Shown here: one piece after another, positions 1 to 51,784 of the stretch
Position numbering within the stretch: the first letter of the stretch is position 1
Layout of the letters: every line of letters begins with the position of its first letter
From: Synechococcus sp. AG-683-C23
GTDB taxonomy: Bacteria; Cyanobacteriota; Cyanobacteriia; PCC-6307; Cyanobiaceae
Direction: 5' to 3'
DNA length: 51,784 nucleotides
Assembly: GCA_003208835.1 (NCBI GenBank)
Contig: QCVD01000014.1
Location: 1 to 51,784 of the forward strand
Position numbers and translations under genes: made by a program
Notes under the pieces: generated by a model
What the model was told of the DNA's origin: nothing
What the model saw: the letters and a program-made list of their open reading frames with translations, nothing else
The model's database searches: none

Positions 1-219
1 TGGTGCCCCCAGGTTGATCAGCTGGAGGCGGACTTGGCTCCCTATACAGAGCCCCGTCTGCTGGAGAGTTGGCGCGAAGCTCTGAAACAACTAGACGCTT
101 TGGAAGTACGTCCGGGCCCTTCATTGGTTAATCCGGCCACTTGGCAGTTGCGCTGGCGGCAACGGCTGAAGCGGTTGCGTCGAGTGTTCGATCGGTTGCC
201 CGGCTGGCCTGCAACCTGA
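1..219 (+). CDS. C-terminal end of an unidentified protein (5' partial)
   Basis: The reading frame is open from the first base and stops with TGA at 217-219, leaving 72 residues. The tail is rich in Arg, Leu and Trp, with a basic stretch near the end, and shows no motif I recognise. It lies about 80 bases upstream of an ABC exporter and surface glycosyltransferases on the same strand, so a role in envelope polysaccharide work is possible but is only a guess from context. Confidence 0.5.
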   Translation, partial: WCPQVDQLEADLAPYTEPRLLESWREALKQLDALEVRPGPSLVNPATWQLRWRQRLKRLRRVFDRLPGWPAT

Positions 220-301
220 TTGAGACTGCATAAGCCCCGATCTAGGTTGCAACTACAGCAGGTTGGCGATTTGTCTGCCTTCTTGTTGGCTTGATGTTTT
301 C

Positions 302-2119
302 ATGCCGGTTCAAAGTCAAACCTGGACAGATCTCAGACGATTGCTGAGTGAGTTGCCATCTAAAAGAATCCGATACTTAATCGTGGTCGTCTTGGCTTCT
401 GTATTTCAGGGCTTGATGGATGTTTTGTTGGTAGCCCTACTCGCTCGAGTTGTTGGCCTGATTACTGGAGTAAAGCTCACTGATCAGATCCCCGGAATTC
501 ACTTTTTTGGTGGTGGTGTTCTTGATCAAGCTGGATGGTTGTTGGGTCTATTGATAGTGACTTTCTGGTTGACATCAGCAATACGATTTGGAGTTGCTTA
601 TCTGCAAAGCATGCTAAGTGCTGAAATTTGGAATGATTTAGTCAATAAAGTCTATAGCAATCTGATGCTTCAGGATTATGAGTTTTTTGCGAAGCGCAGA
701 ACAGCTAACTTGTCTGAAAGCTTTAATAGAATTTTGAACAAACTGTCTGAATCTATTGTTAGTCCTGTAATAGCTATGACTAGCAGCGGAGTATCAGTAA
801 TAGTTCTTTTGATTGGTGTTGTATTTGTTCTTGGCTTTCCCGCACTTGTGATGTTTGGATTGCTAATGGTTGCCTATATTCTATCTGCAAAGCTAATCAT
901 CCCATATCTACGTTTTGCGACAAAACAACGGATGCGTTATTCGAGAAGAATTCACATGATGCTTGTTGAGTCATTGCGGTCTATGCGAGATGTTCATCTA
1001 TATTCAGCTGATCAATTTTTCATTGGACGATTTGCCCGGGATAGCCTCGTTGCCAAGCGTTATGACAAGTTGGCAATATTGTTGCCAGATGTTCCTCGTT
1101 ACTTAATTGAGCCTGCAGGAGTAACAATACTTTTTGCTGTCTGCCTATTGCCTATATTTTTCAGTGGAAGTGAGGGTGAAATTCGTCAAGTTGTGCCTAC
1201 CCTTGCTGCTGTGCTAGGCACTTTATTAAGAATATCTGCTCCCTTGCAAAATACTTTTCGTAATAGCAACAAATTGCGTGGTGGTTTACCTGAAATACGC
1301 GACGCCCTTGAACTTCTTGCTTTACGTCCAAAACGAATTTTATCTTCTTCTCCTGGAGTGCCTACTTCGCATGGAATAATGCCACGTCAGTCTATTCAAC
1401 TAAAAAATGTAAGTTATCATTATTCAGAAATGGAGAGAGAAATACTTTCTGAAGTAAACATTACTATTCCTATTGGATCTCGAGTGGCGTTGGTAGGCCG
1501 AACTGGTAGCGGCAAGACAACTTTAATAAATCTCCTTCTTGGTCTATTTAAGCCGAGTTCAGGGAGTCTTCTTTTGGATGGAGTGTCCTTGATCCCAAAG
1601 GAAGTACCTGCTTGGCAAGCTAATTGTGCACTGGTTCCGCAAGATATTGTTTTGCTTGATGCTAGTGTCAGGGAAAATGTTGCATTTGGGGTTAATCATG
1701 AGGACATTGACGATAGTAAAGTTTGGAATGCATTAGACGCCGCTCAGTTTCATGATCCTGTAAGTTCTATGACTTATGGTTTATATACAATGATTGGAGA
1801 GAATGGAATTAAGCTTTCTGGTGGTCAAAGGCAACGCCTTTCTTTAGCACGTGCCTTTTATAGAGAAGCAAAGGTACTCGTTTTGGATGAGGCAACAAGT
1901 GCACTCGATAATAAAACTGAAGATGAAGTTATGCAGGCATTAGATTTAGTTGGAAGACGATGTACAACGATTGTAATTGCACATCGACTTTCAACAATCC
2001 GTAAATGCGATCGAATTTATGAGATTCATGATGGAAGAATTAAAGCATCTGGCAATTTCGAAACTCTTTGTGCTTCTTCAGATTCATTCCGGGAAATGAC
2101 TCAATTCGAAAAGAGCTAA
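302..2119 (+). CDS. ABC exporter, fused membrane and ATPase domains
   Basis: This is a half-transporter of about 605 residues: an N-terminal membrane domain with several hydrophobic segments (roughly residues 20-310), then a nucleotide-binding domain. The Walker A motif GRTGSGKTT lies near residue 398, the signature LSGGQRQR near 505, and a Walker B with DEATSALD follows. This is the MsbA/exporter family, which moves lipids, lipid-linked sugars or peptides outward using ATP. I start at ATG 302; the frame extends to a TTG at 263, but that start is less likely. Glycosyltransferases follow at once, so a glycan or glycolipid substrate is plausible. The gene is visibly AT-rich compared with the housekeeping genes further along. 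Confidence 0.85.
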   Translation: MPVQSQTWTDLRRLLSELPSKRIRYLIVVVLASVFQGLMDVLLVALLARVVGLITGVKLTDQIPGIHFFGGGVLDQAGWLLGLLIVTFWLTSAIRFGVAYLQSMLSAEIWNDLVNKVYSNLMLQDYEFFAKRRTANLSESFNRILNKLSESIVSPVIAMTSSGVSVIVLLIGVVFVLGFPALVMFGLLMVAYILSAKLIIPYLRFATKQRMRYSRRIHMMLVESLRSMRDVHLYSADQFFIGRFARDSLVAKRYDKLAILLPDVPRYLIEPAGVTILFAVCLLPIFFSGSEGEIRQVVPTLAAVLGTLLRISAPLQNTFRNSNKLRGGLPEIRDALELLALRPKRILSSSPGVPTSHGIMPRQSIQLKNVSYHYSEMEREILSEVNITIPIGSRVALVGRTGSGKTTLINLLLGLFKPSSGSLLLDGVSLIPKEVPAWQANCALVPQDIVLLDASVRENVAFGVNHEDIDDSKVWNALDAAQFHDPVSSMTYGLYTMIGENGIKLSGGQRQRLSLARAFYREAKVLVLDEATSALDNKTEDEVMQALDLVGRRCTTIVIAHRLSTIRKCDRIYEIHDGRIKASGNFETLCASSDSFREMTQFEKS

Positions 2120-2124
2120 ATCTT

Positions 2125-3300
2125 GTGGCTGACTTTGTAATTTTGGCGACGGCTGATTGGGATCACCCACTTTGGACTAATAAGCAGCATACAGCTCTTA
2201 GTTTAATTGATCATGGTAATAGAGTTCTTTATATTGAGTCCTTGGGATTGCGTTCGCCACGTGCAAGCGTTGCGGATGGTCGTCGAATATTGAGAAGGCT
2301 TCAGCGAGTTTTGCGCCCTCCTCGGCGAGTCAGAAAGAATCTATGGGTTTGGTCACCACTTGTTGTCCCAGGGGGTACTCATGGGCTTGTGTTGGCTATC
2401 AATCGTTTTCTAGTACGGAAAGGCTTGTTAATTATTCTTCGCCAAGTTGGCTTTAAATCACCATTACTTTGGACTTACAACCCTCTTTCGCTTTTATATC
2501 TATCAATTAATGATTTTCAAGGGTCGATCTATCATTGTGTAGACAGTATTCAGGATCAGCCTGGAATGCCCTCAGAATTAATTCGGCGAAGTGAAAGGGA
2601 GCTATGTAGTGCCATGAATGTTGTATTTACGACGGCTCCAGAATTGCAGCTACGTTTAAAATCTTTAAATGTGCACACTTATTTTTTCGGAAATGTCGCA
2701 GACGCTGATCATTTCCGTCGAGCTTTAGAGATGGATTTACCTTGTCCTAAGGATCTCTCTTTAATTCCTCGACCAAGGATATTGTTCGTAGGTGCTCTTG
2801 ATGCTTATAAGATTGATTTTGCGATGATAGAGACATTGATTATGAATACACCAAAATGGTCCTATGTTCTTGTAGGTCCAATTGCAGAGTGTGATGCTTC
2901 GACTGATTTATCTGATCTTATTTCCTTGCCAAATGTGTTTTGGTTTGATACCCGCCCATATAAGGAGTTACCAGACTGGCTTGCTAATAGTGACGTGGCA
3001 TTACTTCCTTTGCGTCAGAATGACTATACTCGGTATATGTTTCCGATGAAATTTTTTGAATATCTAGCATCTGGCTGTTCTACGGTGGCAACTGCTATTC
3101 CTTCATTGCAAGCTTATGGTGATGTAGCTTATCTATGTGAGCCATCCTCAAAGGAGTTTGAAATTGCTATTTGTAAAGCTCTTCAAGGAGAGGGGCCGGA
3201 TCCCGTAGAAATATATAAAAGAGCATCTCAATCAACCTATAAACGACGTACTAAAGATATGTTGGAGATTTTGGACAGGTTAGGTCTGCTTTCTAATTGA
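2125..3300 (+). CDS. Glycosyltransferase, GT-B type (group 1-like)
   Basis: The product is about 391 residues, starting at GTG 2125, six bases after the exporter stop; an upstream in-frame start at 2068 would overlap the exporter by 52 bases. The C-terminal half has the GT-B donor-binding pattern: a strand after RPRILFVGAL, then PMKFFEYLASG and a conserved Glu-containing helix. Proteins of this kind move a sugar from a nucleotide donor to a surface glycan; some resemble the teichuronic acid enzyme TuaH. Tight spacing suggests co-transcription with the exporter. Donor and acceptor cannot be told from sequence. Confidence 0.75.
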   Translation: MADFVILATADWDHPLWTNKQHTALSLIDHGNRVLYIESLGLRSPRASVADGRRILRRLQRVLRPPRRVRKNLWVWSPLVVPGGTHGLVLAINRFLVRKGLLIILRQVGFKSPLLWTYNPLSLLYLSINDFQGSIYHCVDSIQDQPGMPSELIRRSERELCSAMNVVFTTAPELQLRLKSLNVHTYFFGNVADADHFRRALEMDLPCPKDLSLIPRPRILFVGALDAYKIDFAMIETLIMNTPKWSYVLVGPIAECDASTDLSDLISLPNVFWFDTRPYKELPDWLANSDVALLPLRQNDYTRYMFPMKFFEYLASGCSTVATAIPSLQAYGDVAYLCEPSSKEFEIAICKALQGEGPDPVEIYKRASQSTYKRRTKDMLEILDRLGLLSN

Positions 3301-3756
3301 TAAAGGTATTGCTAAATGGATTGTCTTTGGACTAATGAGAAAAGCTATCAAATTTAATCTAGCTTGGCTTGATATTATGACTCAAAAGAATTATTTTCTC
3401 GGATTCTAGATGTTTTTTAATATGATCTTGTAGCTAGTTTGATAGCAGGCTAATTGTTGCCCGTAGAACATTAGTCAACATCTCCAGGGAGTTTTAAGTA
3501 ATAAGAATGAATGACTAGTACGGCGACATGCTTTTAGATCTTTACCGTCTGGGTTGTGCGACGGACCTTACCTTAGCGATATTATCAATTTTCCACTTTG
3601 TTGCCACAAATTTTGTAGAGAAGTTCAAGAATCTTCCATTGCTTTGAGACCTCTGGAGGTGTACCATATATTATATGAGTATCAATAAATGTAAACAATA
3701 TAACTTGGCTGAGCGAATTAGTTTCACATTATTTCAAAGTAAATTCTTTCAAGACC
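3301..3756. other. AT-rich intergenic stretch, no gene recognised
   Basis: This 456-base gap between two glycosyltransferase genes is AT-rich, has stops in all frames and holds no recognisable coding relic, RNA gene or strong hairpin. It may contain the promoter of the downstream gene. Confidence 0.5.
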
Positions 3757-4686
3757 ATGAAATACAAGACACTCTTTGCAAGATTTACAGGAAAAGTTTA
3801 TATTTTTGGCCGCAAAATGGCAAAAATTGTATATTTTTCGACTATCTATGATCTAAAAAGATTGTATTTCGTTTATATGTCAAACTTCAGGCCGCCGATG
3901 AGTGAGTCGAGTGATATTATTATTTCGCTTACATCTTATCCAGGCAGAATTGACAATGCTTGGTTGACTATCGAGTCTCTTTTCTGGCAGACTTATACTT
4001 ATAATTCAATCGTGTTGGTGCTCTCGACGCAAGAATTTAAGGGAAGAGAGTTGCCAAAATCGATTCGTCAGCAAATCCGCCGAGGACTCAAGATTTTATG
4101 GACAGATCAAATCTTTAAGAGCTTTGGTAAATTCATTCCGGCGTCTCAGGAATACCATGAAAAATATATAGTCACTTTCGACGATGATATTATTTATGAG
4201 AAGTGGAGGCTTGAAAAATTGGTTCGAATGTCTAGAAAATATCCTAATGCCATAATTGGTCATCGCGGTTATATTGTACCAATAAATAATGGTGTGATTT
4301 CAGGATGTTATAATACTTGGTCTCGAGCTAATATTAAAACACCTTCAGATAGATGTTTTTTGACCGGAGTTGGAGGAATTATTTATCCTCTTAATAAAGA
4401 GCTAAGGGATAAAATGTCTAATTATACTATCGCTAGTCGGCTATGTCCTGCTGCTGATGACATATGGTTTTGGTATTGTGCTGTAGAGACGTGTATAGAG
4501 CTTATATGTCTAGGGATCAACGATCTTAACTATGAGAAAGAACAGTTAAAGGGGCCAGGACTTTGGCAAACAAATTGTTTAGAAAATAAAAATGATGCTC
4601 AACTTTTGTCACTTCTCGAAGTGTACGGAGAATCACTTAAATTGAAGCCATCTGCTTGTTTTAGCTTAAATGATCAATCAGCTTAG
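3757..4686 (+). CDS. Putative glycosyltransferase with DDD motif
   Basis: This predicted protein has 309 residues. After a variable first 45 residues it shows SLTSYPGRIDN, then an internal VTFDDDIIYEKW, which looks like the metal-binding Asp motif of GT-A glycosyltransferases. Similar proteins occur in capsule and O-antigen loci, and I infer a role in surface glycan assembly. The start is uncertain: ATG at 3757, 3878 or 3898 could serve, and the conserved part begins only after 3898. The gene is strongly AT-rich with codon use unlike the photosynthesis genes in the window, which suggests horizontal transfer. Confidence 0.6.
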   Translation: MKYKTLFARFTGKVYIFGRKMAKIVYFSTIYDLKRLYFVYMSNFRPPMSESSDIIISLTSYPGRIDNAWLTIESLFWQTYTYNSIVLVLSTQEFKGRELPKSIRQQIRRGLKILWTDQIFKSFGKFIPASQEYHEKYIVTFDDDIIYEKWRLEKLVRMSRKYPNAIIGHRGYIVPINNGVISGCYNTWSRANIKTPSDRCFLTGVGGIIYPLNKELRDKMSNYTIASRLCPAADDIWFWYCAVETCIELICLGINDLNYEKEQLKGPGLWQTNCLENKNDAQLLSLLEVYGESLKLKPSACFSLNDQSA

Positions 4687-4895
4687 TAATTTACTGTAAC
4701 TTCCTTATTGATTTTTGCCCCCGGCCCTGGGAGAAATACTTCTAGGTTCGTATGGACTGCAAAGCTTTATTGTCAGCTAGAATAGGTGTGGGATTATTAT
4801 TCCTGCTAATGGGTATAACTAATCGATTCGTCGTACGATTCTTTCCATGCTGCTCCAGATTAAATTCTTGATTTAATAGCTAGGGCTTGTGGTTA

Positions 4896-5501
4896 TTATA
4901 ATAAGCTTATAATATTGTCTACTGACGCTTTTAAATGTTTAGGTAAGTGCATATTTATTTTTGTAGATGATCGTTCCACTATCGGCGGGAAGTCGCTGCA
5001 GTCGATGCCAAGAAAATTTGATAGCTTCTCGTTAGAAGCGTCGAATAGTTGATCGAAGGGTATAGAACAAACAGGAAGTGATTTTGAATTAAATGAATGC
5101 CAAGCTTCAAATTGTCGAACCATTACATTTAACATTTTATGATCGGAATATAGGCCCAATTTGCTATTCTTAAGCTTCAGATAGTTGGTATAGTACCAAC
5201 GCCAACCTCGTCTCTTCTGTGAGGCAAGAGCTCTTAGTGGATTGTCAAATATATATATGGCTTTAAGGTTGGGCATTGAATCAAACTCTACTGGATTCGG
5301 ATAGTGACAGAGATATTTTTTCCATGTAGCCGTCCTCGTGTTGAATCCTTTTGATTCCAAATAATTTGACAATGTATTTGAGGCTGTTCCTCCGAAAGAG
5401 CATACCCAAATGTCCATTTTTTCGGCATGAATCATTTCTTCAATGGTATTTTCGCTAATCCGCCGCAAGAGATGTTTTCGAATATTTGAATCGATGATCA
5501 T
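4896..5501 (-). CDS. Small sulfotransferase-like protein
   Basis: This 201-residue predicted protein carries, near residue 30, the stretch WVCSFGGTASNTL, which resembles the PAPS-binding loop of sulfotransferases. It also has a mid-protein FDNPLRALAS, which could be the 3'-phosphate-binding region, and a C-terminal SIPFDQLFD. It may be a short member of the sulfotransferase superfamily that modifies a surface glycan or lipid. It runs opposite to its glycosyltransferase neighbours and sits in the AT-rich region. Family membership rests on motif resemblance alone; a kinase-like P-loop protein is the alternative. Confidence 0.5.
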   Translation of the reverse strand: MIIDSNIRKHLLRRISENTIEEMIHAEKMDIWVCSFGGTASNTLSNYLESKGFNTRTATWKKYLCHYPNPVEFDSMPNLKAIYIFDNPLRALASQKRRGWRWYYTNYLKLKNSKLGLYSDHKMLNVMVRQFEAWHSFNSKSLPVCSIPFDQLFDASNEKLSNFLGIDCSDFPPIVERSSTKINMHLPKHLKASVDNIISLL

Positions 5502-6127
5502 TTGTATGATTCAGTTGCTTATCCTTACTCTATCGAAATAAGTCTCAATCTGTCCACGAGCCTAGTCAAATTATTTTCGATCGAGCTTAAAGCGATTATT
5601 AAAATATATTATATTTTATGTCAGGCCTGATTTTCATATTCTTTGGTTATTGTACTTTCTCTTTGCCGACATGCTTGGATATGCACCGTGTTTGTTTAAA
5701 TACTCTTGGCTTCAGTTGTTGATGATTGCGATTTGCCTACTATTCCTCCAAAGACATGTCTCCCGAATGCAAGGTATGTCATTTTGCTAGGCAAATTGAT
5801 TTAATTCTTAAGCTCTTCAATTTGTAATGACATCCATCTGACAGGTTTCATTTCTGAAAGGGATTAGCGCTTTCTCTTGGCATGTTTTTGGTTAATTTTG
5901 ACTATGTCTTTACTGTGACAGATAAGTTAAAGTCGTTTGTTTGCTGGCTTTAATTGCGCCTTATTGACTAAGTCGTAAATGTGTGGTTAATGAATGGGTT
6001 GGATAGGAATTATTTTTATGTCTCCGGAAGCTTTGTTGGTTTATGCAATGCAAATATTTATCCTGTAATTAATCATCTCCTCTGAGTTATCTGTTGGACA
6101 AGGGTATTTGCTATAAAAAGTCGATGC
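5502..6127. other. AT-rich intergenic stretch, no gene recognised
   Basis: These 626 bases between the sulfotransferase-like gene and kdsA are AT-rich and closed by stops in every frame. I found no convincing coding relic, tRNA or terminator hairpin. The stretch probably includes the 3' flank of kdsA and decayed sequence. Confidence 0.45.
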
Positions 6128-7012
<885 letters not shown>

Positions 7013-7148
7013 TCACAAATTGTCATTCATGATTTAATGCTTTTGGGCGCAAAAATAATTTTTTTGAAGGGTTTGCCTGGCCTGATTTGATTGTTTGCAC
7101 TCTGCATGTTCATCTAGGTGTTGAAAAGACTTGAGCGCGCTGATTTTC

Positions 7149-7748
7149 TTATATCAGCCCGACGCTGAGTGGATCATTGCTGTAGCGGCCAAGTTCAAAA
7201 TCGTCCTGAAAAATGCGGTAGATCGTACGTTCTGTTTGAGGTTTGTAGTAAGACGTCTAGCGGTTTGCAGCGTTGGTGACTTTCTCTTGTTGGCTTAATT
7301 CAATACTATGCCGCTTTCGTAACCGTTCTTTGGCGCGACATATTAATCCAGTGGACTTCAGTGCAAGCGGAAGGTCTTCAGCCAAATTCTCAAGTCTCCA
7401 AATGTTGCTCAATCGTGAGAGTGGGAGCAGAAGAATCTCATTTTGTGGTCGCTAATGATGATTCTCCGAAGGCCACCATGCTCGAGAAACGATACAAAAG
7501 ATTCAAACTCTCTTGGGCTGTTGTCACCAAATCTACCGACGGAGGTATATTTTCGCTAATCTAGTTGGCAATTTTGTCGAGAAATGCGGATTGTTGCTCG
7601 GCCACGGGCTTCGAGCAACTGTAAAAAAAGAGTATTGGTGAGGTATTAAGAGCTCGTTCCATTCTTTAGAAAGTTGCATGACATCAATGCCCAGATTAAT
7701 AGCATCACATTTGCTTCTCTTGTAGTCAAATATTCTATTTTGTTGCCC
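7149..7748 (-). pseudogene. Decayed sulfotransferase gene (relic)
   Basis: Reading the minus strand, one frame from about 7748 gives FDYKRSKCDAINLG, then SFFTVARSP, the place where sulfotransferases have a V-R-N-P motif. A second frame gives SPREFESFVSFLEHGG. A third gives RLENLAEDLPLALKSTGL, a stop near 7252, and then TIYRIFQDDFELGRYS before TAA at 7149-7151. The ending IYR-x2-Q-DDFEL-x2-Y is typical of sulfotransferase family 2 C-termini. The frame changes and internal stops show the gene is dead, and no clear N-terminus was found. The assignment comes from piecing fragments together by eye. Confidence 0.7.
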
Positions 7749-8138
7749 TTAGAGTGCATTGCTTAAATAAGGCCCGACGGATGAACTTCCGCTCTTGCTT
7801 ATTCTATTGCAGGCAATTTTATGCTGGGATAAAAGGCAGCTCTGCTGATGTTGTGGGGTCGAATGTTGAGAGTTTTTGTGGCCAGTCTTAAGGTCGTTGT
7901 GGTGAAATTTTCGCGTATTTCTTTGTTGATCAAGTGTTTGGCGCGAGGCGTCAGCGCTGCGAATAGAAAGTATTGTTAATATTAGTTTAAACGCTTTTTT
8001 GTCGGCTATCTCTCCTGGTTTCTGTGAACCTATTGGCGGGCTTTGGCTTGTGTTTTTAGTGGGGTGTTCGCTCTGCCGCTCATCTCACTTGATCCTTTGG
8101 CGTATCGCCTCTTGTTCCGTCGCCCTAAGGTTCTAATC
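7749..8138. other. Intergenic region upstream of the helicase
   Basis: This 390-base stretch lies between the sulfotransferase relic and the helicase start. No intact gene or RNA gene is apparent. It may hold the eroded N-terminal part of the relic on the minus strand and the helicase promoter on the plus strand, but I cannot point to either with confidence. Confidence 0.4.
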
Positions 8139-10535
8139 ATGAGCTTTTTGGCAGGCCTCAACGACGCCCAGCGCCTAGCGGTAGATCACCACCAAGGCCC
8201 CTTACTTGTGGTGGCTGGTGCTGGGAGTGGCAAGACGCGTGCGCTCACTCATCGAATCGCCCATCTCATTGGTGAGCACGGAGCGGATCCAGGCCAAATT
8301 TTGGCCGTTACCTTCACCAATAAGGCTGCCCGGGAGATGAAAGAGCGGCTCGAACTGTTGTTGGCTCAACGTCTGGCCCAAAGTCAATTCGGACAGCCTT
8401 GGAGCACGTTGCCGCCCGTTGAACAGCGGCAGTTGCGATCCCGCATTTACAGGGAGATCACGAAGGAGCTTTGGATCGGGACATTTCATGCGTTGTTTGC
8501 CCGGATGCTTCGCTTCGACATCGACAAATTCCGCGATCCAGATGGACTCACTTGGACTAAGCAGTTTTCGATTTACGACGAAGCCGATGCCCAAAGCCTG
8601 GTGAAGGAGATTGTCACCCAGGAACTGCAGATGGATCCGAAGCGGTTCGAGCCCAAGAAGGTGCGTTGGGCGATCAGCAATGCCAAAAATCAGGGTTGGT
8701 TGCCGGATCAGCTCGAAGCCAATGCGGAAGGTCAGCGAGGCAAGCTCACGGCCGATGTTTATCGCCGCTATCGCAAAGCCTTGGCGGCGAACAATGCCTT
8801 GGATTTTGACGACCTTTTGCTTTTACCGGTTCAGTTGCTCCAGCAGAACGAGCAGGTGCGTCGGTACTGGCACCGGCGCTTTTGCCACGTGCTTGTGGAT
8901 GAATATCAAGACACCAATCGCACCCAGTACGACCTGATCAAGTTGTTGGTGACTGATGGTAAAGAGCCGCAGGATTACGACGATTGGTCTGGCCGTTCGG
9001 TCTTTGTGGTGGGTGATGCCGATCAGAGCATCTATAGCTTCCGTGCCGCTGACTTCACGATCCTGATGGGCTTTCAGGATGATTTTGGTGACCAGGCTCC
9101 GGACGACACCACACGCACGATGGTGAAGCTCGAGGAGAATTACCGCTCGACGGCCACGATTCTGGCGGCGGCGAATGCGCTGATTTCGAACAACACTGAG
9201 CGGATTGATAAGGTACTTCTCCCCACCCGTGGCGAAGGGGAGCTGATCACGCTCACGCGCTGTGACGACGAAATCGCTGAGGCGGAAGCGGTGGTTCATC
9301 GCCTGCGCATGATGGAAGCCGCCAACCCAGATCTCAGCTGGGGCGACATGGCGGTGCTCTACCGCACGAATGCTCAGTCACGAGCCATGGAGGAATCGTT
9401 AGTGCGCTGGGGCATTCCTTACATCGTGGTGGGTGGGCTTCGCTTCTACGACCGACGAGAGATCAAGGATTTGTTGGCTTACCTGCGCCTTTTGGTGAAT
9501 CCTGCTGATACCGTCAGCCTGCTTAGGGTAATCAATGTGCCTAAGCGTGGGATTGGTAAAACCACCATCCAGCGCCTCACCGATGCAGCCAATCAGCTGG
9601 GCATTCCTCTTTGGGATGTGGTGAGTGATCCGGAAGCGGTGCGTTCTCTAGGTGGACGATCGGCCAAAGGCTTGCTGCAATTTTGCGAGCTCGTGAATGA
9701 TCTGAAAACTCAAGTGCAAGTGGCTGCTCCGTCGGAGCTCCTTCAGCAAGTGATGGAAAAAAGTGGGTATGTGAGTGAGCTGATCACCGAGGGGACGGAC
9801 GAAGCAGAGGAACGCCGTCGCAATCTTCAGGAATTGGTGAATGCGGCCTTGCAATACCAGGAGGAAAATGACGACGGCAACTTGGAGGGATTTTTGGCTT
9901 CTGCTGCGTTGTCGAGTGATGCTGATAAAAAAGACACTGCAGCGGATCGCGTCACCTTGATGACCCTGCACAGCAGCAAAGGTTTGGAATTTCCTGTGGT
10001 CTGCCTGGTGGGGTTGGAGCAGGGGCTCTTCCCGAGCTACCGCTCCCTTGATGACCCTGCATCGCTGGAGGAAGAACGGCGTCTTTGTTATGTGGGAATT
10101 ACCCGCGCCAAGGAACGTCTCTTCCTATCCCACGCCAGTGAGCGTCGTCTTTGGGGTGGAATGCGTGAGGCCGCCGTGCCGTCCGTCTTCCTCTCGGAGT
10201 TGCCAGAGGCTTTAGTGCAGGGCGATCTTCCACAAAGTGGCGGAGCGGCCCTCCGGCGTGAGCGCCGGTTGGACCGTCTCACCCGTGTCGATCGTGATCA
10301 ACCCTCGGCGGCCCCTGCCAATGCTGTGCGTCGTCGTCACATCGGACCAGCCCCTGGCCGCAGTTGGACCGTGGGGGACAAAGTCACCCATTCCAGCTTT
10401 GGTGTCGGAGAGGTTACCCATACCTTTGGCAGTGGGGAAAAGGTATCTATTGCCGTTAAATTTGTAGGGATGGGACCAAAAATCCTGGACCCACGTTTGG
10501 CCCCTATTGAATTAGTGATAACCAGTAACGAATGA
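8139..10535 (+). CDS. uvrD: UvrD/PcrA-type DNA helicase
   Basis: About 798 residues from ATG 8139; the frame is open further upstream, but homology begins at SFLAGLNDAQRLAV. Superfamily 1A helicase motifs appear in order: Walker A GAGSGKT, FHALFARML, Walker B DEYQDTN, VGDADQSIYSFR, EENYRST, STLHSSKGLEF-like motif V (LMTLHSSKGLEF), and VGITRAKERL. The C-terminal domain ends with a Tudor-like region (VGDKVTHSSFGVG), as in PcrA. These enzymes unwind DNA 3' to 5' in nucleotide excision and mismatch repair and clear recombination intermediates. The gene sits between the two parts of the Kdo gene set. Confidence 0.93.
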   Translation: MSFLAGLNDAQRLAVDHHQGPLLVVAGAGSGKTRALTHRIAHLIGEHGADPGQILAVTFTNKAAREMKERLELLLAQRLAQSQFGQPWSTLPPVEQRQLRSRIYREITKELWIGTFHALFARMLRFDIDKFRDPDGLTWTKQFSIYDEADAQSLVKEIVTQELQMDPKRFEPKKVRWAISNAKNQGWLPDQLEANAEGQRGKLTADVYRRYRKALAANNALDFDDLLLLPVQLLQQNEQVRRYWHRRFCHVLVDEYQDTNRTQYDLIKLLVTDGKEPQDYDDWSGRSVFVVGDADQSIYSFRAADFTILMGFQDDFGDQAPDDTTRTMVKLEENYRSTATILAAANALISNNTERIDKVLLPTRGEGELITLTRCDDEIAEAEAVVHRLRMMEAANPDLSWGDMAVLYRTNAQSRAMEESLVRWGIPYIVVGGLRFYDRREIKDLLAYLRLLVNPADTVSLLRVINVPKRGIGKTTIQRLTDAANQLGIPLWDVVSDPEAVRSLGGRSAKGLLQFCELVNDLKTQVQVAAPSELLQQVMEKSGYVSELITEGTDEAEERRRNLQELVNAALQYQEENDDGNLEGFLASAALSSDADKKDTAADRVTLMTLHSSKGLEFPVVCLVGLEQGLFPSYRSLDDPASLEEERRLCYVGITRAKERLFLSHASERRLWGGMREAAVPSVFLSELPEALVQGDLPQSGGAALRRERRLDRLTRVDRDQPSAAPANAVRRRHIGPAPGRSWTVGDKVTHSSFGVGEVTHTFGSGEKVSIAVKFVGMGPKILDPRLAPIELVITSNE

Positions 10536-10761
10536 CGTTTCTGGTCCGACAGGTCTGTTGCTAATTAGGGGATTGGGTCACAGTGGCAGCAAGATTTTGG
10601 ACCTTGCATTTGGGGTTCACTCCAGTATTTTAGGTCTTGGTGAAGAAGTTAGGGTTTTGGATAAACTCCTGCTAGAAGAGTCACGTCAAGGTCCAAGAGA
10701 TTTGCGCTTTAAGTTGCCTAGTACATGTGGTGATTCAGTGGTGATTGAACCACTTGGTTGA
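10532..10761 (+). pseudogene. N-terminal fragment of a sulfotransferase gene
   Basis: The stretch from 10546 to 10761 encodes LLLIRGLGHSGSKILDLAFG, a good PAPS-binding loop of the G-H-S-G-S type, followed by HSSILGLGEEVRVLD and a Cys-Gly near the end. This order matches N-termini of bacterial sulfotransferases. An ATG at 10532 overlaps the helicase stop (ATGA), but its frame runs only 10 codons before TAA, so a frameshift near 10545 separates it from the body. The body stops at 10759-10761, where an intact enzyme would continue for another 200 or more residues. It is therefore a truncated, non-functional relic. Confidence 0.6.
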
Positions 10762-10910
10762 TGTCCAGTAGCATCCAGAATAGGAGGATGATTTGGCCTT
10801 GGTTGCATAACCCTGCCGTGGCTCGTAGTTTCGTTAGCAGCTCGAGATCGGAGGTCATTTGGTCGCTGAGTGTTCGCAGCCCGCAATGAAGTATTGAATC
10901 CCTGGGATTA

Positions 10911-11690
10911 ATGGCAATTCAGAAATGTGTCGTTGCTGTCCCAGCGCGTTTGCAGTCCTCGCGGTTGCCTAACAAGGTGCTGGCCGATATCGGTGGTAAA
11001 CCAATGATTCAGAGGGTTCTCGATCGCTGTCGGGAATCCACTGCGGTCGACATCGTTGTCCTCTGCACCGATAGCCAGGAGCTTCAGCAACGGGCATCGG
11101 CTTGGGGATTTCCTGTGTTGATGACGGCTGAATCCTGTAGCTCCGGAAGCGACAGGATCGCTTCAGTGGCCGACGCGCTGATGGCTCTCGGCTGGGGTAG
11201 CACAACGCCGGTGGCAGAGCAAACCGCTGTGATCAATGTTCAGGGGGATCAGCCGTTTATCGACCCCCAGGTGATCGACGCGATGGCCTCCGAATTTCAC
11301 CGACTTGACCCCGTCCCAGCTGTCGTTACGCCGGTGTATGCCTTGCAGCCAGAGACGGTTCACAATCCCAATGTGGTGAAAACATTGTTGGCCCACGATG
11401 GGCGGGCGTTGTATTTCTCGCGGTCAGCGATTCCTCACGTGCGTGATGTGGATCCATCGGAATGGCATCGCCACACCACTTACTGGGGACATGTCGGGAT
11501 GTATGGCTTCCGTGGAGATGTGTTGGCGAGTTGGAATCGACTCCCATCCTCACCCCTCGAGGATTTGGAACGTTTAGAGCAGCTCCGTTTGATCGAGGCT
11601 GGTCTCACCATTGCCACCTTTGAAGTGCAAGGCACATCCTTATCGGTCGACACCGCTGAACAGTTGGAGCAAGCCAGATCCATGGTTTGA
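10911..11690 (+). CDS. kdsB: CMP-Kdo synthetase
   Basis: The 259-residue protein begins with VVAVPARLQSSRLPNKVL, the nucleotide-binding loop of 3-deoxy-manno-octulosonate cytidylyltransferases, and has NVQGDQPFI near residue 107 and MYGFRGDVL near 200. KdsB activates Kdo with CTP to CMP-Kdo in the cytoplasm, the donor for a Kdo transferase. It converges with kdsC, leaving 77 bases between the two stops. No Kdo transferase gene is in the window. Confidence 0.95.
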   Translation: MAIQKCVVAVPARLQSSRLPNKVLADIGGKPMIQRVLDRCRESTAVDIVVLCTDSQELQQRASAWGFPVLMTAESCSSGSDRIASVADALMALGWGSTTPVAEQTAVINVQGDQPFIDPQVIDAMASEFHRLDPVPAVVTPVYALQPETVHNPNVVKTLLAHDGRALYFSRSAIPHVRDVDPSEWHRHTTYWGHVGMYGFRGDVLASWNRLPSSPLEDLERLEQLRLIEAGLTIATFEVQGTSLSVDTAEQLEQARSMV

Positions 11691-11767
11691 ATGAATCGGG
11701 CGACCTAAGTTTAATGGTCAAATATTAGTTAGATAGGTGTTGTCTTTTGACTAACGGTCAATATCGA

Positions 11768-12319
11768 TTAGTCATTCTGGTCCCGCCACCCATCGCGCTT
11801 CAGCTTTTGCCAACGCCCACGGGTTTGAAGGATCCTTTCTGCGAGTTCGCGGATGGCACCGTGGCCTCCTTTATTCCGTAATACAGCATGGGCTCCCTGC
11901 CGCACCGGCGCGCAAGCATCAGCTGGCGCAATCAAAAGTCCGACAACTGGGCGCACAGTCAAGTCATTTAAGTCGTCGCCAACGAAGGCCGTTTCGGCCA
12001 TTTCGAGCCCGAGTTGTTGTTGGAGCCGAAGCAGTGCCTCAGGTTTGTCTTTGATGCCCACGAGACAGTGTTGGATTCCCAGCTGGCGTGCCCGCACCTC
12101 GGTGGCGCCCCCGTGTCCTCCGCTGAGAAATCCAATCTCGATTCCTGCCTGTTGCAGCAAGCGAATACCGAGACCGTCCCGGACATCAAACCGTTTGATC
12201 AGCTGTCCGTTGGCATCAAACCAGAGTCCTCCATCCGTGAGTACGCCATCTACATCCAGCACAAGCAACTTGATGCGTCTCAGCTGCTTACCTAGCCACC
12301 ACCACCGCCATCCCCTCAT
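11768..12319 (-). CDS. kdsC: Kdo-8-phosphate phosphatase (HAD family)
   Basis: This 183-residue HAD-superfamily protein has the nucleophile motif LDVDGVLTDG near residue 20 and the acidic VGDDLNDL near residue 115. The length and the missing cap domain fit KdsC, which removes phosphate from Kdo-8-phosphate. Its ATG at 12317-12319 overlaps the kdsD stop by four bases, so the two are almost certainly co-transcribed and translationally coupled. The first 15 residues are unusually Trp- and Arg-rich; a slightly later start is possible. Confidence 0.93.
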   Translation of the reverse strand: MRGWRWWWLGKQLRRIKLLVLDVDGVLTDGGLWFDANGQLIKRFDVRDGLGIRLLQQAGIEIGFLSGGHGGATEVRARQLGIQHCLVGIKDKPEALLRLQQQLGLEMAETAFVGDDLNDLTVRPVVGLLIAPADACAPVRQGAHAVLRNKGGHGAIRELAERILQTRGRWQKLKRDGWRDQND

Positions 12320-13305
12320 GCCAGACCTGCTTGAACTAACACATGGAGGTGCAATAGACCCATTAACTGCTTGTTTTCACCTACGACCGGGAGAACTGAA
12401 ATGGCTTTGCTTCGGTTGTTGTTCTCCATCTGCTCTAAGGCCTTAACCACCAGCACATCGGACCGGACTGTGATTGGGTCAGCTGTCATCAGCTCGCCAG
12501 CAGTCAGGGTGCTCCAGGTCCTGGTGTTGTGGTTTTCCAGAGCCCTTCGTAAGTCGCCATCCGTCAGGATTCCCAATAGTGAGCCGGGTGACGTGGGGTC
12601 TTCGACCCAGCTGGTGCCTATTCCATCCCGTGTTAATCCACTTATCACGTCTAAAAGGGATGTTTCCGGTTGAAGGGGGTGTAATTTGCTGACTGGAACC
12701 ATCAGATCTGCGGCAGTCATCGTCAGTTGTTTGCCAAGGGATCCCGCTGGATGATTCAGGGCGAAATCGGCAGGTGAGATTCCGCGACGTTCCATCCACA
12801 CCGCTGCTAGCGCATCGCCAATGGCCATGGCAACCGCAGTACTGGCAGTTGGTGCCAAATTGAGCGGACACACCTCGCGGTCGACGTTGGCTTCTAGCAC
12901 CACGTTGCTGCCACGACCGAGGGATGAATCGGCTCGACCAACAATGGCGATGCGGCCTGTGCCGCGCCGTTTGAGATGGGGCAGAACCTCCAGCAACTCT
13001 GTGGTTTCACCACTATTGGAGAGGATCAAACAGACATCTTCTGGTGCCACTACGCCTAGATCTCCATGCAGGGCATCGAGGGGGTTGAGGTACAACGCCA
13101 TCAAACCGATGGATGAAAAAGTGGCGGCAATTTTTCGGGCCACTATGCCACTTTTGCCCACCCCAGTAATCACCAACTTGGCTTTCCGATCAGCGCAACG
13201 TTCCAGCAGTTGGATCGCGGCCTCAACCTGCTCACTGCTGAGTCGTTCTGCTGCGGTGGAGATTGCTGAGGCTTCCTCTTGCAGACAACGGGTCAGAGCA
13301 GACAT
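12316..13305 (-). CDS. kdsD: Arabinose-5-phosphate isomerase
   Basis: The 329-residue protein has an SIS sugar-isomerase domain (about 35-180, with VITGVGKSGIVARKIAATF and SNSGETTELL) followed by two CBS domains (about 205-329). This is the KdsD/KpsF/GutQ architecture, which converts ribulose-5-phosphate to arabinose-5-phosphate, the first step to Kdo. It is the promoter-proximal gene of a kdsD-kdsC pair. It diverges from the tRNA nucleotidyltransferase across only 45 bases, so the two promoters must be packed together or overlap the coding regions. Confidence 0.94.
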   Translation of the reverse strand: MSALTRCLQEEASAISTAAERLSSEQVEAAIQLLERCADRKAKLVITGVGKSGIVARKIAATFSSIGLMALYLNPLDALHGDLGVVAPEDVCLILSNSGETTELLEVLPHLKRRGTGRIAIVGRADSSLGRGSNVVLEANVDREVCPLNLAPTASTAVAMAIGDALAAVWMERRGISPADFALNHPAGSLGKQLTMTAADLMVPVSKLHPLQPETSLLDVISGLTRDGIGTSWVEDPTSPGSLLGILTDGDLRRALENHNTRTWSTLTAGELMTADPITVRSDVLVVKALEQMENNNRSKAISVLPVVGENKQLMGLLHLHVLVQAGLA

Positions 13306-13350
13306 GACCTATATCTACGATGATTCCCTCATTGTCATGCACGCCATGCG

Positions 13351-14565
13351 ATGAACCTGTCCGGTGTGCCGTCCTCTTTGCTGGTTGAGTTGCGAGCAGC
13401 GGCGGTGGGTGTAGGTGTGAAACGGTTGGCGATTGTTGGTGGTGCTGTACGGGATGGCCTGCTCCATGAGTGCCATGGCCGACCTTGGACTGGTGTGCCT
13501 GATTTGGATTGGGTTCTCGAAGGTGACGCTATGCGCCTTGCCTCTGAGCTGGTGAAACGCTGTGGCAAGGAACGGGTGACGGAATTTCACAGCTACGGGA
13601 GCTTTGGCACTGTGGCCCTCCAACTCGACGGAGTTGCCTTGGATTTCGCGATGGCTCGACAGGAGTTTTACCACATGCCTGGCGAGAACCCAATGGTTGA
13701 ACCAGGTTCGTTGGACTCTGATCTGGTGCGTCGCGATTTCACAATTAACGCTATGGCACGGGATCTGATTTCTGGACAGTTGATCGATCCGCACCGAGGC
13801 CAACAAGATTTGGCCGACCGTTGTTTGGTGTTTCTCCACGACCAGAGCGTTTCTGATGACCCCACCCGTGTGATTCGTGCCAGCCGTTATGCGGCACGGT
13901 TGGGATTTGTCTTGGCTCCTGATGCCAAGCAGCAAGTGACCGCCACCGTGCGGCGTTGGCCTTGGTCGTGGCATTCGGATGATGCCCCGGATCAGGCTCC
14001 ACCGGCATTGGCGAATCGCTTGCGGATGGAGCTCGATCGGTTGTTTGCGGTTGAGCCTTGGGCTGTGGCACTCGACTGTTTAGAGGAGTGGCAGGCGATG
14101 GCATTGTTAGATCCGTCTTTGCAGCACGACCGGGGTCGAAACCGTCGGATTGCTTGGGCGCAACGTCTTGGACTTCCCTTGCTGTCGGCCTGGTTAGCGG
14201 TTGCACCTGATCCTGAGGCGGTTGCCCGTCGATTGGGTGTCCCTGGTCAACAGCAGCAGTGCCTTAAGCAGCTCCTGCGGCTACGGGATTGGTTGCTGTC
14301 CGTCGATGTACCCGATGTCCATGCGCCCCCAGATGTCTGGACTGCTGCACTGGAGGCCCAGGGCTGGATGCCAGAAACAGTGGCCTTAATGGTGTGCTTA
14401 CAACCTTTGCAATGGAAACCGTTGTTGCGCTGGTGGGGGCGTTGGCGACATCTGAAATCGCCAATAAGCCCTCGGGATCTCATCGCCGATGGTTGGTTGT
14501 CCGGACCTGGTTTAGGCGCGGAGTTGCAGCGTTTACGCCTGGAGGCACTAAAGCGAAGTCGATGA
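13351..14565 (+). CDS. CCA-adding tRNA nucleotidyltransferase / poly(A) polymerase family
   Basis: This 404-residue class II nucleotidyltransferase has LAIVGGAVRDGLL near residue 28, PDLDWVLEGD with the metal-binding Asp residues near 50, and RRDFTINAMARDL near 130, followed by the RNA-binding DPTRVIRASRYAARLGF. The family adds CCA to tRNA 3' ends or A tails to RNA; in some cyanobacteria CCA addition is split between two enzymes, so CCA-adding or A-adding cannot be decided here. A membrane-protein relic follows within 35 bases. Confidence 0.88.
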   Translation: MNLSGVPSSLLVELRAAAVGVGVKRLAIVGGAVRDGLLHECHGRPWTGVPDLDWVLEGDAMRLASELVKRCGKERVTEFHSYGSFGTVALQLDGVALDFAMARQEFYHMPGENPMVEPGSLDSDLVRRDFTINAMARDLISGQLIDPHRGQQDLADRCLVFLHDQSVSDDPTRVIRASRYAARLGFVLAPDAKQQVTATVRRWPWSWHSDDAPDQAPPALANRLRMELDRLFAVEPWAVALDCLEEWQAMALLDPSLQHDRGRNRRIAWAQRLGLPLLSAWLAVAPDPEAVARRLGVPGQQQQCLKQLLRLRDWLLSVDVPDVHAPPDVWTAALEAQGWMPETVALMVCLQPLQWKPLLRWWGRWRHLKSPISPRDLIADGWLSGPGLGAELQRLRLEALKRSR

Positions 14566-14574
14566 ATCGGTCCC

Positions 14575-15620
14575 GTTCCGCGTAGATCTTGCTGGACGTT
14601 GCTGTTGGTGTTGTTTATGGCATTGGCTTGGTGGTGGCGTAACCAAGGTCGTCTTGTTCCCTATGCCACAGCTGTGGCCCTGACCTCACTTACGCATTTT
14701 TATGGTCTGTCTTTGATGTTGGCTGCTGGGGCCTGGGACGGTTCGCGCAGTCGCTGCGGTTTGTTGTTGTCTGGCGGCTTGGGGACGATTCTCGCACTGG
14801 CTTGGATGGTCTATGCCTCGGACTATCTATTCAGTACCAAGGCTGGTAGCTGGATTGGCTGTCCAAGCTTTGCGTTGTTGGAGGACATCTTGGCTCCTGG
14901 GCTTGGCGTTTGGCCTCTGCCCAAGTTGGCCTTGCTGTTGCTCATGCTTGTCACCCTGCATCGTTGGTGTGGTCTGAAGCCAGTGCGTTGGTTCGATGCT
15001 GACATGTGAGATAGCAGTGGTGTGATCCCTCGATCTTGATGGTGGTTGGCGTGGTACTGATCGGATTTTTCAAGCTCCTCGCCTTCAGTCGTTATTTCGT
15101 CGTGCTGATTCCGGCCCTTGTTTCTGTTTGGCCGTTCTGTTCGGGAATGCCCAGTTGGTTCGCGGGGGGCGCTTTCTTCCGGGGCTGTTTTGGTGATTGT
15201 GATCTCCAGTTGGTGGTGGCCAGGGTTTGCTGAACTCGATCCGGGCTTGGGCGGGGTGCGTGAACAGGATCAGTTCCGAATGTTGAGCCGGCAAACCGAT
15301 GGATTCTCTGAGCGGTTTAGCCCTCGAGCATCCTTGCTCAACCTCAGTGATCGGATGGATCAGGAAATGGGCCGAGTGCCTGCTGCCGTGACTGCATGGG
15401 GAGATCGCAGTGCCTTGCGCCAACGTTTATTGATCACCCCACAACCGTCCGTGATCTGGTTGGCAAGTAGTGGCCCGAACAAGCGCTTCGGCGCAAACTC
15501 AATCCGTTGCAGCAGGAGGTTGAGCATGTGGGCTATCGCGGTGTCGACCGTTCTGAAGGGCTTAGCCATGGCCGGATCCTGCAGTGCCAACTTGAATCCA
15601 AGCCGAATCCTTCGCTGTAA
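14575..15620 (+). pseudogene. Decayed membrane glycosyltransferase (mannosyltransferase-like)
   Basis: Fragments in several frames line up into one membrane protein. One runs from about 14587 to 15009 (hydrophobic, with HFYGLSLMLAAG and LLLLMLVTLHRW). The next, near 15036-15110, reads VLIGFFKLLAFSRYFVVLIP. Later come WPGFAELDPGLGGVREQDQF and PQPSVIWLASSG, and finally EQALRRKLNPLQQEVEHVG, ending in TAA at 15618-15620. The pattern fits a polytopic sugar transferase of the GT39/ArnT kind. The N-terminal half is missing, and at least three frameshifts and several stops are present. The relic overlaps the 3' end of the convergent SelD fusion gene by 59 bases. Confidence 0.75.
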
Positions 15621-17589
15621 GGCATTCGGCTGCTGCTGCTGTGCATGCCACGAGGAGTGGTCCACAGGTTTGTGGGTCGACCAGCAGTTCAAGACAGGCT
15701 TGGGATGGTGACTGGGTGAGTCGAATTGGCCCCTCCAGCCAGCTCCAGGCGTCCCGATTGGCGGGGGCCAGGCTGCTGGCCAGCCCCTGTTCGAGTAGGT
15801 CCAGCGCACCTGGATGAGCTGGAATGCGATCGGGCCAAAGTTGAATGGAGATGGACTTGCTTGCCTGCACCATCTCGCCAAGATGTCCCAGCAATCCAAA
15901 GCCAGTCACGTCGGTACAGGCATGGATGTCGGCTCCGTGGTTCTGCAACTCAGCCACCAAATGATGTTGGCTTTGATTCATCGTGTTGAGGACTGCTTCA
16001 ACATCCATGGGCTTGGCGACTCCTGCCATGGCGGCAGCGAAGAGCACGCCAGCGCCAAGGGGACGGCTCAGCAGGAGCGCATCTCCAGGCTGAATTCCTC
16101 CCTTGGACCATGGTGTGGAACATTGACCATTCACGCTGAGGGCGACTTGCAACCCCAGGGTGGTTGGGGATGGCGTGGAACTGCGTGACTCCAAGGTGTG
16201 CCCCCCGATCAGCGATGCTCCCTGCTCCACCAAGACCGACTGAACGCCAGCCAGGGTCTGATGAAGCAGCTCCTGCTGTTCGCTGGGGTGGATGGACGGC
16301 AGGGTGACGACGGCCATCGCACTGGTGACAACGGCACCACAAGCCCAGAGATCTGAGCAGGCATGCAGGGTGGTGATCCGACCATTCAGCCAGGGATCAC
16401 TCACCAGTGCGGGAAAGCCATCCACGCTTTGTAGAAGCGCCGGTGTTCCGCCGAGGTTGGCGGCATCTTCAGGTTGGCTTTTGAGTCCTGCCTGCGATAG
16501 CGCTGCGTTCAGGGGGCGTGAGGGAAGCTTGGCGGCACAGCCACGGCAGGCCATCGGTTCGGTTGCTTCCATGGAGGCCTGTTGGTTGAATCCGGCCATA
16601 AACGAACGATCGATCTGCTGCTTCAGGGTCCAGAGCAACGCGAATGGACCAGTGCGTGCATGGCCTCGCTGTATCCAGGCGGCGTTCTGCTCGGTTCCAA
16701 TCAATTGCAGGGCATGGCGTTGTGGTGCCCATCGCTTCAGAGGTTGGCTGTCGCAGGCTGCCTCGAGGTTCTTGGCCAAGGGCAGGGCGGAACGCACAGC
16801 CCACACCCCTGAAGCGGGCCGCGGTTGGGCCTCCATCACGGCGCAATCGCCGCTCGCAAACAAATGGGGGTATTCCTTGAGCTGAAGAAAGGGGTTGGTC
16901 AAAACCCGTCCGTCGTAATCCACCGCAAATCCACTGCTAGCCAACCAAGACGGCGCGCGACTGCCCGTGCAGAGGAGGGTTGCGTGGTCACTAGCGTCAG
17001 TAATGCAGTGAATTTTGGCGCGACGCAGTATGGACTTGGTGGCGGCGTCGAGTTGATTCGAACGGATTTGTATTTCCAGTGCGCGATGGGGCCAACGCCG
17101 TCGCAGGGCCATGGCCACTTCGAGTCCGGCCGCTCCTGCACCAACGATGCGAAAGGGTTCGGGATCTTCAGGGTCTTGAAGGGATAAAAAGTGAAGGGCC
17201 TCTTCCAGCGGTTTGATCGGAACGCCAGCAAGATTGTCCGAGTTATTCGTCACTGCACCGACATCGAGACTGAGCACACCGAAGTGCAATGACGGACGCT
17301 TGTGAAGGAGGAGATGTTGGCGTTGGGAATCAACACCAATAATTTCGGCCTGCACAAAGGCCACCCCTGCTTGATCGCAGAGGTACGGAAGGTTGATACT
17401 CAGCTCATCCCGCTGATAGATCTCGGCGATCAGGCCTGGAACCATGCCTGAATACAAGGCAGTGGGATGCCGATTCACTAAGACAACCCCGCGTTTTGGC
17501 CGTAATCGCGGTTTCATTGCCCAGCGTTTGAGCAAAAGAGCATGGCTGTGTCCTCCTCCAGCTAATAGGAGCGGTCCCGATGGAGTCAT
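15562..17589 (-). CDS. selD: Flavin oxidoreductase fused to selenide, water dikinase
   Basis: From ATG 17589 the protein has 675 residues; this start overlaps the galE stop by four bases (ATGA), and an upstream start would run far into galE. Residues about 5-340 form a pyridine nucleotide-disulfide oxidoreductase like type II NADH dehydrogenases (LLLAGGGHSH, VGAGAAGLEVAMAL, HLFASGDCAV). Residues about 345-675 are SelD: CRGCAAKL with catalytic Cys and Lys at about 348-354, DPWLNGRITT-like metal site, GHTLE and TDVTGFGLLGHL. SelD makes selenophosphate from selenide and ATP. The redox domain may supply selenide or a reduced form of it; that is inference. Probable operon with galE. Confidence 0.9.
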   Translation of the reverse strand: MTPSGPLLLAGGGHSHALLLKRWAMKPRLRPKRGVVLVNRHPTALYSGMVPGLIAEIYQRDELSINLPYLCDQAGVAFVQAEIIGVDSQRQHLLLHKRPSLHFGVLSLDVGAVTNNSDNLAGVPIKPLEEALHFLSLQDPEDPEPFRIVGAGAAGLEVAMALRRRWPHRALEIQIRSNQLDAATKSILRRAKIHCITDASDHATLLCTGSRAPSWLASSGFAVDYDGRVLTNPFLQLKEYPHLFASGDCAVMEAQPRPASGVWAVRSALPLAKNLEAACDSQPLKRWAPQRHALQLIGTEQNAAWIQRGHARTGPFALLWTLKQQIDRSFMAGFNQQASMEATEPMACRGCAAKLPSRPLNAALSQAGLKSQPEDAANLGGTPALLQSVDGFPALVSDPWLNGRITTLHACSDLWACGAVVTSAMAVVTLPSIHPSEQQELLHQTLAGVQSVLVEQGASLIGGHTLESRSSTPSPTTLGLQVALSVNGQCSTPWSKGGIQPGDALLLSRPLGAGVLFAAAMAGVAKPMDVEAVLNTMNQSQHHLVAELQNHGADIHACTDVTGFGLLGHLGEMVQASKSISIQLWPDRIPAHPGALDLLEQGLASSLAPANRDAWSWLEGPIRLTQSPSQACLELLVDPQTCGPLLVACTAAAAECLTAKDSAWIQVGTAGSGHG

Positions 17590-18620
17590 GGGACGTTGCG
17601 GTACCCCAGCGGATTGGCCTGTTGCCAAGCCCAGCCGTCGCGACACATCTGTGCAAGATCGCGTTGAGCGCTCCAGCCCAGGACGTCTTTTGCTTTTTGC
17701 GGACACCCCTCAAGCTTGGGTACATCTCCCGGTCGTCGTTCCACCACCTCGTAGGGAATCTGAAGTCCTGTTGCCTTTTCGAAGCCGAGCAGGACGTCGA
17801 GCACGCTGAGTCCGCAGCCAGTACCGATGTTCAGAGTGAGTTGGTGAGGGGCTGTTGCTTGAAAAAGGTGACCCAAGGTGACGCTGTGGGCTTCGGCGAG
17901 GTCCATCACGTGTAGGTAGTCACGGATGCCGCTGCCATCGTGGGTTGGGTAGTCGTTCCCAAAAATCAGAAGTTTGTCGCGTCGGCCCGCTGCGACTTGG
18001 GTAATAAATGGGAACAAGTTATTAGGGATGCCGAGGGGGTCTTCTCCGATTCGTCCACTGGGGTGGGCTCCAACGGGGTTGAAATAGCGCAGGCAAGCCA
18101 CCCGCCAGTCCTTAGAACGACAGAGGGCACCCAGCATCTGCTCAACTGCCAATTTGGTTTGGGCGTAAGGATGCACAGGTGTTGTTGGCATCTCCTCCTT
18201 TAGTGGAAAAGCCTCGGGCTCCCCATACACCGTGGACGTGCTGCTGAAGACGAGGGTGCGGCATTGGTGCTGCTCCATAGCGGCAGCAAGAACTCTGCTG
18301 CCATTGACATTGATATCCCAATAACGCAGAGGGTTGGCCACGGATTCACCCACGGCTTTTAGACCGGCGAAATGAATAACGCCATCAATCGGCCCCCCAC
18401 AATCAAAGGCGCGATGGACAGCAGCTAAATCGCGGACATCACCCTCGACAAGCTCCAATGCATTCGAACCTGCGAGCTCCTTCACTCGCATCAGAGCCTC
18501 TGGGCTGCTGTTGTCGAAGTTGTCGAGAACCACCAACTCATAGCCCTGCTCCAGTAAAACCAGAGCGGTGTGGCTTCCAATGAAGCCTGCGCCACCAGTG
18601 ATTAAAATGCGGCGAGGCAT
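17586..18620 (-). CDS. galE: UDP-glucose 4-epimerase
   Basis: The 344-residue short-chain dehydrogenase-like epimerase interconverts UDP-glucose and UDP-galactose with bound NAD. The NAD loop GGAGFIGSH sits at residues 8-16, the catalytic Ser/Thr region SSTSTVYGE near 125, and YAQTKLAVE (Tyr-x3-Lys) near 150. I use ATG 18620, directly before PRRILITGG; the frame extends 45 bases upstream without family similarity. It is the first gene of a likely two-gene unit with the SelD fusion and is divergent from the secretion gene cluster. Confidence 0.95.
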   Translation of the reverse strand: MPRRILITGGAGFIGSHTALVLLEQGYELVVLDNFDNSSPEALMRVKELAGSNALELVEGDVRDLAAVHRAFDCGGPIDGVIHFAGLKAVGESVANPLRYWDINVNGSRVLAAAMEQHQCRTLVFSSTSTVYGEPEAFPLKEEMPTTPVHPYAQTKLAVEQMLGALCRSKDWRVACLRYFNPVGAHPSGRIGEDPLGIPNNLFPFITQVAAGRRDKLLIFGNDYPTHDGSGIRDYLHVMDLAEAHSVTLGHLFQATAPHQLTLNIGTGCGLSVLDVLLGFEKATGLQIPYEVVERRPGDVPKLEGCPQKAKDVLGWSAQRDLAQMCRDGWAWQQANPLGYRNVP

Positions 18621-18721
18621 GGCAAGGTCGTTCAGATAATCCTTAAGTCTGTAGGACTTCTCCATTTTGCTGTTTCCTCTGAACGACCCGCTCTAGTCTT
18701 CGAAAACAAGATTTTTGATTA

Positions 18722-19450
18722 GTGGATATCAGTCAGGTTCTGCATGAGTTGAAGAAGGTGATTGGAGATGATGGTCGGATCTTGTTGCAGCAATATGGCC
18801 TTCTTCAACCCCTCGTGACAAAGATGATTACGTCGCAGGCAATTGCTGATGTGGTGGTCTCTGATCAAGATCTCAATCAAGCGCGCTTGGATCTTCTCGA
18901 GGAGAAGGGATACGACGGGATAGAGCAATGGCCACAGCTCCTGGAGGACGTTGTGGGAACTGAGCCAGAAGTGATGAACGCTTTGAGCAACAAGGTGCGA
19001 CAGCAGACGTTCCTTCGTGAGCAATTTTCACCGAAAGCAGAAGCACGTTTTTTGGATCGGAAAAACGAGCTCGACCAAGTGGTGTACAGCTTGCTCAGGC
19101 TTGAAAACAGGTTTTTAGCCCAAGAGCTCTATCTGCAAATCGAATCGGGAGAGTCCAACTTTGCTGATTTGGCCAAGCGGTATGCGGAAGGGCCGGAGCG
19201 CAACACGAATGGAATTGTTGGTCCGGTTTCGCTGACCCAGGCGCATCCTGTGCTTGTGGAAAAACTGCGGGTCACCCAGCCTGGAGTTCTGCTTGAGCCG
19301 TTCCGGATTTCGGATTGGTGGTTGGTAGTTCGGTTGGAACGCTATTCACCAGCTACGTTCGATGATGAAATCTCCCTAAAAATGTGTCAGGAATTGTTTG
19401 CTGAGTGGCAGAAAGAGCAATCTCTTTATTGCCTCAAGCAACTTTCATAA
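18722..19450 (+). CDS. Parvulin-type peptidyl-prolyl isomerase (PpiC-like)
   Basis: In this 242-residue protein, the helical first half resembles the SurA-like N-terminal part. Residues about 140-215 form a rotamase domain with GESNFADLAKRYAEGPERNTNG and GPVSL. Parvulins speed proline isomerisation in protein folding. There is no signal peptide, so the protein probably acts inside the cell. It starts the plus-strand cluster and is 52 bases from a type I secretion ATPase, so it may help keep the exported protein unfolded or competent; that role is inferred from position. The start at GTG 18722 is the only good candidate. Confidence 0.85.
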   Translation: MDISQVLHELKKVIGDDGRILLQQYGLLQPLVTKMITSQAIADVVVSDQDLNQARLDLLEEKGYDGIEQWPQLLEDVVGTEPEVMNALSNKVRQQTFLREQFSPKAEARFLDRKNELDQVVYSLLRLENRFLAQELYLQIESGESNFADLAKRYAEGPERNTNGIVGPVSLTQAHPVLVEKLRVTQPGVLLEPFRISDWWLVVRLERYSPATFDDEISLKMCQELFAEWQKEQSLYCLKQLS

Positions 19451-19502
19451 GACCAATCAATAAATCCATTGCACCTCAGGACTTAGGCCTTAGCTCCTTC
19501 CA

Positions 19503-22418
19503 ATGACCCAGTCACCTTCTTCTCCTCTGCTGAAGCATCCTGCGTTTAGTGGCCTGAGTCCATCTGCATCGGATCGTCTGGCGAAGGTCACCCGTCAGCT
19601 TCGCTTTGAATTGGGTCAGCAACTTTGTGATGCCAATACGATTGCTGCCCGCGTGCTTGTCATCCTGCAAGGACAGGCGCGGTTTGTGAGTCGCCGGAAC
19701 GGCCTTCTCACCACGGTGGGAAAATTCGGCCCGGGCAGTGTGATCGGTGCGGCAAGCCTGATGACAGGTGCCCCTTGTGAGCATGTGATTGCTGCCGATG
19801 AAGTGATCGCTTGTGCGATTTCGGATGAATACTGGAACGACTTATATGCCTCAGAGGATTTATTTCGCAACTGGTGCGACGCCCAGCTTTGGCCCCAAGA
19901 ACTGTTGGGTTTGCTCGAGGTTCTCGATCAGACATCCGCTGAAACGGATCAATCTCCCTTAGAGGAGCTTGGAGATGCTCTGCAATACGTTGAGAAATGC
20001 GCTCCAACAGCGAGTGCTGTCGAGGCGGCCCTTGCAAATGGACGATTGGTTTACGTCACTAGTAGTTGGGGAGAGGCCCAACTCGGCCAGCGGATTGAGT
20101 CTGGACGTGACTTGCCATCGAGTGATCGCTTCGCACTGCGATTGGTCTCCATGCCTCCATCCAAGGCAGTAGATGAAGAGCATCTACCCGCCGAATCAAT
20201 TGCCGAAGCTGTTGTTGAAACTGCCGAGCTGCTTCCACCTATCAGTCGTTTCAGCCCTGAGCGCAATGTTGTCGACAGCTTGAACATCCTGAGCGCAGAT
20301 GGGCCAATCCCTGAAACGCTTGCTTGTTTCCAAATGTTGACGCAGCTGATGAAGCTGCCGTTTCGTCGTGACTCCATCGAAAAAGTCCTTCAAGACAACA
20401 TTCGACGAGGTCTTAAGCCCAGTCTTCAGCTCTGTGGTCAGCTAGCGGCGAGTCTTGGCCTTCATGTGATGGGAGCCAAAGTCCCAGCTGTGTCTGGGAC
20501 GAGGCTGCAGGTGCCATCGATGCTTCCTTGGAAGGATGGTTTTGCTTTGGTGGTGGCGAGCAATGAGCAAGGACTCAAGTTGGCGTCTCCGAAGCACGGG
20601 ATGGTTGTTCTTGCCCCTGATGAGCTCGAAGAAAGTTTCCCGGATGGGATTGAATTGCTTCTGATGGAGCGTTCGAACGCTACGCCGGACCAAAAATTTG
20701 GTCCTGGCTGGTTTTGGCCAGCTCTCAAGCGTTATCGCAGCGTCCTAATTCAGGTGTTGGCTGCCAGTTTTGTGGTCCAGCTGTTCACGCTTGCCAACCC
20801 GTTGCTGATTCAGGTGATCATTGACAAAGTTATCAGTCAGCGCAGTCTCGATACACTTCAAGTTCTGGGTTTTGCCCTCGTTGTTGTCACGATCCTTGAG
20901 GGGATCCTTAATAGTCTCAAAACATTCTTATTTGCAGAAACCACCAACCGAATCGACCAGAGGCTTGGCTCTGAAGTGATCGACCATCTACTGCGTTTGC
21001 CTCTGGGCTACTTCGATCGTCGTCCTGTGGGTGAACTCGGCACTCGGGTGGCAGAGCTAGAAAAGATCCGCAATTTTCTTACTGGTCAGGCCTTAACCAC
21101 GATTCTTGATGCGGCTTTCTCAGTGATTTACATCATGGTGATGATTGTCTATAGCTGGTTGCTCACGTTAATTGCTCTTTCGGTGCTTCCGATTCAGATT
21201 GGCCTTACCGTTCTTGGCGCTCCGTTATTTCGACGTCAATACAGAGCTGCAGCAGAAGAAAATGCAAAAACACAGAGTCACCTCGTTGAAGTGCTCACCG
21301 GTATACAAACGGTGAAAGCTCAGAATGTGGAAATGGTGAGTCGTTGGCGTTGGCAAGAATTTTATTCCAATTACATCGCCCGCACGTTTGAGAAGACGAT
21401 TACAGGTACAGCTCTGAATCAGACTAGCTCGGTGCTGCAAAAGATTTCACAGTTGATGGTTCTATGGATTGGTGCATCTCTCGTTCTGAGTGGAGACTTA
21501 ACCCTGGGCCAATTAATTGCTTTCCGGATTATCTCTGGATATGTTACCCAGCCGTTGCTAAGACTCTCCACAATTTGGCAAAGCATTCAAGAGTTAAAAG
21601 TTAGCTTTGAGCGTTTGGCTGATGTGATCGACACACCTCAAGAATCAAATGAAGTAGATAAGTCCAAGGTGATGCTTCCCCCTATTCATGGACAAGTTCG
21701 CTTTGAAAATCTGTCTTTCAGTTTTGGACCGGGAAAGCCTGAAGTTCTTAAGGGCGTTAATCTTCAAATTGATGCCGGTACGTTTGTCGGCATCGTTGGT
21801 CAAAGTGGCAGCGGAAAAAGCACCCTAATGAAGCTTTTGCCCAGGTTGTATGACCCCACGAAGGGTCGTATCCTGATCGATGATTATGATATTAATAAAG
21901 TTGAGTTATATTCATTGCGCCGACAGATTGGAATTGTTCCCCAGGACCCTCTTCTTTTTAGTGGAACTGTGAGTGAGAATATTGCGCTCACTAACCCTGA
22001 TGTTTCAAGTGAAGAGATCGTGAAGGCAGCGCGCCTTGCGAATGCTCACGATTTCATTATGGAATTGCCCAGTGGCTACAGTACTCCAGTGGGAGAGAGG
22101 GGTGCCAACCTTTCAGGAGGTCAACGCCAGAGAGTTGCCATTGCTCGTACGTTGCTAAGTAACCCAAAGCTTTTGGTAATGGATGAAGCAACAAGTGCTT
22201 TGGATTATGAAACAGAGCGCAAGGTTTGTGACAACCTTCATGAAAAGCTAGTGGATCAAACTGTCTTTTTTATCACCCATCGTCTCTCTACAATTCGCCA
22301 AGCTGATGTGATTGTGATGATGCATCAGGGTGCCGTCGTTGAGATTGGAACCCATGATGATTTGATGAGACATAAAGGTCGGTATTTCGCCCTTTACCGT
22401 CAACAGGAGAGTGCCTGA
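19503..22418 (+). CDS. Type I secretion ABC transporter with cyclic-nucleotide-binding-like domain
   Basis: The 971-residue HlyB-family exporter has three parts. Residues about 10-135 resemble a cyclic-nucleotide-binding fold (FGPGSVIGAASLMTG). Residues about 265-385 look like a C39 peptidase domain without the catalytic Cys. Residues about 405-971 carry the transmembrane segments and ATPase: Walker A GQSGSGKST near 766, LSGGQRQR near 870, DEATSALD after it. Such proteins form the inner-membrane engine of type I secretion, moving large RTX or adhesin-like proteins straight to the outside. The HlyD partner begins three bases later. The sensor-like domain suggests ligand control, but its ligand is unknown. 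Confidence 0.92.
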   Translation: MTQSPSSPLLKHPAFSGLSPSASDRLAKVTRQLRFELGQQLCDANTIAARVLVILQGQARFVSRRNGLLTTVGKFGPGSVIGAASLMTGAPCEHVIAADEVIACAISDEYWNDLYASEDLFRNWCDAQLWPQELLGLLEVLDQTSAETDQSPLEELGDALQYVEKCAPTASAVEAALANGRLVYVTSSWGEAQLGQRIESGRDLPSSDRFALRLVSMPPSKAVDEEHLPAESIAEAVVETAELLPPISRFSPERNVVDSLNILSADGPIPETLACFQMLTQLMKLPFRRDSIEKVLQDNIRRGLKPSLQLCGQLAASLGLHVMGAKVPAVSGTRLQVPSMLPWKDGFALVVASNEQGLKLASPKHGMVVLAPDELEESFPDGIELLLMERSNATPDQKFGPGWFWPALKRYRSVLIQVLAASFVVQLFTLANPLLIQVIIDKVISQRSLDTLQVLGFALVVVTILEGILNSLKTFLFAETTNRIDQRLGSEVIDHLLRLPLGYFDRRPVGELGTRVAELEKIRNFLTGQALTTILDAAFSVIYIMVMIVYSWLLTLIALSVLPIQIGLTVLGAPLFRRQYRAAAEENAKTQSHLVEVLTGIQTVKAQNVEMVSRWRWQEFYSNYIARTFEKTITGTALNQTSSVLQKISQLMVLWIGASLVLSGDLTLGQLIAFRIISGYVTQPLLRLSTIWQSIQELKVSFERLADVIDTPQESNEVDKSKVMLPPIHGQVRFENLSFSFGPGKPEVLKGVNLQIDAGTFVGIVGQSGSGKSTLMKLLPRLYDPTKGRILIDDYDINKVELYSLRRQIGIVPQDPLLFSGTVSENIALTNPDVSSEEIVKAARLANAHDFIMELPSGYSTPVGERGANLSGGQRQRVAIARTLLSNPKLLVMDEATSALDYETERKVCDNLHEKLVDQTVFFITHRLSTIRQADVIVMMHQGAVVEIGTHDDLMRHKGRYFALYRQQESA

Positions 22419-22420
22419 TC

Positions 22421-23569
22421 ATGAAACTCAATCCATTTAAAGTTCTCGACCCTGATTACAAACAAGATGATAAAGATGCATCAAAATACGATGAATCAGT
22501 TCTCCAGCAGAGCCGGTTTTGGATGCGAACAGTCACGTGGACGTTGATTGGAACAACTGTATTTGGTATTGCCTGGCTGGCCATCGCTCGAACTGAAGAA
22601 ATTGTTGTGGCGAAGGGTCAATTAGAGCCAGTTGGTTCCGTTCAAGATATCCAGATGCCTGTCGGTGGTGTTGTTGACGACATCCTTGTGGAAGAGGGTG
22701 ACGCGGTTAGGAAGGGGGAGATATTGATGAAGCTTGATACTGAGGCGAGTGAGCAACAACGCGAAAGCCTCGAAGCATCGATCAAGTTTAAGGGAGTTGA
22801 GCGCAACAAATACTTAGAGATGAATACCGCTCAGATTCAGATGTTGGAAAAAAATCTCTCCTTACAGTTTGAGATTCTTGATCGTTACCAGCAGCTTGAG
22901 GAGTCTGGTGCTGCTTCTGAGCTTCAATTTTTATCTCAACGCAACACTGTTGAAGAGACGCGTGGTCGTTTGATGCAGACCAAGGCAGATCGCTTTAGGC
23001 AGTTGTCTCTCTTGGATCAACAACTTGCCGAGCTCAAGAGTCGATTGGCTGAGGTTCGAGTGACCTTGCGTTATCAACAGCTCAAATCCCCTGTGGACGG
23101 AGTTGTCTTTGATTTGAAGCCTACCGCATCTGGTTTTACGGCCCAGTCCACCCAGACTGTGATGAAGGTGGTGCCCTTTGGTGCCCTCGAAGCCAAGGTC
23201 GAAGTGCCTAGCAACAAAATTGGTTTCGTAAAAATCCCTGTTGGTTGCCCAAAAAAATTGGCAGATTGCATGAATGCTGATATCAGTATTGATTCATATC
23301 CGTCGACGGATTTTGGTGTGATTGAAGGAAAAGTCACAAGCATTGCCTCCGATGCGCTAGCTCCTGACCAACAGGAACAGCGACAAGAATATAGTTTTCC
23401 GGTCACTATTGAGTTAAGCAAGCAAATATTGCAGTTAAAAAGCGGTTCGAAACTTCCATTGCAGGTTGGCATGAGTCTTACGGCGAATATCAAGTTGCGT
23501 AAGGTGTCTTATTTGCAGTTATTGCTGGGTGAGTTTCAGGACAAAGCTGAATCATTGCAGCGTCTCTGA
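22421..23569 (+). CDS. HlyD-family membrane fusion protein
   Basis: This 382-residue adaptor has one transmembrane segment near residues 35-57 (TLIGTTVFGIAWLAIA), a lipoyl half-motif with PVGGVVDDILVEEGDAV near 80, and a long coiled coil (about 110-210). The second lipoyl half with LKSPVDGVVFDL and a beta-barrel region follow. Type I secretion adaptors bridge the ABC exporter to an outer-membrane TolC channel. The coding region follows the exporter with two bases between, which indicates one transcript. No TolC gene is in the window. Confidence 0.92.
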   Translation: MKLNPFKVLDPDYKQDDKDASKYDESVLQQSRFWMRTVTWTLIGTTVFGIAWLAIARTEEIVVAKGQLEPVGSVQDIQMPVGGVVDDILVEEGDAVRKGEILMKLDTEASEQQRESLEASIKFKGVERNKYLEMNTAQIQMLEKNLSLQFEILDRYQQLEESGAASELQFLSQRNTVEETRGRLMQTKADRFRQLSLLDQQLAELKSRLAEVRVTLRYQQLKSPVDGVVFDLKPTASGFTAQSTQTVMKVVPFGALEAKVEVPSNKIGFVKIPVGCPKKLADCMNADISIDSYPSTDFGVIEGKVTSIASDALAPDQQEQRQEYSFPVTIELSKQILQLKSGSKLPLQVGMSLTANIKLRKVSYLQLLLGEFQDKAESLQRL

Positions 23570-23575
23570 TCTGAC

Positions 23576-24826
23576 GTGAAAATTCTTTTTATTCATCAAA
23601 ATTTTCCTGGGCAATATGTTCATATTGTTCAGCGGTTGGCTAGTCAAGGTGGGCATCAAATAGTTGCTTTAGGGATTAACTCCCTTGATAAAAGTCGTTT
23701 TGTTTCTGAAAAATTTCAATATTTTCGCTATCCGATCACTCGTGGTAATGCGAAGGATGTTCATTCATTAGTAATGGAAACAGAAACGAAAGTGATTCGT
23801 GCTGAGGGATGTGTGAGAGCGGCTGAACAGCTCAAGAAAAAGGGTTTTGAGCCTGATCTTATTTGTGCACATCCTGGTTGGGGTGAACCCTTGTTCCTAA
23901 AGGCCATCTGGCCGGAAACTCCTCTATTGTGTTATCAAGAATTTTTTTATAATGAGCATGGCTTTGATTCCGATTTTGATCCTGAATTTCAGGAGGAACG
24001 GGGTTGGTATTCCCAAGCTAAATTGTTGATGAAGAATGCATATTTGCATTTAACGCTTGATCAGGCGGATTGGAATGTGTCTCCAACTCATTTCCAGGCC
24101 AGTAGCTTTCCGAAACATCACCAACGTCAAATCAGCGTGATTCACGATGGAGTGGATCTACATCGCGCCATCCCCAACCCTTCTGCTGCTTCTCTCTCCT
24201 TGCCGGATGGGACCGTACTTAAAAAGGGGCAGTCGATTGTCACCTTTGTGAATCGTAGTCTCGAGCCCTATCGCGGCTGCCATACATTTATTCGTTCAAT
24301 TCCTGAACTTCAGCGTCACTGCCCAGAAGCGCAGATCGTGATTGTTGGGGAAAATCAAGGTGTGAGTTATGGCTCTGCCTGCCCGCAGGGGGAATGGAAA
24401 GATCGCTTTATGGCCGAAATTGAGGGGCGTTACGACCCCTCTCGCGTTCATTTCACGGGTCAGTTGCCCTATGAACAATTTATTCCGTTGCTACAGCTCA
24501 GTGCTTGCCATGTGTATCTCACTTATCCGTTCGTGATGAGTTGGAGTCTCTTGGAAGCGATGGCTTGTGGTTGTGCTGTGGTCGGCTCTGATACCGGTCC
24601 GGTGCGGGAGGTGATTCGCCACGGTCAAAATGGTTTGTTGGTGGACTTTTTCTCTCCTGACGATCTGGCTTCAGCCGTGGCTGAACTGTTGCAGGATCCG
24701 CAGCGATCAAAGCTGTTTGGAGAGGAAGCAAGGCGCACTGTTGAAAAAACTTATGACCTCGATGCCTGTGTCACGCGTCAGTTGGCTTTGATGGACCTCG
24801 TTGCAAGTGGAAGCATTCAAGGGTGA
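23576..24826 (+). CDS. Glycosyltransferase family 4-like
   Basis: The 416-residue GT-B enzyme, from GTG 23576, starts with MKILFIHQNFPGQY, has VTFVNRSLEPYRGCHTFI in the linker, and shows the donor-site ending SWSLLEAMACGCAVVGSDTGPVREVI with the conserved Glu. It lies six bases after the HlyD gene, which is close enough for one operon. That placement suggests it either modifies the secreted protein or simply shares a transcript with the sugar genes downstream. Substrates are not predictable. Confidence 0.85.
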   Translation: MKILFIHQNFPGQYVHIVQRLASQGGHQIVALGINSLDKSRFVSEKFQYFRYPITRGNAKDVHSLVMETETKVIRAEGCVRAAEQLKKKGFEPDLICAHPGWGEPLFLKAIWPETPLLCYQEFFYNEHGFDSDFDPEFQEERGWYSQAKLLMKNAYLHLTLDQADWNVSPTHFQASSFPKHHQRQISVIHDGVDLHRAIPNPSAASLSLPDGTVLKKGQSIVTFVNRSLEPYRGCHTFIRSIPELQRHCPEAQIVIVGENQGVSYGSACPQGEWKDRFMAEIEGRYDPSRVHFTGQLPYEQFIPLLQLSACHVYLTYPFVMSWSLLEAMACGCAVVGSDTGPVREVIRHGQNGLLVDFFSPDDLASAVAELLQDPQRSKLFGEEARRTVEKTYDLDACVTRQLALMDLVASGSIQG

Positions 24827-24866
24827 TCTCCCTGCAGACTGAACTATTGACGCAGAACCCAGCATT

Positions 24867-26159
24867 GTGACTCACCTGCAGAGCCTGAGGGGGATGGTTG
24901 ATTTGCTGCCGCAGGTATTGCTGCGCTGGCAAGCCGTTGAAGCCGCGGCTCGCATCCATTTCCAACGCTCTGGTTTTGGAGAGATCCGTACGCCGCTGAT
25001 GGAACCCACGGACTTGTTTTGCCGTGGCATTGGTGAGGCCACTGATGTTGTGGGTAAGGAGATGTATACCTTTCGCGATCGTGGAGATCGTTCATGCACG
25101 CTGCGTCCGGAAGGGACGGCATCGGTGGTGCGTGCAGCGCTGCAGCATGGCTTGCTGACCCAGGGGCCTCAGAAGCTTTGGTATGCAGGGCCGATGTTTC
25201 GTTATGAGCGTCCTCAGGCCGGACGTCAACGGCAATTTCATCAGATTGGTGTGGAGTGGCTTGGGGCGTCGAGTCCTCGTTCCGACGTCGAGGTGATTGC
25301 CCTCGCTTGGGACTTTTTGGCGTCGTTGGGTGTGGGTGGTTTGGAATTGCAACTGAACAGCCTCGGTTCAGTTGATGATCGGAAGGCCTTTCGTACGGCT
25401 CTTGTGGGCTGGCTCGAGCAGAGAGTTGATCAGTTGGATGAGGATTCTTGCGCCCGTTTATCCACGAACCCGCTGCGCATTCTGGATTCCAAAAACAAGG
25501 CGACTCAGCTGTTGTTGGAATCGGCTCCGACGTTGACTGAGTCCTTGAGCCCTGAGAGTCGGAGCCGATTTGATGCTGTTCAGCACGGGCTGACCACTCT
25601 TGGGATCCCATTTCGTCTTAACCATCGCTTGGTGCGTGGTTTGGATTACTACTGCCACACCGCTTTTGAGATCACGAGTGACCAGCTCGGTGCTCAGGCG
25701 ACAGTGTGTGGTGGCGGTCGTTACGACGGTTTGATCTGTCAATTGGGTGGTGTAGAGACCCCTGCTGTGGGATGGGCGCTTGGCTTAGAGCGTTTGCTTT
25801 TGGTGCTTGAGGAAGCTTCGAAAGCTGAACCCACAGGTCGTGCCTCCCAACTCACGCGTGCGCCGAAGCCGGATGCCTATCTGATAAACCGGGGCTTTCA
25901 GGCTGAGCAAGCCGCGCTTGTCTTGGCTCGCGCCTTGCGATCTCAGGGTTTGACAGTGGAGCTCGACAGCAGTGGGGCTGCTTTTGGAAAGCAGTTCAAG
26001 CGGGCGGACCGCTGTGGCGCGCGTTTTGCCCTGGTACTGGGAGATGAGGAGGCGGGTCGCGATGAGGTGTTGATCAAGCCGCTTCTCGAGAAAGGAGATG
26101 AATCCACTTGGGCAATTGATGCCATCTCCGCGATGGTGGATCTCTTACAGAGCCGCTAA
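24867..26159 (+). CDS. hisS: Histidyl-tRNA synthetase
   Basis: From GTG 24867 the protein has 430 residues, the usual size. It contains LRGMVDLLP near the start, class II motif 2 around [18 protein letters not shown], the HisRS-specific [12 protein letters not shown], and motif 3 [15 protein letters not shown]-terminal anticodon-binding domain follows. It charges tRNA-His. Its stop overlaps the start of the UDP-xylose synthase gene (TAATG), so a housekeeping gene is translationally linked to surface-sugar genes. Confidence 0.96.
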
Positions 26160-27109
26160 TGCTGATTCATTTAGTCACTGGAGGAGCTGGTTTTCTTGGC
26201 TCTCACCTGATTGATCGCTTGATGGACGCCGGTGAAGAGGTGATTTGCCTCGACAATTACTTCACTGGTCGTAAATGCAATATCGATCGCTGGATTGGTC
26301 ACCCACGCTTTGAGTTGATCCGCCACGACGTCACAGAGCCCATCAAGCTTGAGGTGGAACGCATTTGGCATCTGGCCTGCCCCGCATCCCCGATTCACTA
26401 CCAGTTCAATCCCGTCAAAACTGCGAAAACCAGTTTTATTGGCACTTACAACATGCTCGGATTAGCCAGGCGCGTTGGCGCGCGTCTGCTGCTGGCGAGT
26501 ACCAGTGAGGTGTATGGCGATCCTGAGATTCATCCGCAGCCCGAAAGCTATCGCGGCTCAGTGAATCCGATCGGAATTCGGAGTTGCTACGACGAGGGAA
26601 AGCGCATTGCTGAAACCCTTTGCTTCGATTACCAGCGGATGAATGCCGTGGAAGTGCGTGTGGCGCGAATTTTCAACACCTACGGACCTCGGATGTTGAT
26701 CGATGACGGCAGGGTTGTGAGCAACTTCATTGTGCAGGCCCTCCGCGGGGAGCCGCTCACAATTTATGGCGATGGTTCCCAGAGCCGCTCGTTCTGTTAC
26801 GTGAGTGATTTGGTTGATGGTTTGATGCGGTTAATGGGTGGGGAGCACACCGGTCCGATGAATCTGGGAAATCCTGATGAATTCACGATTCGGGAGTTGG
26901 CCGATCAGGTGCGGCAATGCATCAACCCTGATCTGCCGTTGATCGAAAAGCCCTTGCCCCCAGACGATCCCCGTCAACGCCAGCCCGATATTGGTTTTGC
27001 CAAGAGTTCCTTGGGCTGGGAGCCCACTGTGTCACTGAAGCAAGGCTTGGGCCCCACTATCGACTCCTTCCGTAATCTCCTTGCACTTCAAGGGGACGCA
27101 GCAGCGTGA
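26159..27109 (+). CDS. UDP-glucuronate decarboxylase (UDP-xylose synthase)
   Basis: The 316-residue extended short-chain dehydrogenase has [17 protein letters not shown] at residues 6-22, [17 protein letters not shown] near 117, and [13 protein letters not shown] with Tyr and Lys of the active site near 142. The EVYGDP and YDEGKR motifs are typical of UXS. The enzyme decarboxylates UDP-glucuronate to UDP-xylose using bound NAD. The next gene makes its substrate, and the two overlap (GTGA), so they form one pathway unit. Confidence 0.92.
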
Positions 27110-28509
27110 AGGTTCAACGCATCTGCTGTATCGGTGCGGGCTATGTCGGCGGACCCACCATGGCGGTGATCGCTGACCGCTGCCCTGCGATTCAAGTGAC
27201 AGTGGTTGATCTCAACCAGGCTCGTATTGATGCTTGGAATGATTCCGATCTCACCAAGCTTCCTGTGTATGAACCTGGGCTCGATGCCGTGGTGGCGCGG
27301 GCACGGGGTCGAAACCTGACCTTTTCTACATCTGTTGAGGCGTCAATTGCCGCCGCCGACATGGTGTTCATTTCTGTGAATACCCCAACAAAGACTAAGG
27401 GGCTTGGTGCTGGCCAGGCCAGCGACTTGCGCTGGGTGGAAGCCTGTGCCCGTCAGGTGGCAACGGCGGCGACAGGCCACACTATTGTTGTCGAAAAAAG
27501 CACCCTGCCGGTGCGCACGGCCGCTGCGATCAAAACGATCTTGGAGGCAGCCCAGGAGGAGGGCTCGTTGCACACCTTTTCTGTGCTGTCGAACCCTGAG
27601 TTTTTGGCAGAAGGCACTGCTATCGGTGATTTGGAGTCCCCGGATCGTGTGTTGATTGGTGGAGACGACACGTCATCGATTGATGCGTTGGCGGAGATTT
27701 ATGGCCATTGGGTTGCCTCGGAAAAAATACTGCGAACCAACCTCTGGAGTAGTGAACTCTCCAAGCTCACGGCTAATGCTTTTTTGGCTCAGCGCATTAG
27801 CTCGATCAATTCGATTGCAGCGTTTTGCGAGGCCAGTGGTGCTGATGTGCGTGAGGTGGCTAGGGCGATCGGGACTGATAGCCGGATTGGTTCAAAGTTT
27901 TTGAATGCAGGCCCAGGTTTTGGTGGAAGTTGCTTTCAAAAAGACATCCTCAACCTGGTTTATCTCTGTCGTCATTTCGGCCTCCCAGAAGTCGCTGATT
28001 ATTGGTTAAGTGTGGTGAAGCTGAACACGTGGCAGCAACACCGCATTGCTCGCCTTGTGGTGGAACAGTTGTTTGGAACTGTGACGGGCAAACGTTTGGC
28101 GATTTTGGGGTTTGCATTTAAGGCCAACACCAACGACACGCGCGAAGCGCCGGCGATCCGCATCGCCCGTGATCTTCTGGAAGAGGGGGCTCAGCTCTCA
28201 ATTCATGATCCAAAGGTGGCGGAAGCACAGATCAGCCGTGATCTGCAACTGGAACCAGCTTCTACAGCAGATGGCTTAAGCGGAACAGGCAGTTGGGCTC
28301 AGGCCACCTCTATTGAAGCGGCGGTCCAGGGTGCCGATGCTGTTTTGATCCTCACGGAATGGCAGAACTATCGCGAACTGAATTGGTCTGATCTTGCAGC
28401 TTTGATGCGCCGACCGGCTTGGGTGTTTGATGCCCGTGCCGTGGTCGATCCCGTAGCAGTGAAAGCCGCTGGATTGAGGTTGTGGCGTATTGGTGACGGC
28501 GAGGGTTGA
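27106..28509 (+). CDS. ugd: UDP-glucose 6-dehydrogenase
   Basis: This 467-residue protein from GTG 27106 has [17 protein letters not shown] at the NAD site, [12 protein letters not shown] near 165, and the catalytic Cys in [13 protein letters not shown] near 276. The long form with GGPTMA resembles the eukaryotic-type Ugd rather than the shorter E. coli form. It oxidises UDP-glucose twice to UDP-glucuronate, feeding both neighbours: the decarboxylase before it and the epimerase after it. Confidence 0.95.
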
Positions 28510-29531
28510 TGACACGCACTGTTCTGGTCACCGGTGCAGCAGGTTTTATTGGTGCCGCTTTTTCCCAGCGCCTACTTCAACAGGGCGATCGCGTGGTGGG
28601 TGTCGATAATCTCAATACCTATTACGACCCAGCTTTGAAGCAGGCGCGTCTGTGCCAGATCGAGGCGGTCGCACCAGAGGGCAACTGGCGGTTTGAGCCA
28701 GTCGCTCTTGAGGATGGTGAGGCTCTGATGGAGCTGTTCTCAGCTGAACAGCCTCAGGTGGTGGTGAATTTGGCAGCCCAAGCTGGTGTGCGTTATTCGA
28801 TTGAGAATCCTTCTGCCTATATCCAGAGCAATCTCGTTGGCTTTGGTCACATCCTTGAGGGCTGTCGACATCATGGTGTGGGCAATTTGGTGTATGCCTC
28901 CAGCAGCTCGGTGTATGGCGGCAACCGCAATCTGCCCTTTGATGAACGTCAACCGGTGAATCATCCGGTGAGCCTTTACGCCGCCAGTAAGAAGGCCAAC
29001 GAGTTGATGGCGCACACCTACAGCCATCTCTATGGACTCTCTGCAACGGGCTTGCGCTTTTTCACGGTGTATGGGCCTTGGGGACGCCCAGATATGGCAC
29101 CGATGTTGTTTGCCCGGGCGATTTTGGCGGGTGAACCGATCAAGGTGTTCAACCACGGCAAAATGCAGCGCGATTTCACCTATATCGACGACATTGTGGA
29201 AGGGGTGCTGCGTTGCTGCGATAAGCCTGCGACGACCAATTCCAATTTCGATCCTTTCCAACCTGATCCTGCAACAGCAGCCGCGCCGCATCGTGTGTTC
29301 AATATTGGTAACAGCCAACCCACGGAGTTAATGCGTTTCATTGAGGTGATGGAGCAAGCACTTGGATGCGAAGCCATCAAAGATTTGCAGCCGATGCAGC
29401 CTGGGGATGTGGTGGCCACGGCAGCTGATACCACTGCACTTGAAGAATGGGTCGGATTTAGTCCTTCGACGCCGATTGAACTTGGCGTCGAACGGTTTGC
29501 TCAGTGGTATCGATCGTTCTACAACGTCTAA
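28509..29531 (+). CDS. UDP-glucuronate 4-epimerase
   Basis: The 340-residue protein from ATG 28509 overlaps the ugd stop (TGATG). It has VTGAAGFIGAAFSQRL, VDNLNTYYDPALKQARL, YASSSSVYGGNRNLPF, and YAASKKANELMAH with active-site Tyr and Lys near residue 158. The DNLNTYYDP motif is characteristic of CapI/GAE-type enzymes converting UDP-glucuronate to UDP-galacturonate. It ends the long plus-strand run, 11 bases before a strong hairpin. Confidence 0.9.
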   Translation: MTRTVLVTGAAGFIGAAFSQRLLQQGDRVVGVDNLNTYYDPALKQARLCQIEAVAPEGNWRFEPVALEDGEALMELFSAEQPQVVVNLAAQAGVRYSIENPSAYIQSNLVGFGHILEGCRHHGVGNLVYASSSSVYGGNRNLPFDERQPVNHPVSLYAASKKANELMAHTYSHLYGLSATGLRFFTVYGPWGRPDMAPMLFARAILAGEPIKVFNHGKMQRDFTYIDDIVEGVLRCCDKPATTNSNFDPFQPDPATAAAPHRVFNIGNSQPTELMRFIEVMEQALGCEAIKDLQPMQPGDVVATAADTTALEEWVGFSPSTPIELGVERFAQWYRSFYNV

Positions 29532-29542
29532 ATGTTCTATGT

Positions 29543-29586
29543 ATGCATAAAAAAGGCTGGCCTTATGGCCAGCCTTTTTTATGCAT
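29543..29586. terminator. Perfect 20-bp hairpin, likely bidirectional terminator
   Basis: Bases 29543-29562 are the exact reverse complement of 29567-29586, with a four-base TTAT loop. The GC-rich core GGCTGGCC is flanked by six A on one side and six T on the other, so a U-run follows the hairpin in either direction. It lies between the convergent ends of the UDP-sugar operon and psbJ and can end both transcripts. Confidence 0.93.
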
Positions 29587-29600
29587 TGCTGCAAAAGAAT

Positions 29601-29801
29601 TCAGGCGGAACCGACTCCGGTGTACGCCCCGAAAAAGAACAAGCCGACGACGAAAAATACAGCCATGCCTCCAGCCGTTGCAACGAGCCAGAGCGGCAAA
29701 ACGCCTTCAGTCCAGCGGGAGCGCCAAGCCACTGCTGGGCGTCCGTCGGGAAGACGATCTGGAATACGGCCGTCAGGATAGAGAGATTTTTTGCTGCTCA
29801 T
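29601..29801 (-). CDS. psbJ: Photosystem II protein J
   Basis: The 66-residue protein has one membrane segment (about 36-58: [20 protein letters not shown]) and the PsbJ ending [11 protein letters not shown]. PsbJ is a thylakoid subunit near cytochrome b559 that affects plastoquinone exchange. The N-terminal extension of about 25 residues is longer than in many PsbJ proteins, as is usual in marine Synechococcus. It is the last gene of psbEFLJ and abuts the terminator. Confidence 0.95.
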
Positions 29802-29812
29802 GATTCAGAGTC

Positions 29813-29932
29813 TTAGTTGAAGAAGTAGCTGGACATCAGCACTCCGGTGACGAAAACAAACAGTAATCCCAGGTACAAGCTGGTGCGGTTCAGTTCGACC
29901 GGAAGATTGTTCGGATTGGGGTTGCGTTCCAT
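29813..29932 (-). CDS. psbL: Photosystem II protein L
   Basis: A 39-residue frame encodes [20 protein letters not shown] followed by a membrane helix and SSYFFN at the end, the standard PsbL sequence. PsbL lies at the photosystem II dimer interface and supports QA function. It sits between psbF and psbJ, 11 bases upstream of psbJ and 9 bases after psbF. Confidence 0.95.
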
Positions 29933-29941
29933 GATTTGGGA

Positions 29942-30079
29942 TCAGCGGCGGATGAATTGCATCGCGGCAAGAGCGCCGAGGAAAAACACAGTGGGAACGC
30001 CAAGAGTGTGTAGAGCCAGCCAGCGCACCGTGAAGATCGGGTAATTGCGCGGCGTTGTAGCCATTGGAGTTTGTGACAT
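29942..30079 (-). CDS. psbF: Cytochrome b559 beta subunit
   Basis: This short gene of 45 residues contains [20 protein letters not shown] with the haem-ligand His in RWLALH, and ends AMQFIRR. With PsbE it binds the b559 haem in photosystem II. The start at 30079 is three bases after the psbE stop. Confidence 0.96.
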
Positions 30080-30082
30080 GGG

Positions 30083-30331
30083 TTATTTCAGGCGAACGTC
30101 GAGTTGAGCTTTGCCTTCGTAGCGCTGGCTGACGACGGGAGCTTTGGTGTCTGTGGCTTGGAAGTAAGCATCAGGACGAGGGGTCCCAAAGGCGTCGTAG
30201 GCCAGGCCTGTGTTAACGAAGAGGAAACCCGCAAGGAAGATCGACGGCAGCGTCACTGCGTGAATCACCCAGTAACGGATGCTGGTGATGATTTCGAAGA
30301 ACGGACGTTCCCCGGTAGAGCCTGCGGCCAT
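30083..30331 (-). CDS. psbE: Cytochrome b559 alpha subunit
   Basis: The 82-residue protein has [20 protein letters not shown] with the haem-ligand His of RYWVIH near residue 24, a single membrane helix, and the lumenal tail TPRPDAYFQ. It forms the b559 haem site with PsbF and is required for photosystem II assembly. It is the first gene of psbEFLJ, 70 bases downstream of ycf48, so it may be read from both an upstream promoter and one in that gap. Confidence 0.97.
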
Positions 30332-30401
30332 GGCTTCGGCGTTTCAGATAAGTGATCTTAAGAGGTGACGACGGGTTGCTGAGCCTGTCGTTTCATCTCA
30401 G

Positions 30402-31403
30402 TTACACAGCGTTGCCGACCCAGCGCAGCAGATTGCCCCGCTCTCCTAAAACGAAGGCATGGTCGTCGTCAAAGACGAAGCGGGTGAAGTTGCTAGGTTG
30501 CCTGTCTCCAACGGGATCGGTTTCCCAGCTGTCGCCACCGTCATGGCTCACCAGGAGAGTTCCGTTTCCACCTCCGGCCCAGATGCCACCGTCGTCATCC
30601 CAAGCCATATCCATATAGCCATAGCCGTTGGTGATCGGGATAATCGCTTTGCTCCAGTCCTCAACGTTGCCGTCGCCGTCGTTAAGACGAATCTGAGCTC
30701 CGCGGGCCACCATCCACAAATTTCCGTCAGGCTGATAGCCGATGCTCTGTAGGCGTTGGCTGCTCACACGTTGATGGACGTTCCACACCGTCTGTCCTGG
30801 TTCCCAGGTGGCGTAGAAATTGCCAAGACCGCTCACACTCACATAGCTGCCGTTACTACTGCGGCGTAGATCACGCACCGCACCGGCTGCATCGGTGACA
30901 CTGGCTTCCCAGCTCTCCCCGCCATCGTTGGTTTTGTAAACAGCTCCTACATTTGTGGCTAGTTCGGCGGTGTCTTTCCCCTGGGCTGTAATCAGATAAG
31001 GCTCTCCAGGAAGCTTGGTGTCAAGGAAGAGACGGGTCCAGTTCTGGCCCCCGTCGGTGCTGTGCATGAGTAGGCCAGGTTGTCCAGCGATCCAGCCTTC
31101 CTGGCCTTCGAAATCGATACTGATCAACCTGAAGTTTTCTTCGTCAGGTAGGTCGAGGCTGCGGTCGTTCCAATGGGCTCCACCATCGTCGGTTTCCCGA
31201 ATCATTCGGTTGCTGCCCACCAGAAAGCCATGGCTGGGATCAGTGAATGACACATCCAACGGATTCGACTGGGTTTCCAGATCGATCGCTTGCCAAGGGC
31301 TGGTGCTTGCGATCGGAACACGCGTGGAAACACAGCCACTAAGGCCGACGCCGAGCACGAGTGCGAGGACAAGATTGACGGCGGATGACAGCAGTCGATT
31401 CAT
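30402..31403 (-). CDS. ycf48: Photosystem II assembly factor Ycf48 (HCF136)
   Basis: The 333-residue protein starts with a lipoprotein signal (hydrophobic stretch then LSGC near residues 21-24). It then has about seven repeats of the BNR/beta-propeller type, each with S-x-D-G-G-x-x-W (such as HSTDGGQNW, KTNDGGESW, VSHDGGDSW). Ycf48 binds the D1 precursor in the thylakoid lumen during photosystem II assembly and repair. Its place between rubA and psbE is the conserved cyanobacterial order. Confidence 0.95.
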   Translation of the reverse strand: MNRLLSSAVNLVLALVLGVGLSGCVSTRVPIASTSPWQAIDLETQSNPLDVSFTDPSHGFLVGSNRMIRETDDGGAHWNDRSLDLPDEENFRLISIDFEGQEGWIAGQPGLLMHSTDGGQNWTRLFLDTKLPGEPYLITAQGKDTAELATNVGAVYKTNDGGESWEASVTDAAGAVRDLRRSSNGSYVSVSGLGNFYATWEPGQTVWNVHQRVSSQRLQSIGYQPDGNLWMVARGAQIRLNDGDGNVEDWSKAIIPITNGYGYMDMAWDDDGGIWAGGGNGTLLVSHDGGDSWETDPVGDRQPSNFTRFVFDDDHAFVLGERGNLLRWVGNAV

Positions 31404-31414
31404 GGCGAATGGTC

Positions 31415-31816
31415 TCAGCGCAGGGAATAAAGAGAAAGGAAGAAGGCAAAGCCCAAAGCAAGGCTCCCGAAGATCAAAACGTTTTTCTGGCCGGGGGTCA
31501 TGCGATTGACGCCAAGACCGTAATTGAGGTTTTCTTCAAAACCGCTTGCCTTACTACGGGGACCGATATCCCGAAATGCGGCTAATTTGCTGCGGCAAAC
31601 GGGACAACGAAAACTGAGAGGGTCAAGATCGCTGAACGCTGTGCCGGCATCAATCCCAACTTTTTTGACACCTTCTTCAGGGTCATAGACGTAGCCACAA
31701 CTGCGGCATTCGAATCTGTGGGTCGTTGGATCGGTTTCAGCCGTGGTTTCAACAGGTGCTTCGGCCGCCTCAGCGACAGGTTTGCTCTGTTCGACGGACT
31801 CAAGTTCGTCGCTCAT
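31415..31816 (-). CDS. rubA: Membrane-anchored rubredoxin RubA
   Basis: The 133-residue protein has a variable acidic N-terminus, then a rubredoxin domain (about 33-85) with two Cys pairs, [13 protein letters not shown] and CPVCRSKL, that bind one iron. One C-terminal membrane helix follows ([17 protein letters not shown]). RubA is needed for assembly of photosystem II reaction centres. It ends 11 bases before ycf48 on the same strand and is divergent from ndhC. Confidence 0.94.
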
Positions 31817-31899
31817 CGCTTTACTGCCGGGCTATCCGACTCTATCTGCGACAACTCCTCACGGCGAATGCCAGACTGTTTTTATGTATAGGGACGTCC

Positions 31900-32262
31900 A
31901 TGTTCGCCCTGCCCGGCTACGACGCCTTTCTAGGGTTCTTGCTGATTGCAGCTGCTGTTCCTGTTCTGGCGCTGGTCACCAACAAGCTGTTGGCACCCAA
32001 AAGTCGCGCTGGTGAGCGTCAACTCACCTACGAATCAGGCATGGAGCCAATTGGTGGTGCGTGGATTCAATTCAACATCCGCTATTACATGTTCGCGCTG
32101 GTGTTCGTCATTTTCGATGTCGAAACAGTGTTCTTGTATCCATGGGCGGTGGCTTTCAATCGGCTTGGTGTGTTGGCGTTCATCGAAGCGCTCATCTTTA
32201 TTGCCATCCTGTTGGTAGCCCTTGCCTACGCCTGGCGCAAAGGCGCCCTTGAGTGGAGCTGA
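31900..32262 (+). CDS. ndhC: NAD(P)H-quinone oxidoreductase subunit 3
   Basis: The 120-residue membrane protein, from ATG 31900, has three hydrophobic helices and the conserved [20 protein letters not shown] loop, then [12 protein letters not shown]. NdhC is part of the membrane arm of the NDH-1 complex used in respiration and cyclic electron flow. It starts the ndhC-ndhK-ndhJ cluster; ndhK follows after three bases. Confidence 0.97.
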
Positions 32263-32265
32263 GTT

Positions 32266-33000
32266 ATGCCTGAATCACCATCTATTTCGGCCGTTCGCGA
32301 CTTGCGCGAAGCCACTTGTGGCCCCATTGGCACCCCATCGGTGACCAACGAGCTGAGTGAAAACATCATTCTCACCAGCCTTGATGATCTGCACAACTGG
32401 GCCCGGCTCAGCAGCCTCTGGCCCTTGCTGTACGGCACAGCTTGTTGCTTCATCGAATTTGCGGCTTTGCTTGGCTCGCGTTTCGACTTCGATCGCTTCG
32501 GTTTGGTGCCGCGTAGTTCGCCCCGTCAAGCGGACTTATTAATTGTGGCTGGAACGGTCACGATGAAGATGGCTCCTGCTCTGGTGCGTCTCTATGAGCA
32601 GATGCCTGAGCCGAAGTACGTCATTGCAATGGGTGCTTGCACAATTACAGGTGGCATGTTCAGTGCTGATTCCACAACTGCAGTCCGCGGTGTTGACAAA
32701 TTGATCCCTGTTGACCTGTACCTCCCGGGATGCCCTCCCCGCCCAGAAGCCATCTTTGATGCGGTGATCAAGTTGCGTAAAAAGGTGGGCGATGAGTCTT
32801 TGGCTGAGCGTAGAAAGCATCAGCAGACCCATCGTTACTTCACGATTACCCACCAGATGAAAGCGGTGGAACCTCAAATTACAGGTGCATATTTGCGGGC
32901 TGAAACTCAGAAAGCAGCCTTGGCCGCAGCACCGGCTGGGCAAACATTGGCGACGGATGCAGCTGTTTTGAATCCTGCTCCTGAAATGGTTCAGTCATGA
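32266..33000 (+). CDS. ndhK: NAD(P)H-quinone oxidoreductase subunit K
   Basis: The 244-residue subunit binds an iron-sulfur cluster; the ligands are visible as CC in [10 protein letters not shown], the Cys in [11 protein letters not shown] and the Cys in [10 protein letters not shown]. It lies in the peripheral arm of NDH-1 near the quinone site. The first 45 and last 35 residues are variable. The stop overlaps the ndhJ start by four bases (ATGA). Confidence 0.97.
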
Positions 33001-33563
33001 GTGATTCAGCACGAACCAACCCAATTCCAAATGAGTCAACGTCGGCTGTAGTGACAGTTGAACCTGGCCCGGTAAGCCAATGGTTGAACACTCAGGGGTT
33101 TGATCACGACGTTCTTGATCCCGACCACATTGGCGTCGAGCAGATTGGTGTTGAGTCGGCCGTTTTGCCGATCATTACTGCCGCCATCAAAAGCCACGGC
33201 TTTGATTATTTGCAGTGCCAAGGAGGTTATGACGAAGGGCCTGGCGAGAAGCTTGTTTGCTTCTATCACTTCATCGCCATGGCCGAGCAAGTGGAAGCGA
33301 TGACCGAAGGTCGGCCCCATGAGCTGCGCGAAGTGCGTTTAAAGGTGTTTCTCAGCCGAGAGGGGACACCTTCATTGCCATCGATTTATGGATTGTTTCG
33401 TGGTGCTGATTGGCAGGAACGGGAAACGTTCGACATGTATGGCATCGAGTTCGAAGGCCATCCCCATCCCAAGCGTCTGTTAATGCCTGAAGATTGGAAA
33501 GGCTGGCCACTGCGGAAAGATTATGTGCAGCCCGACTTTTATGAAATGCAGGATGCCTTCTAG
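32997..33563 (+). CDS. ndhJ: NAD(P)H-quinone oxidoreductase subunit J
   Basis: This 188-residue homologue of complex I 30-kDa subunit (NuoC) has [27 protein letters not shown] in parts and the family signature [20 protein letters not shown] near residue 140, ending with PLRKDYV. It completes the ndhCKJ unit and converges with the YvcK-like gene 56 bases on. Confidence 0.97.
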
Positions 33564-33619
33564 GACCTGCGACAACTCTTGATTTGATCAAGCTTTGCTC
33601 CCATGACCGTGATCCTTAA

Positions 33620-35029
33620 TTACTGCGAAGACTCCCGTTTGTGGCTTCGGTAAAAACGCATTACGGCTAAAGCAAGGCTTCGAGAATCGTGTCGCAAGGT
33701 TGACGTAGGACGTGCCCCTTGAAGGGGTGCTTGGGTGACGTCGTAGCCATCCTTTCTCAGGCCTTTGGCATCACAGAGCACCGGCTCGGCTCCACGAGCT
33801 TTGTAAAACTTGATCAGTGCAGAATTAGCAAGATTATCCTGGGCAAGAACGGCAGAAAATAGCCTTTGGCTAAGCCCGAGGCTGGCGAGTTGCGCTTCGA
33901 TCGCCCGGAGATGTCCACGTACATCGAGGCCATCCGTTTCTCCTGGTTGGGTCATCAAGTTGCAGATGTAAAGCCGAGGTGCGCGACTGCGGTGAATCGC
34001 TGAAACTAGCTCTGGCACTAGCAAATTTGGAAGCAGCGAGGTGTAGAGGCTGCCTGGACCTAGCACAATTAAGTCCGCATTGGCGATGGCTTCCAGGGCT
34101 CGCGGTAGGGCAGGGGGACGCGATGGGACACAACCCAGCCTCACGATTGGACTAGGGGCATGGCCGATATTGCTTTCGCCTTCGATGCGTTGGCCGTTTT
34201 CGAGTTCTGCCCATAGACGCACATCGACGTTTGTGGCCGGTACCACCTGCCCTTGTACGGCTAAGACACGACTGGACGCGGTAATCGCTGTTTCGAGGTT
34301 GCCGGTTATGGCCGTCAGCGCCGACAGGAACAGGTTCCCGAAGCTGTGCCCCTCAAGTCCACCTCCAGCGGAAAACCGGTACTGAAACAGTCGTGTTAGC
34401 AGTGGTTCTTCGGTAGAAAGAGCTGCGAGGCAGTTGCGGATATCCCCGGGTGGCAAGACGCCGAGCTCACGTCTCAAAACACCGCTGCTTCCCCCGTCAT
34501 CAGCCACCGTGACCACAGCTGTGATGTGGCTGCTATATCGCTTCAGACCGCTCAACAAGGTGGACAATCCAGTACCTCCTCCGATGGCCACGATGTTGGG
34601 GCCACGGTTCAAGCGGCTTTGCGCTTGCAGTGCATCAATGAGCACCGTGTCTTTATCGGGTGCTAAGGCCTGTTGGATGGAGCCAAAGCTTCGGCTTTGT
34701 CCCCACAAAACGAGGGCAACGCCCACAAGCAGCAGGATTGGGCCGGTGAATTCTCTTGGAAGAACGGTGGTGAGTGTTCCAAGCAGCCAGCTCAGGGTTT
34801 CAAGAATCCAATAAATCGGTTTGAGGTCGGCCCAAACAGCTCCACCGACCAAGGCCATCAGTAAACCCAGGCCAGAGGTGAGAACCCAGCGTTTCACCAC
34901 CAGGCCAGGTTGCAACCAGCGCACTGCGCGCTGGGAGCGTGTCATGAGCTCTTGCCTCCGCCGCCCACGGTTCATTCTCGCCAGTTGGCGTCTGCTTTGA
35001 GGGGGTTTGCGCGCCAAGGGGCGACTCAT
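33620..35029 (-). CDS. YvcK/CofD-like protein (gluconeogenesis factor family)
   Basis: The 469-residue protein has N-terminal hydrophobic segments (about 48-130) followed by a CofD-like domain with IGGGTGLSTLLSGLKRY near 150, VVTVADDGGSSGVLRRELG near 173, and PPGDIRNCLAAL. Later GPGSLYTSLLPNLLV marks the nucleotide-sugar-binding family. YvcK in Bacillus binds UDP-sugars and affects carbon flow and cell wall synthesis; it is not a true CofD. The membrane-anchored N-terminus is a cyanobacterial feature. It is divergent from the lipid transporter ATPase. Confidence 0.88.
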   Translation of the reverse strand: MSRPLARKPPQSRRQLARMNRGRRRQELMTRSQRAVRWLQPGLVVKRWVLTSGLGLLMALVGGAVWADLKPIYWILETLSWLLGTLTTVLPREFTGPILLLVGVALVLWGQSRSFGSIQQALAPDKDTVLIDALQAQSRLNRGPNIVAIGGGTGLSTLLSGLKRYSSHITAVVTVADDGGSSGVLRRELGVLPPGDIRNCLAALSTEEPLLTRLFQYRFSAGGGLEGHSFGNLFLSALTAITGNLETAITASSRVLAVQGQVVPATNVDVRLWAELENGQRIEGESNIGHAPSPIVRLGCVPSRPPALPRALEAIANADLIVLGPGSLYTSLLPNLLVPELVSAIHRSRAPRLYICNLMTQPGETDGLDVRGHLRAIEAQLASLGLSQRLFSAVLAQDNLANSALIKFYKARGAEPVLCDAKGLRKDGYDVTQAPLQGARPTSTLRHDSRSLALAVMRFYRSHKRESSQ

Positions 35030-35099
35030 TCAGGCATTTCATGAACTGTACGGAGCCTTCTCAAGCGCGGCAGGATGGTGAGATGTTTCGGCCTCTGAC

Positions 35100-35885
35100 G
35101 TGTCTCAGCTCCAGTCCGTGGTGGAGATGGAAGACCTCACCATGCAGTGGGGATCAAGGTCTGTCCTGGACAGGGTGAGCCTGAAGATGCAGCCGGGTGA
35201 GCGGCTTGCCGTGGTGGGGCCATCGGGGGCAGGAAAATCAACGGTGTTGCGACTGTTGGCGGGTTTGCAGCTGCCGACGAGCGGACAATTGCGCATATTT
35301 GGCGAAAACCAGAACTACCTCCGGCTTGATCAAACCAACCCCCCTGATGTTCGGTTGGTCTTTCAGAATCCGGCTCTGTTGGCGTCCCTCACCGTCGAGG
35401 AAAACGTTGGTTTCTTGCTTCGAGAAAAAGGAACCCTGTCAAGTGGTGAGATTCGCGAGCGAGTTGAAACGTGCCTAGAAGCTGTGGGCCTGTATGAGGT
35501 GGGGCATTTTTACCCCGGGGAATTGAGCGGTGGGATGCAAAAACGGGTGAGTTTTGCTCGCGCTTTGATTGATGACCCCCATCGGGGAGATCAGTCGATG
35601 CCCCTGCTCCTTTATGACGAGCCCACGGCGGGACTTGATCCTGTGGCTTGTACACGCATTGAAGATTTGATTGTGAAAACCACAACGGTGGCTCGTGGTT
35701 GTTCCGTTGTCGTGAGTCATGTCCGCAGCACGATTGAACGCTCGGCGGAGCGGGTGCTGATGCTCTATGAAGGCCATTTTCATTGGCAGGGATCTGTGGA
35801 TGAATTCCGCAGGTCCACGAATCCGTATGTGGAACAGTTCAGGACGGGTAGCCTGCGCGGACCCATGCAGCCTGCGGAGCACTGA
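35100..35885 (+). CDS. MlaF/TGD3-like lipid transport ATPase
   Basis: The 261-residue ATPase, from GTG 35100, has Walker A GPSGAGKST, signature LSGGMQKRVSFARAL with the GGMQKR form typical of the MlaF family, and Walker B LLYDEPTAGLDP. It should drive an MCE-type lipid transporter moving phospholipid or glycolipid between membranes, like MlaF or chloroplast TGD3. The MCE gene starts five bases after its stop. The permease partner is not in the window. Confidence 0.9.
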   Translation: MSQLQSVVEMEDLTMQWGSRSVLDRVSLKMQPGERLAVVGPSGAGKSTVLRLLAGLQLPTSGQLRIFGENQNYLRLDQTNPPDVRLVFQNPALLASLTVEENVGFLLREKGTLSSGEIRERVETCLEAVGLYEVGHFYPGELSGGMQKRVSFARALIDDPHRGDQSMPLLLYDEPTAGLDPVACTRIEDLIVKTTTVARGCSVVVSHVRSTIERSAERVLMLYEGHFHWQGSVDEFRRSTNPYVEQFRTGSLRGPMQPAEH

Positions 35886-35890
35886 TCAGC

Positions 35891-36751
35891 ATGCGTCGCA
35901 GTGTTCGTGATGCCCTTGTCGGATTCACTGTTCTTGGTGGATTAGTGGGTTTCGTTGCCACAGGGATGTGGATGCGTGGTGTTCGATTGGGATCTAGCGA
36001 GTGGGGATTGACTGCGAAGTTCAATGATGCGACAGGACTAGCCGAGCGTTCACCAGTGACGTACCGCGGCATTTTGGTCGGATCGGTGCGGTCGATCAAA
36101 GTCACCTCCAGTGCTGTGTTTGCTGAGTTAGAGATCACCAAGGGTGACCTGCGCCTGGCTTTGCCAGTAACAGCCACCATTGGATCAGGGTCGTTGCTTG
36201 GCGGTGATGCCCAGGTGGCATTGATGAGTCGTGGCAAGCCGTTGCCTGAGAATGCCCCGCTGCCGAAGGCCTCCAATTGCCAGTCCAAGGCTCAATTGTG
36301 TGATGGCGCTACGGTTGATGGGCGTGAAGCCCCTAGCATCGCCACGCTGACCAACAACTTTCAGGAGTTGTTGACGCAAGCCAAAACCGAGAAGTTGATC
36401 CCGAATGCGGCGGCTTCGATTGAGCAGATTGATGCCACAGCGAAGTCGTTTGAAGCTCTAACGGTTCAGCTGCAAGCCGAGTTATCAAAAGTGGATCCGG
36501 TGTTGCGCAATCTCCAAGCAGCGACGGCCCACGCCAACAACATCGTGGCGTCGTTGGATAACGCTGAAACGTTGTCGAGTTTGCGGAATACGGCCACGAA
36601 CGCGGCTGAGCTCACTGCCAAATTGGATGCAGTAGGAGGTGATGTGAAGACACTCGTAGCCGATCCAGCCTTTATGCACGGTCTTCGCAATGTGACCATC
36701 GGCCTTGGGGCCTTGCTCTCAGAGGCATATCCATCTGAAACCAGTCGCTAG
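35891..36751 (+). CDS. MlaD/TGD2-like MCE-domain protein
   Basis: The 286-residue protein has one N-terminal membrane helix (about 8-28), then an MCE domain with GLAERSPVTYRGILVGSVRSI. A helical C-terminal half follows, ending near GLGALLSEAYP. MCE proteins form the periplasmic ring through which lipids pass. Together with the upstream ATPase it makes a two-gene unit. It ends 35 bases from the convergent chlD stop. Confidence 0.9.
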   Translation: MRRSVRDALVGFTVLGGLVGFVATGMWMRGVRLGSSEWGLTAKFNDATGLAERSPVTYRGILVGSVRSIKVTSSAVFAELEITKGDLRLALPVTATIGSGSLLGGDAQVALMSRGKPLPENAPLPKASNCQSKAQLCDGATVDGREAPSIATLTNNFQELLTQAKTEKLIPNAAASIEQIDATAKSFEALTVQLQAELSKVDPVLRNLQAATAHANNIVASLDNAETLSSLRNTATNAAELTAKLDAVGGDVKTLVADPAFMHGLRNVTIGLGALLSEAYPSETSR

Positions 36752-36786
36752 GACGATTTTAGTTTAATATTGTTACGATTCAGTGC

Positions 36787-38899
36787 CTATATCGTACTAA
36801 TTGCGTCTATGGCGATCGATGCAATGGCTTGATCGCTGGCCTTAGGAAGTTGAACGTATTTGCCGCCGGCAGCTTCGGCGAGGTCTTTGCCCATGCCGCT
36901 ACCGATGAATTTGCGTTCGGTGTCGATTACCAACAGCTTGATGCCCAGCATCCGATAACGGCATGCAACATCCAGCACCTCCTGCTTTAAATCGGGCTTG
37001 TCTTCCCCGTCCAGTTCGGGTTGGCCCAGCGACTTGCTGAGCGGGACATTTCCCCGACCGTCGGTAATGGCCACCACCACGACTTGGCCGAGATCTCCTG
37101 TGGCCAGGGCATTAGCACCCACCCTGGCTGCTTGGGTGAGTCCGTGAGCGAGCGGTGAACCGCCACCGCAGGGCATGGATTCAAGGCGACGCCGAGCGGC
37201 GGTGATCGAACGCGTTGGCGGCAATAGCACCTCAGCTTGGTCGCCTCGAAAGGGAATCAGCGCTACTTCATCCCGGTTTTTATAGGCTTCGGTGAGCAGT
37301 CGGATCACGGCTCCTTTGGCGCTTTGCATGCGGTTGAGGGCCATCGAACCACTGGCATCGACCAGGAACACCACCAGGGCGCCAGCTTTGCGCTGCAACA
37401 GTTTGGCGCGCAAATCGCCTTCCTCCACGATCACAGCACGGCCCGGCTGTCGCTCACGCCGCACTTTTTGGTAAGGGGCCGCTGCCCGGAGGGTTGCATC
37501 CACTGCAATTCGGCGGACGGGGCCTCGGGGCAGCATCGGCTTGACGTAGCGGCCTCGGCTGTCGCTCAACACCACCGAGCGGCTGCCGCTGTTGCCGGCT
37601 TTGCTTTTGGCTGCATTGAACAGGAGCAAATCTGGATCCACATCAATCGCTTCTGGATCGAGCATGAATTCTTCGGGAACGGATGGAGGGGCTTGGTCCT
37701 CTGGACTGTCGTCGTCCTCGCTCTTGTCGTCGTCAGAATTGTCCTCTGAGTTGTTGTCGTCAGGAGTGTCGTCATCCTCTCCAGAGCCTTCGGGAGGTGG
37801 AGGCGGATTGTCCTGCTGATCGTCCTGATCTCCCTGGGACGGTGGGGGGTCTTGCTTCTGTGGTGGAGGTGGCTCCATCTGCTGATCCGATGGAGGCAGC
37901 TGTGATGCCCGCGGGGCGATCACCAGCGCAACAGCTACTTGAAGGTCGTCTGCGTCCACCCGGTCTCTGCCGCTTAGGGCAGCGTGGGCTCGAGCGACGC
38001 GTACGGCGTACAGCTCAGAACGGTGGCCTTCCACCCCGCCACGGATCGCTTCGGTCACTAAGTAGACGATTTGCTCACGGCTGATTTGCACATCCGGCAA
38101 CCACTGACGGGCAAGCAGCAATTGGGTGGCGAGAGCATCGGTTTCTTCTCTCCAGGTTTCGGCAAAGCTGCGGCTGCATTGACCGTGGGCTAATGCGGCA
38201 TTGGTGATCTCCACCCGTTGCTCGGTGGTCACCAGCTGATTAGCCGAAAGAGCGATGGCAAAGCGATCGAGCAGGTGATCGCGAATGTTGCCTTCTTCGG
38301 GGTTGTAGGTGGCGATTAGCAGTGGCCGGCAAGGGTGGCTGAGGCTGAGACCTTCCCGCTCTACGCGGTTCTCTCCGCTGCCAACGGCCGCCAGCATCAA
38401 ATTCACGATGCCGTCATCGAGAAGATTGAGTTCGTCCACATAGAGCACTCCCCGGTGTGCATCGGCGAGGAGGCCCGGCTGGAAGACAGCACTGCCACTC
38501 GACAGCGAGGCGGCCACATCCACGGCGCCCACGAGACGGTCTTCGGTGATGCCGAGGGGGAGTTGCACAAACGGTGCCGGAATCACTTTGGAGGGGGGAT
38601 CGCCTGAGATCTGTTCACAGGTGGCGTTGTCCCATTCCTCTCGATTGAGGGGATCGAGGTTGCGGCCGACCCCCCCCCTCAATGTCGAGGATGTCGATCG
38701 GGGGGAGCAGGGTGTGAAGTCCACGGGCCAACACGGATTTACCGGTGCCGCGCCCTCCTGCAATCACCACGCCGCCGAGGCCGGGGTCTACTGCTGCCAA
38801 CAGAAGTGCAAGCTTGAGCGTTCCATGGCCGGTGATGGCCGCCAAGGGAAAGGCACGGGTTGCTTGGTCGTTCTTTGCGACTACACCACTTGCCACCAT
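36787..38899 (-). CDS. chlD: Magnesium chelatase subunit D, with an apparent frameshift
   Basis: ChlD is split into two frames here. From ATG 38899 the N-terminus ([38 protein letters not shown]) runs to a nine-C run at 38670-38678 (nine G in the mRNA). After it the frame changes to [13 protein letters not shown] and continues to 36787, about 700 residues in all, the normal ChlD length. Eight G would join the two. The rest has an AAA+ region, an acidic Pro-rich linker (about 325-410) and a C-terminal integrin I domain with [11 protein letters not shown]. ChlD works with ChlI and ChlH to insert magnesium into protoporphyrin for chlorophyll. A sequencing slip, a real mutation or slippage during transcription could each explain it. 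Confidence 0.9.
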
Positions 38900-38938
38900 G
38901 GAGGCTTCTCATCCCGCTCGTCTAAGCCAGTCTCGCTG

Positions 38939-39430
38939 ATGCACCGCAGTGACGATGTTTCCCTCGCGATTGCCCTCGGCGCAAACCTGCCGCATGCCGA
39001 TGCAGGACCGTGTCAAACCCTGTTGGCGGTGCGTCCGTTGTTGTCAGATGTAGTGCACGATTGGGCTGGTGTTCCGTTGCGGTTGAGTTGGTCGCCGTTG
39101 TTCGACACCACCCCTGTTGGTGGCCCGCCGGACCAGCCGCGTTACTGGAACGCTGTGGTGGTCGTGAATGGGCTCATCGACACTCCATCGTCTGAGGCGG
39201 CGTTGACGTTGTTAGGGGGATTGAACCGGCTGGAATCGCAATTTGGGCGGCGGAGATCCTTGGAACAACGTTGGGGACCTCGAACCTTGGACCTCGATTT
39301 GTTGTTTTGGGGAGAGCACCGGATGGAGCATTCCCGGCTGGTTTTGCCCCATCCGCGTCTTCATCTGCGCAACTTCGTTTTAGAGCCGCTTTTGGCTGCC
39401 ATGAATCGATCAGTGGAGTGGATCGACTGA
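38939..39430 (+). CDS. folK: HPPK (folate biosynthesis pyrophosphokinase)
   Basis: From ATG 38939 the protein has 163 residues. It contains AIALGANLPH near residue 10, YWNAVVVVNGL in the middle, and the HPPK signature RWGPRTLDLDLLFWG followed by LPHPRLHLRNFVLEPL. FolK transfers pyrophosphate from ATP to 6-hydroxymethyl-dihydropterin. It is divergent from chlD, with 39 bases between the starts. The NUDIX gene follows on the same strand. Confidence 0.93.
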   Translation: MHRSDDVSLAIALGANLPHADAGPCQTLLAVRPLLSDVVHDWAGVPLRLSWSPLFDTTPVGGPPDQPRYWNAVVVVNGLIDTPSSEAALTLLGGLNRLESQFGRRRSLEQRWGPRTLDLDLLFWGEHRMEHSRLVLPHPRLHLRNFVLEPLLAAMNRSVEWID

Positions 39431-39486
39431 CCTCAGCGAAAGCATGCAATGACCCGCCATGCTGGTTACCCCATAAGCCTGATCCG

Positions 39487-40047
39487 ATGGCACCGTTGCC
39501 GGCTCCGGAGCCTTTTGAGTTGCTCGAAACCGTCGAGGCGGTGGATGTGCGCAAGCTTCGGTTCGAGCGCAACCGGATCAGGTTGCCGATGGGAGTGGAA
39601 AGCACCTTCGGCATGATTCGTCACCCCGGTGCCTCGTTGGCGGTGCCGATTACCGATGACGGCCAGGTGGTGCTGTTGCGGCAATACCGCTTTGCGGTGC
39701 AGGCCCGCTTGCTGGAGTTCCCTGCTGGCACCCTTGAAGCCGGGGAGGATCCGCTCGAATCGATGCAGCGGGAGCTTGGAGAGGAAGCAGGCTATAGCGC
39801 TTCCCGCTGGGATGCCCTTGGTCCGATGCTTCCTTGTCCTGGCTATTCCGACGAGGTGATTCATTGTTTCTTGGCCAGGGAGCTCACGGCTCTGGAGAAC
39901 CCACCGGCTGGAGATGACGACGAAGATCTTGAAGTGGTCGCGATGACCCCCGCTCAATTGGATCGAGCCTTGGCTTCGGGGGATGAGTGGCTGGATGGTA
40001 AGTCAGTCACGGCTTGGTATCGAGCCAAACAACTGTTGGGTCTCTGA
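39487..40047 (+). CDS. NUDIX hydrolase, ADP-ribose pyrophosphatase type
   Basis: The 186-residue protein has a complete NUDIX box at about residues 80-102: GTLEAGEDPLESMQRELG then EEAGY, matching G-x5-E-x7-R-E-x2-E-E-x-G. Upstream VVLLRQYRFAV and PAGTLE fit ADP-sugar pyrophosphatases, which cleave ADP-ribose and related compounds. The exact substrate is open. Its stop overlaps the photolyase start (TGATG), so the two are co-translated. Confidence 0.88.
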   Translation: MAPLPAPEPFELLETVEAVDVRKLRFERNRIRLPMGVESTFGMIRHPGASLAVPITDDGQVVLLRQYRFAVQARLLEFPAGTLEAGEDPLESMQRELGEEAGYSASRWDALGPMLPCPGYSDEVIHCFLARELTALENPPAGDDDEDLEVVAMTPAQLDRALASGDEWLDGKSVTAWYRAKQLLGL

Positions 40048-41480
40048 TGGCAGCCTCTCGCGTTTTGTTTTGGCATCGCCGCGATTTGCGCTTAGCCGAC
40101 AACCTCGGCATCCAGGCCGCGGTGGAGATCAGCCCTGCGGTGACGGGGGTGTACGTGCTGGATCCAGCCTTGATCCATCCAGCTCAGGCGTTGCCGCCCA
40201 TGGCCCCGGCCCGGTTGTGGTTTTTGCTGGAAAGTCTGATCGAACTGCAGCAGCGTTGGCGTGCTGCCGGGAGCCGGTTGCTGATCCTGCAGGGTGATCC
40301 CGTGCAGATGCTTCCGCAGTTGGCAGAACGGCTCAGCGCCGAGGCTGTGGTTTGGAACAGGGATGTGGAGCCCTACAGCCGTGAACGGGATCGGCAGGTG
40401 GCGAAGCGGTTGCAGGCTGATGGTCGAAAGGTGGTGGTGGATTGGGATCAGTTGTTGATCGCCCCGGAGTTACTCAAAACAGGAGCCGGCGCCCCCTATC
40501 GGGTGTATGGCCCATTTCTGCGCAATTGGCGGGGCAAGGTTGAGGCCCAACAGCCCATCACGATTGAGCCTCCATCGGGCCTTGTCGATCTGGAAGCAGA
40601 CTTGGTGCCGGATGGGGATCCCCTGGCTGCGATCCGTCATACCCATGGATTTGAAGGCACAGAGATCTGCCCCTGTAGGCCTGGTGAATCTGCAGCCATG
40701 GAGCAACTCAGCTGTTTTGCGGATGGGGCACTTTCTGGCTACGAGCCAGATCGGAATTTCCCTAGAGTTATTGGCACGTCGTATCTGAGCGCGGCGCTGA
40801 GCGTTGGCACGTTGAGTCCCCGTCAAGCCTGGTGCGCGGCGCAGCTTGGCCGCGATCAGGCCCGCAGCGAGGAGCAGCTCCATTCCATCGCAGTATGGGA
40901 ACAGGAGCTGTGCTGGAGAGAGTTTTACCAGCAAGCCTTATTTCACTTCCCTGAGCTTGCGGACGGACCGTACCGGGAGCAGTGGCGCCGTTTCCCCTGG
41001 GAGAATAACGAAGCATGGTTTTCCTCCTGGCGAGAGGGGATGACCGGCATGCCGATCATTGATGCGGCGATGCGTCAGCTCAACGAGAGCGGTTGGATGC
41101 ACAACCGTTGCCGCATGATCGTGGCTTCTTTCCTGGTGAAGGATCTGATTTGTGATTGGCGTTGGGGCGAGCGCGCCTTTATGGAATTGGAGGTGGATGG
41201 CGATCTGGCGGCCAACAACGGTGGTTGGCAGTGGAGTGCCAGCAGTGGCATGGACCCAAAGCCACTGCGGATTTTTAACCCCGCCACCCAGGCCACAAAA
41301 TTTGATGCCGATGGCGATTACATCCGCCGTTGGGTGCCTGAGCTACGGCACGTGAACACCAAAGATCTCCTTACCGGTGACATTGGTGGACTGGAGCGTC
41401 GTGGTTATCCCGAACCGTTGATCACTCACAAAACTCAGCAGGCACTGTTTAAGACGCTTTACGCCACCATCCGGTCTTGA
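40047..41480 (+). CDS. Deoxyribodipyrimidine photolyase (class I)
   Basis: From ATG 40047 the protein has 477 residues, the full length for class I CPD photolyases. The N-terminal antenna domain starts RVLFWHRRDLRLADN; the FAD domain has WREFYQQALFHFP, GMPIIDAAMRQLNESGWMHN, and the signature NNGGWQWSASSGMDPKPLRIFN. It repairs UV-made cyclobutane dimers using blue light. Its 3' end overlaps the convergent aminotransferase gene by 22 bases. Confidence 0.93.
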   Translation: MAASRVLFWHRRDLRLADNLGIQAAVEISPAVTGVYVLDPALIHPAQALPPMAPARLWFLLESLIELQQRWRAAGSRLLILQGDPVQMLPQLAERLSAEAVVWNRDVEPYSRERDRQVAKRLQADGRKVVVDWDQLLIAPELLKTGAGAPYRVYGPFLRNWRGKVEAQQPITIEPPSGLVDLEADLVPDGDPLAAIRHTHGFEGTEICPCRPGESAAMEQLSCFADGALSGYEPDRNFPRVIGTSYLSAALSVGTLSPRQAWCAAQLGRDQARSEEQLHSIAVWEQELCWREFYQQALFHFPELADGPYREQWRRFPWENNEAWFSSWREGMTGMPIIDAAMRQLNESGWMHNRCRMIVASFLVKDLICDWRWGERAFMELEVDGDLAANNGGWQWSASSGMDPKPLRIFNPATQATKFDADGDYIRRWVPELRHVNTKDLLTGDIGGLERRGYPEPLITHKTQQALFKTLYATIRS

Positions 41481-42667
41481 TTCACGTTGTTGACTGAAGG
41501 GTCTTGGCTGAGGAGCTTCTCCAAAGCCGTTACGACTTGGTCTTGTTGCGTGGCCGTTAATTCAGGAAAGATCGGCAAGCTCAGCACCTCACTGCACAAT
41601 CGTTCCGTGACGGGAAAAGTGCCTTCTCCATACCCCAGGTGCGCGTATGCCGGTTGGCGATGAATCGGAATCGGGTAATAAATAATCGTGCTCACCCCAG
41701 CATCTTGAAGCGCTTGCTTCAGCCAATCGCGGCAATGACTTTCGGCTCGTCCGTGGCTCGCACCGCTGGCGGAGGGAAGTGGGGGGGCGTTTGGGCATGA
41801 CCTCACACGAACCACGAATTGATTCCAGCTATGCCCGTTGTCTCCATGGGGCAAAACGATGCCGGGTAGTGCGGTCAGCCGTTCCAAGTAGCGGGTCGCA
41901 ATGCTGCTGCGGTTATGGATCCAATCCGCCAGTTTTGGCAACTTCACATTGAGCACAGCCGCCTGGATCGCATCAAGGCGGCTGTTGTATCCGAGGGCTG
42001 TGTGGAGATAACGCTTTGGCATGCCATGCACAGCAAGCTCGCGCATGGTTTGGGCGAGCGCAGCATCGTTTGTAATGACAGCACCGCCATCACCGGCAGC
42101 ACCGAGATTTTTTGTGGGAAAAAAGCTGAAGCAGCCCACATCACCAAAGCTGCCCACAGATTGTCCATTCCAGGAGGCGCCGGTTGCCTGGGCGCAGTCT
42201 TCGACCACTTTTAGGTTGTGGGTGGTGGCAATCGACATGCACCGGGTCATGTCCACTGGACGGCCAAACAGGTGCACTGGAATCAGTGCCTTACTGCGAG
42301 GTGTAATCACCGCTTCGATCTGATCGAGGTCGATGAGATAGGTACTCGGGTCGACATCCACAAACACGGGAGTGGCCCCAATGGCACTGATCGCCTCTGC
42401 CGTGGCAAAAAAACTGAATGAGCATGTGATTACCTCATCTCCAGCTCCCACCCCAAGGGCCCGCAGCGCCAGGATCAAGGCATCGGTGCCGCTGTTGCAT
42501 CCCACAGCGAAATCGACACCGGCAGCCGCCGCAAATGCAGCCTCGAATTGTTGTATTTGAGCGCCGCCGATGTATTGACCGCTCTGCAGCACAGACAGCA
42601 CTGCTCTTTCAAGGTCGGCGCTCAGATCACTGATCTGTTTGCTGAGGCTGAAGGGAGGAACCTGCAT
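41459..42667 (-). CDS. DegT/DnrJ/EryC1 sugar aminotransferase
   Basis: The 402-residue PLP enzyme has GCNSGTDALILALRALGVG near residue 57, VVEDCAQATGASW near 154 and the PLP lysine Lys186 in FFPTKNLGAAGDGG. The family aminates keto-sugars on nucleotide carriers for surface glycans. An insert of about 25 residues (near 300-325) with repeated Ser and Ala precedes CRDWLKQALQDAGVSTIIYYP. It is 10 bases downstream of the thioredoxin-fold gene on the same strand, so they may share a transcript. Confidence 0.9.
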   Translation of the reverse strand: MQVPPFSLSKQISDLSADLERAVLSVLQSGQYIGGAQIQQFEAAFAAAAGVDFAVGCNSGTDALILALRALGVGAGDEVITCSFSFFATAEAISAIGATPVFVDVDPSTYLIDLDQIEAVITPRSKALIPVHLFGRPVDMTRCMSIATTHNLKVVEDCAQATGASWNGQSVGSFGDVGCFSFFPTKNLGAAGDGGAVITNDAALAQTMRELAVHGMPKRYLHTALGYNSRLDAIQAAVLNVKLPKLADWIHNRSSIATRYLERLTALPGIVLPHGDNGHSWNQFVVRVRSCPNAPPLPSASGASHGRAESHCRDWLKQALQDAGVSTIIYYPIPIHRQPAYAHLGYGEGTFPVTERLCSEVLSLPIFPELTATQQDQVVTALEKLLSQDPSVNNVNQDRMVA

Positions 42668-42677
42668 ATGAGAAAGC

Positions 42678-43274
42678 TTAAGAGGTTTGGCCGAACCATT
42701 CGGGCTCGTGGCCGGGGTTCCACTTCACGTTGCATCCCACTGCTGCCAACTGGTTTTGGCTGACAGGTGCTCCTGTCAGCACCGCATTGAGAGCGGCCCG
42801 GAGGTCGGATCCATCCAAGGGTTGGTCGTTGCCGGGTCGACTGGAATCCAGTTGACCCCGGTACTGCAGGGTTGGGGTGCTGCTTTTGTTGTTCTGGCTG
42901 AACAGATAAAACTCCGGCGTGCAGGCGGCTTGGAGAGATTTCGCCAACACCTGCTGATCGTCCAAAAGATATGGAAATGTCCAGCCATGGCGTTGGGCCT
43001 GCTCCGCCAGCTGTGCTGGACCGTCCTGGGGATGGGTGATCAAACTATTGCTGCTGAGTCCAACGAATTGGACCCGAGAACCGAAGTCGTTCTCCAGGCG
43101 AGTGACCTCAGGCTCGATGTGCTTCACGAAGGGGCAATGGGCACACAGCACCATCAGCAAGATCGGCTGTTGCTCGAATTCCGTTGAGGCGAACATTCCT
43201 CCGCTCACCCGGTCCAGACGAAAGGTGGGCAAGGTTGTCCCCAGGGCCAACATTGTTGAACTTGTACGAGCCAT
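42678..43274 (-). CDS. Thioredoxin-fold (AhpC/TSA-like) redox protein
   Basis: The 198-residue protein has a thioredoxin-like fold with CAHCPFVKHIEPE near residue 40, a Cys-x2-Cys redox pair, then LSSNSLITHPQDGP and a later CTPEFYLF. This set matches the PRX-like family sometimes named thiol-disulfide isomerase or redoxin, found in many bacteria. No signal peptide is evident, so it is probably cytoplasmic. Substrates are unknown. Confidence 0.82.
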   Translation of the reverse strand: MARTSSTMLALGTTLPTFRLDRVSGGMFASTEFEQQPILLMVLCAHCPFVKHIEPEVTRLENDFGSRVQFVGLSSNSLITHPQDGPAQLAEQAQRHGWTFPYLLDDQQVLAKSLQAACTPEFYLFSQNNKSSTPTLQYRGQLDSSRPGNDQPLDGSDLRAALNAVLTGAPVSQNQLAAVGCNVKWNPGHEPEWFGQTS

Positions 43275-43331
43275 CGCAGCGCTGCAGATCTAAACCGCCT
43301 TCATCAGGATGACGCCAGAGGACATGGATTG

Positions 43332-43850
43332 ATGCGGCGGGTCTTGTTGATCGCAGGCCTAGTCATCGGCCTCGTGGGCTGTGGTGTTTCATCTGAAACT
43401 CCGAGTTGGCGGATCTTTGCGTTGCAGCGGCATGGTGCCCATGACGGCCTGGCTGTGGTGAACCAGCCGGATGGTTATGGCATTCATATCGTTTTAGAAA
43501 CAAACACCAGTGACAGAAAGGTTTGTCAGCCGCGTTGGTTGCCGGATGCTGCTCGTTTGTTCAATGGCAACGGAACTACGCCCTTCAGCTCTGGCCTCGC
43601 CAGCCGCACTGAATTTTTTCAGGCCGTCGCCCGCGGCGACGTGCTGAGGGTGCTGGAGGGCGAGCTCAAGCAACTTTGTGCTCTGCGTGCACCCCAAGCA
43701 CGTTGGACATGGACGAATCCACCGCGCTCAGAAGAGGAGGTGATTCCGGTTGAATTACCGGCCTTGGAGGAGGAGGACCTCCTCACCAATCCCGTGGAGG
43801 AGCTCAAACGGCTGAAGGAACTGATCAAGAATCAACCTGACGCCTTGTAG
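43332..43850 (+). CDS. Putative lipoprotein, conserved hypothetical
   Basis: From ATG 43332 the protein has 172 residues. The first 20 form a lipoprotein signal: RRVLLIAGLVIGLVGC, where the Cys would be lipidated. The mature part has no domain I recognise; the C-terminal region is acidic, with repeated Glu near residues 133-165. It is convergent with the small photolyase-like gene, overlapping by 19 bases. Confidence 0.7.
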   Translation: MRRVLLIAGLVIGLVGCGVSSETPSWRIFALQRHGAHDGLAVVNQPDGYGIHIVLETNTSDRKVCQPRWLPDAARLFNGNGTTPFSSGLASRTEFFQAVARGDVLRVLEGELKQLCALRAPQARWTWTNPPRSEEEVIPVELPALEEEDLLTNPVEELKRLKELIKNQPDAL

Positions 43851-44272
43851 CTCTCCCACACCACTGGTTCTGCTTCGCGCCAATAGCGACTGAACCGCCC
43901 GAGGCGGGGGGCGCGCGGTAGTTCCACAAAAGGCTCACCATCAAGAATCCACAGAGGGCAGTCCCGGTTGATGGCTGCTCCGTGGCGTTGCAGTCGAGGC
44001 TCAACGGCACCACTACTGATCACTCCATCAGCTCCATATCGGTTGGCAAATGCCAGCACCTCAGCCACGACATTGCCTTTGCGAATGGTGACTGGGAGAT
44101 CCAAACAGCACTCGTAGAGAAAGCCCAACCGTTTGCGGCTGATGTGTTTGCTATCGATCCAGTCCTGGTCGAATACAAAAAGAGCCGGGGCTTCTGGGTA
44201 ATCCTCGAGGGCTGGATTTGTACTGCCGAGGGATTCCTCATGCACCCAAACAATCGGTTGTTTTAGGTCCAT
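43832..44272 (-). CDS. Photolyase antenna-domain-like protein (standalone)
   Basis: The 146-residue protein resembles only the N-terminal alpha/beta domain of photolyases and cryptochromes: PALFVFDQDWIDSKHISRKR near residue 30, then ANRYGADGVISSGAVEP and RLQRHGAAI. It lacks any FAD domain. Its ATG overlaps the stop of the upstream FAD-domain gene (TGATG), so the two probably make one functional unit from two polypeptides, in the reverse of the usual domain order. Assignment is by motif and context. Confidence 0.65.
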   Translation of the reverse strand: MDLKQPIVWVHEESLGSTNPALEDYPEAPALFVFDQDWIDSKHISRKRLGFLYECCLDLPVTIRKGNVVAEVLAFANRYGADGVISSGAVEPRLQRHGAAINRDCPLWILDGEPFVELPRAPRLGRFSRYWREAEPVVWESYKASG

Positions 44273-45168
44273 CAGAAGCGCTGGGTGCTGGGGTTTGGGC
44301 GAGCCGTCGACTTGCTGCGATGGCCCTGTCGACGGGCCGGGACATCACGGATCGGGACCCTCTGGGCAAACAACTTGGTTTCGAGTTGCTCGTAGCTGGC
44401 ATCGAAGGGGCAGTGATTTGCGCTGGAACAGCTCTTGCAGAAATTCCCCCCGCTGTAGCGCTCCAAGTTGTCGCGGTTGAAAAAGTAGGGCTTGTGGCTG
44501 AAGGTGCTGGCGATCCATTGCCAACTCAGATGGTTGCTGGCGGGATCACCATCGAGCAAATGCTCAAGGAACCAGTCCGCGCCGGCTTTCCAATGCACGT
44601 GTCGCCAATGCACGAGCCATGCGGCCATCCACATCCGAGCGTGGTTGTGAAGCCAGCCCGTGCTGACCAGCTCCTCGCGAAATCCATCCATGCAGGCCAA
44701 GCCTGTGCAGCCATCACGGATGTCGTCTGGGAGCTCTCGGCTGTAACTGGACGCGCTGTGACCGGTTTTGAACACTTCTTGGTCGTCGTCGATGTGATCA
44801 CCCAGCTCCTGCCACATGCGTTGCCAAAAATCACGCCAGCCCAGCTCATTGATCAATTTGCTGCCGTCATCGCGGTTGTTGATGCTCTGAAATACGGCAT
44901 CGCGCACTTCCGCCAAGGTGAGTACTCCGTGGCGGATGTAAGGAGATAGGCCGGTTACGGCTCCGTTGAGGTGATCACGGCTGCGGGCATACCGCTTCCC
45001 ATCTATTTTCCGTATCTGCTGTTCCGCGGCTTGACGACCGCCACGGATTGGGCTGATGGCGCCACTTGCCCCCGGGAACTCCTGTTCCAGCATCGTATTC
45101 AGAGCTTCGCGCGAGCTGATTGTTCTCGGCAAATCACCGGCGATTGGAGGCGAAGCAGGGGCTGGCAC
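44272..45168 (-). CDS. FAD-binding domain protein of the photolyase/cryptochrome family
   Basis: The 298-residue protein corresponds to the C-terminal FAD domain of photolyases: GLSPYIRHGVLTLAEVRDAV near residue 72, LGWRDFWQRMW near 108, STGWLHNHARMWMAAWLVHW, and NHLSWQWIASTFSHKPYFFN. The C-terminal tail has GNFCKSC then a third Cys (HCPF), a pattern I recall from related cyanobacterial proteins. The usual antenna domain is missing and follows as a separate gene. It could repair DNA, sense light or do neither. Confidence 0.82.
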   Translation of the reverse strand: MPAPASPPIAGDLPRTISSREALNTMLEQEFPGASGAISPIRGGRQAAEQQIRKIDGKRYARSRDHLNGAVTGLSPYIRHGVLTLAEVRDAVFQSINNRDDGSKLINELGWRDFWQRMWQELGDHIDDDQEVFKTGHSASSYSRELPDDIRDGCTGLACMDGFREELVSTGWLHNHARMWMAAWLVHWRHVHWKAGADWFLEHLLDGDPASNHLSWQWIASTFSHKPYFFNRDNLERYSGGNFCKSCSSANHCPFDASYEQLETKLFAQRVPIRDVPARRQGHRSKSTARPNPSTQRF

Positions 45169-45252
45169 CGACCTTCTGAAGCAACAGGCGTTTGATCTTG
45201 GCGGGGAATGGGGGAGAATCGCGCGAATTCAACCCTGTCCCGGCTCGTTCTG

Positions 45253-46035
45253 ATGCTGCTCGATCTCACCGGCAAAAAAATCCTGGTTACCGGTATTGCC
45301 AACAACCGTTCGATTGCCTGGGGCATTGCTCAGCAACTCAAAGCGGCAGGCGCTGATCTCGGCATTACCTATCTCCCCGATGAGAAAGGCCGTTTTGAGT
45401 CCAAGGTGCGGGAGCTCACTGCTCCACTGGAGCCCAGCTTGTTCTTGCCCCTGAATGTTCAAGATCCGGATCAAATGGCGAGTGTGTTTGCTGATATCAA
45501 AGAAAAGTGGGGCGTTCTTGATGGATTAGTTCACTGCCTGGCGTTCGCCGGTAAAGAGGAATTGATTGGTGATTACAGCGCTACGACGGCTGAGGGTTTC
45601 GCGCGCTCCTTGGATATCAGCGCCTATTCCTTGGCTCCACTCTGTGCCCATGCCAAGCCGCTGTTCAGCGAGAAGGCAGGTGTGATCACCCTCTCGTACC
45701 TGGGTTCTGAGCGCGCGATCCCCAACTACAACGTCATGGGTGTTGCCAAGGCAGCCTTAGAAGCGTCCGTGCGCTACTTGGCTGCTGAGCTCGGCCCGGA
45801 GAAGCAGGTTCGCGTTAATGCCATTAGTGCCGGCCCCATTCGTACTTTGGCGAGTTCAGCCATCGGAGGAATCCTCGACATGATTCACCACGTTGAGGAG
45901 AGAGCTCCTTTGCGTCGCACCGTGACCCAGATGGAAGTGGGCGGTACCGCTGCGTTCCTCTTGAGCGACCTGGCTAGCGGCATCTCAGGCCAAACCATCT
46001 ATGTAGATGCCGGCTATTGCGTGACAGGGATGTGA
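45253..46035 (+). CDS. fabI: Enoyl-ACP reductase (NADH)
   Basis: The 260-residue protein from ATG 45253 has the FabI cofactor loop [16 protein letters not shown] near residue 14, the catalytic Tyr-x6-Lys in [15 protein letters not shown] near 158, and ends [11 protein letters not shown]. It carries out the last step of each cycle of fatty acid elongation. The frame is open 45 bases upstream (a GTG at 45208), but that extension lacks family residues. hisB follows on the same strand. Confidence 0.95.
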
Positions 46036-46240
46036 CCCGCCCCTGTTGATCCAGCATCAGATTCGAAAAGATCGGTGGACTCGAGACACCACTGAGGCTT
46101 TGGTTCAAGAAATGGATACGGGGGTATTTGGGTCTGTTGATGACCTGGCGCACCCGTTGGCCAAGCCTGGAGGTTTGGCCGATGGGCGGATGCTTCGCCA
46201 TGATCAACGCGTTAGCAACGGTTGGCGGGAACTCAAGAGC

Positions 46241-46846
46241 ATGCGCACTGGTGAAGTTCACCGCCATACCGGCGAAACCGACGTCAAGGTCAAGCTCGAC
46301 CTTGACGGCACCGGCCGGTGTGAGGCCTCTACCGGAGTGCCCTTTCTCGATCACATGCTGCATCAGATCAGCAGCCATGGATTGCTTGACCTAACGATTA
46401 AGGCGGTGGGGGATACCCATATCGATGATCACCACACCAATGAAGATGTGGGCATTGCCGTGGGACAGGCCCTCAGCCAAGCCTTGGGTGATCGAAAAGG
46501 GATTTATCGGTTCGGTCATTTCGTAGCGCCCCTCGATGAAGCCCTTGTGCAGGTGGCATTGGATTGCTCTGGCCGTCCTCATATCAGCTATGGATTAACA
46601 ATCCCGACGCAAAAAATCGGCACCTACGACACAGAATTGGTCAAAGAATTCTTCGTGGCAGTCGCTAATAACAGTGGACTTACGTTGCATATTCGTCAGT
46701 TAGATGGCGTGAATTCCCATCACATCGTGGAAGCTTGTTTCAAAGCGTTCTCCCGTGCGCTGCGCATGGCCACTGAAATCGACCCCCGTCGAGCCGGTGC
46801 GATCCCGAGCAGTAAAGGTGTTTTAGAGCAGGCTGGCGCCAACTAA
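46241..46846 (+). CDS. hisB: Imidazoleglycerol-phosphate dehydratase
   Basis: From ATG 46241 the protein has 201 residues, the standard single-domain HisB length. It has [14 protein letters not shown] and [17 protein letters not shown] with the metal-binding His and Glu residues, then a second copy of the half-domain near 145-195 with [12 protein letters not shown]. It makes imidazole-acetol phosphate in histidine synthesis. The frame is open back to 46046, but those 65 residues look unrelated to HisB, so I reject the longer start. Confidence 0.94.
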
Positions 46847-46914
46847 ATTCCGAGCTACCCGCCGCGTTTCTCTGTTAATTACGAGAGGATGGATTTGGTT
46901 GAGATCCGTAGTTC

Positions 46915-48384
46915 GTGACTGTTGCACCCACCCGTCCATATAGCCGCGAGGACTGGTCGAGCGCCTTCGTCAACGTTGATGACGAACTCACGGATGTGGC
47001 GTTGATTCCTGTGCGTGGCGCCATTCCCCCTGAACTCAACGGCACGCTCTATCGCAATGGACCTGGCCGTTTAGAACGCGACGGCCATCGTGTTCACCAT
47101 CCCTTCGATGGCGACGGCATGATTGCCGCGATGCGGTTTGAGCATGGCGCCGTTGCCCTCACCAATCGCTTCGTCCGCACGGAGGGTTGGCTCGCAGAGG
47201 AAAAGGCCAACAAGGTGCTCTACCGCGGTGTCTTTGGGAGTCTGAAACCCGGAGGGCGGTTAGCCAACGCCTTTGATTTACGGCTGAAAAACATTGCCAA
47301 TACCAATGTGGTGCGGCTTGGTGATCAGCTGTTAGCGCTCTGGGAGGCGGCAGAGCCCCATGCCCTCGACCCAGTCACCTTGGAAACCCGCGGGTTGTCA
47401 CGGCTCGATGGTGTTCTGAAAAAAGGGGAAGCCTTTAGTGCTCACCCACGTTTCGATGCTGGTCACCACGATCGCCCTCGGATGGTCACCTTTGGTGTGA
47501 AGGCTGGCCCCCGTAGCACCATTCGACTGATGGAGTTCGCCACCGATGGGCCTGATGCCGGTGTGCTTTTGAACGATCGATCAGACAGTTTTCCCGGTTT
47601 CGCGTTTTTGCATGATTTCGCGATTACCCCCAACTGGGCGGTGTTCCTTCAAAACGCCATCTCCTTCAACCCTCTGCCGTTTGTCACTGGCGAAAAGGGT
47701 GCTGCGCAGTGTTTGTCCTCCCAGCCAGGTGGCAAAGGACGCTTTTGGTTGATTCCCCGAGATTGTGGTCGTTTCGCTGGAGAAAAACCTCGCATTCTTG
47801 AGGCTCCAGATGGGTTTGTCTTTCATCACCTCAATGCTTTTGAGGACGGAGATCATGTGGTGGTGGAGAGCATCGTTTACGACGATTTTCCTTCGATTGG
47901 TCCAGATGATGACTTTGCTCAGGTCGATTTCGAGAGCATCCCTGAGGGGATCCTGCATCGATGTTGCCTTGATTTGAGCCGTGAGATTGTTCAAACCGAG
48001 CGGATGTCCAACCGCACTTGTGAGTTCGCCATGGTGAATCCGCGGTTGCAGGGACTGTCAGCTCAGTACGCCTGGATGGCGGTCGCTGAACGGGAGGTTG
48101 GTAATGATCCGCTGCAGGCCATCCAAAAGTTGGATCTCACCACTGGTCATACCCACACCTGGAGCGCTGCTCCCCGTGGTTTTGTCAGCGAGCCCTTGAT
48201 GGTTGCGCGGCCTGGTGCTTCAGCAGAAGATGATGGCTGGGTGCTGGATCTGGTCTGGAATGGATCGCGTGGGGCCTCCGATTTGGTGATCCTCAATGCG
48301 GTAGATCTATCGGAAGTGGCCGTACTGGAATTGCCTTTGGCGGTACCGCATGGGCTGCATGGCAGCTGGGCCGGATCCGTCTGA
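46915..48384 (+). CDS. Carotenoid cleavage oxygenase
   Basis: The 489-residue protein from GTG 46915 belongs to the retinal pigment epithelium protein/carotenoid oxygenase family: NGTLYRNGPGRLERDGHRVHHPFDGDGMI near residue 45 in parts, FLHDFAITPNWAVF and FHHLNAFEDGDHVVVE, supplying iron-binding His residues, and VPHGLHGSW at the end. These enzymes cleave carotenoids or apocarotenoids with oxygen. Whether it is an ACO-type or a NCED-type enzyme cannot be decided by eye. Confidence 0.9.
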   Translation: MTVAPTRPYSREDWSSAFVNVDDELTDVALIPVRGAIPPELNGTLYRNGPGRLERDGHRVHHPFDGDGMIAAMRFEHGAVALTNRFVRTEGWLAEEKANKVLYRGVFGSLKPGGRLANAFDLRLKNIANTNVVRLGDQLLALWEAAEPHALDPVTLETRGLSRLDGVLKKGEAFSAHPRFDAGHHDRPRMVTFGVKAGPRSTIRLMEFATDGPDAGVLLNDRSDSFPGFAFLHDFAITPNWAVFLQNAISFNPLPFVTGEKGAAQCLSSQPGGKGRFWLIPRDCGRFAGEKPRILEAPDGFVFHHLNAFEDGDHVVVESIVYDDFPSIGPDDDFAQVDFESIPEGILHRCCLDLSREIVQTERMSNRTCEFAMVNPRLQGLSAQYAWMAVAEREVGNDPLQAIQKLDLTTGHTHTWSAAPRGFVSEPLMVARPGASAEDDGWVLDLVWNGSRGASDLVILNAVDLSEVAVLELPLAVPHGLHGSWAGSV

Positions 48385-48481
48385 GTGTTGTTCAGTCACA
48401 TTGAGGCAGATTTCAACTCGCACCTCTTTGCCAATTTCAATCCGTCCAGGCTCAAGCTGTTGAAATAGATCAGTGGTCGTG

Positions 48482-49162
48482 ATGGGTTGTCGAAGTGCTG
48501 TTTTGTTGGCTGGCTTGCTGTTGGGTTTGACGGCACCGCTTTATGCCCAAGACAGGAAGTGTGACGGAACTCTGCTGGAACTCACGGTTGTGGAGCAGGG
48601 AACGGGCCGAACAGATCGCTTTCAGTTTTCCCTGCGTTTGGAAGCACAAGCCAGCTCGAAGAAAGAGGCTTTGAACGAATTGAATCGTCGGCTCGTCACA
48701 GTTCGAAGCAAGATTTCTGGCTTGACGATGGGGGGACTCGTTGTGTCTGCGCCACGTAATTACACGATTGGAAGCAAAACCACCTCTCCTCAGCGCCACC
48801 AGGCCACTGCCAGCCTCACGGGTGAGGTGGGCCGTACCAATTACGACCCATTTATACAGCAGGCTGGACGCTTGCCCGGTGTCAGCCTTCAGGGAATGAC
48901 ATCGCTGTCTTCAACCGATGGTGCACAGTCTCTTCAACAGCAATTGCTTGAGAGAGCGTTTGCGCAAGGACGCCGTCAAGCCGAGTCCACACAGCAGCTG
49001 TTGGGATTGCGCCAACTTCAGTTGATCCGGATTGACCAGCGCAATGGGGGAGGTCATCTGCGGTCAAGTGCCCTGTCTCGGTCGGAAGGGAGTTTTGATC
49101 CATCTGAAGCGCCGAAACCCCGTCAATCCATTCGTCTCAATCTCGACTACTGCTTGAACTGA
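48482..49162 (+). CDS. Secreted SIMPL-domain-like protein
   Basis: From ATG 48482 the protein has 226 residues. A signal peptide is clear: AVLLAGLLLGLTAPLYA with cleavage before QDRK. The mature region has EAQASSKKEALNELNRRLVT and alternating strands and helices that resemble the SIMPL (DUF541) fold, which occurs in periplasmic proteins of unclear function. No partner gene is evident. Confidence 0.65.
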   Translation: MGCRSAVLLAGLLLGLTAPLYAQDRKCDGTLLELTVVEQGTGRTDRFQFSLRLEAQASSKKEALNELNRRLVTVRSKISGLTMGGLVVSAPRNYTIGSKTTSPQRHQATASLTGEVGRTNYDPFIQQAGRLPGVSLQGMTSLSSTDGAQSLQQQLLERAFAQGRRQAESTQQLLGLRQLQLIRIDQRNGGGHLRSSALSRSEGSFDPSEAPKPRQSIRLNLDYCLN

Positions 49163-49303
49163 CCCCTGCACCATTGTTGTCAAGGTTGAGTGGAACTGAA
49201 TTGGCTGATGAAGACGATATTTTTGGCATGATAATTTGATTATAATCGTTGATCCTTTGCACATACTTAATTTAATCTTCCGCCGATTAATAGCGATGAG
49301 CGG

Positions 49304-50346
49304 ATGTTGTGGATCGATGCTGGACCCCACAAGGCTGCCAGCAGCTATGTGACTGAACGGTGTCGTAAAAGTTGTGATGCTTTGACGATACAACGAGTAT
49401 TGATGGATGAAGATAATACTCTCCTCGCTAATGCTGTACAAAATTATCAACCTTTAGAAGATGTTTGTCTGGCTTGCCGAGTAATCTTCAACGCATTTTA
49501 ATCAGTAGTTCATCGCATGACACGAGAATTCTGAAGAAGTTCTTTCTAATCATCTTGCACGACTTGGCATCGTCATATGGATTTGAACTTGGCATTAGCT
49601 ATTTCGCCAGAGATCAGCAGTTATGGCTAAATTCTGTGCACTGCCATCGTGTTCGACGCTTTCGTTCAACGCAAGGATTCTCGAAATATTGTCGATGCAT
49701 TATGAAAAAATCCTAGTTCTTTGGATATTAATTATCCATCAAAATTTAGCGTCCTGATGGGATATCCTGAGATTGCGAAAATGTTTTGCCGCTATCTCGG
49801 TAAGTGGTAATCACGGATCCTTTTTTAGCTCTTACTTCGGTATTGGGCTTGAGAAAGCTATCTGATAACCTATGTTTAACGGGCGAATTCTCGAAAAAGA
49901 ATATTCAGCCAGGAGGGAAAGTGGTTTAGATGTCTCGAATTTTCTACCAATTAATGGAGTCTTTGGGTTTTAATCCTGATGTGTTGAATCGCAAGGGAAA
50001 TGTGATTCGTGATCTTGCGATCGAACGAGGTTGGGATCAGGACAAGTTTGATAGTTTTGATTAGCCACTTTTGGACCGCGTGACAGGTTTCTATGCATCA
50101 TCGAACGATGCATTTGCACGTGAGTATTGGGGTATTTCGTGGGATAAATTGTTCCCATCGCAGGCTGCTTCTCAATTTGTCTATAAAGGGCCGGAGTCTG
50201 AATTGGAGAAGCGGGAAATGCGTTGTTTGATGATTTGTGTGTCGTGAGAGCTCTACTTTCCTTGGGCTCTTCGAAAGAAGTTTTTTCAGTTGTATGTCCA
50301 TAAAGGGGCTTATTGGATTGACTCGTTAACTCTTATTGATCAATAA
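49304..50346 (+). pseudogene. Decayed P-loop sulfotransferase-like gene
   Basis: Fragments join in order. From ATG 49304, frame A gives LWIDAGPHKAASSYVTERC, which resembles a PAPS-binding loop of the G-P-H-K-T type. Frame B from about 49480 gives ISYFARDQQLWLNSVHCHRV. Frame C near 49700-49805 gives LDINYPSKFSVLMGYPEIA. Frame B again from 49806 to 50346 gives VVITDPFLALTSVLG, then ESLGFNPDVLNRKGNVIRD. Frame B has TAG at 49927 and 50062 and TGA at 50245 and ends with TAA at 50344-50346. About 347 codons in total with at least three frameshifts show a dead gene. The family is likely but not certain. Confidence 0.75.
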
Positions 50347-50395
50347 ACAAGGGGGGGGGGAGTGTCTCCTCTCTTTGTTTAAGACTCTTGTTTGA

Positions 50396-51784
50396 TTATT
50401 TGTTATCAATAATATCGATAAAGATGCCGTGCTCTTCCAGCAAATTATTTATTGTATTGTTCTTGATTGGCCTGTAATTAAACACCTCCCCCTCAATAAT
50501 AAGTTGGTCTTTTTTGCCGAAGTTATTAATAGCTAGCTTTTTCTTTATTAGATCATAGGATTCGATGGTCGTTATGTCCTTTTTCCTGTCATTTCCATTG
50601 TCGATGACCAGTGTTTTTACTGAGCCTTTGATGATGACAGAATCCTTGCCATTGCCAAGGCTAAAAGTATTCTTGCCAATTAATTTTGTTCCCTCCTCTA
50701 CTGTAATGAGCTCTTCTCCCTTTCCCCCATTGACCGCGCTAGATTTTAGTGTTGTATCTACAAACGTAATAGTATTGGTTCCTTTTTTGGCATTAATAGA
50801 TGCCCCAATATTTTTCGCATTTGATAGTGTTAGCGCTGAATTGTCTGTATGAATAAAAGTGAATATTGGTTTTGAAAGTTTTTTACCTTTAACATGAAAA
50901 TTATTTTTAATTTCAATTGTCATATTTTTTATTCCCGATTCCGCCGTAACAGTTGTTATTTGATCAACAATATTAATGCTGATATCTTTAGATTCAGTCG
51001 TCGAAACTTTTACGATCCCATTAAGTGTCTGGGTGACACCATCTTCTATAGCACTTTGGTCTGGAGCAGTGGCGGGAGAAGGTGAAGGAGCAGTGGCGGG
51101 AGAAGGAGCAGGTGAAGGTGAAGGAGCAGGGGCGGGAGAAGGAGCAGGTGAAGGTGAAGGAGCAGGTGAAGGAGCAGGTGAAGGAGCAGGTGAAGGTGAA
51201 GGAGCAGGTGAAGGTGAGGGAGCAGGGGCAGGAGTCTTCGTATTAACGGTGAAGGTGACGGTGTTATTGGCATCGGAACCGTCGCTGTTATCGGTATTGG
51301 CTTTATCAGTGAAGGTGCTACTAGTAACGGAGATCACCCCTTCGGCGGTGCTGTTGGCGGTGGGAGTGAAGGTGGCGGTGTAGGAGGTGGCAGATGCTGC
51401 GTTCCAGTTGGAGAGAGAACCACCGGAAACGGTGACATCGGACTGGATGAAGTTGGTGGAGGCTTTCGAGAGGGTGAAGGTGATGGTTGCTGTATTGCCC
51501 ACAGTGAGGACGTCATCGGCATCGTCTTCTGTGATGGCGATGGTGGGGGGAATGGGGTTGGCCGATGCATCGGTGCGAATGATTTGAGATGCAGCATCGA
51601 AGTCTCCAGCGTCGATGCCTTGCAGAAGAACTGAACCGAAGGAGGCGACGGAGATCAGCAGATCACTCCCGGATTGAGAGATGGAGTACTCCTGATCGGT
51701 CTGAATGCCGAGTCGATCACCCTGGGCGATAACGAAATCGGTGATTTGATCGGACCCTCTACTGAGCTGGAATTGATCAGCGCC
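50396..51784 (-). CDS. C-terminal part of a large secreted repeat protein (5' partial)
   Basis: The frame is open to the window edge, so only the last 462 residues are seen. From the edge inward, GADQFQLSRGSDQITDFVIAQGDRLGI in parts resembles the tail of RTX calcium-binding proteins. Next is an Ig-like domain (ITFTLSKASTNF, TATFTPTANST), then a linker of about 50 residues built from PAPSPSP repeats, and a beta-rich C-terminal region with many Asn, Lys and Ile. Such architecture is typical of type I secretion substrates and adhesins. The exporter at 19.5-23.6 kb is a candidate secretor, though far away. The C-terminal third is AT-rich. Confidence 0.8.
   Translation of the reverse strand, partial: GADQFQLSRGSDQITDFVIAQGDRLGIQTDQEYSISQSGSDLLISVASFGSVLLQGIDAGDFDAASQIIRTDASANPIPPTIAITEDDADDVLTVGNTATITFTLSKASTNFIQSDVTVSGGSLSNWNAASATSYTATFTPTANSTAEGVISVTSSTFTDKANTDNSDGSDANNTVTFTVNTKTPAPAPSPSPAPSPSPAPSPAPSPAPSPSPAPSPAPAPSPSPAPSPATAPSPSPATAPDQSAIEDGVTQTLNGIVKVSTTESKDISINIVDQITTVTAESGIKNMTIEIKNNFHVKGKKLSKPIFTFIHTDNSALTLSNAKNIGASINAKKGTNTITFVDTTLKSSAVNGGKGEELITVEEGTKLIGKNTFSLGNGKDSVIIKGSVKTLVIDNGNDRKKDITTIESYDLIKKKLAINNFGKKDQLIIEGEVFNYRPIKNNTINNLLEEHGIFIDIIDNK
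51052..51232 (-). repeat. PAPSPSP-encoding short tandem repeat
   Basis: Six- and twelve-base units (plus strand GGAGCAGGTGAA and GAAGGTGAAGGA variants) repeat imperfectly over about 180 bases, encoding alternating Pro-Ala-Pro-Ser and Pro-Ser-Pro units. The unit length keeps frame, so copy number can change without breaking the protein. Such tracts mutate by slippage and make flexible linkers. Confidence 0.85.

What the first reader, a model, noticed from the sequence alone, without database searches (positions are those of the whole stretch)
38660..38690. Nine-G tract splits chlD by one base
The N-terminal and C-terminal parts of ChlD lie in adjacent frames that meet exactly at a run of nine C on the plus strand (nine G in the mRNA). 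Eight G would join DIEGG to VGRNLDP without loss. Subunit D is needed for chlorophyll, so a null allele is unlikely in a living phototroph. Either this is a base-call or assembly slip, or the cell makes full protein by slippage on the G tract. If real, it could tune chelatase output.
Basis: partly seen in the sequence, partly recalled or inferred. Interest (0 to 1): 0.7.

Follow-up and report, generated by a model that had tools for sequence, protein, structure and literature searches.

The report
Homopolymer sequence error in chlD
The apparent break in this marine cyanobacterium's chlorophyll gene chlD is almost certainly one extra G in a run of Gs in an imperfect draft genome, not a new way of controlling the gene.

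Summary
On the minus strand chlD changes frame exactly at nine G (38670-38678). Eight G would read ...[12 protein letters not shown].... As it stands the frame ends after 94 codons.

The likeliest cause is a +1 error in a draft assembly. All 28 genus-mate loci that cover the junction have an unbroken frame and at most six G in a row there. Of 400 sampled family genomes only this one has the G-run motif searched for. Both halves look constrained: dN/dS 0 upstream, about 0.05 downstream.

The same kind of break recurs at long G runs in other genes of drafts: 9 of 85 runs of at least nine G, from 6 of 14 draft genus-mates, are Pfam-supported gene splits (prephenate dehydratase, mfd-type, HrcA and others), against 0 of 75 runs in 13 one-contig genomes. 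Two drafts of other genera have chlD itself broken, consistent with one extra G at other G runs.

Rescue in the cell has no support here: the known chlD programmed frameshift differs in site, signal and conservation, published RNA data found no insertions at G/C runs, and tRNA-Gly loops are normal. Raw reads would settle it.

The parts
38670..38678 (-). run of nine G in the chlD coding strand; one more than the frame allows
38681..38899 (-). 5' part of chlD upstream of the run, 73 codons, with the Walker A motif (GGRGTGKS; motif name recalled)
36787..38667 (-). 3' part of chlD (rest of AAA domain, lid, linker, VWA domain), 626 codons plus stop, in another frame
38615..38899 (-). frame as it literally stands: 94-aa truncated product plus stop

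Best explanation
The gene in the living cell is most likely an ordinary intact chlD whose coding strand has eight G at this place. The ninth G is a +1 length error at a long G run, introduced during DNA amplification, library preparation, base calling or assembly of an incomplete draft genome (77% complete, 81 contigs). Shown: the frame change, intact relatives, constraint on both halves, and an excess of the same kind of break at long G runs in draft genomes against one-contig genomes. Inferred: that this particular G is such an error, and which laboratory step made it.
For: 28 of 28 genus-mate loci that reach the junction have an uninterrupted frame, with at most six G in a row there. Only this genome of 400 sampled in the family has the G-run motif. 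dN/dS is 0 upstream and 0.055/0.050 downstream against the two nearest genomes, close to 0.042 between those two. Against 100-kb stretches of these two genomes the only other truly broken gene flagged in the window is a decayed glycosyltransferase-like remnant. Two further genes of this genome are split at long G runs: an SBP_bac_5 protein at G10 and a large repeat protein at G9 (frame continuity only). Among 85 runs of at least nine G in 14 draft genus-mates, 17 met a frame-split criterion and 9 of these are Pfam-supported, including prephenate dehydratase at an E-G-G stretch like that of chlD; among 75 such runs in 13 one-contig genomes 1 met the criterion and 0 were supported. Fisher p: 0.0036 for 9/85 vs 0/75; 0.030 for the 6 strictest cases; 0.016 counted by genome, 6 of 14 drafts vs 0 of 13. 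chlD itself is broken in drafts G158 and G337 at other G runs, consistent with one G too many. A single-cell assembly workflow for marine cyanobacteria quotes on average 3.0 indels per 100 kbp in benchmarks (PMC6122165, passage).
Against: No raw reads could be examined, and I do not know whether the genome is single-cell, metagenomic or other. Most of the 31 runs of at least eight G in this genome are not at recognised gene splits (three are), and 8 of 14 drafts had no supported split, so the error is not universal. The preference for one G too many is partly an effect of sampling runs of at least nine; the SBP gene of this genome fits the other direction. Three of the nine Pfam-supported splits (L241, L264, L267) are in two-domain families, where profile continuity is weaker proof. 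One single-cell benchmark reports fewest indels in Prochlorococcus and, for one amplification method, slightly more deletions, not insertions, in reads (PMC5519541, passages). G001 and G003 themselves have only 4 and 6 G here, so the original length of eight in this lineage is inferred from the frame, not seen in a close relative.
Confidence: 0.92

Rival explanations
1. Real nine-G null or phase-variant allele: the cell or strain sequenced truly carries nine G, a recent slip in a hypermutable eight-G run, and is a dead-end cell or part of an on/off switching population.
For: Eight G is long enough to slip in replication (general knowledge). Another lesion in this genome is in a large repeat protein, a class often phase-variable (recalled).
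Against: One chlD was found in this 77%-complete genome and it is needed for chlorophyll. No genus-mate locus of 28 has a run longer than six there. Breaks of the same kind hit unrelated housekeeping genes in other drafts but in none of 75 runs of one-contig genomes.
Confidence: 0.05
2. RNA polymerase slippage on the nine-G run: a share of transcripts has eight G and gives full-length ChlD, so output is tuned by the run.
For: Transcriptional slippage at runs of nine A or T is known in bacteria (PMC5009743 passage). In Buchnera over half of single-base transcription deletions were in homopolymeric tracts (PMC5574713 passage).
Against: In E. coli and Buchnera all homopolymer insertions were at A/T runs and the authors state that G and C runs are not prone to slippage; deletions, which would be needed here, were rarely at runs overall, and guanine was under-represented around them in E. 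coli (PMC5574713 passages). The run is not conserved.
Confidence: 0.015
3. Ribosomal +1 frameshifting at GGG GGG GGU, or a +1 suppressor tRNA-Gly, or a programmed frameshift of the known fs-chlD kind, makes the full protein.
For: Programmed frameshifting is described in chlD genes of many prokaryotes (PMC9227772), and low-level frameshifting on a run of seven G is known in a viral kinase gene (PMC5009743 passage).
Against: The shift would be at codon 77 of about 703; a short product of 94 aa is below the 250-500 aa used for small subunits (PMC9227772); an intact chlI is present; the site is not AT-rich; the downstream fold is no better than shuffles; tRNA-Gly CCC, TCC and GCC have seven-base anticodon loops; no relative seen has the signal.
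Confidence: 0.01
4. Split ChlD: the two pieces are made separately and assemble.
For: Both pieces keep coding constraint.
Against: The break is a short way after the Walker A segment, inside the first AAA module. Both sides stay aligned to the G001 protein up to the run. None of 28 genus-mate loci is split here.
Confidence: 0.005

Closest known systems
Homopolymer indel errors in single-cell and other draft genome assemblies (general indel figure in PMC6122165, passages read)
   Same: One-base length error at a long run breaking an otherwise conserved gene; the same kind of break seen at G runs in prephenate dehydratase, mfd-type, HrcA and other genes in draft genus-mates
   Different: Nothing found here that differs; raw reads not examined; the paper's figure is for indels in general, not for G runs
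fs-chlD programmed ribosomal frameshifting (PMC9227772, parts 1-3 of 4 read; the 2020 study it cites was not read)
   Same: Same gene, frame change inside it
   Different: Known cases make a small and a medium subunit from one gene, more often by -1 than +1 shifts, usually at AT-rich sites with a downstream structure, and across many taxa; here a base loss or +1 shift at nine G near the start, private to one draft, with chlI present
Bacterial transcriptional slippage at A9/T9, e.g. Thermus dnaX (PMC5009743, passage)
   Same: Nine-base homopolymer inside a gene
   Different: A/T runs, not G; PMC5574713 (passages) found no insertions at G/C runs

Membership tests
Draft-assembly homopolymer error | Lesion is one base in a homopolymer of an otherwise constrained gene | tested here: met
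Draft-assembly homopolymer error | Same lesion type found elsewhere in draft but not in finished genomes | tested here: met
   9 of 85 runs (6 of 14 drafts) vs 0 of 75 runs (13 one-contig genomes), Pfam-supported
Draft-assembly homopolymer error | Raw reads disagree with the consensus | not testable with these tools
   no reads available
fs-chlD programmed frameshift | Short product corresponds to a small (I) subunit of 250-500 aa | tested here: not met
   94 aa; size range from PMC9227772
fs-chlD programmed frameshift | AT-rich slippery site with downstream stimulatory structure (usual) | tested here: not met
   G9; fold z -0.38, 62 of 200 shuffles fold as well
fs-chlD programmed frameshift | Conserved in related genomes | tested here: not met
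   28 of 28 genus-mate loci in frame; motif in 1 of 400 sampled family genomes, the window's own
fs-chlD programmed frameshift | Substitutes for a separate chlI (typical, not universal) | tested here: not met
   chlI over the TIGR02030 cut-off at G000:C11:44399-45406
Transcriptional slippage | RNA heterogeneity at the run | not testable with these tools
   no RNA reads
+1 frameshift suppression by tRNA-Gly | tRNA-Gly with an enlarged anticodon loop (recalled) | tested here: inconclusive
   three tRNA-Gly genes drawn, each with a seven-base loop; but 30 of 37 tRNA matches were fetched as loci and the genome is 77% complete

The most novel reading that the evidence does not exclude
The nine-G run is real and a fraction of ChlD is made by loss of one G in the transcript or by +1 frameshifting, so that chelatase output depends on the length of a hypermutable run in a wild marine Synechococcus lineage.
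Probability: 0.02. Interest if true: 0.65.

Novelty: not a real feature. Interest (0 to 1): 0.08.

Why it matters
As biology it matters little. As a caution it is useful: in the draft cyanobacterial genomes examined, runs of nine or more G split conserved genes in 9 of 85 cases, so pseudogene counts, phase-variation claims and frameshift discoveries from such drafts need read-level checks. If the nine G were real, it would be a rare tunable switch on chlorophyll synthesis.

Tried and rejected
Tried and of little use: the search for related loci in genome contigs returned three loci, whose best protein identities are 89, 85 and 67%; its note says that records of the window's own genome may be left out. 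Exact 20- and 19-base patterns with nine and eight G in viral contigs found nothing. A scan for two ORFs meeting at a run flagged 8 of 31 runs in this genome, 2 of 26 in G001 and 5 of 26 in G003. I read the sequences of six of these fifteen places: L049 and L077 are splits; L054 (substrate-binding protein next to an ABC ATPase), L081, and L063/L106 (genes that look like egtB and egtD, names recalled; same order in G003) are ordinary gene borders. The other nine (L036, L062, L066, L075; L097; L109, L110, L117, L130) have short or overlapping frames and were not examined further. That scan missed chlD, whose 5' frame is 97 codons.

Of the 17 draft candidates, eight were not counted: L182 (two different families, neighbouring genes), L238 (Pfam match on one side only), L175 (RadA is intact in the frame as it stands), and L181, L193, L194, L197, L265 (no Pfam family on both sides; L181 and L194 are two runs in one gene stretch). 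Some of these may be real splits. The one candidate in complete genomes (L212, G17) has a DUF805 match on one side only and was not counted. The threshold gave three own candidates (L049, L054, L077) and missed chlD itself, whose locus was cut; chlD was judged. L054 and L077 were not scanned with Pfam.

Considered and rejected: programmed fs-chlD, transcriptional slippage, a suppressor tRNA, a split enzyme, a second intact copy (searches show one chlD in a 77%-complete genome), and general decay (the window has one really decayed gene for contrast).

Broken chlD in other drafts is not a census: one search matched 355 of 400 genomes at E <= 1e-100 but printed only part of its rows. I followed 17 genomes chosen for split or weak matches and inspected four at base level (G337, G201, G081, G158). 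G158 and G337 fit one G too many at a G run, G201 fits a one-base loss outside a long run, G081 has a gap of N.

Papers: PMC6122165, PMC5519541, PMC5574713, PMC5009743 seen as passages from term searches; PMC9227772 abstract, outline and parts 1-3 of 4; the other papers as listings only.

Full report
What was claimed.

The run is at 38670-38678, in the minus-strand gene. The frame from ATG 38899 gives 94 aa and stops. The remaining 626 codons lie in another frame without a stop. Pfam and NCBIfam place the two parts in consecutive positions of the same chelatase profiles. Eight G would give a reading like that of the relatives, [12 protein letters not shown].

Relatives. The genome is 1.91 Mb in 81 contigs, 77% complete. 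The genus search covered 34 genomes, its own included; 32 have a match to the chlD DNA, but in G017 and G018 only short matches of the kind that the chlI paralogue gives (my reading). Of the 30 loci returned, one is the window's own, one (L032) ends before the junction, and all 28 others have an unbroken frame through it, with two to six G in a row at the site. The nearest two, G001 (89% identity) and G003 (86%), have four and six. By its exact length G001 looks like Synechococcus sp. CC9902 (recalled; no call names it). A pattern search over 400 genomes drawn from the family found the G-run motif only in the window's own. So no relative examined carries the feature.

Constraint. Against G001 and G003, dN is 0 upstream of the run (157 non-synonymous sites), and dN/dS downstream is 0.055 and 0.050. 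Between G001 and G003 it is 0.042. The downstream codons have no stop. By contrast the window has one truly decayed gene, a glycosyltransferase-like remnant at about 14,600-15,611 with a lost 5' part and many stops and shifts. In tblastn of ORFs from 100 kb each of G001 and G003 against the window, the remnant and chlD were the only real breaks flagged; the other flagged pairs, in the folK-nudix stretch (gene names from my reading) and in the remnant itself, come from overlapping or antisense frames (my reading). Genes without a counterpart in those stretches were not tested.

Is it special to chlD? No. The genome has 31 runs of at least eight G, 14 of them of nine or more: 7.3 runs of nine or more per Mb, against 2.4 per Mb in 13 one-contig genus-mates and 3.4 in 14 drafts (from rounded sizes). 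Two other genes of this genome are split at such runs: an SBP_bac_5 protein (G10, profile 2-252 then 263-366) and a large repeat protein (G9, judged by frame continuity only).

Draft against complete genomes. I collected all runs of nine or more G in 14 draft genus-mates (53-89% complete, 60-150 contigs; 85 runs) and in 13 one-contig genus-mates (75 runs: 66, nine from G001 and G003), with up to about 1.5 kb on either side, less at contig ends. A script asked whether shortening the run by one or two bases gives a much longer frame: 17 of 85 in drafts, 1 of 75 in complete genomes. I scanned both sides of all 18 with Pfam. Nine draft cases are supported: L186 mfd-type domains, L201 prephenate dehydratase, L202 GH15, L241 MFS transporter, L260 HrcA, L264 outer membrane efflux protein, L266 alpha-amylase, L267 peroxidase, L272 FAD oxidoreductase. 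They come from six of the 14 drafts (G014, G015, G017, G018, G019, G032). Six are strict (one profile, or one ordered domain series, continued across the run); L241, L264 and L267 are two-domain families and weaker. The complete-genome case was not supported. Fisher p is 0.0036 for 9/85 against 0/75, 0.030 for the six strict cases, and 0.016 by genome, 6/14 against 0/13. L201 is striking: prephenate dehydratase broken at nine G at an E-G-G stretch coded like that of chlD here. All nine have one G too many by the best frame, but runs of at least nine were sampled, which favours that direction; the SBP gene of this genome fits one too few or two too many.

chlD in other drafts. In one search, 355 of 400 family genomes matched ChlD at E <= 1e-100, and the list of matches was cut. 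In the rows printed, apart from this genome (658) and one cut by a contig end (G031, 641), I saw no open frame under 700 aa. I followed 17 genomes with split or weak matches. Two incomplete drafts of other genera, G158 (74%) and G337 (69%), have chlD broken in a way that fits one extra G at other G runs (EAIRGGVEG and YNPEEGG); G201 fits a one-base loss elsewhere and G081 has a gap of N. Breaks at different places in different drafts are what homopolymer errors would give.

Mechanism. Most likely a +1 length error at a G run, fixed into the consensus of a draft. A published single-cell workflow for marine Prochlorococcus and Synechococcus reports on average 3.0 indels per 100 kbp against benchmark cultures (PMC6122165, passages). 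The benchmark paper itself saw fewest indels in Prochlorococcus and slightly more deletions in reads of one method (PMC5519541, passages), so it does not by itself predict an inserted G. Whether this genome was made that way is not known to me.

Rescue in the cell. Transcriptional slippage: in E. coli and Buchnera all homopolymer insertions were at A/T runs, and the authors state that G and C runs are not prone to slippage; deletions, which would be needed here, were rarely at runs overall, though over half of single-base deletions in Buchnera were (PMC5574713, passages). Ribosomal frameshifting: nine G needs +1; the 80 nt downstream fold no better than shuffles (z -0.38); the three tRNA-Gly genes found have seven-base anticodon loops. 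Known chlD recoding (fs-chlD; PMC9227772, parts 1-3 of 4 read) makes a small subunit (250-500 aa in that paper's criteria) and a medium subunit from one gene, usually at AT-rich sites with a downstream structure, and the paper calls the signal highly conserved; it treats cyanobacteria as having chlI and chlD genes. Here the short product is 94 aa, the site is G-only, no relative examined shares it, and chlI is intact elsewhere in the genome. So this is not a member of that class and does not look as if it works like it. A paper search for cyanobacteria, phase variation, homopolymeric and chlorophyll together found none, and one for chlD, frameshift and magnesium chelatase found 19 papers, of which I read the fs-chlD one.

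Verdict. A true observation with an ordinary cause. Confidence 0.92 in a sequence error; interest 0.08.

Noticed in passing
window 14600-15611 (+): Remnant of a glycosyltransferase-like gene (492-codon frame in G001; function name is my reading) with the first ~150 residues lost and several stops and frame changes, right behind another gene; a real pseudogene.
   Followed up: partly
L049 (G000:C11 near 37932): ABC substrate-binding protein (SBP_bac_5) split at a run of ten G.
   Followed up: yes
L077 (G000:C48 near 2435): Large repeat-rich protein (adhesin-like) with frame change at nine G, and a long SPSPSP stretch; could be phase-variable or another homopolymer error.
   Followed up: partly
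window 50351-50360 (+): Run of ten G about 35 bases beyond the end of the minus-strand ORF 50396-51502.
   Followed up: no
L201 (G014), L186 (G032), L260 (G017): Prephenate dehydratase, mfd-type and HrcA genes split at nine or ten G in draft genus-mates; the first at an E-G-G stretch coded like that of chlD.
   Followed up: yes
G158 and G337 (L150, L146): chlD broken in two drafts of other genera of the family, fitting one extra G at other G runs.
   Followed up: yes
whole genome G000: Density of runs of nine or more G is 7.3 per Mb, above the 13 complete genus-mates counted (0.4-3.9) and the 14 drafts (0-6.5); cause not known.
   Followed up: partly
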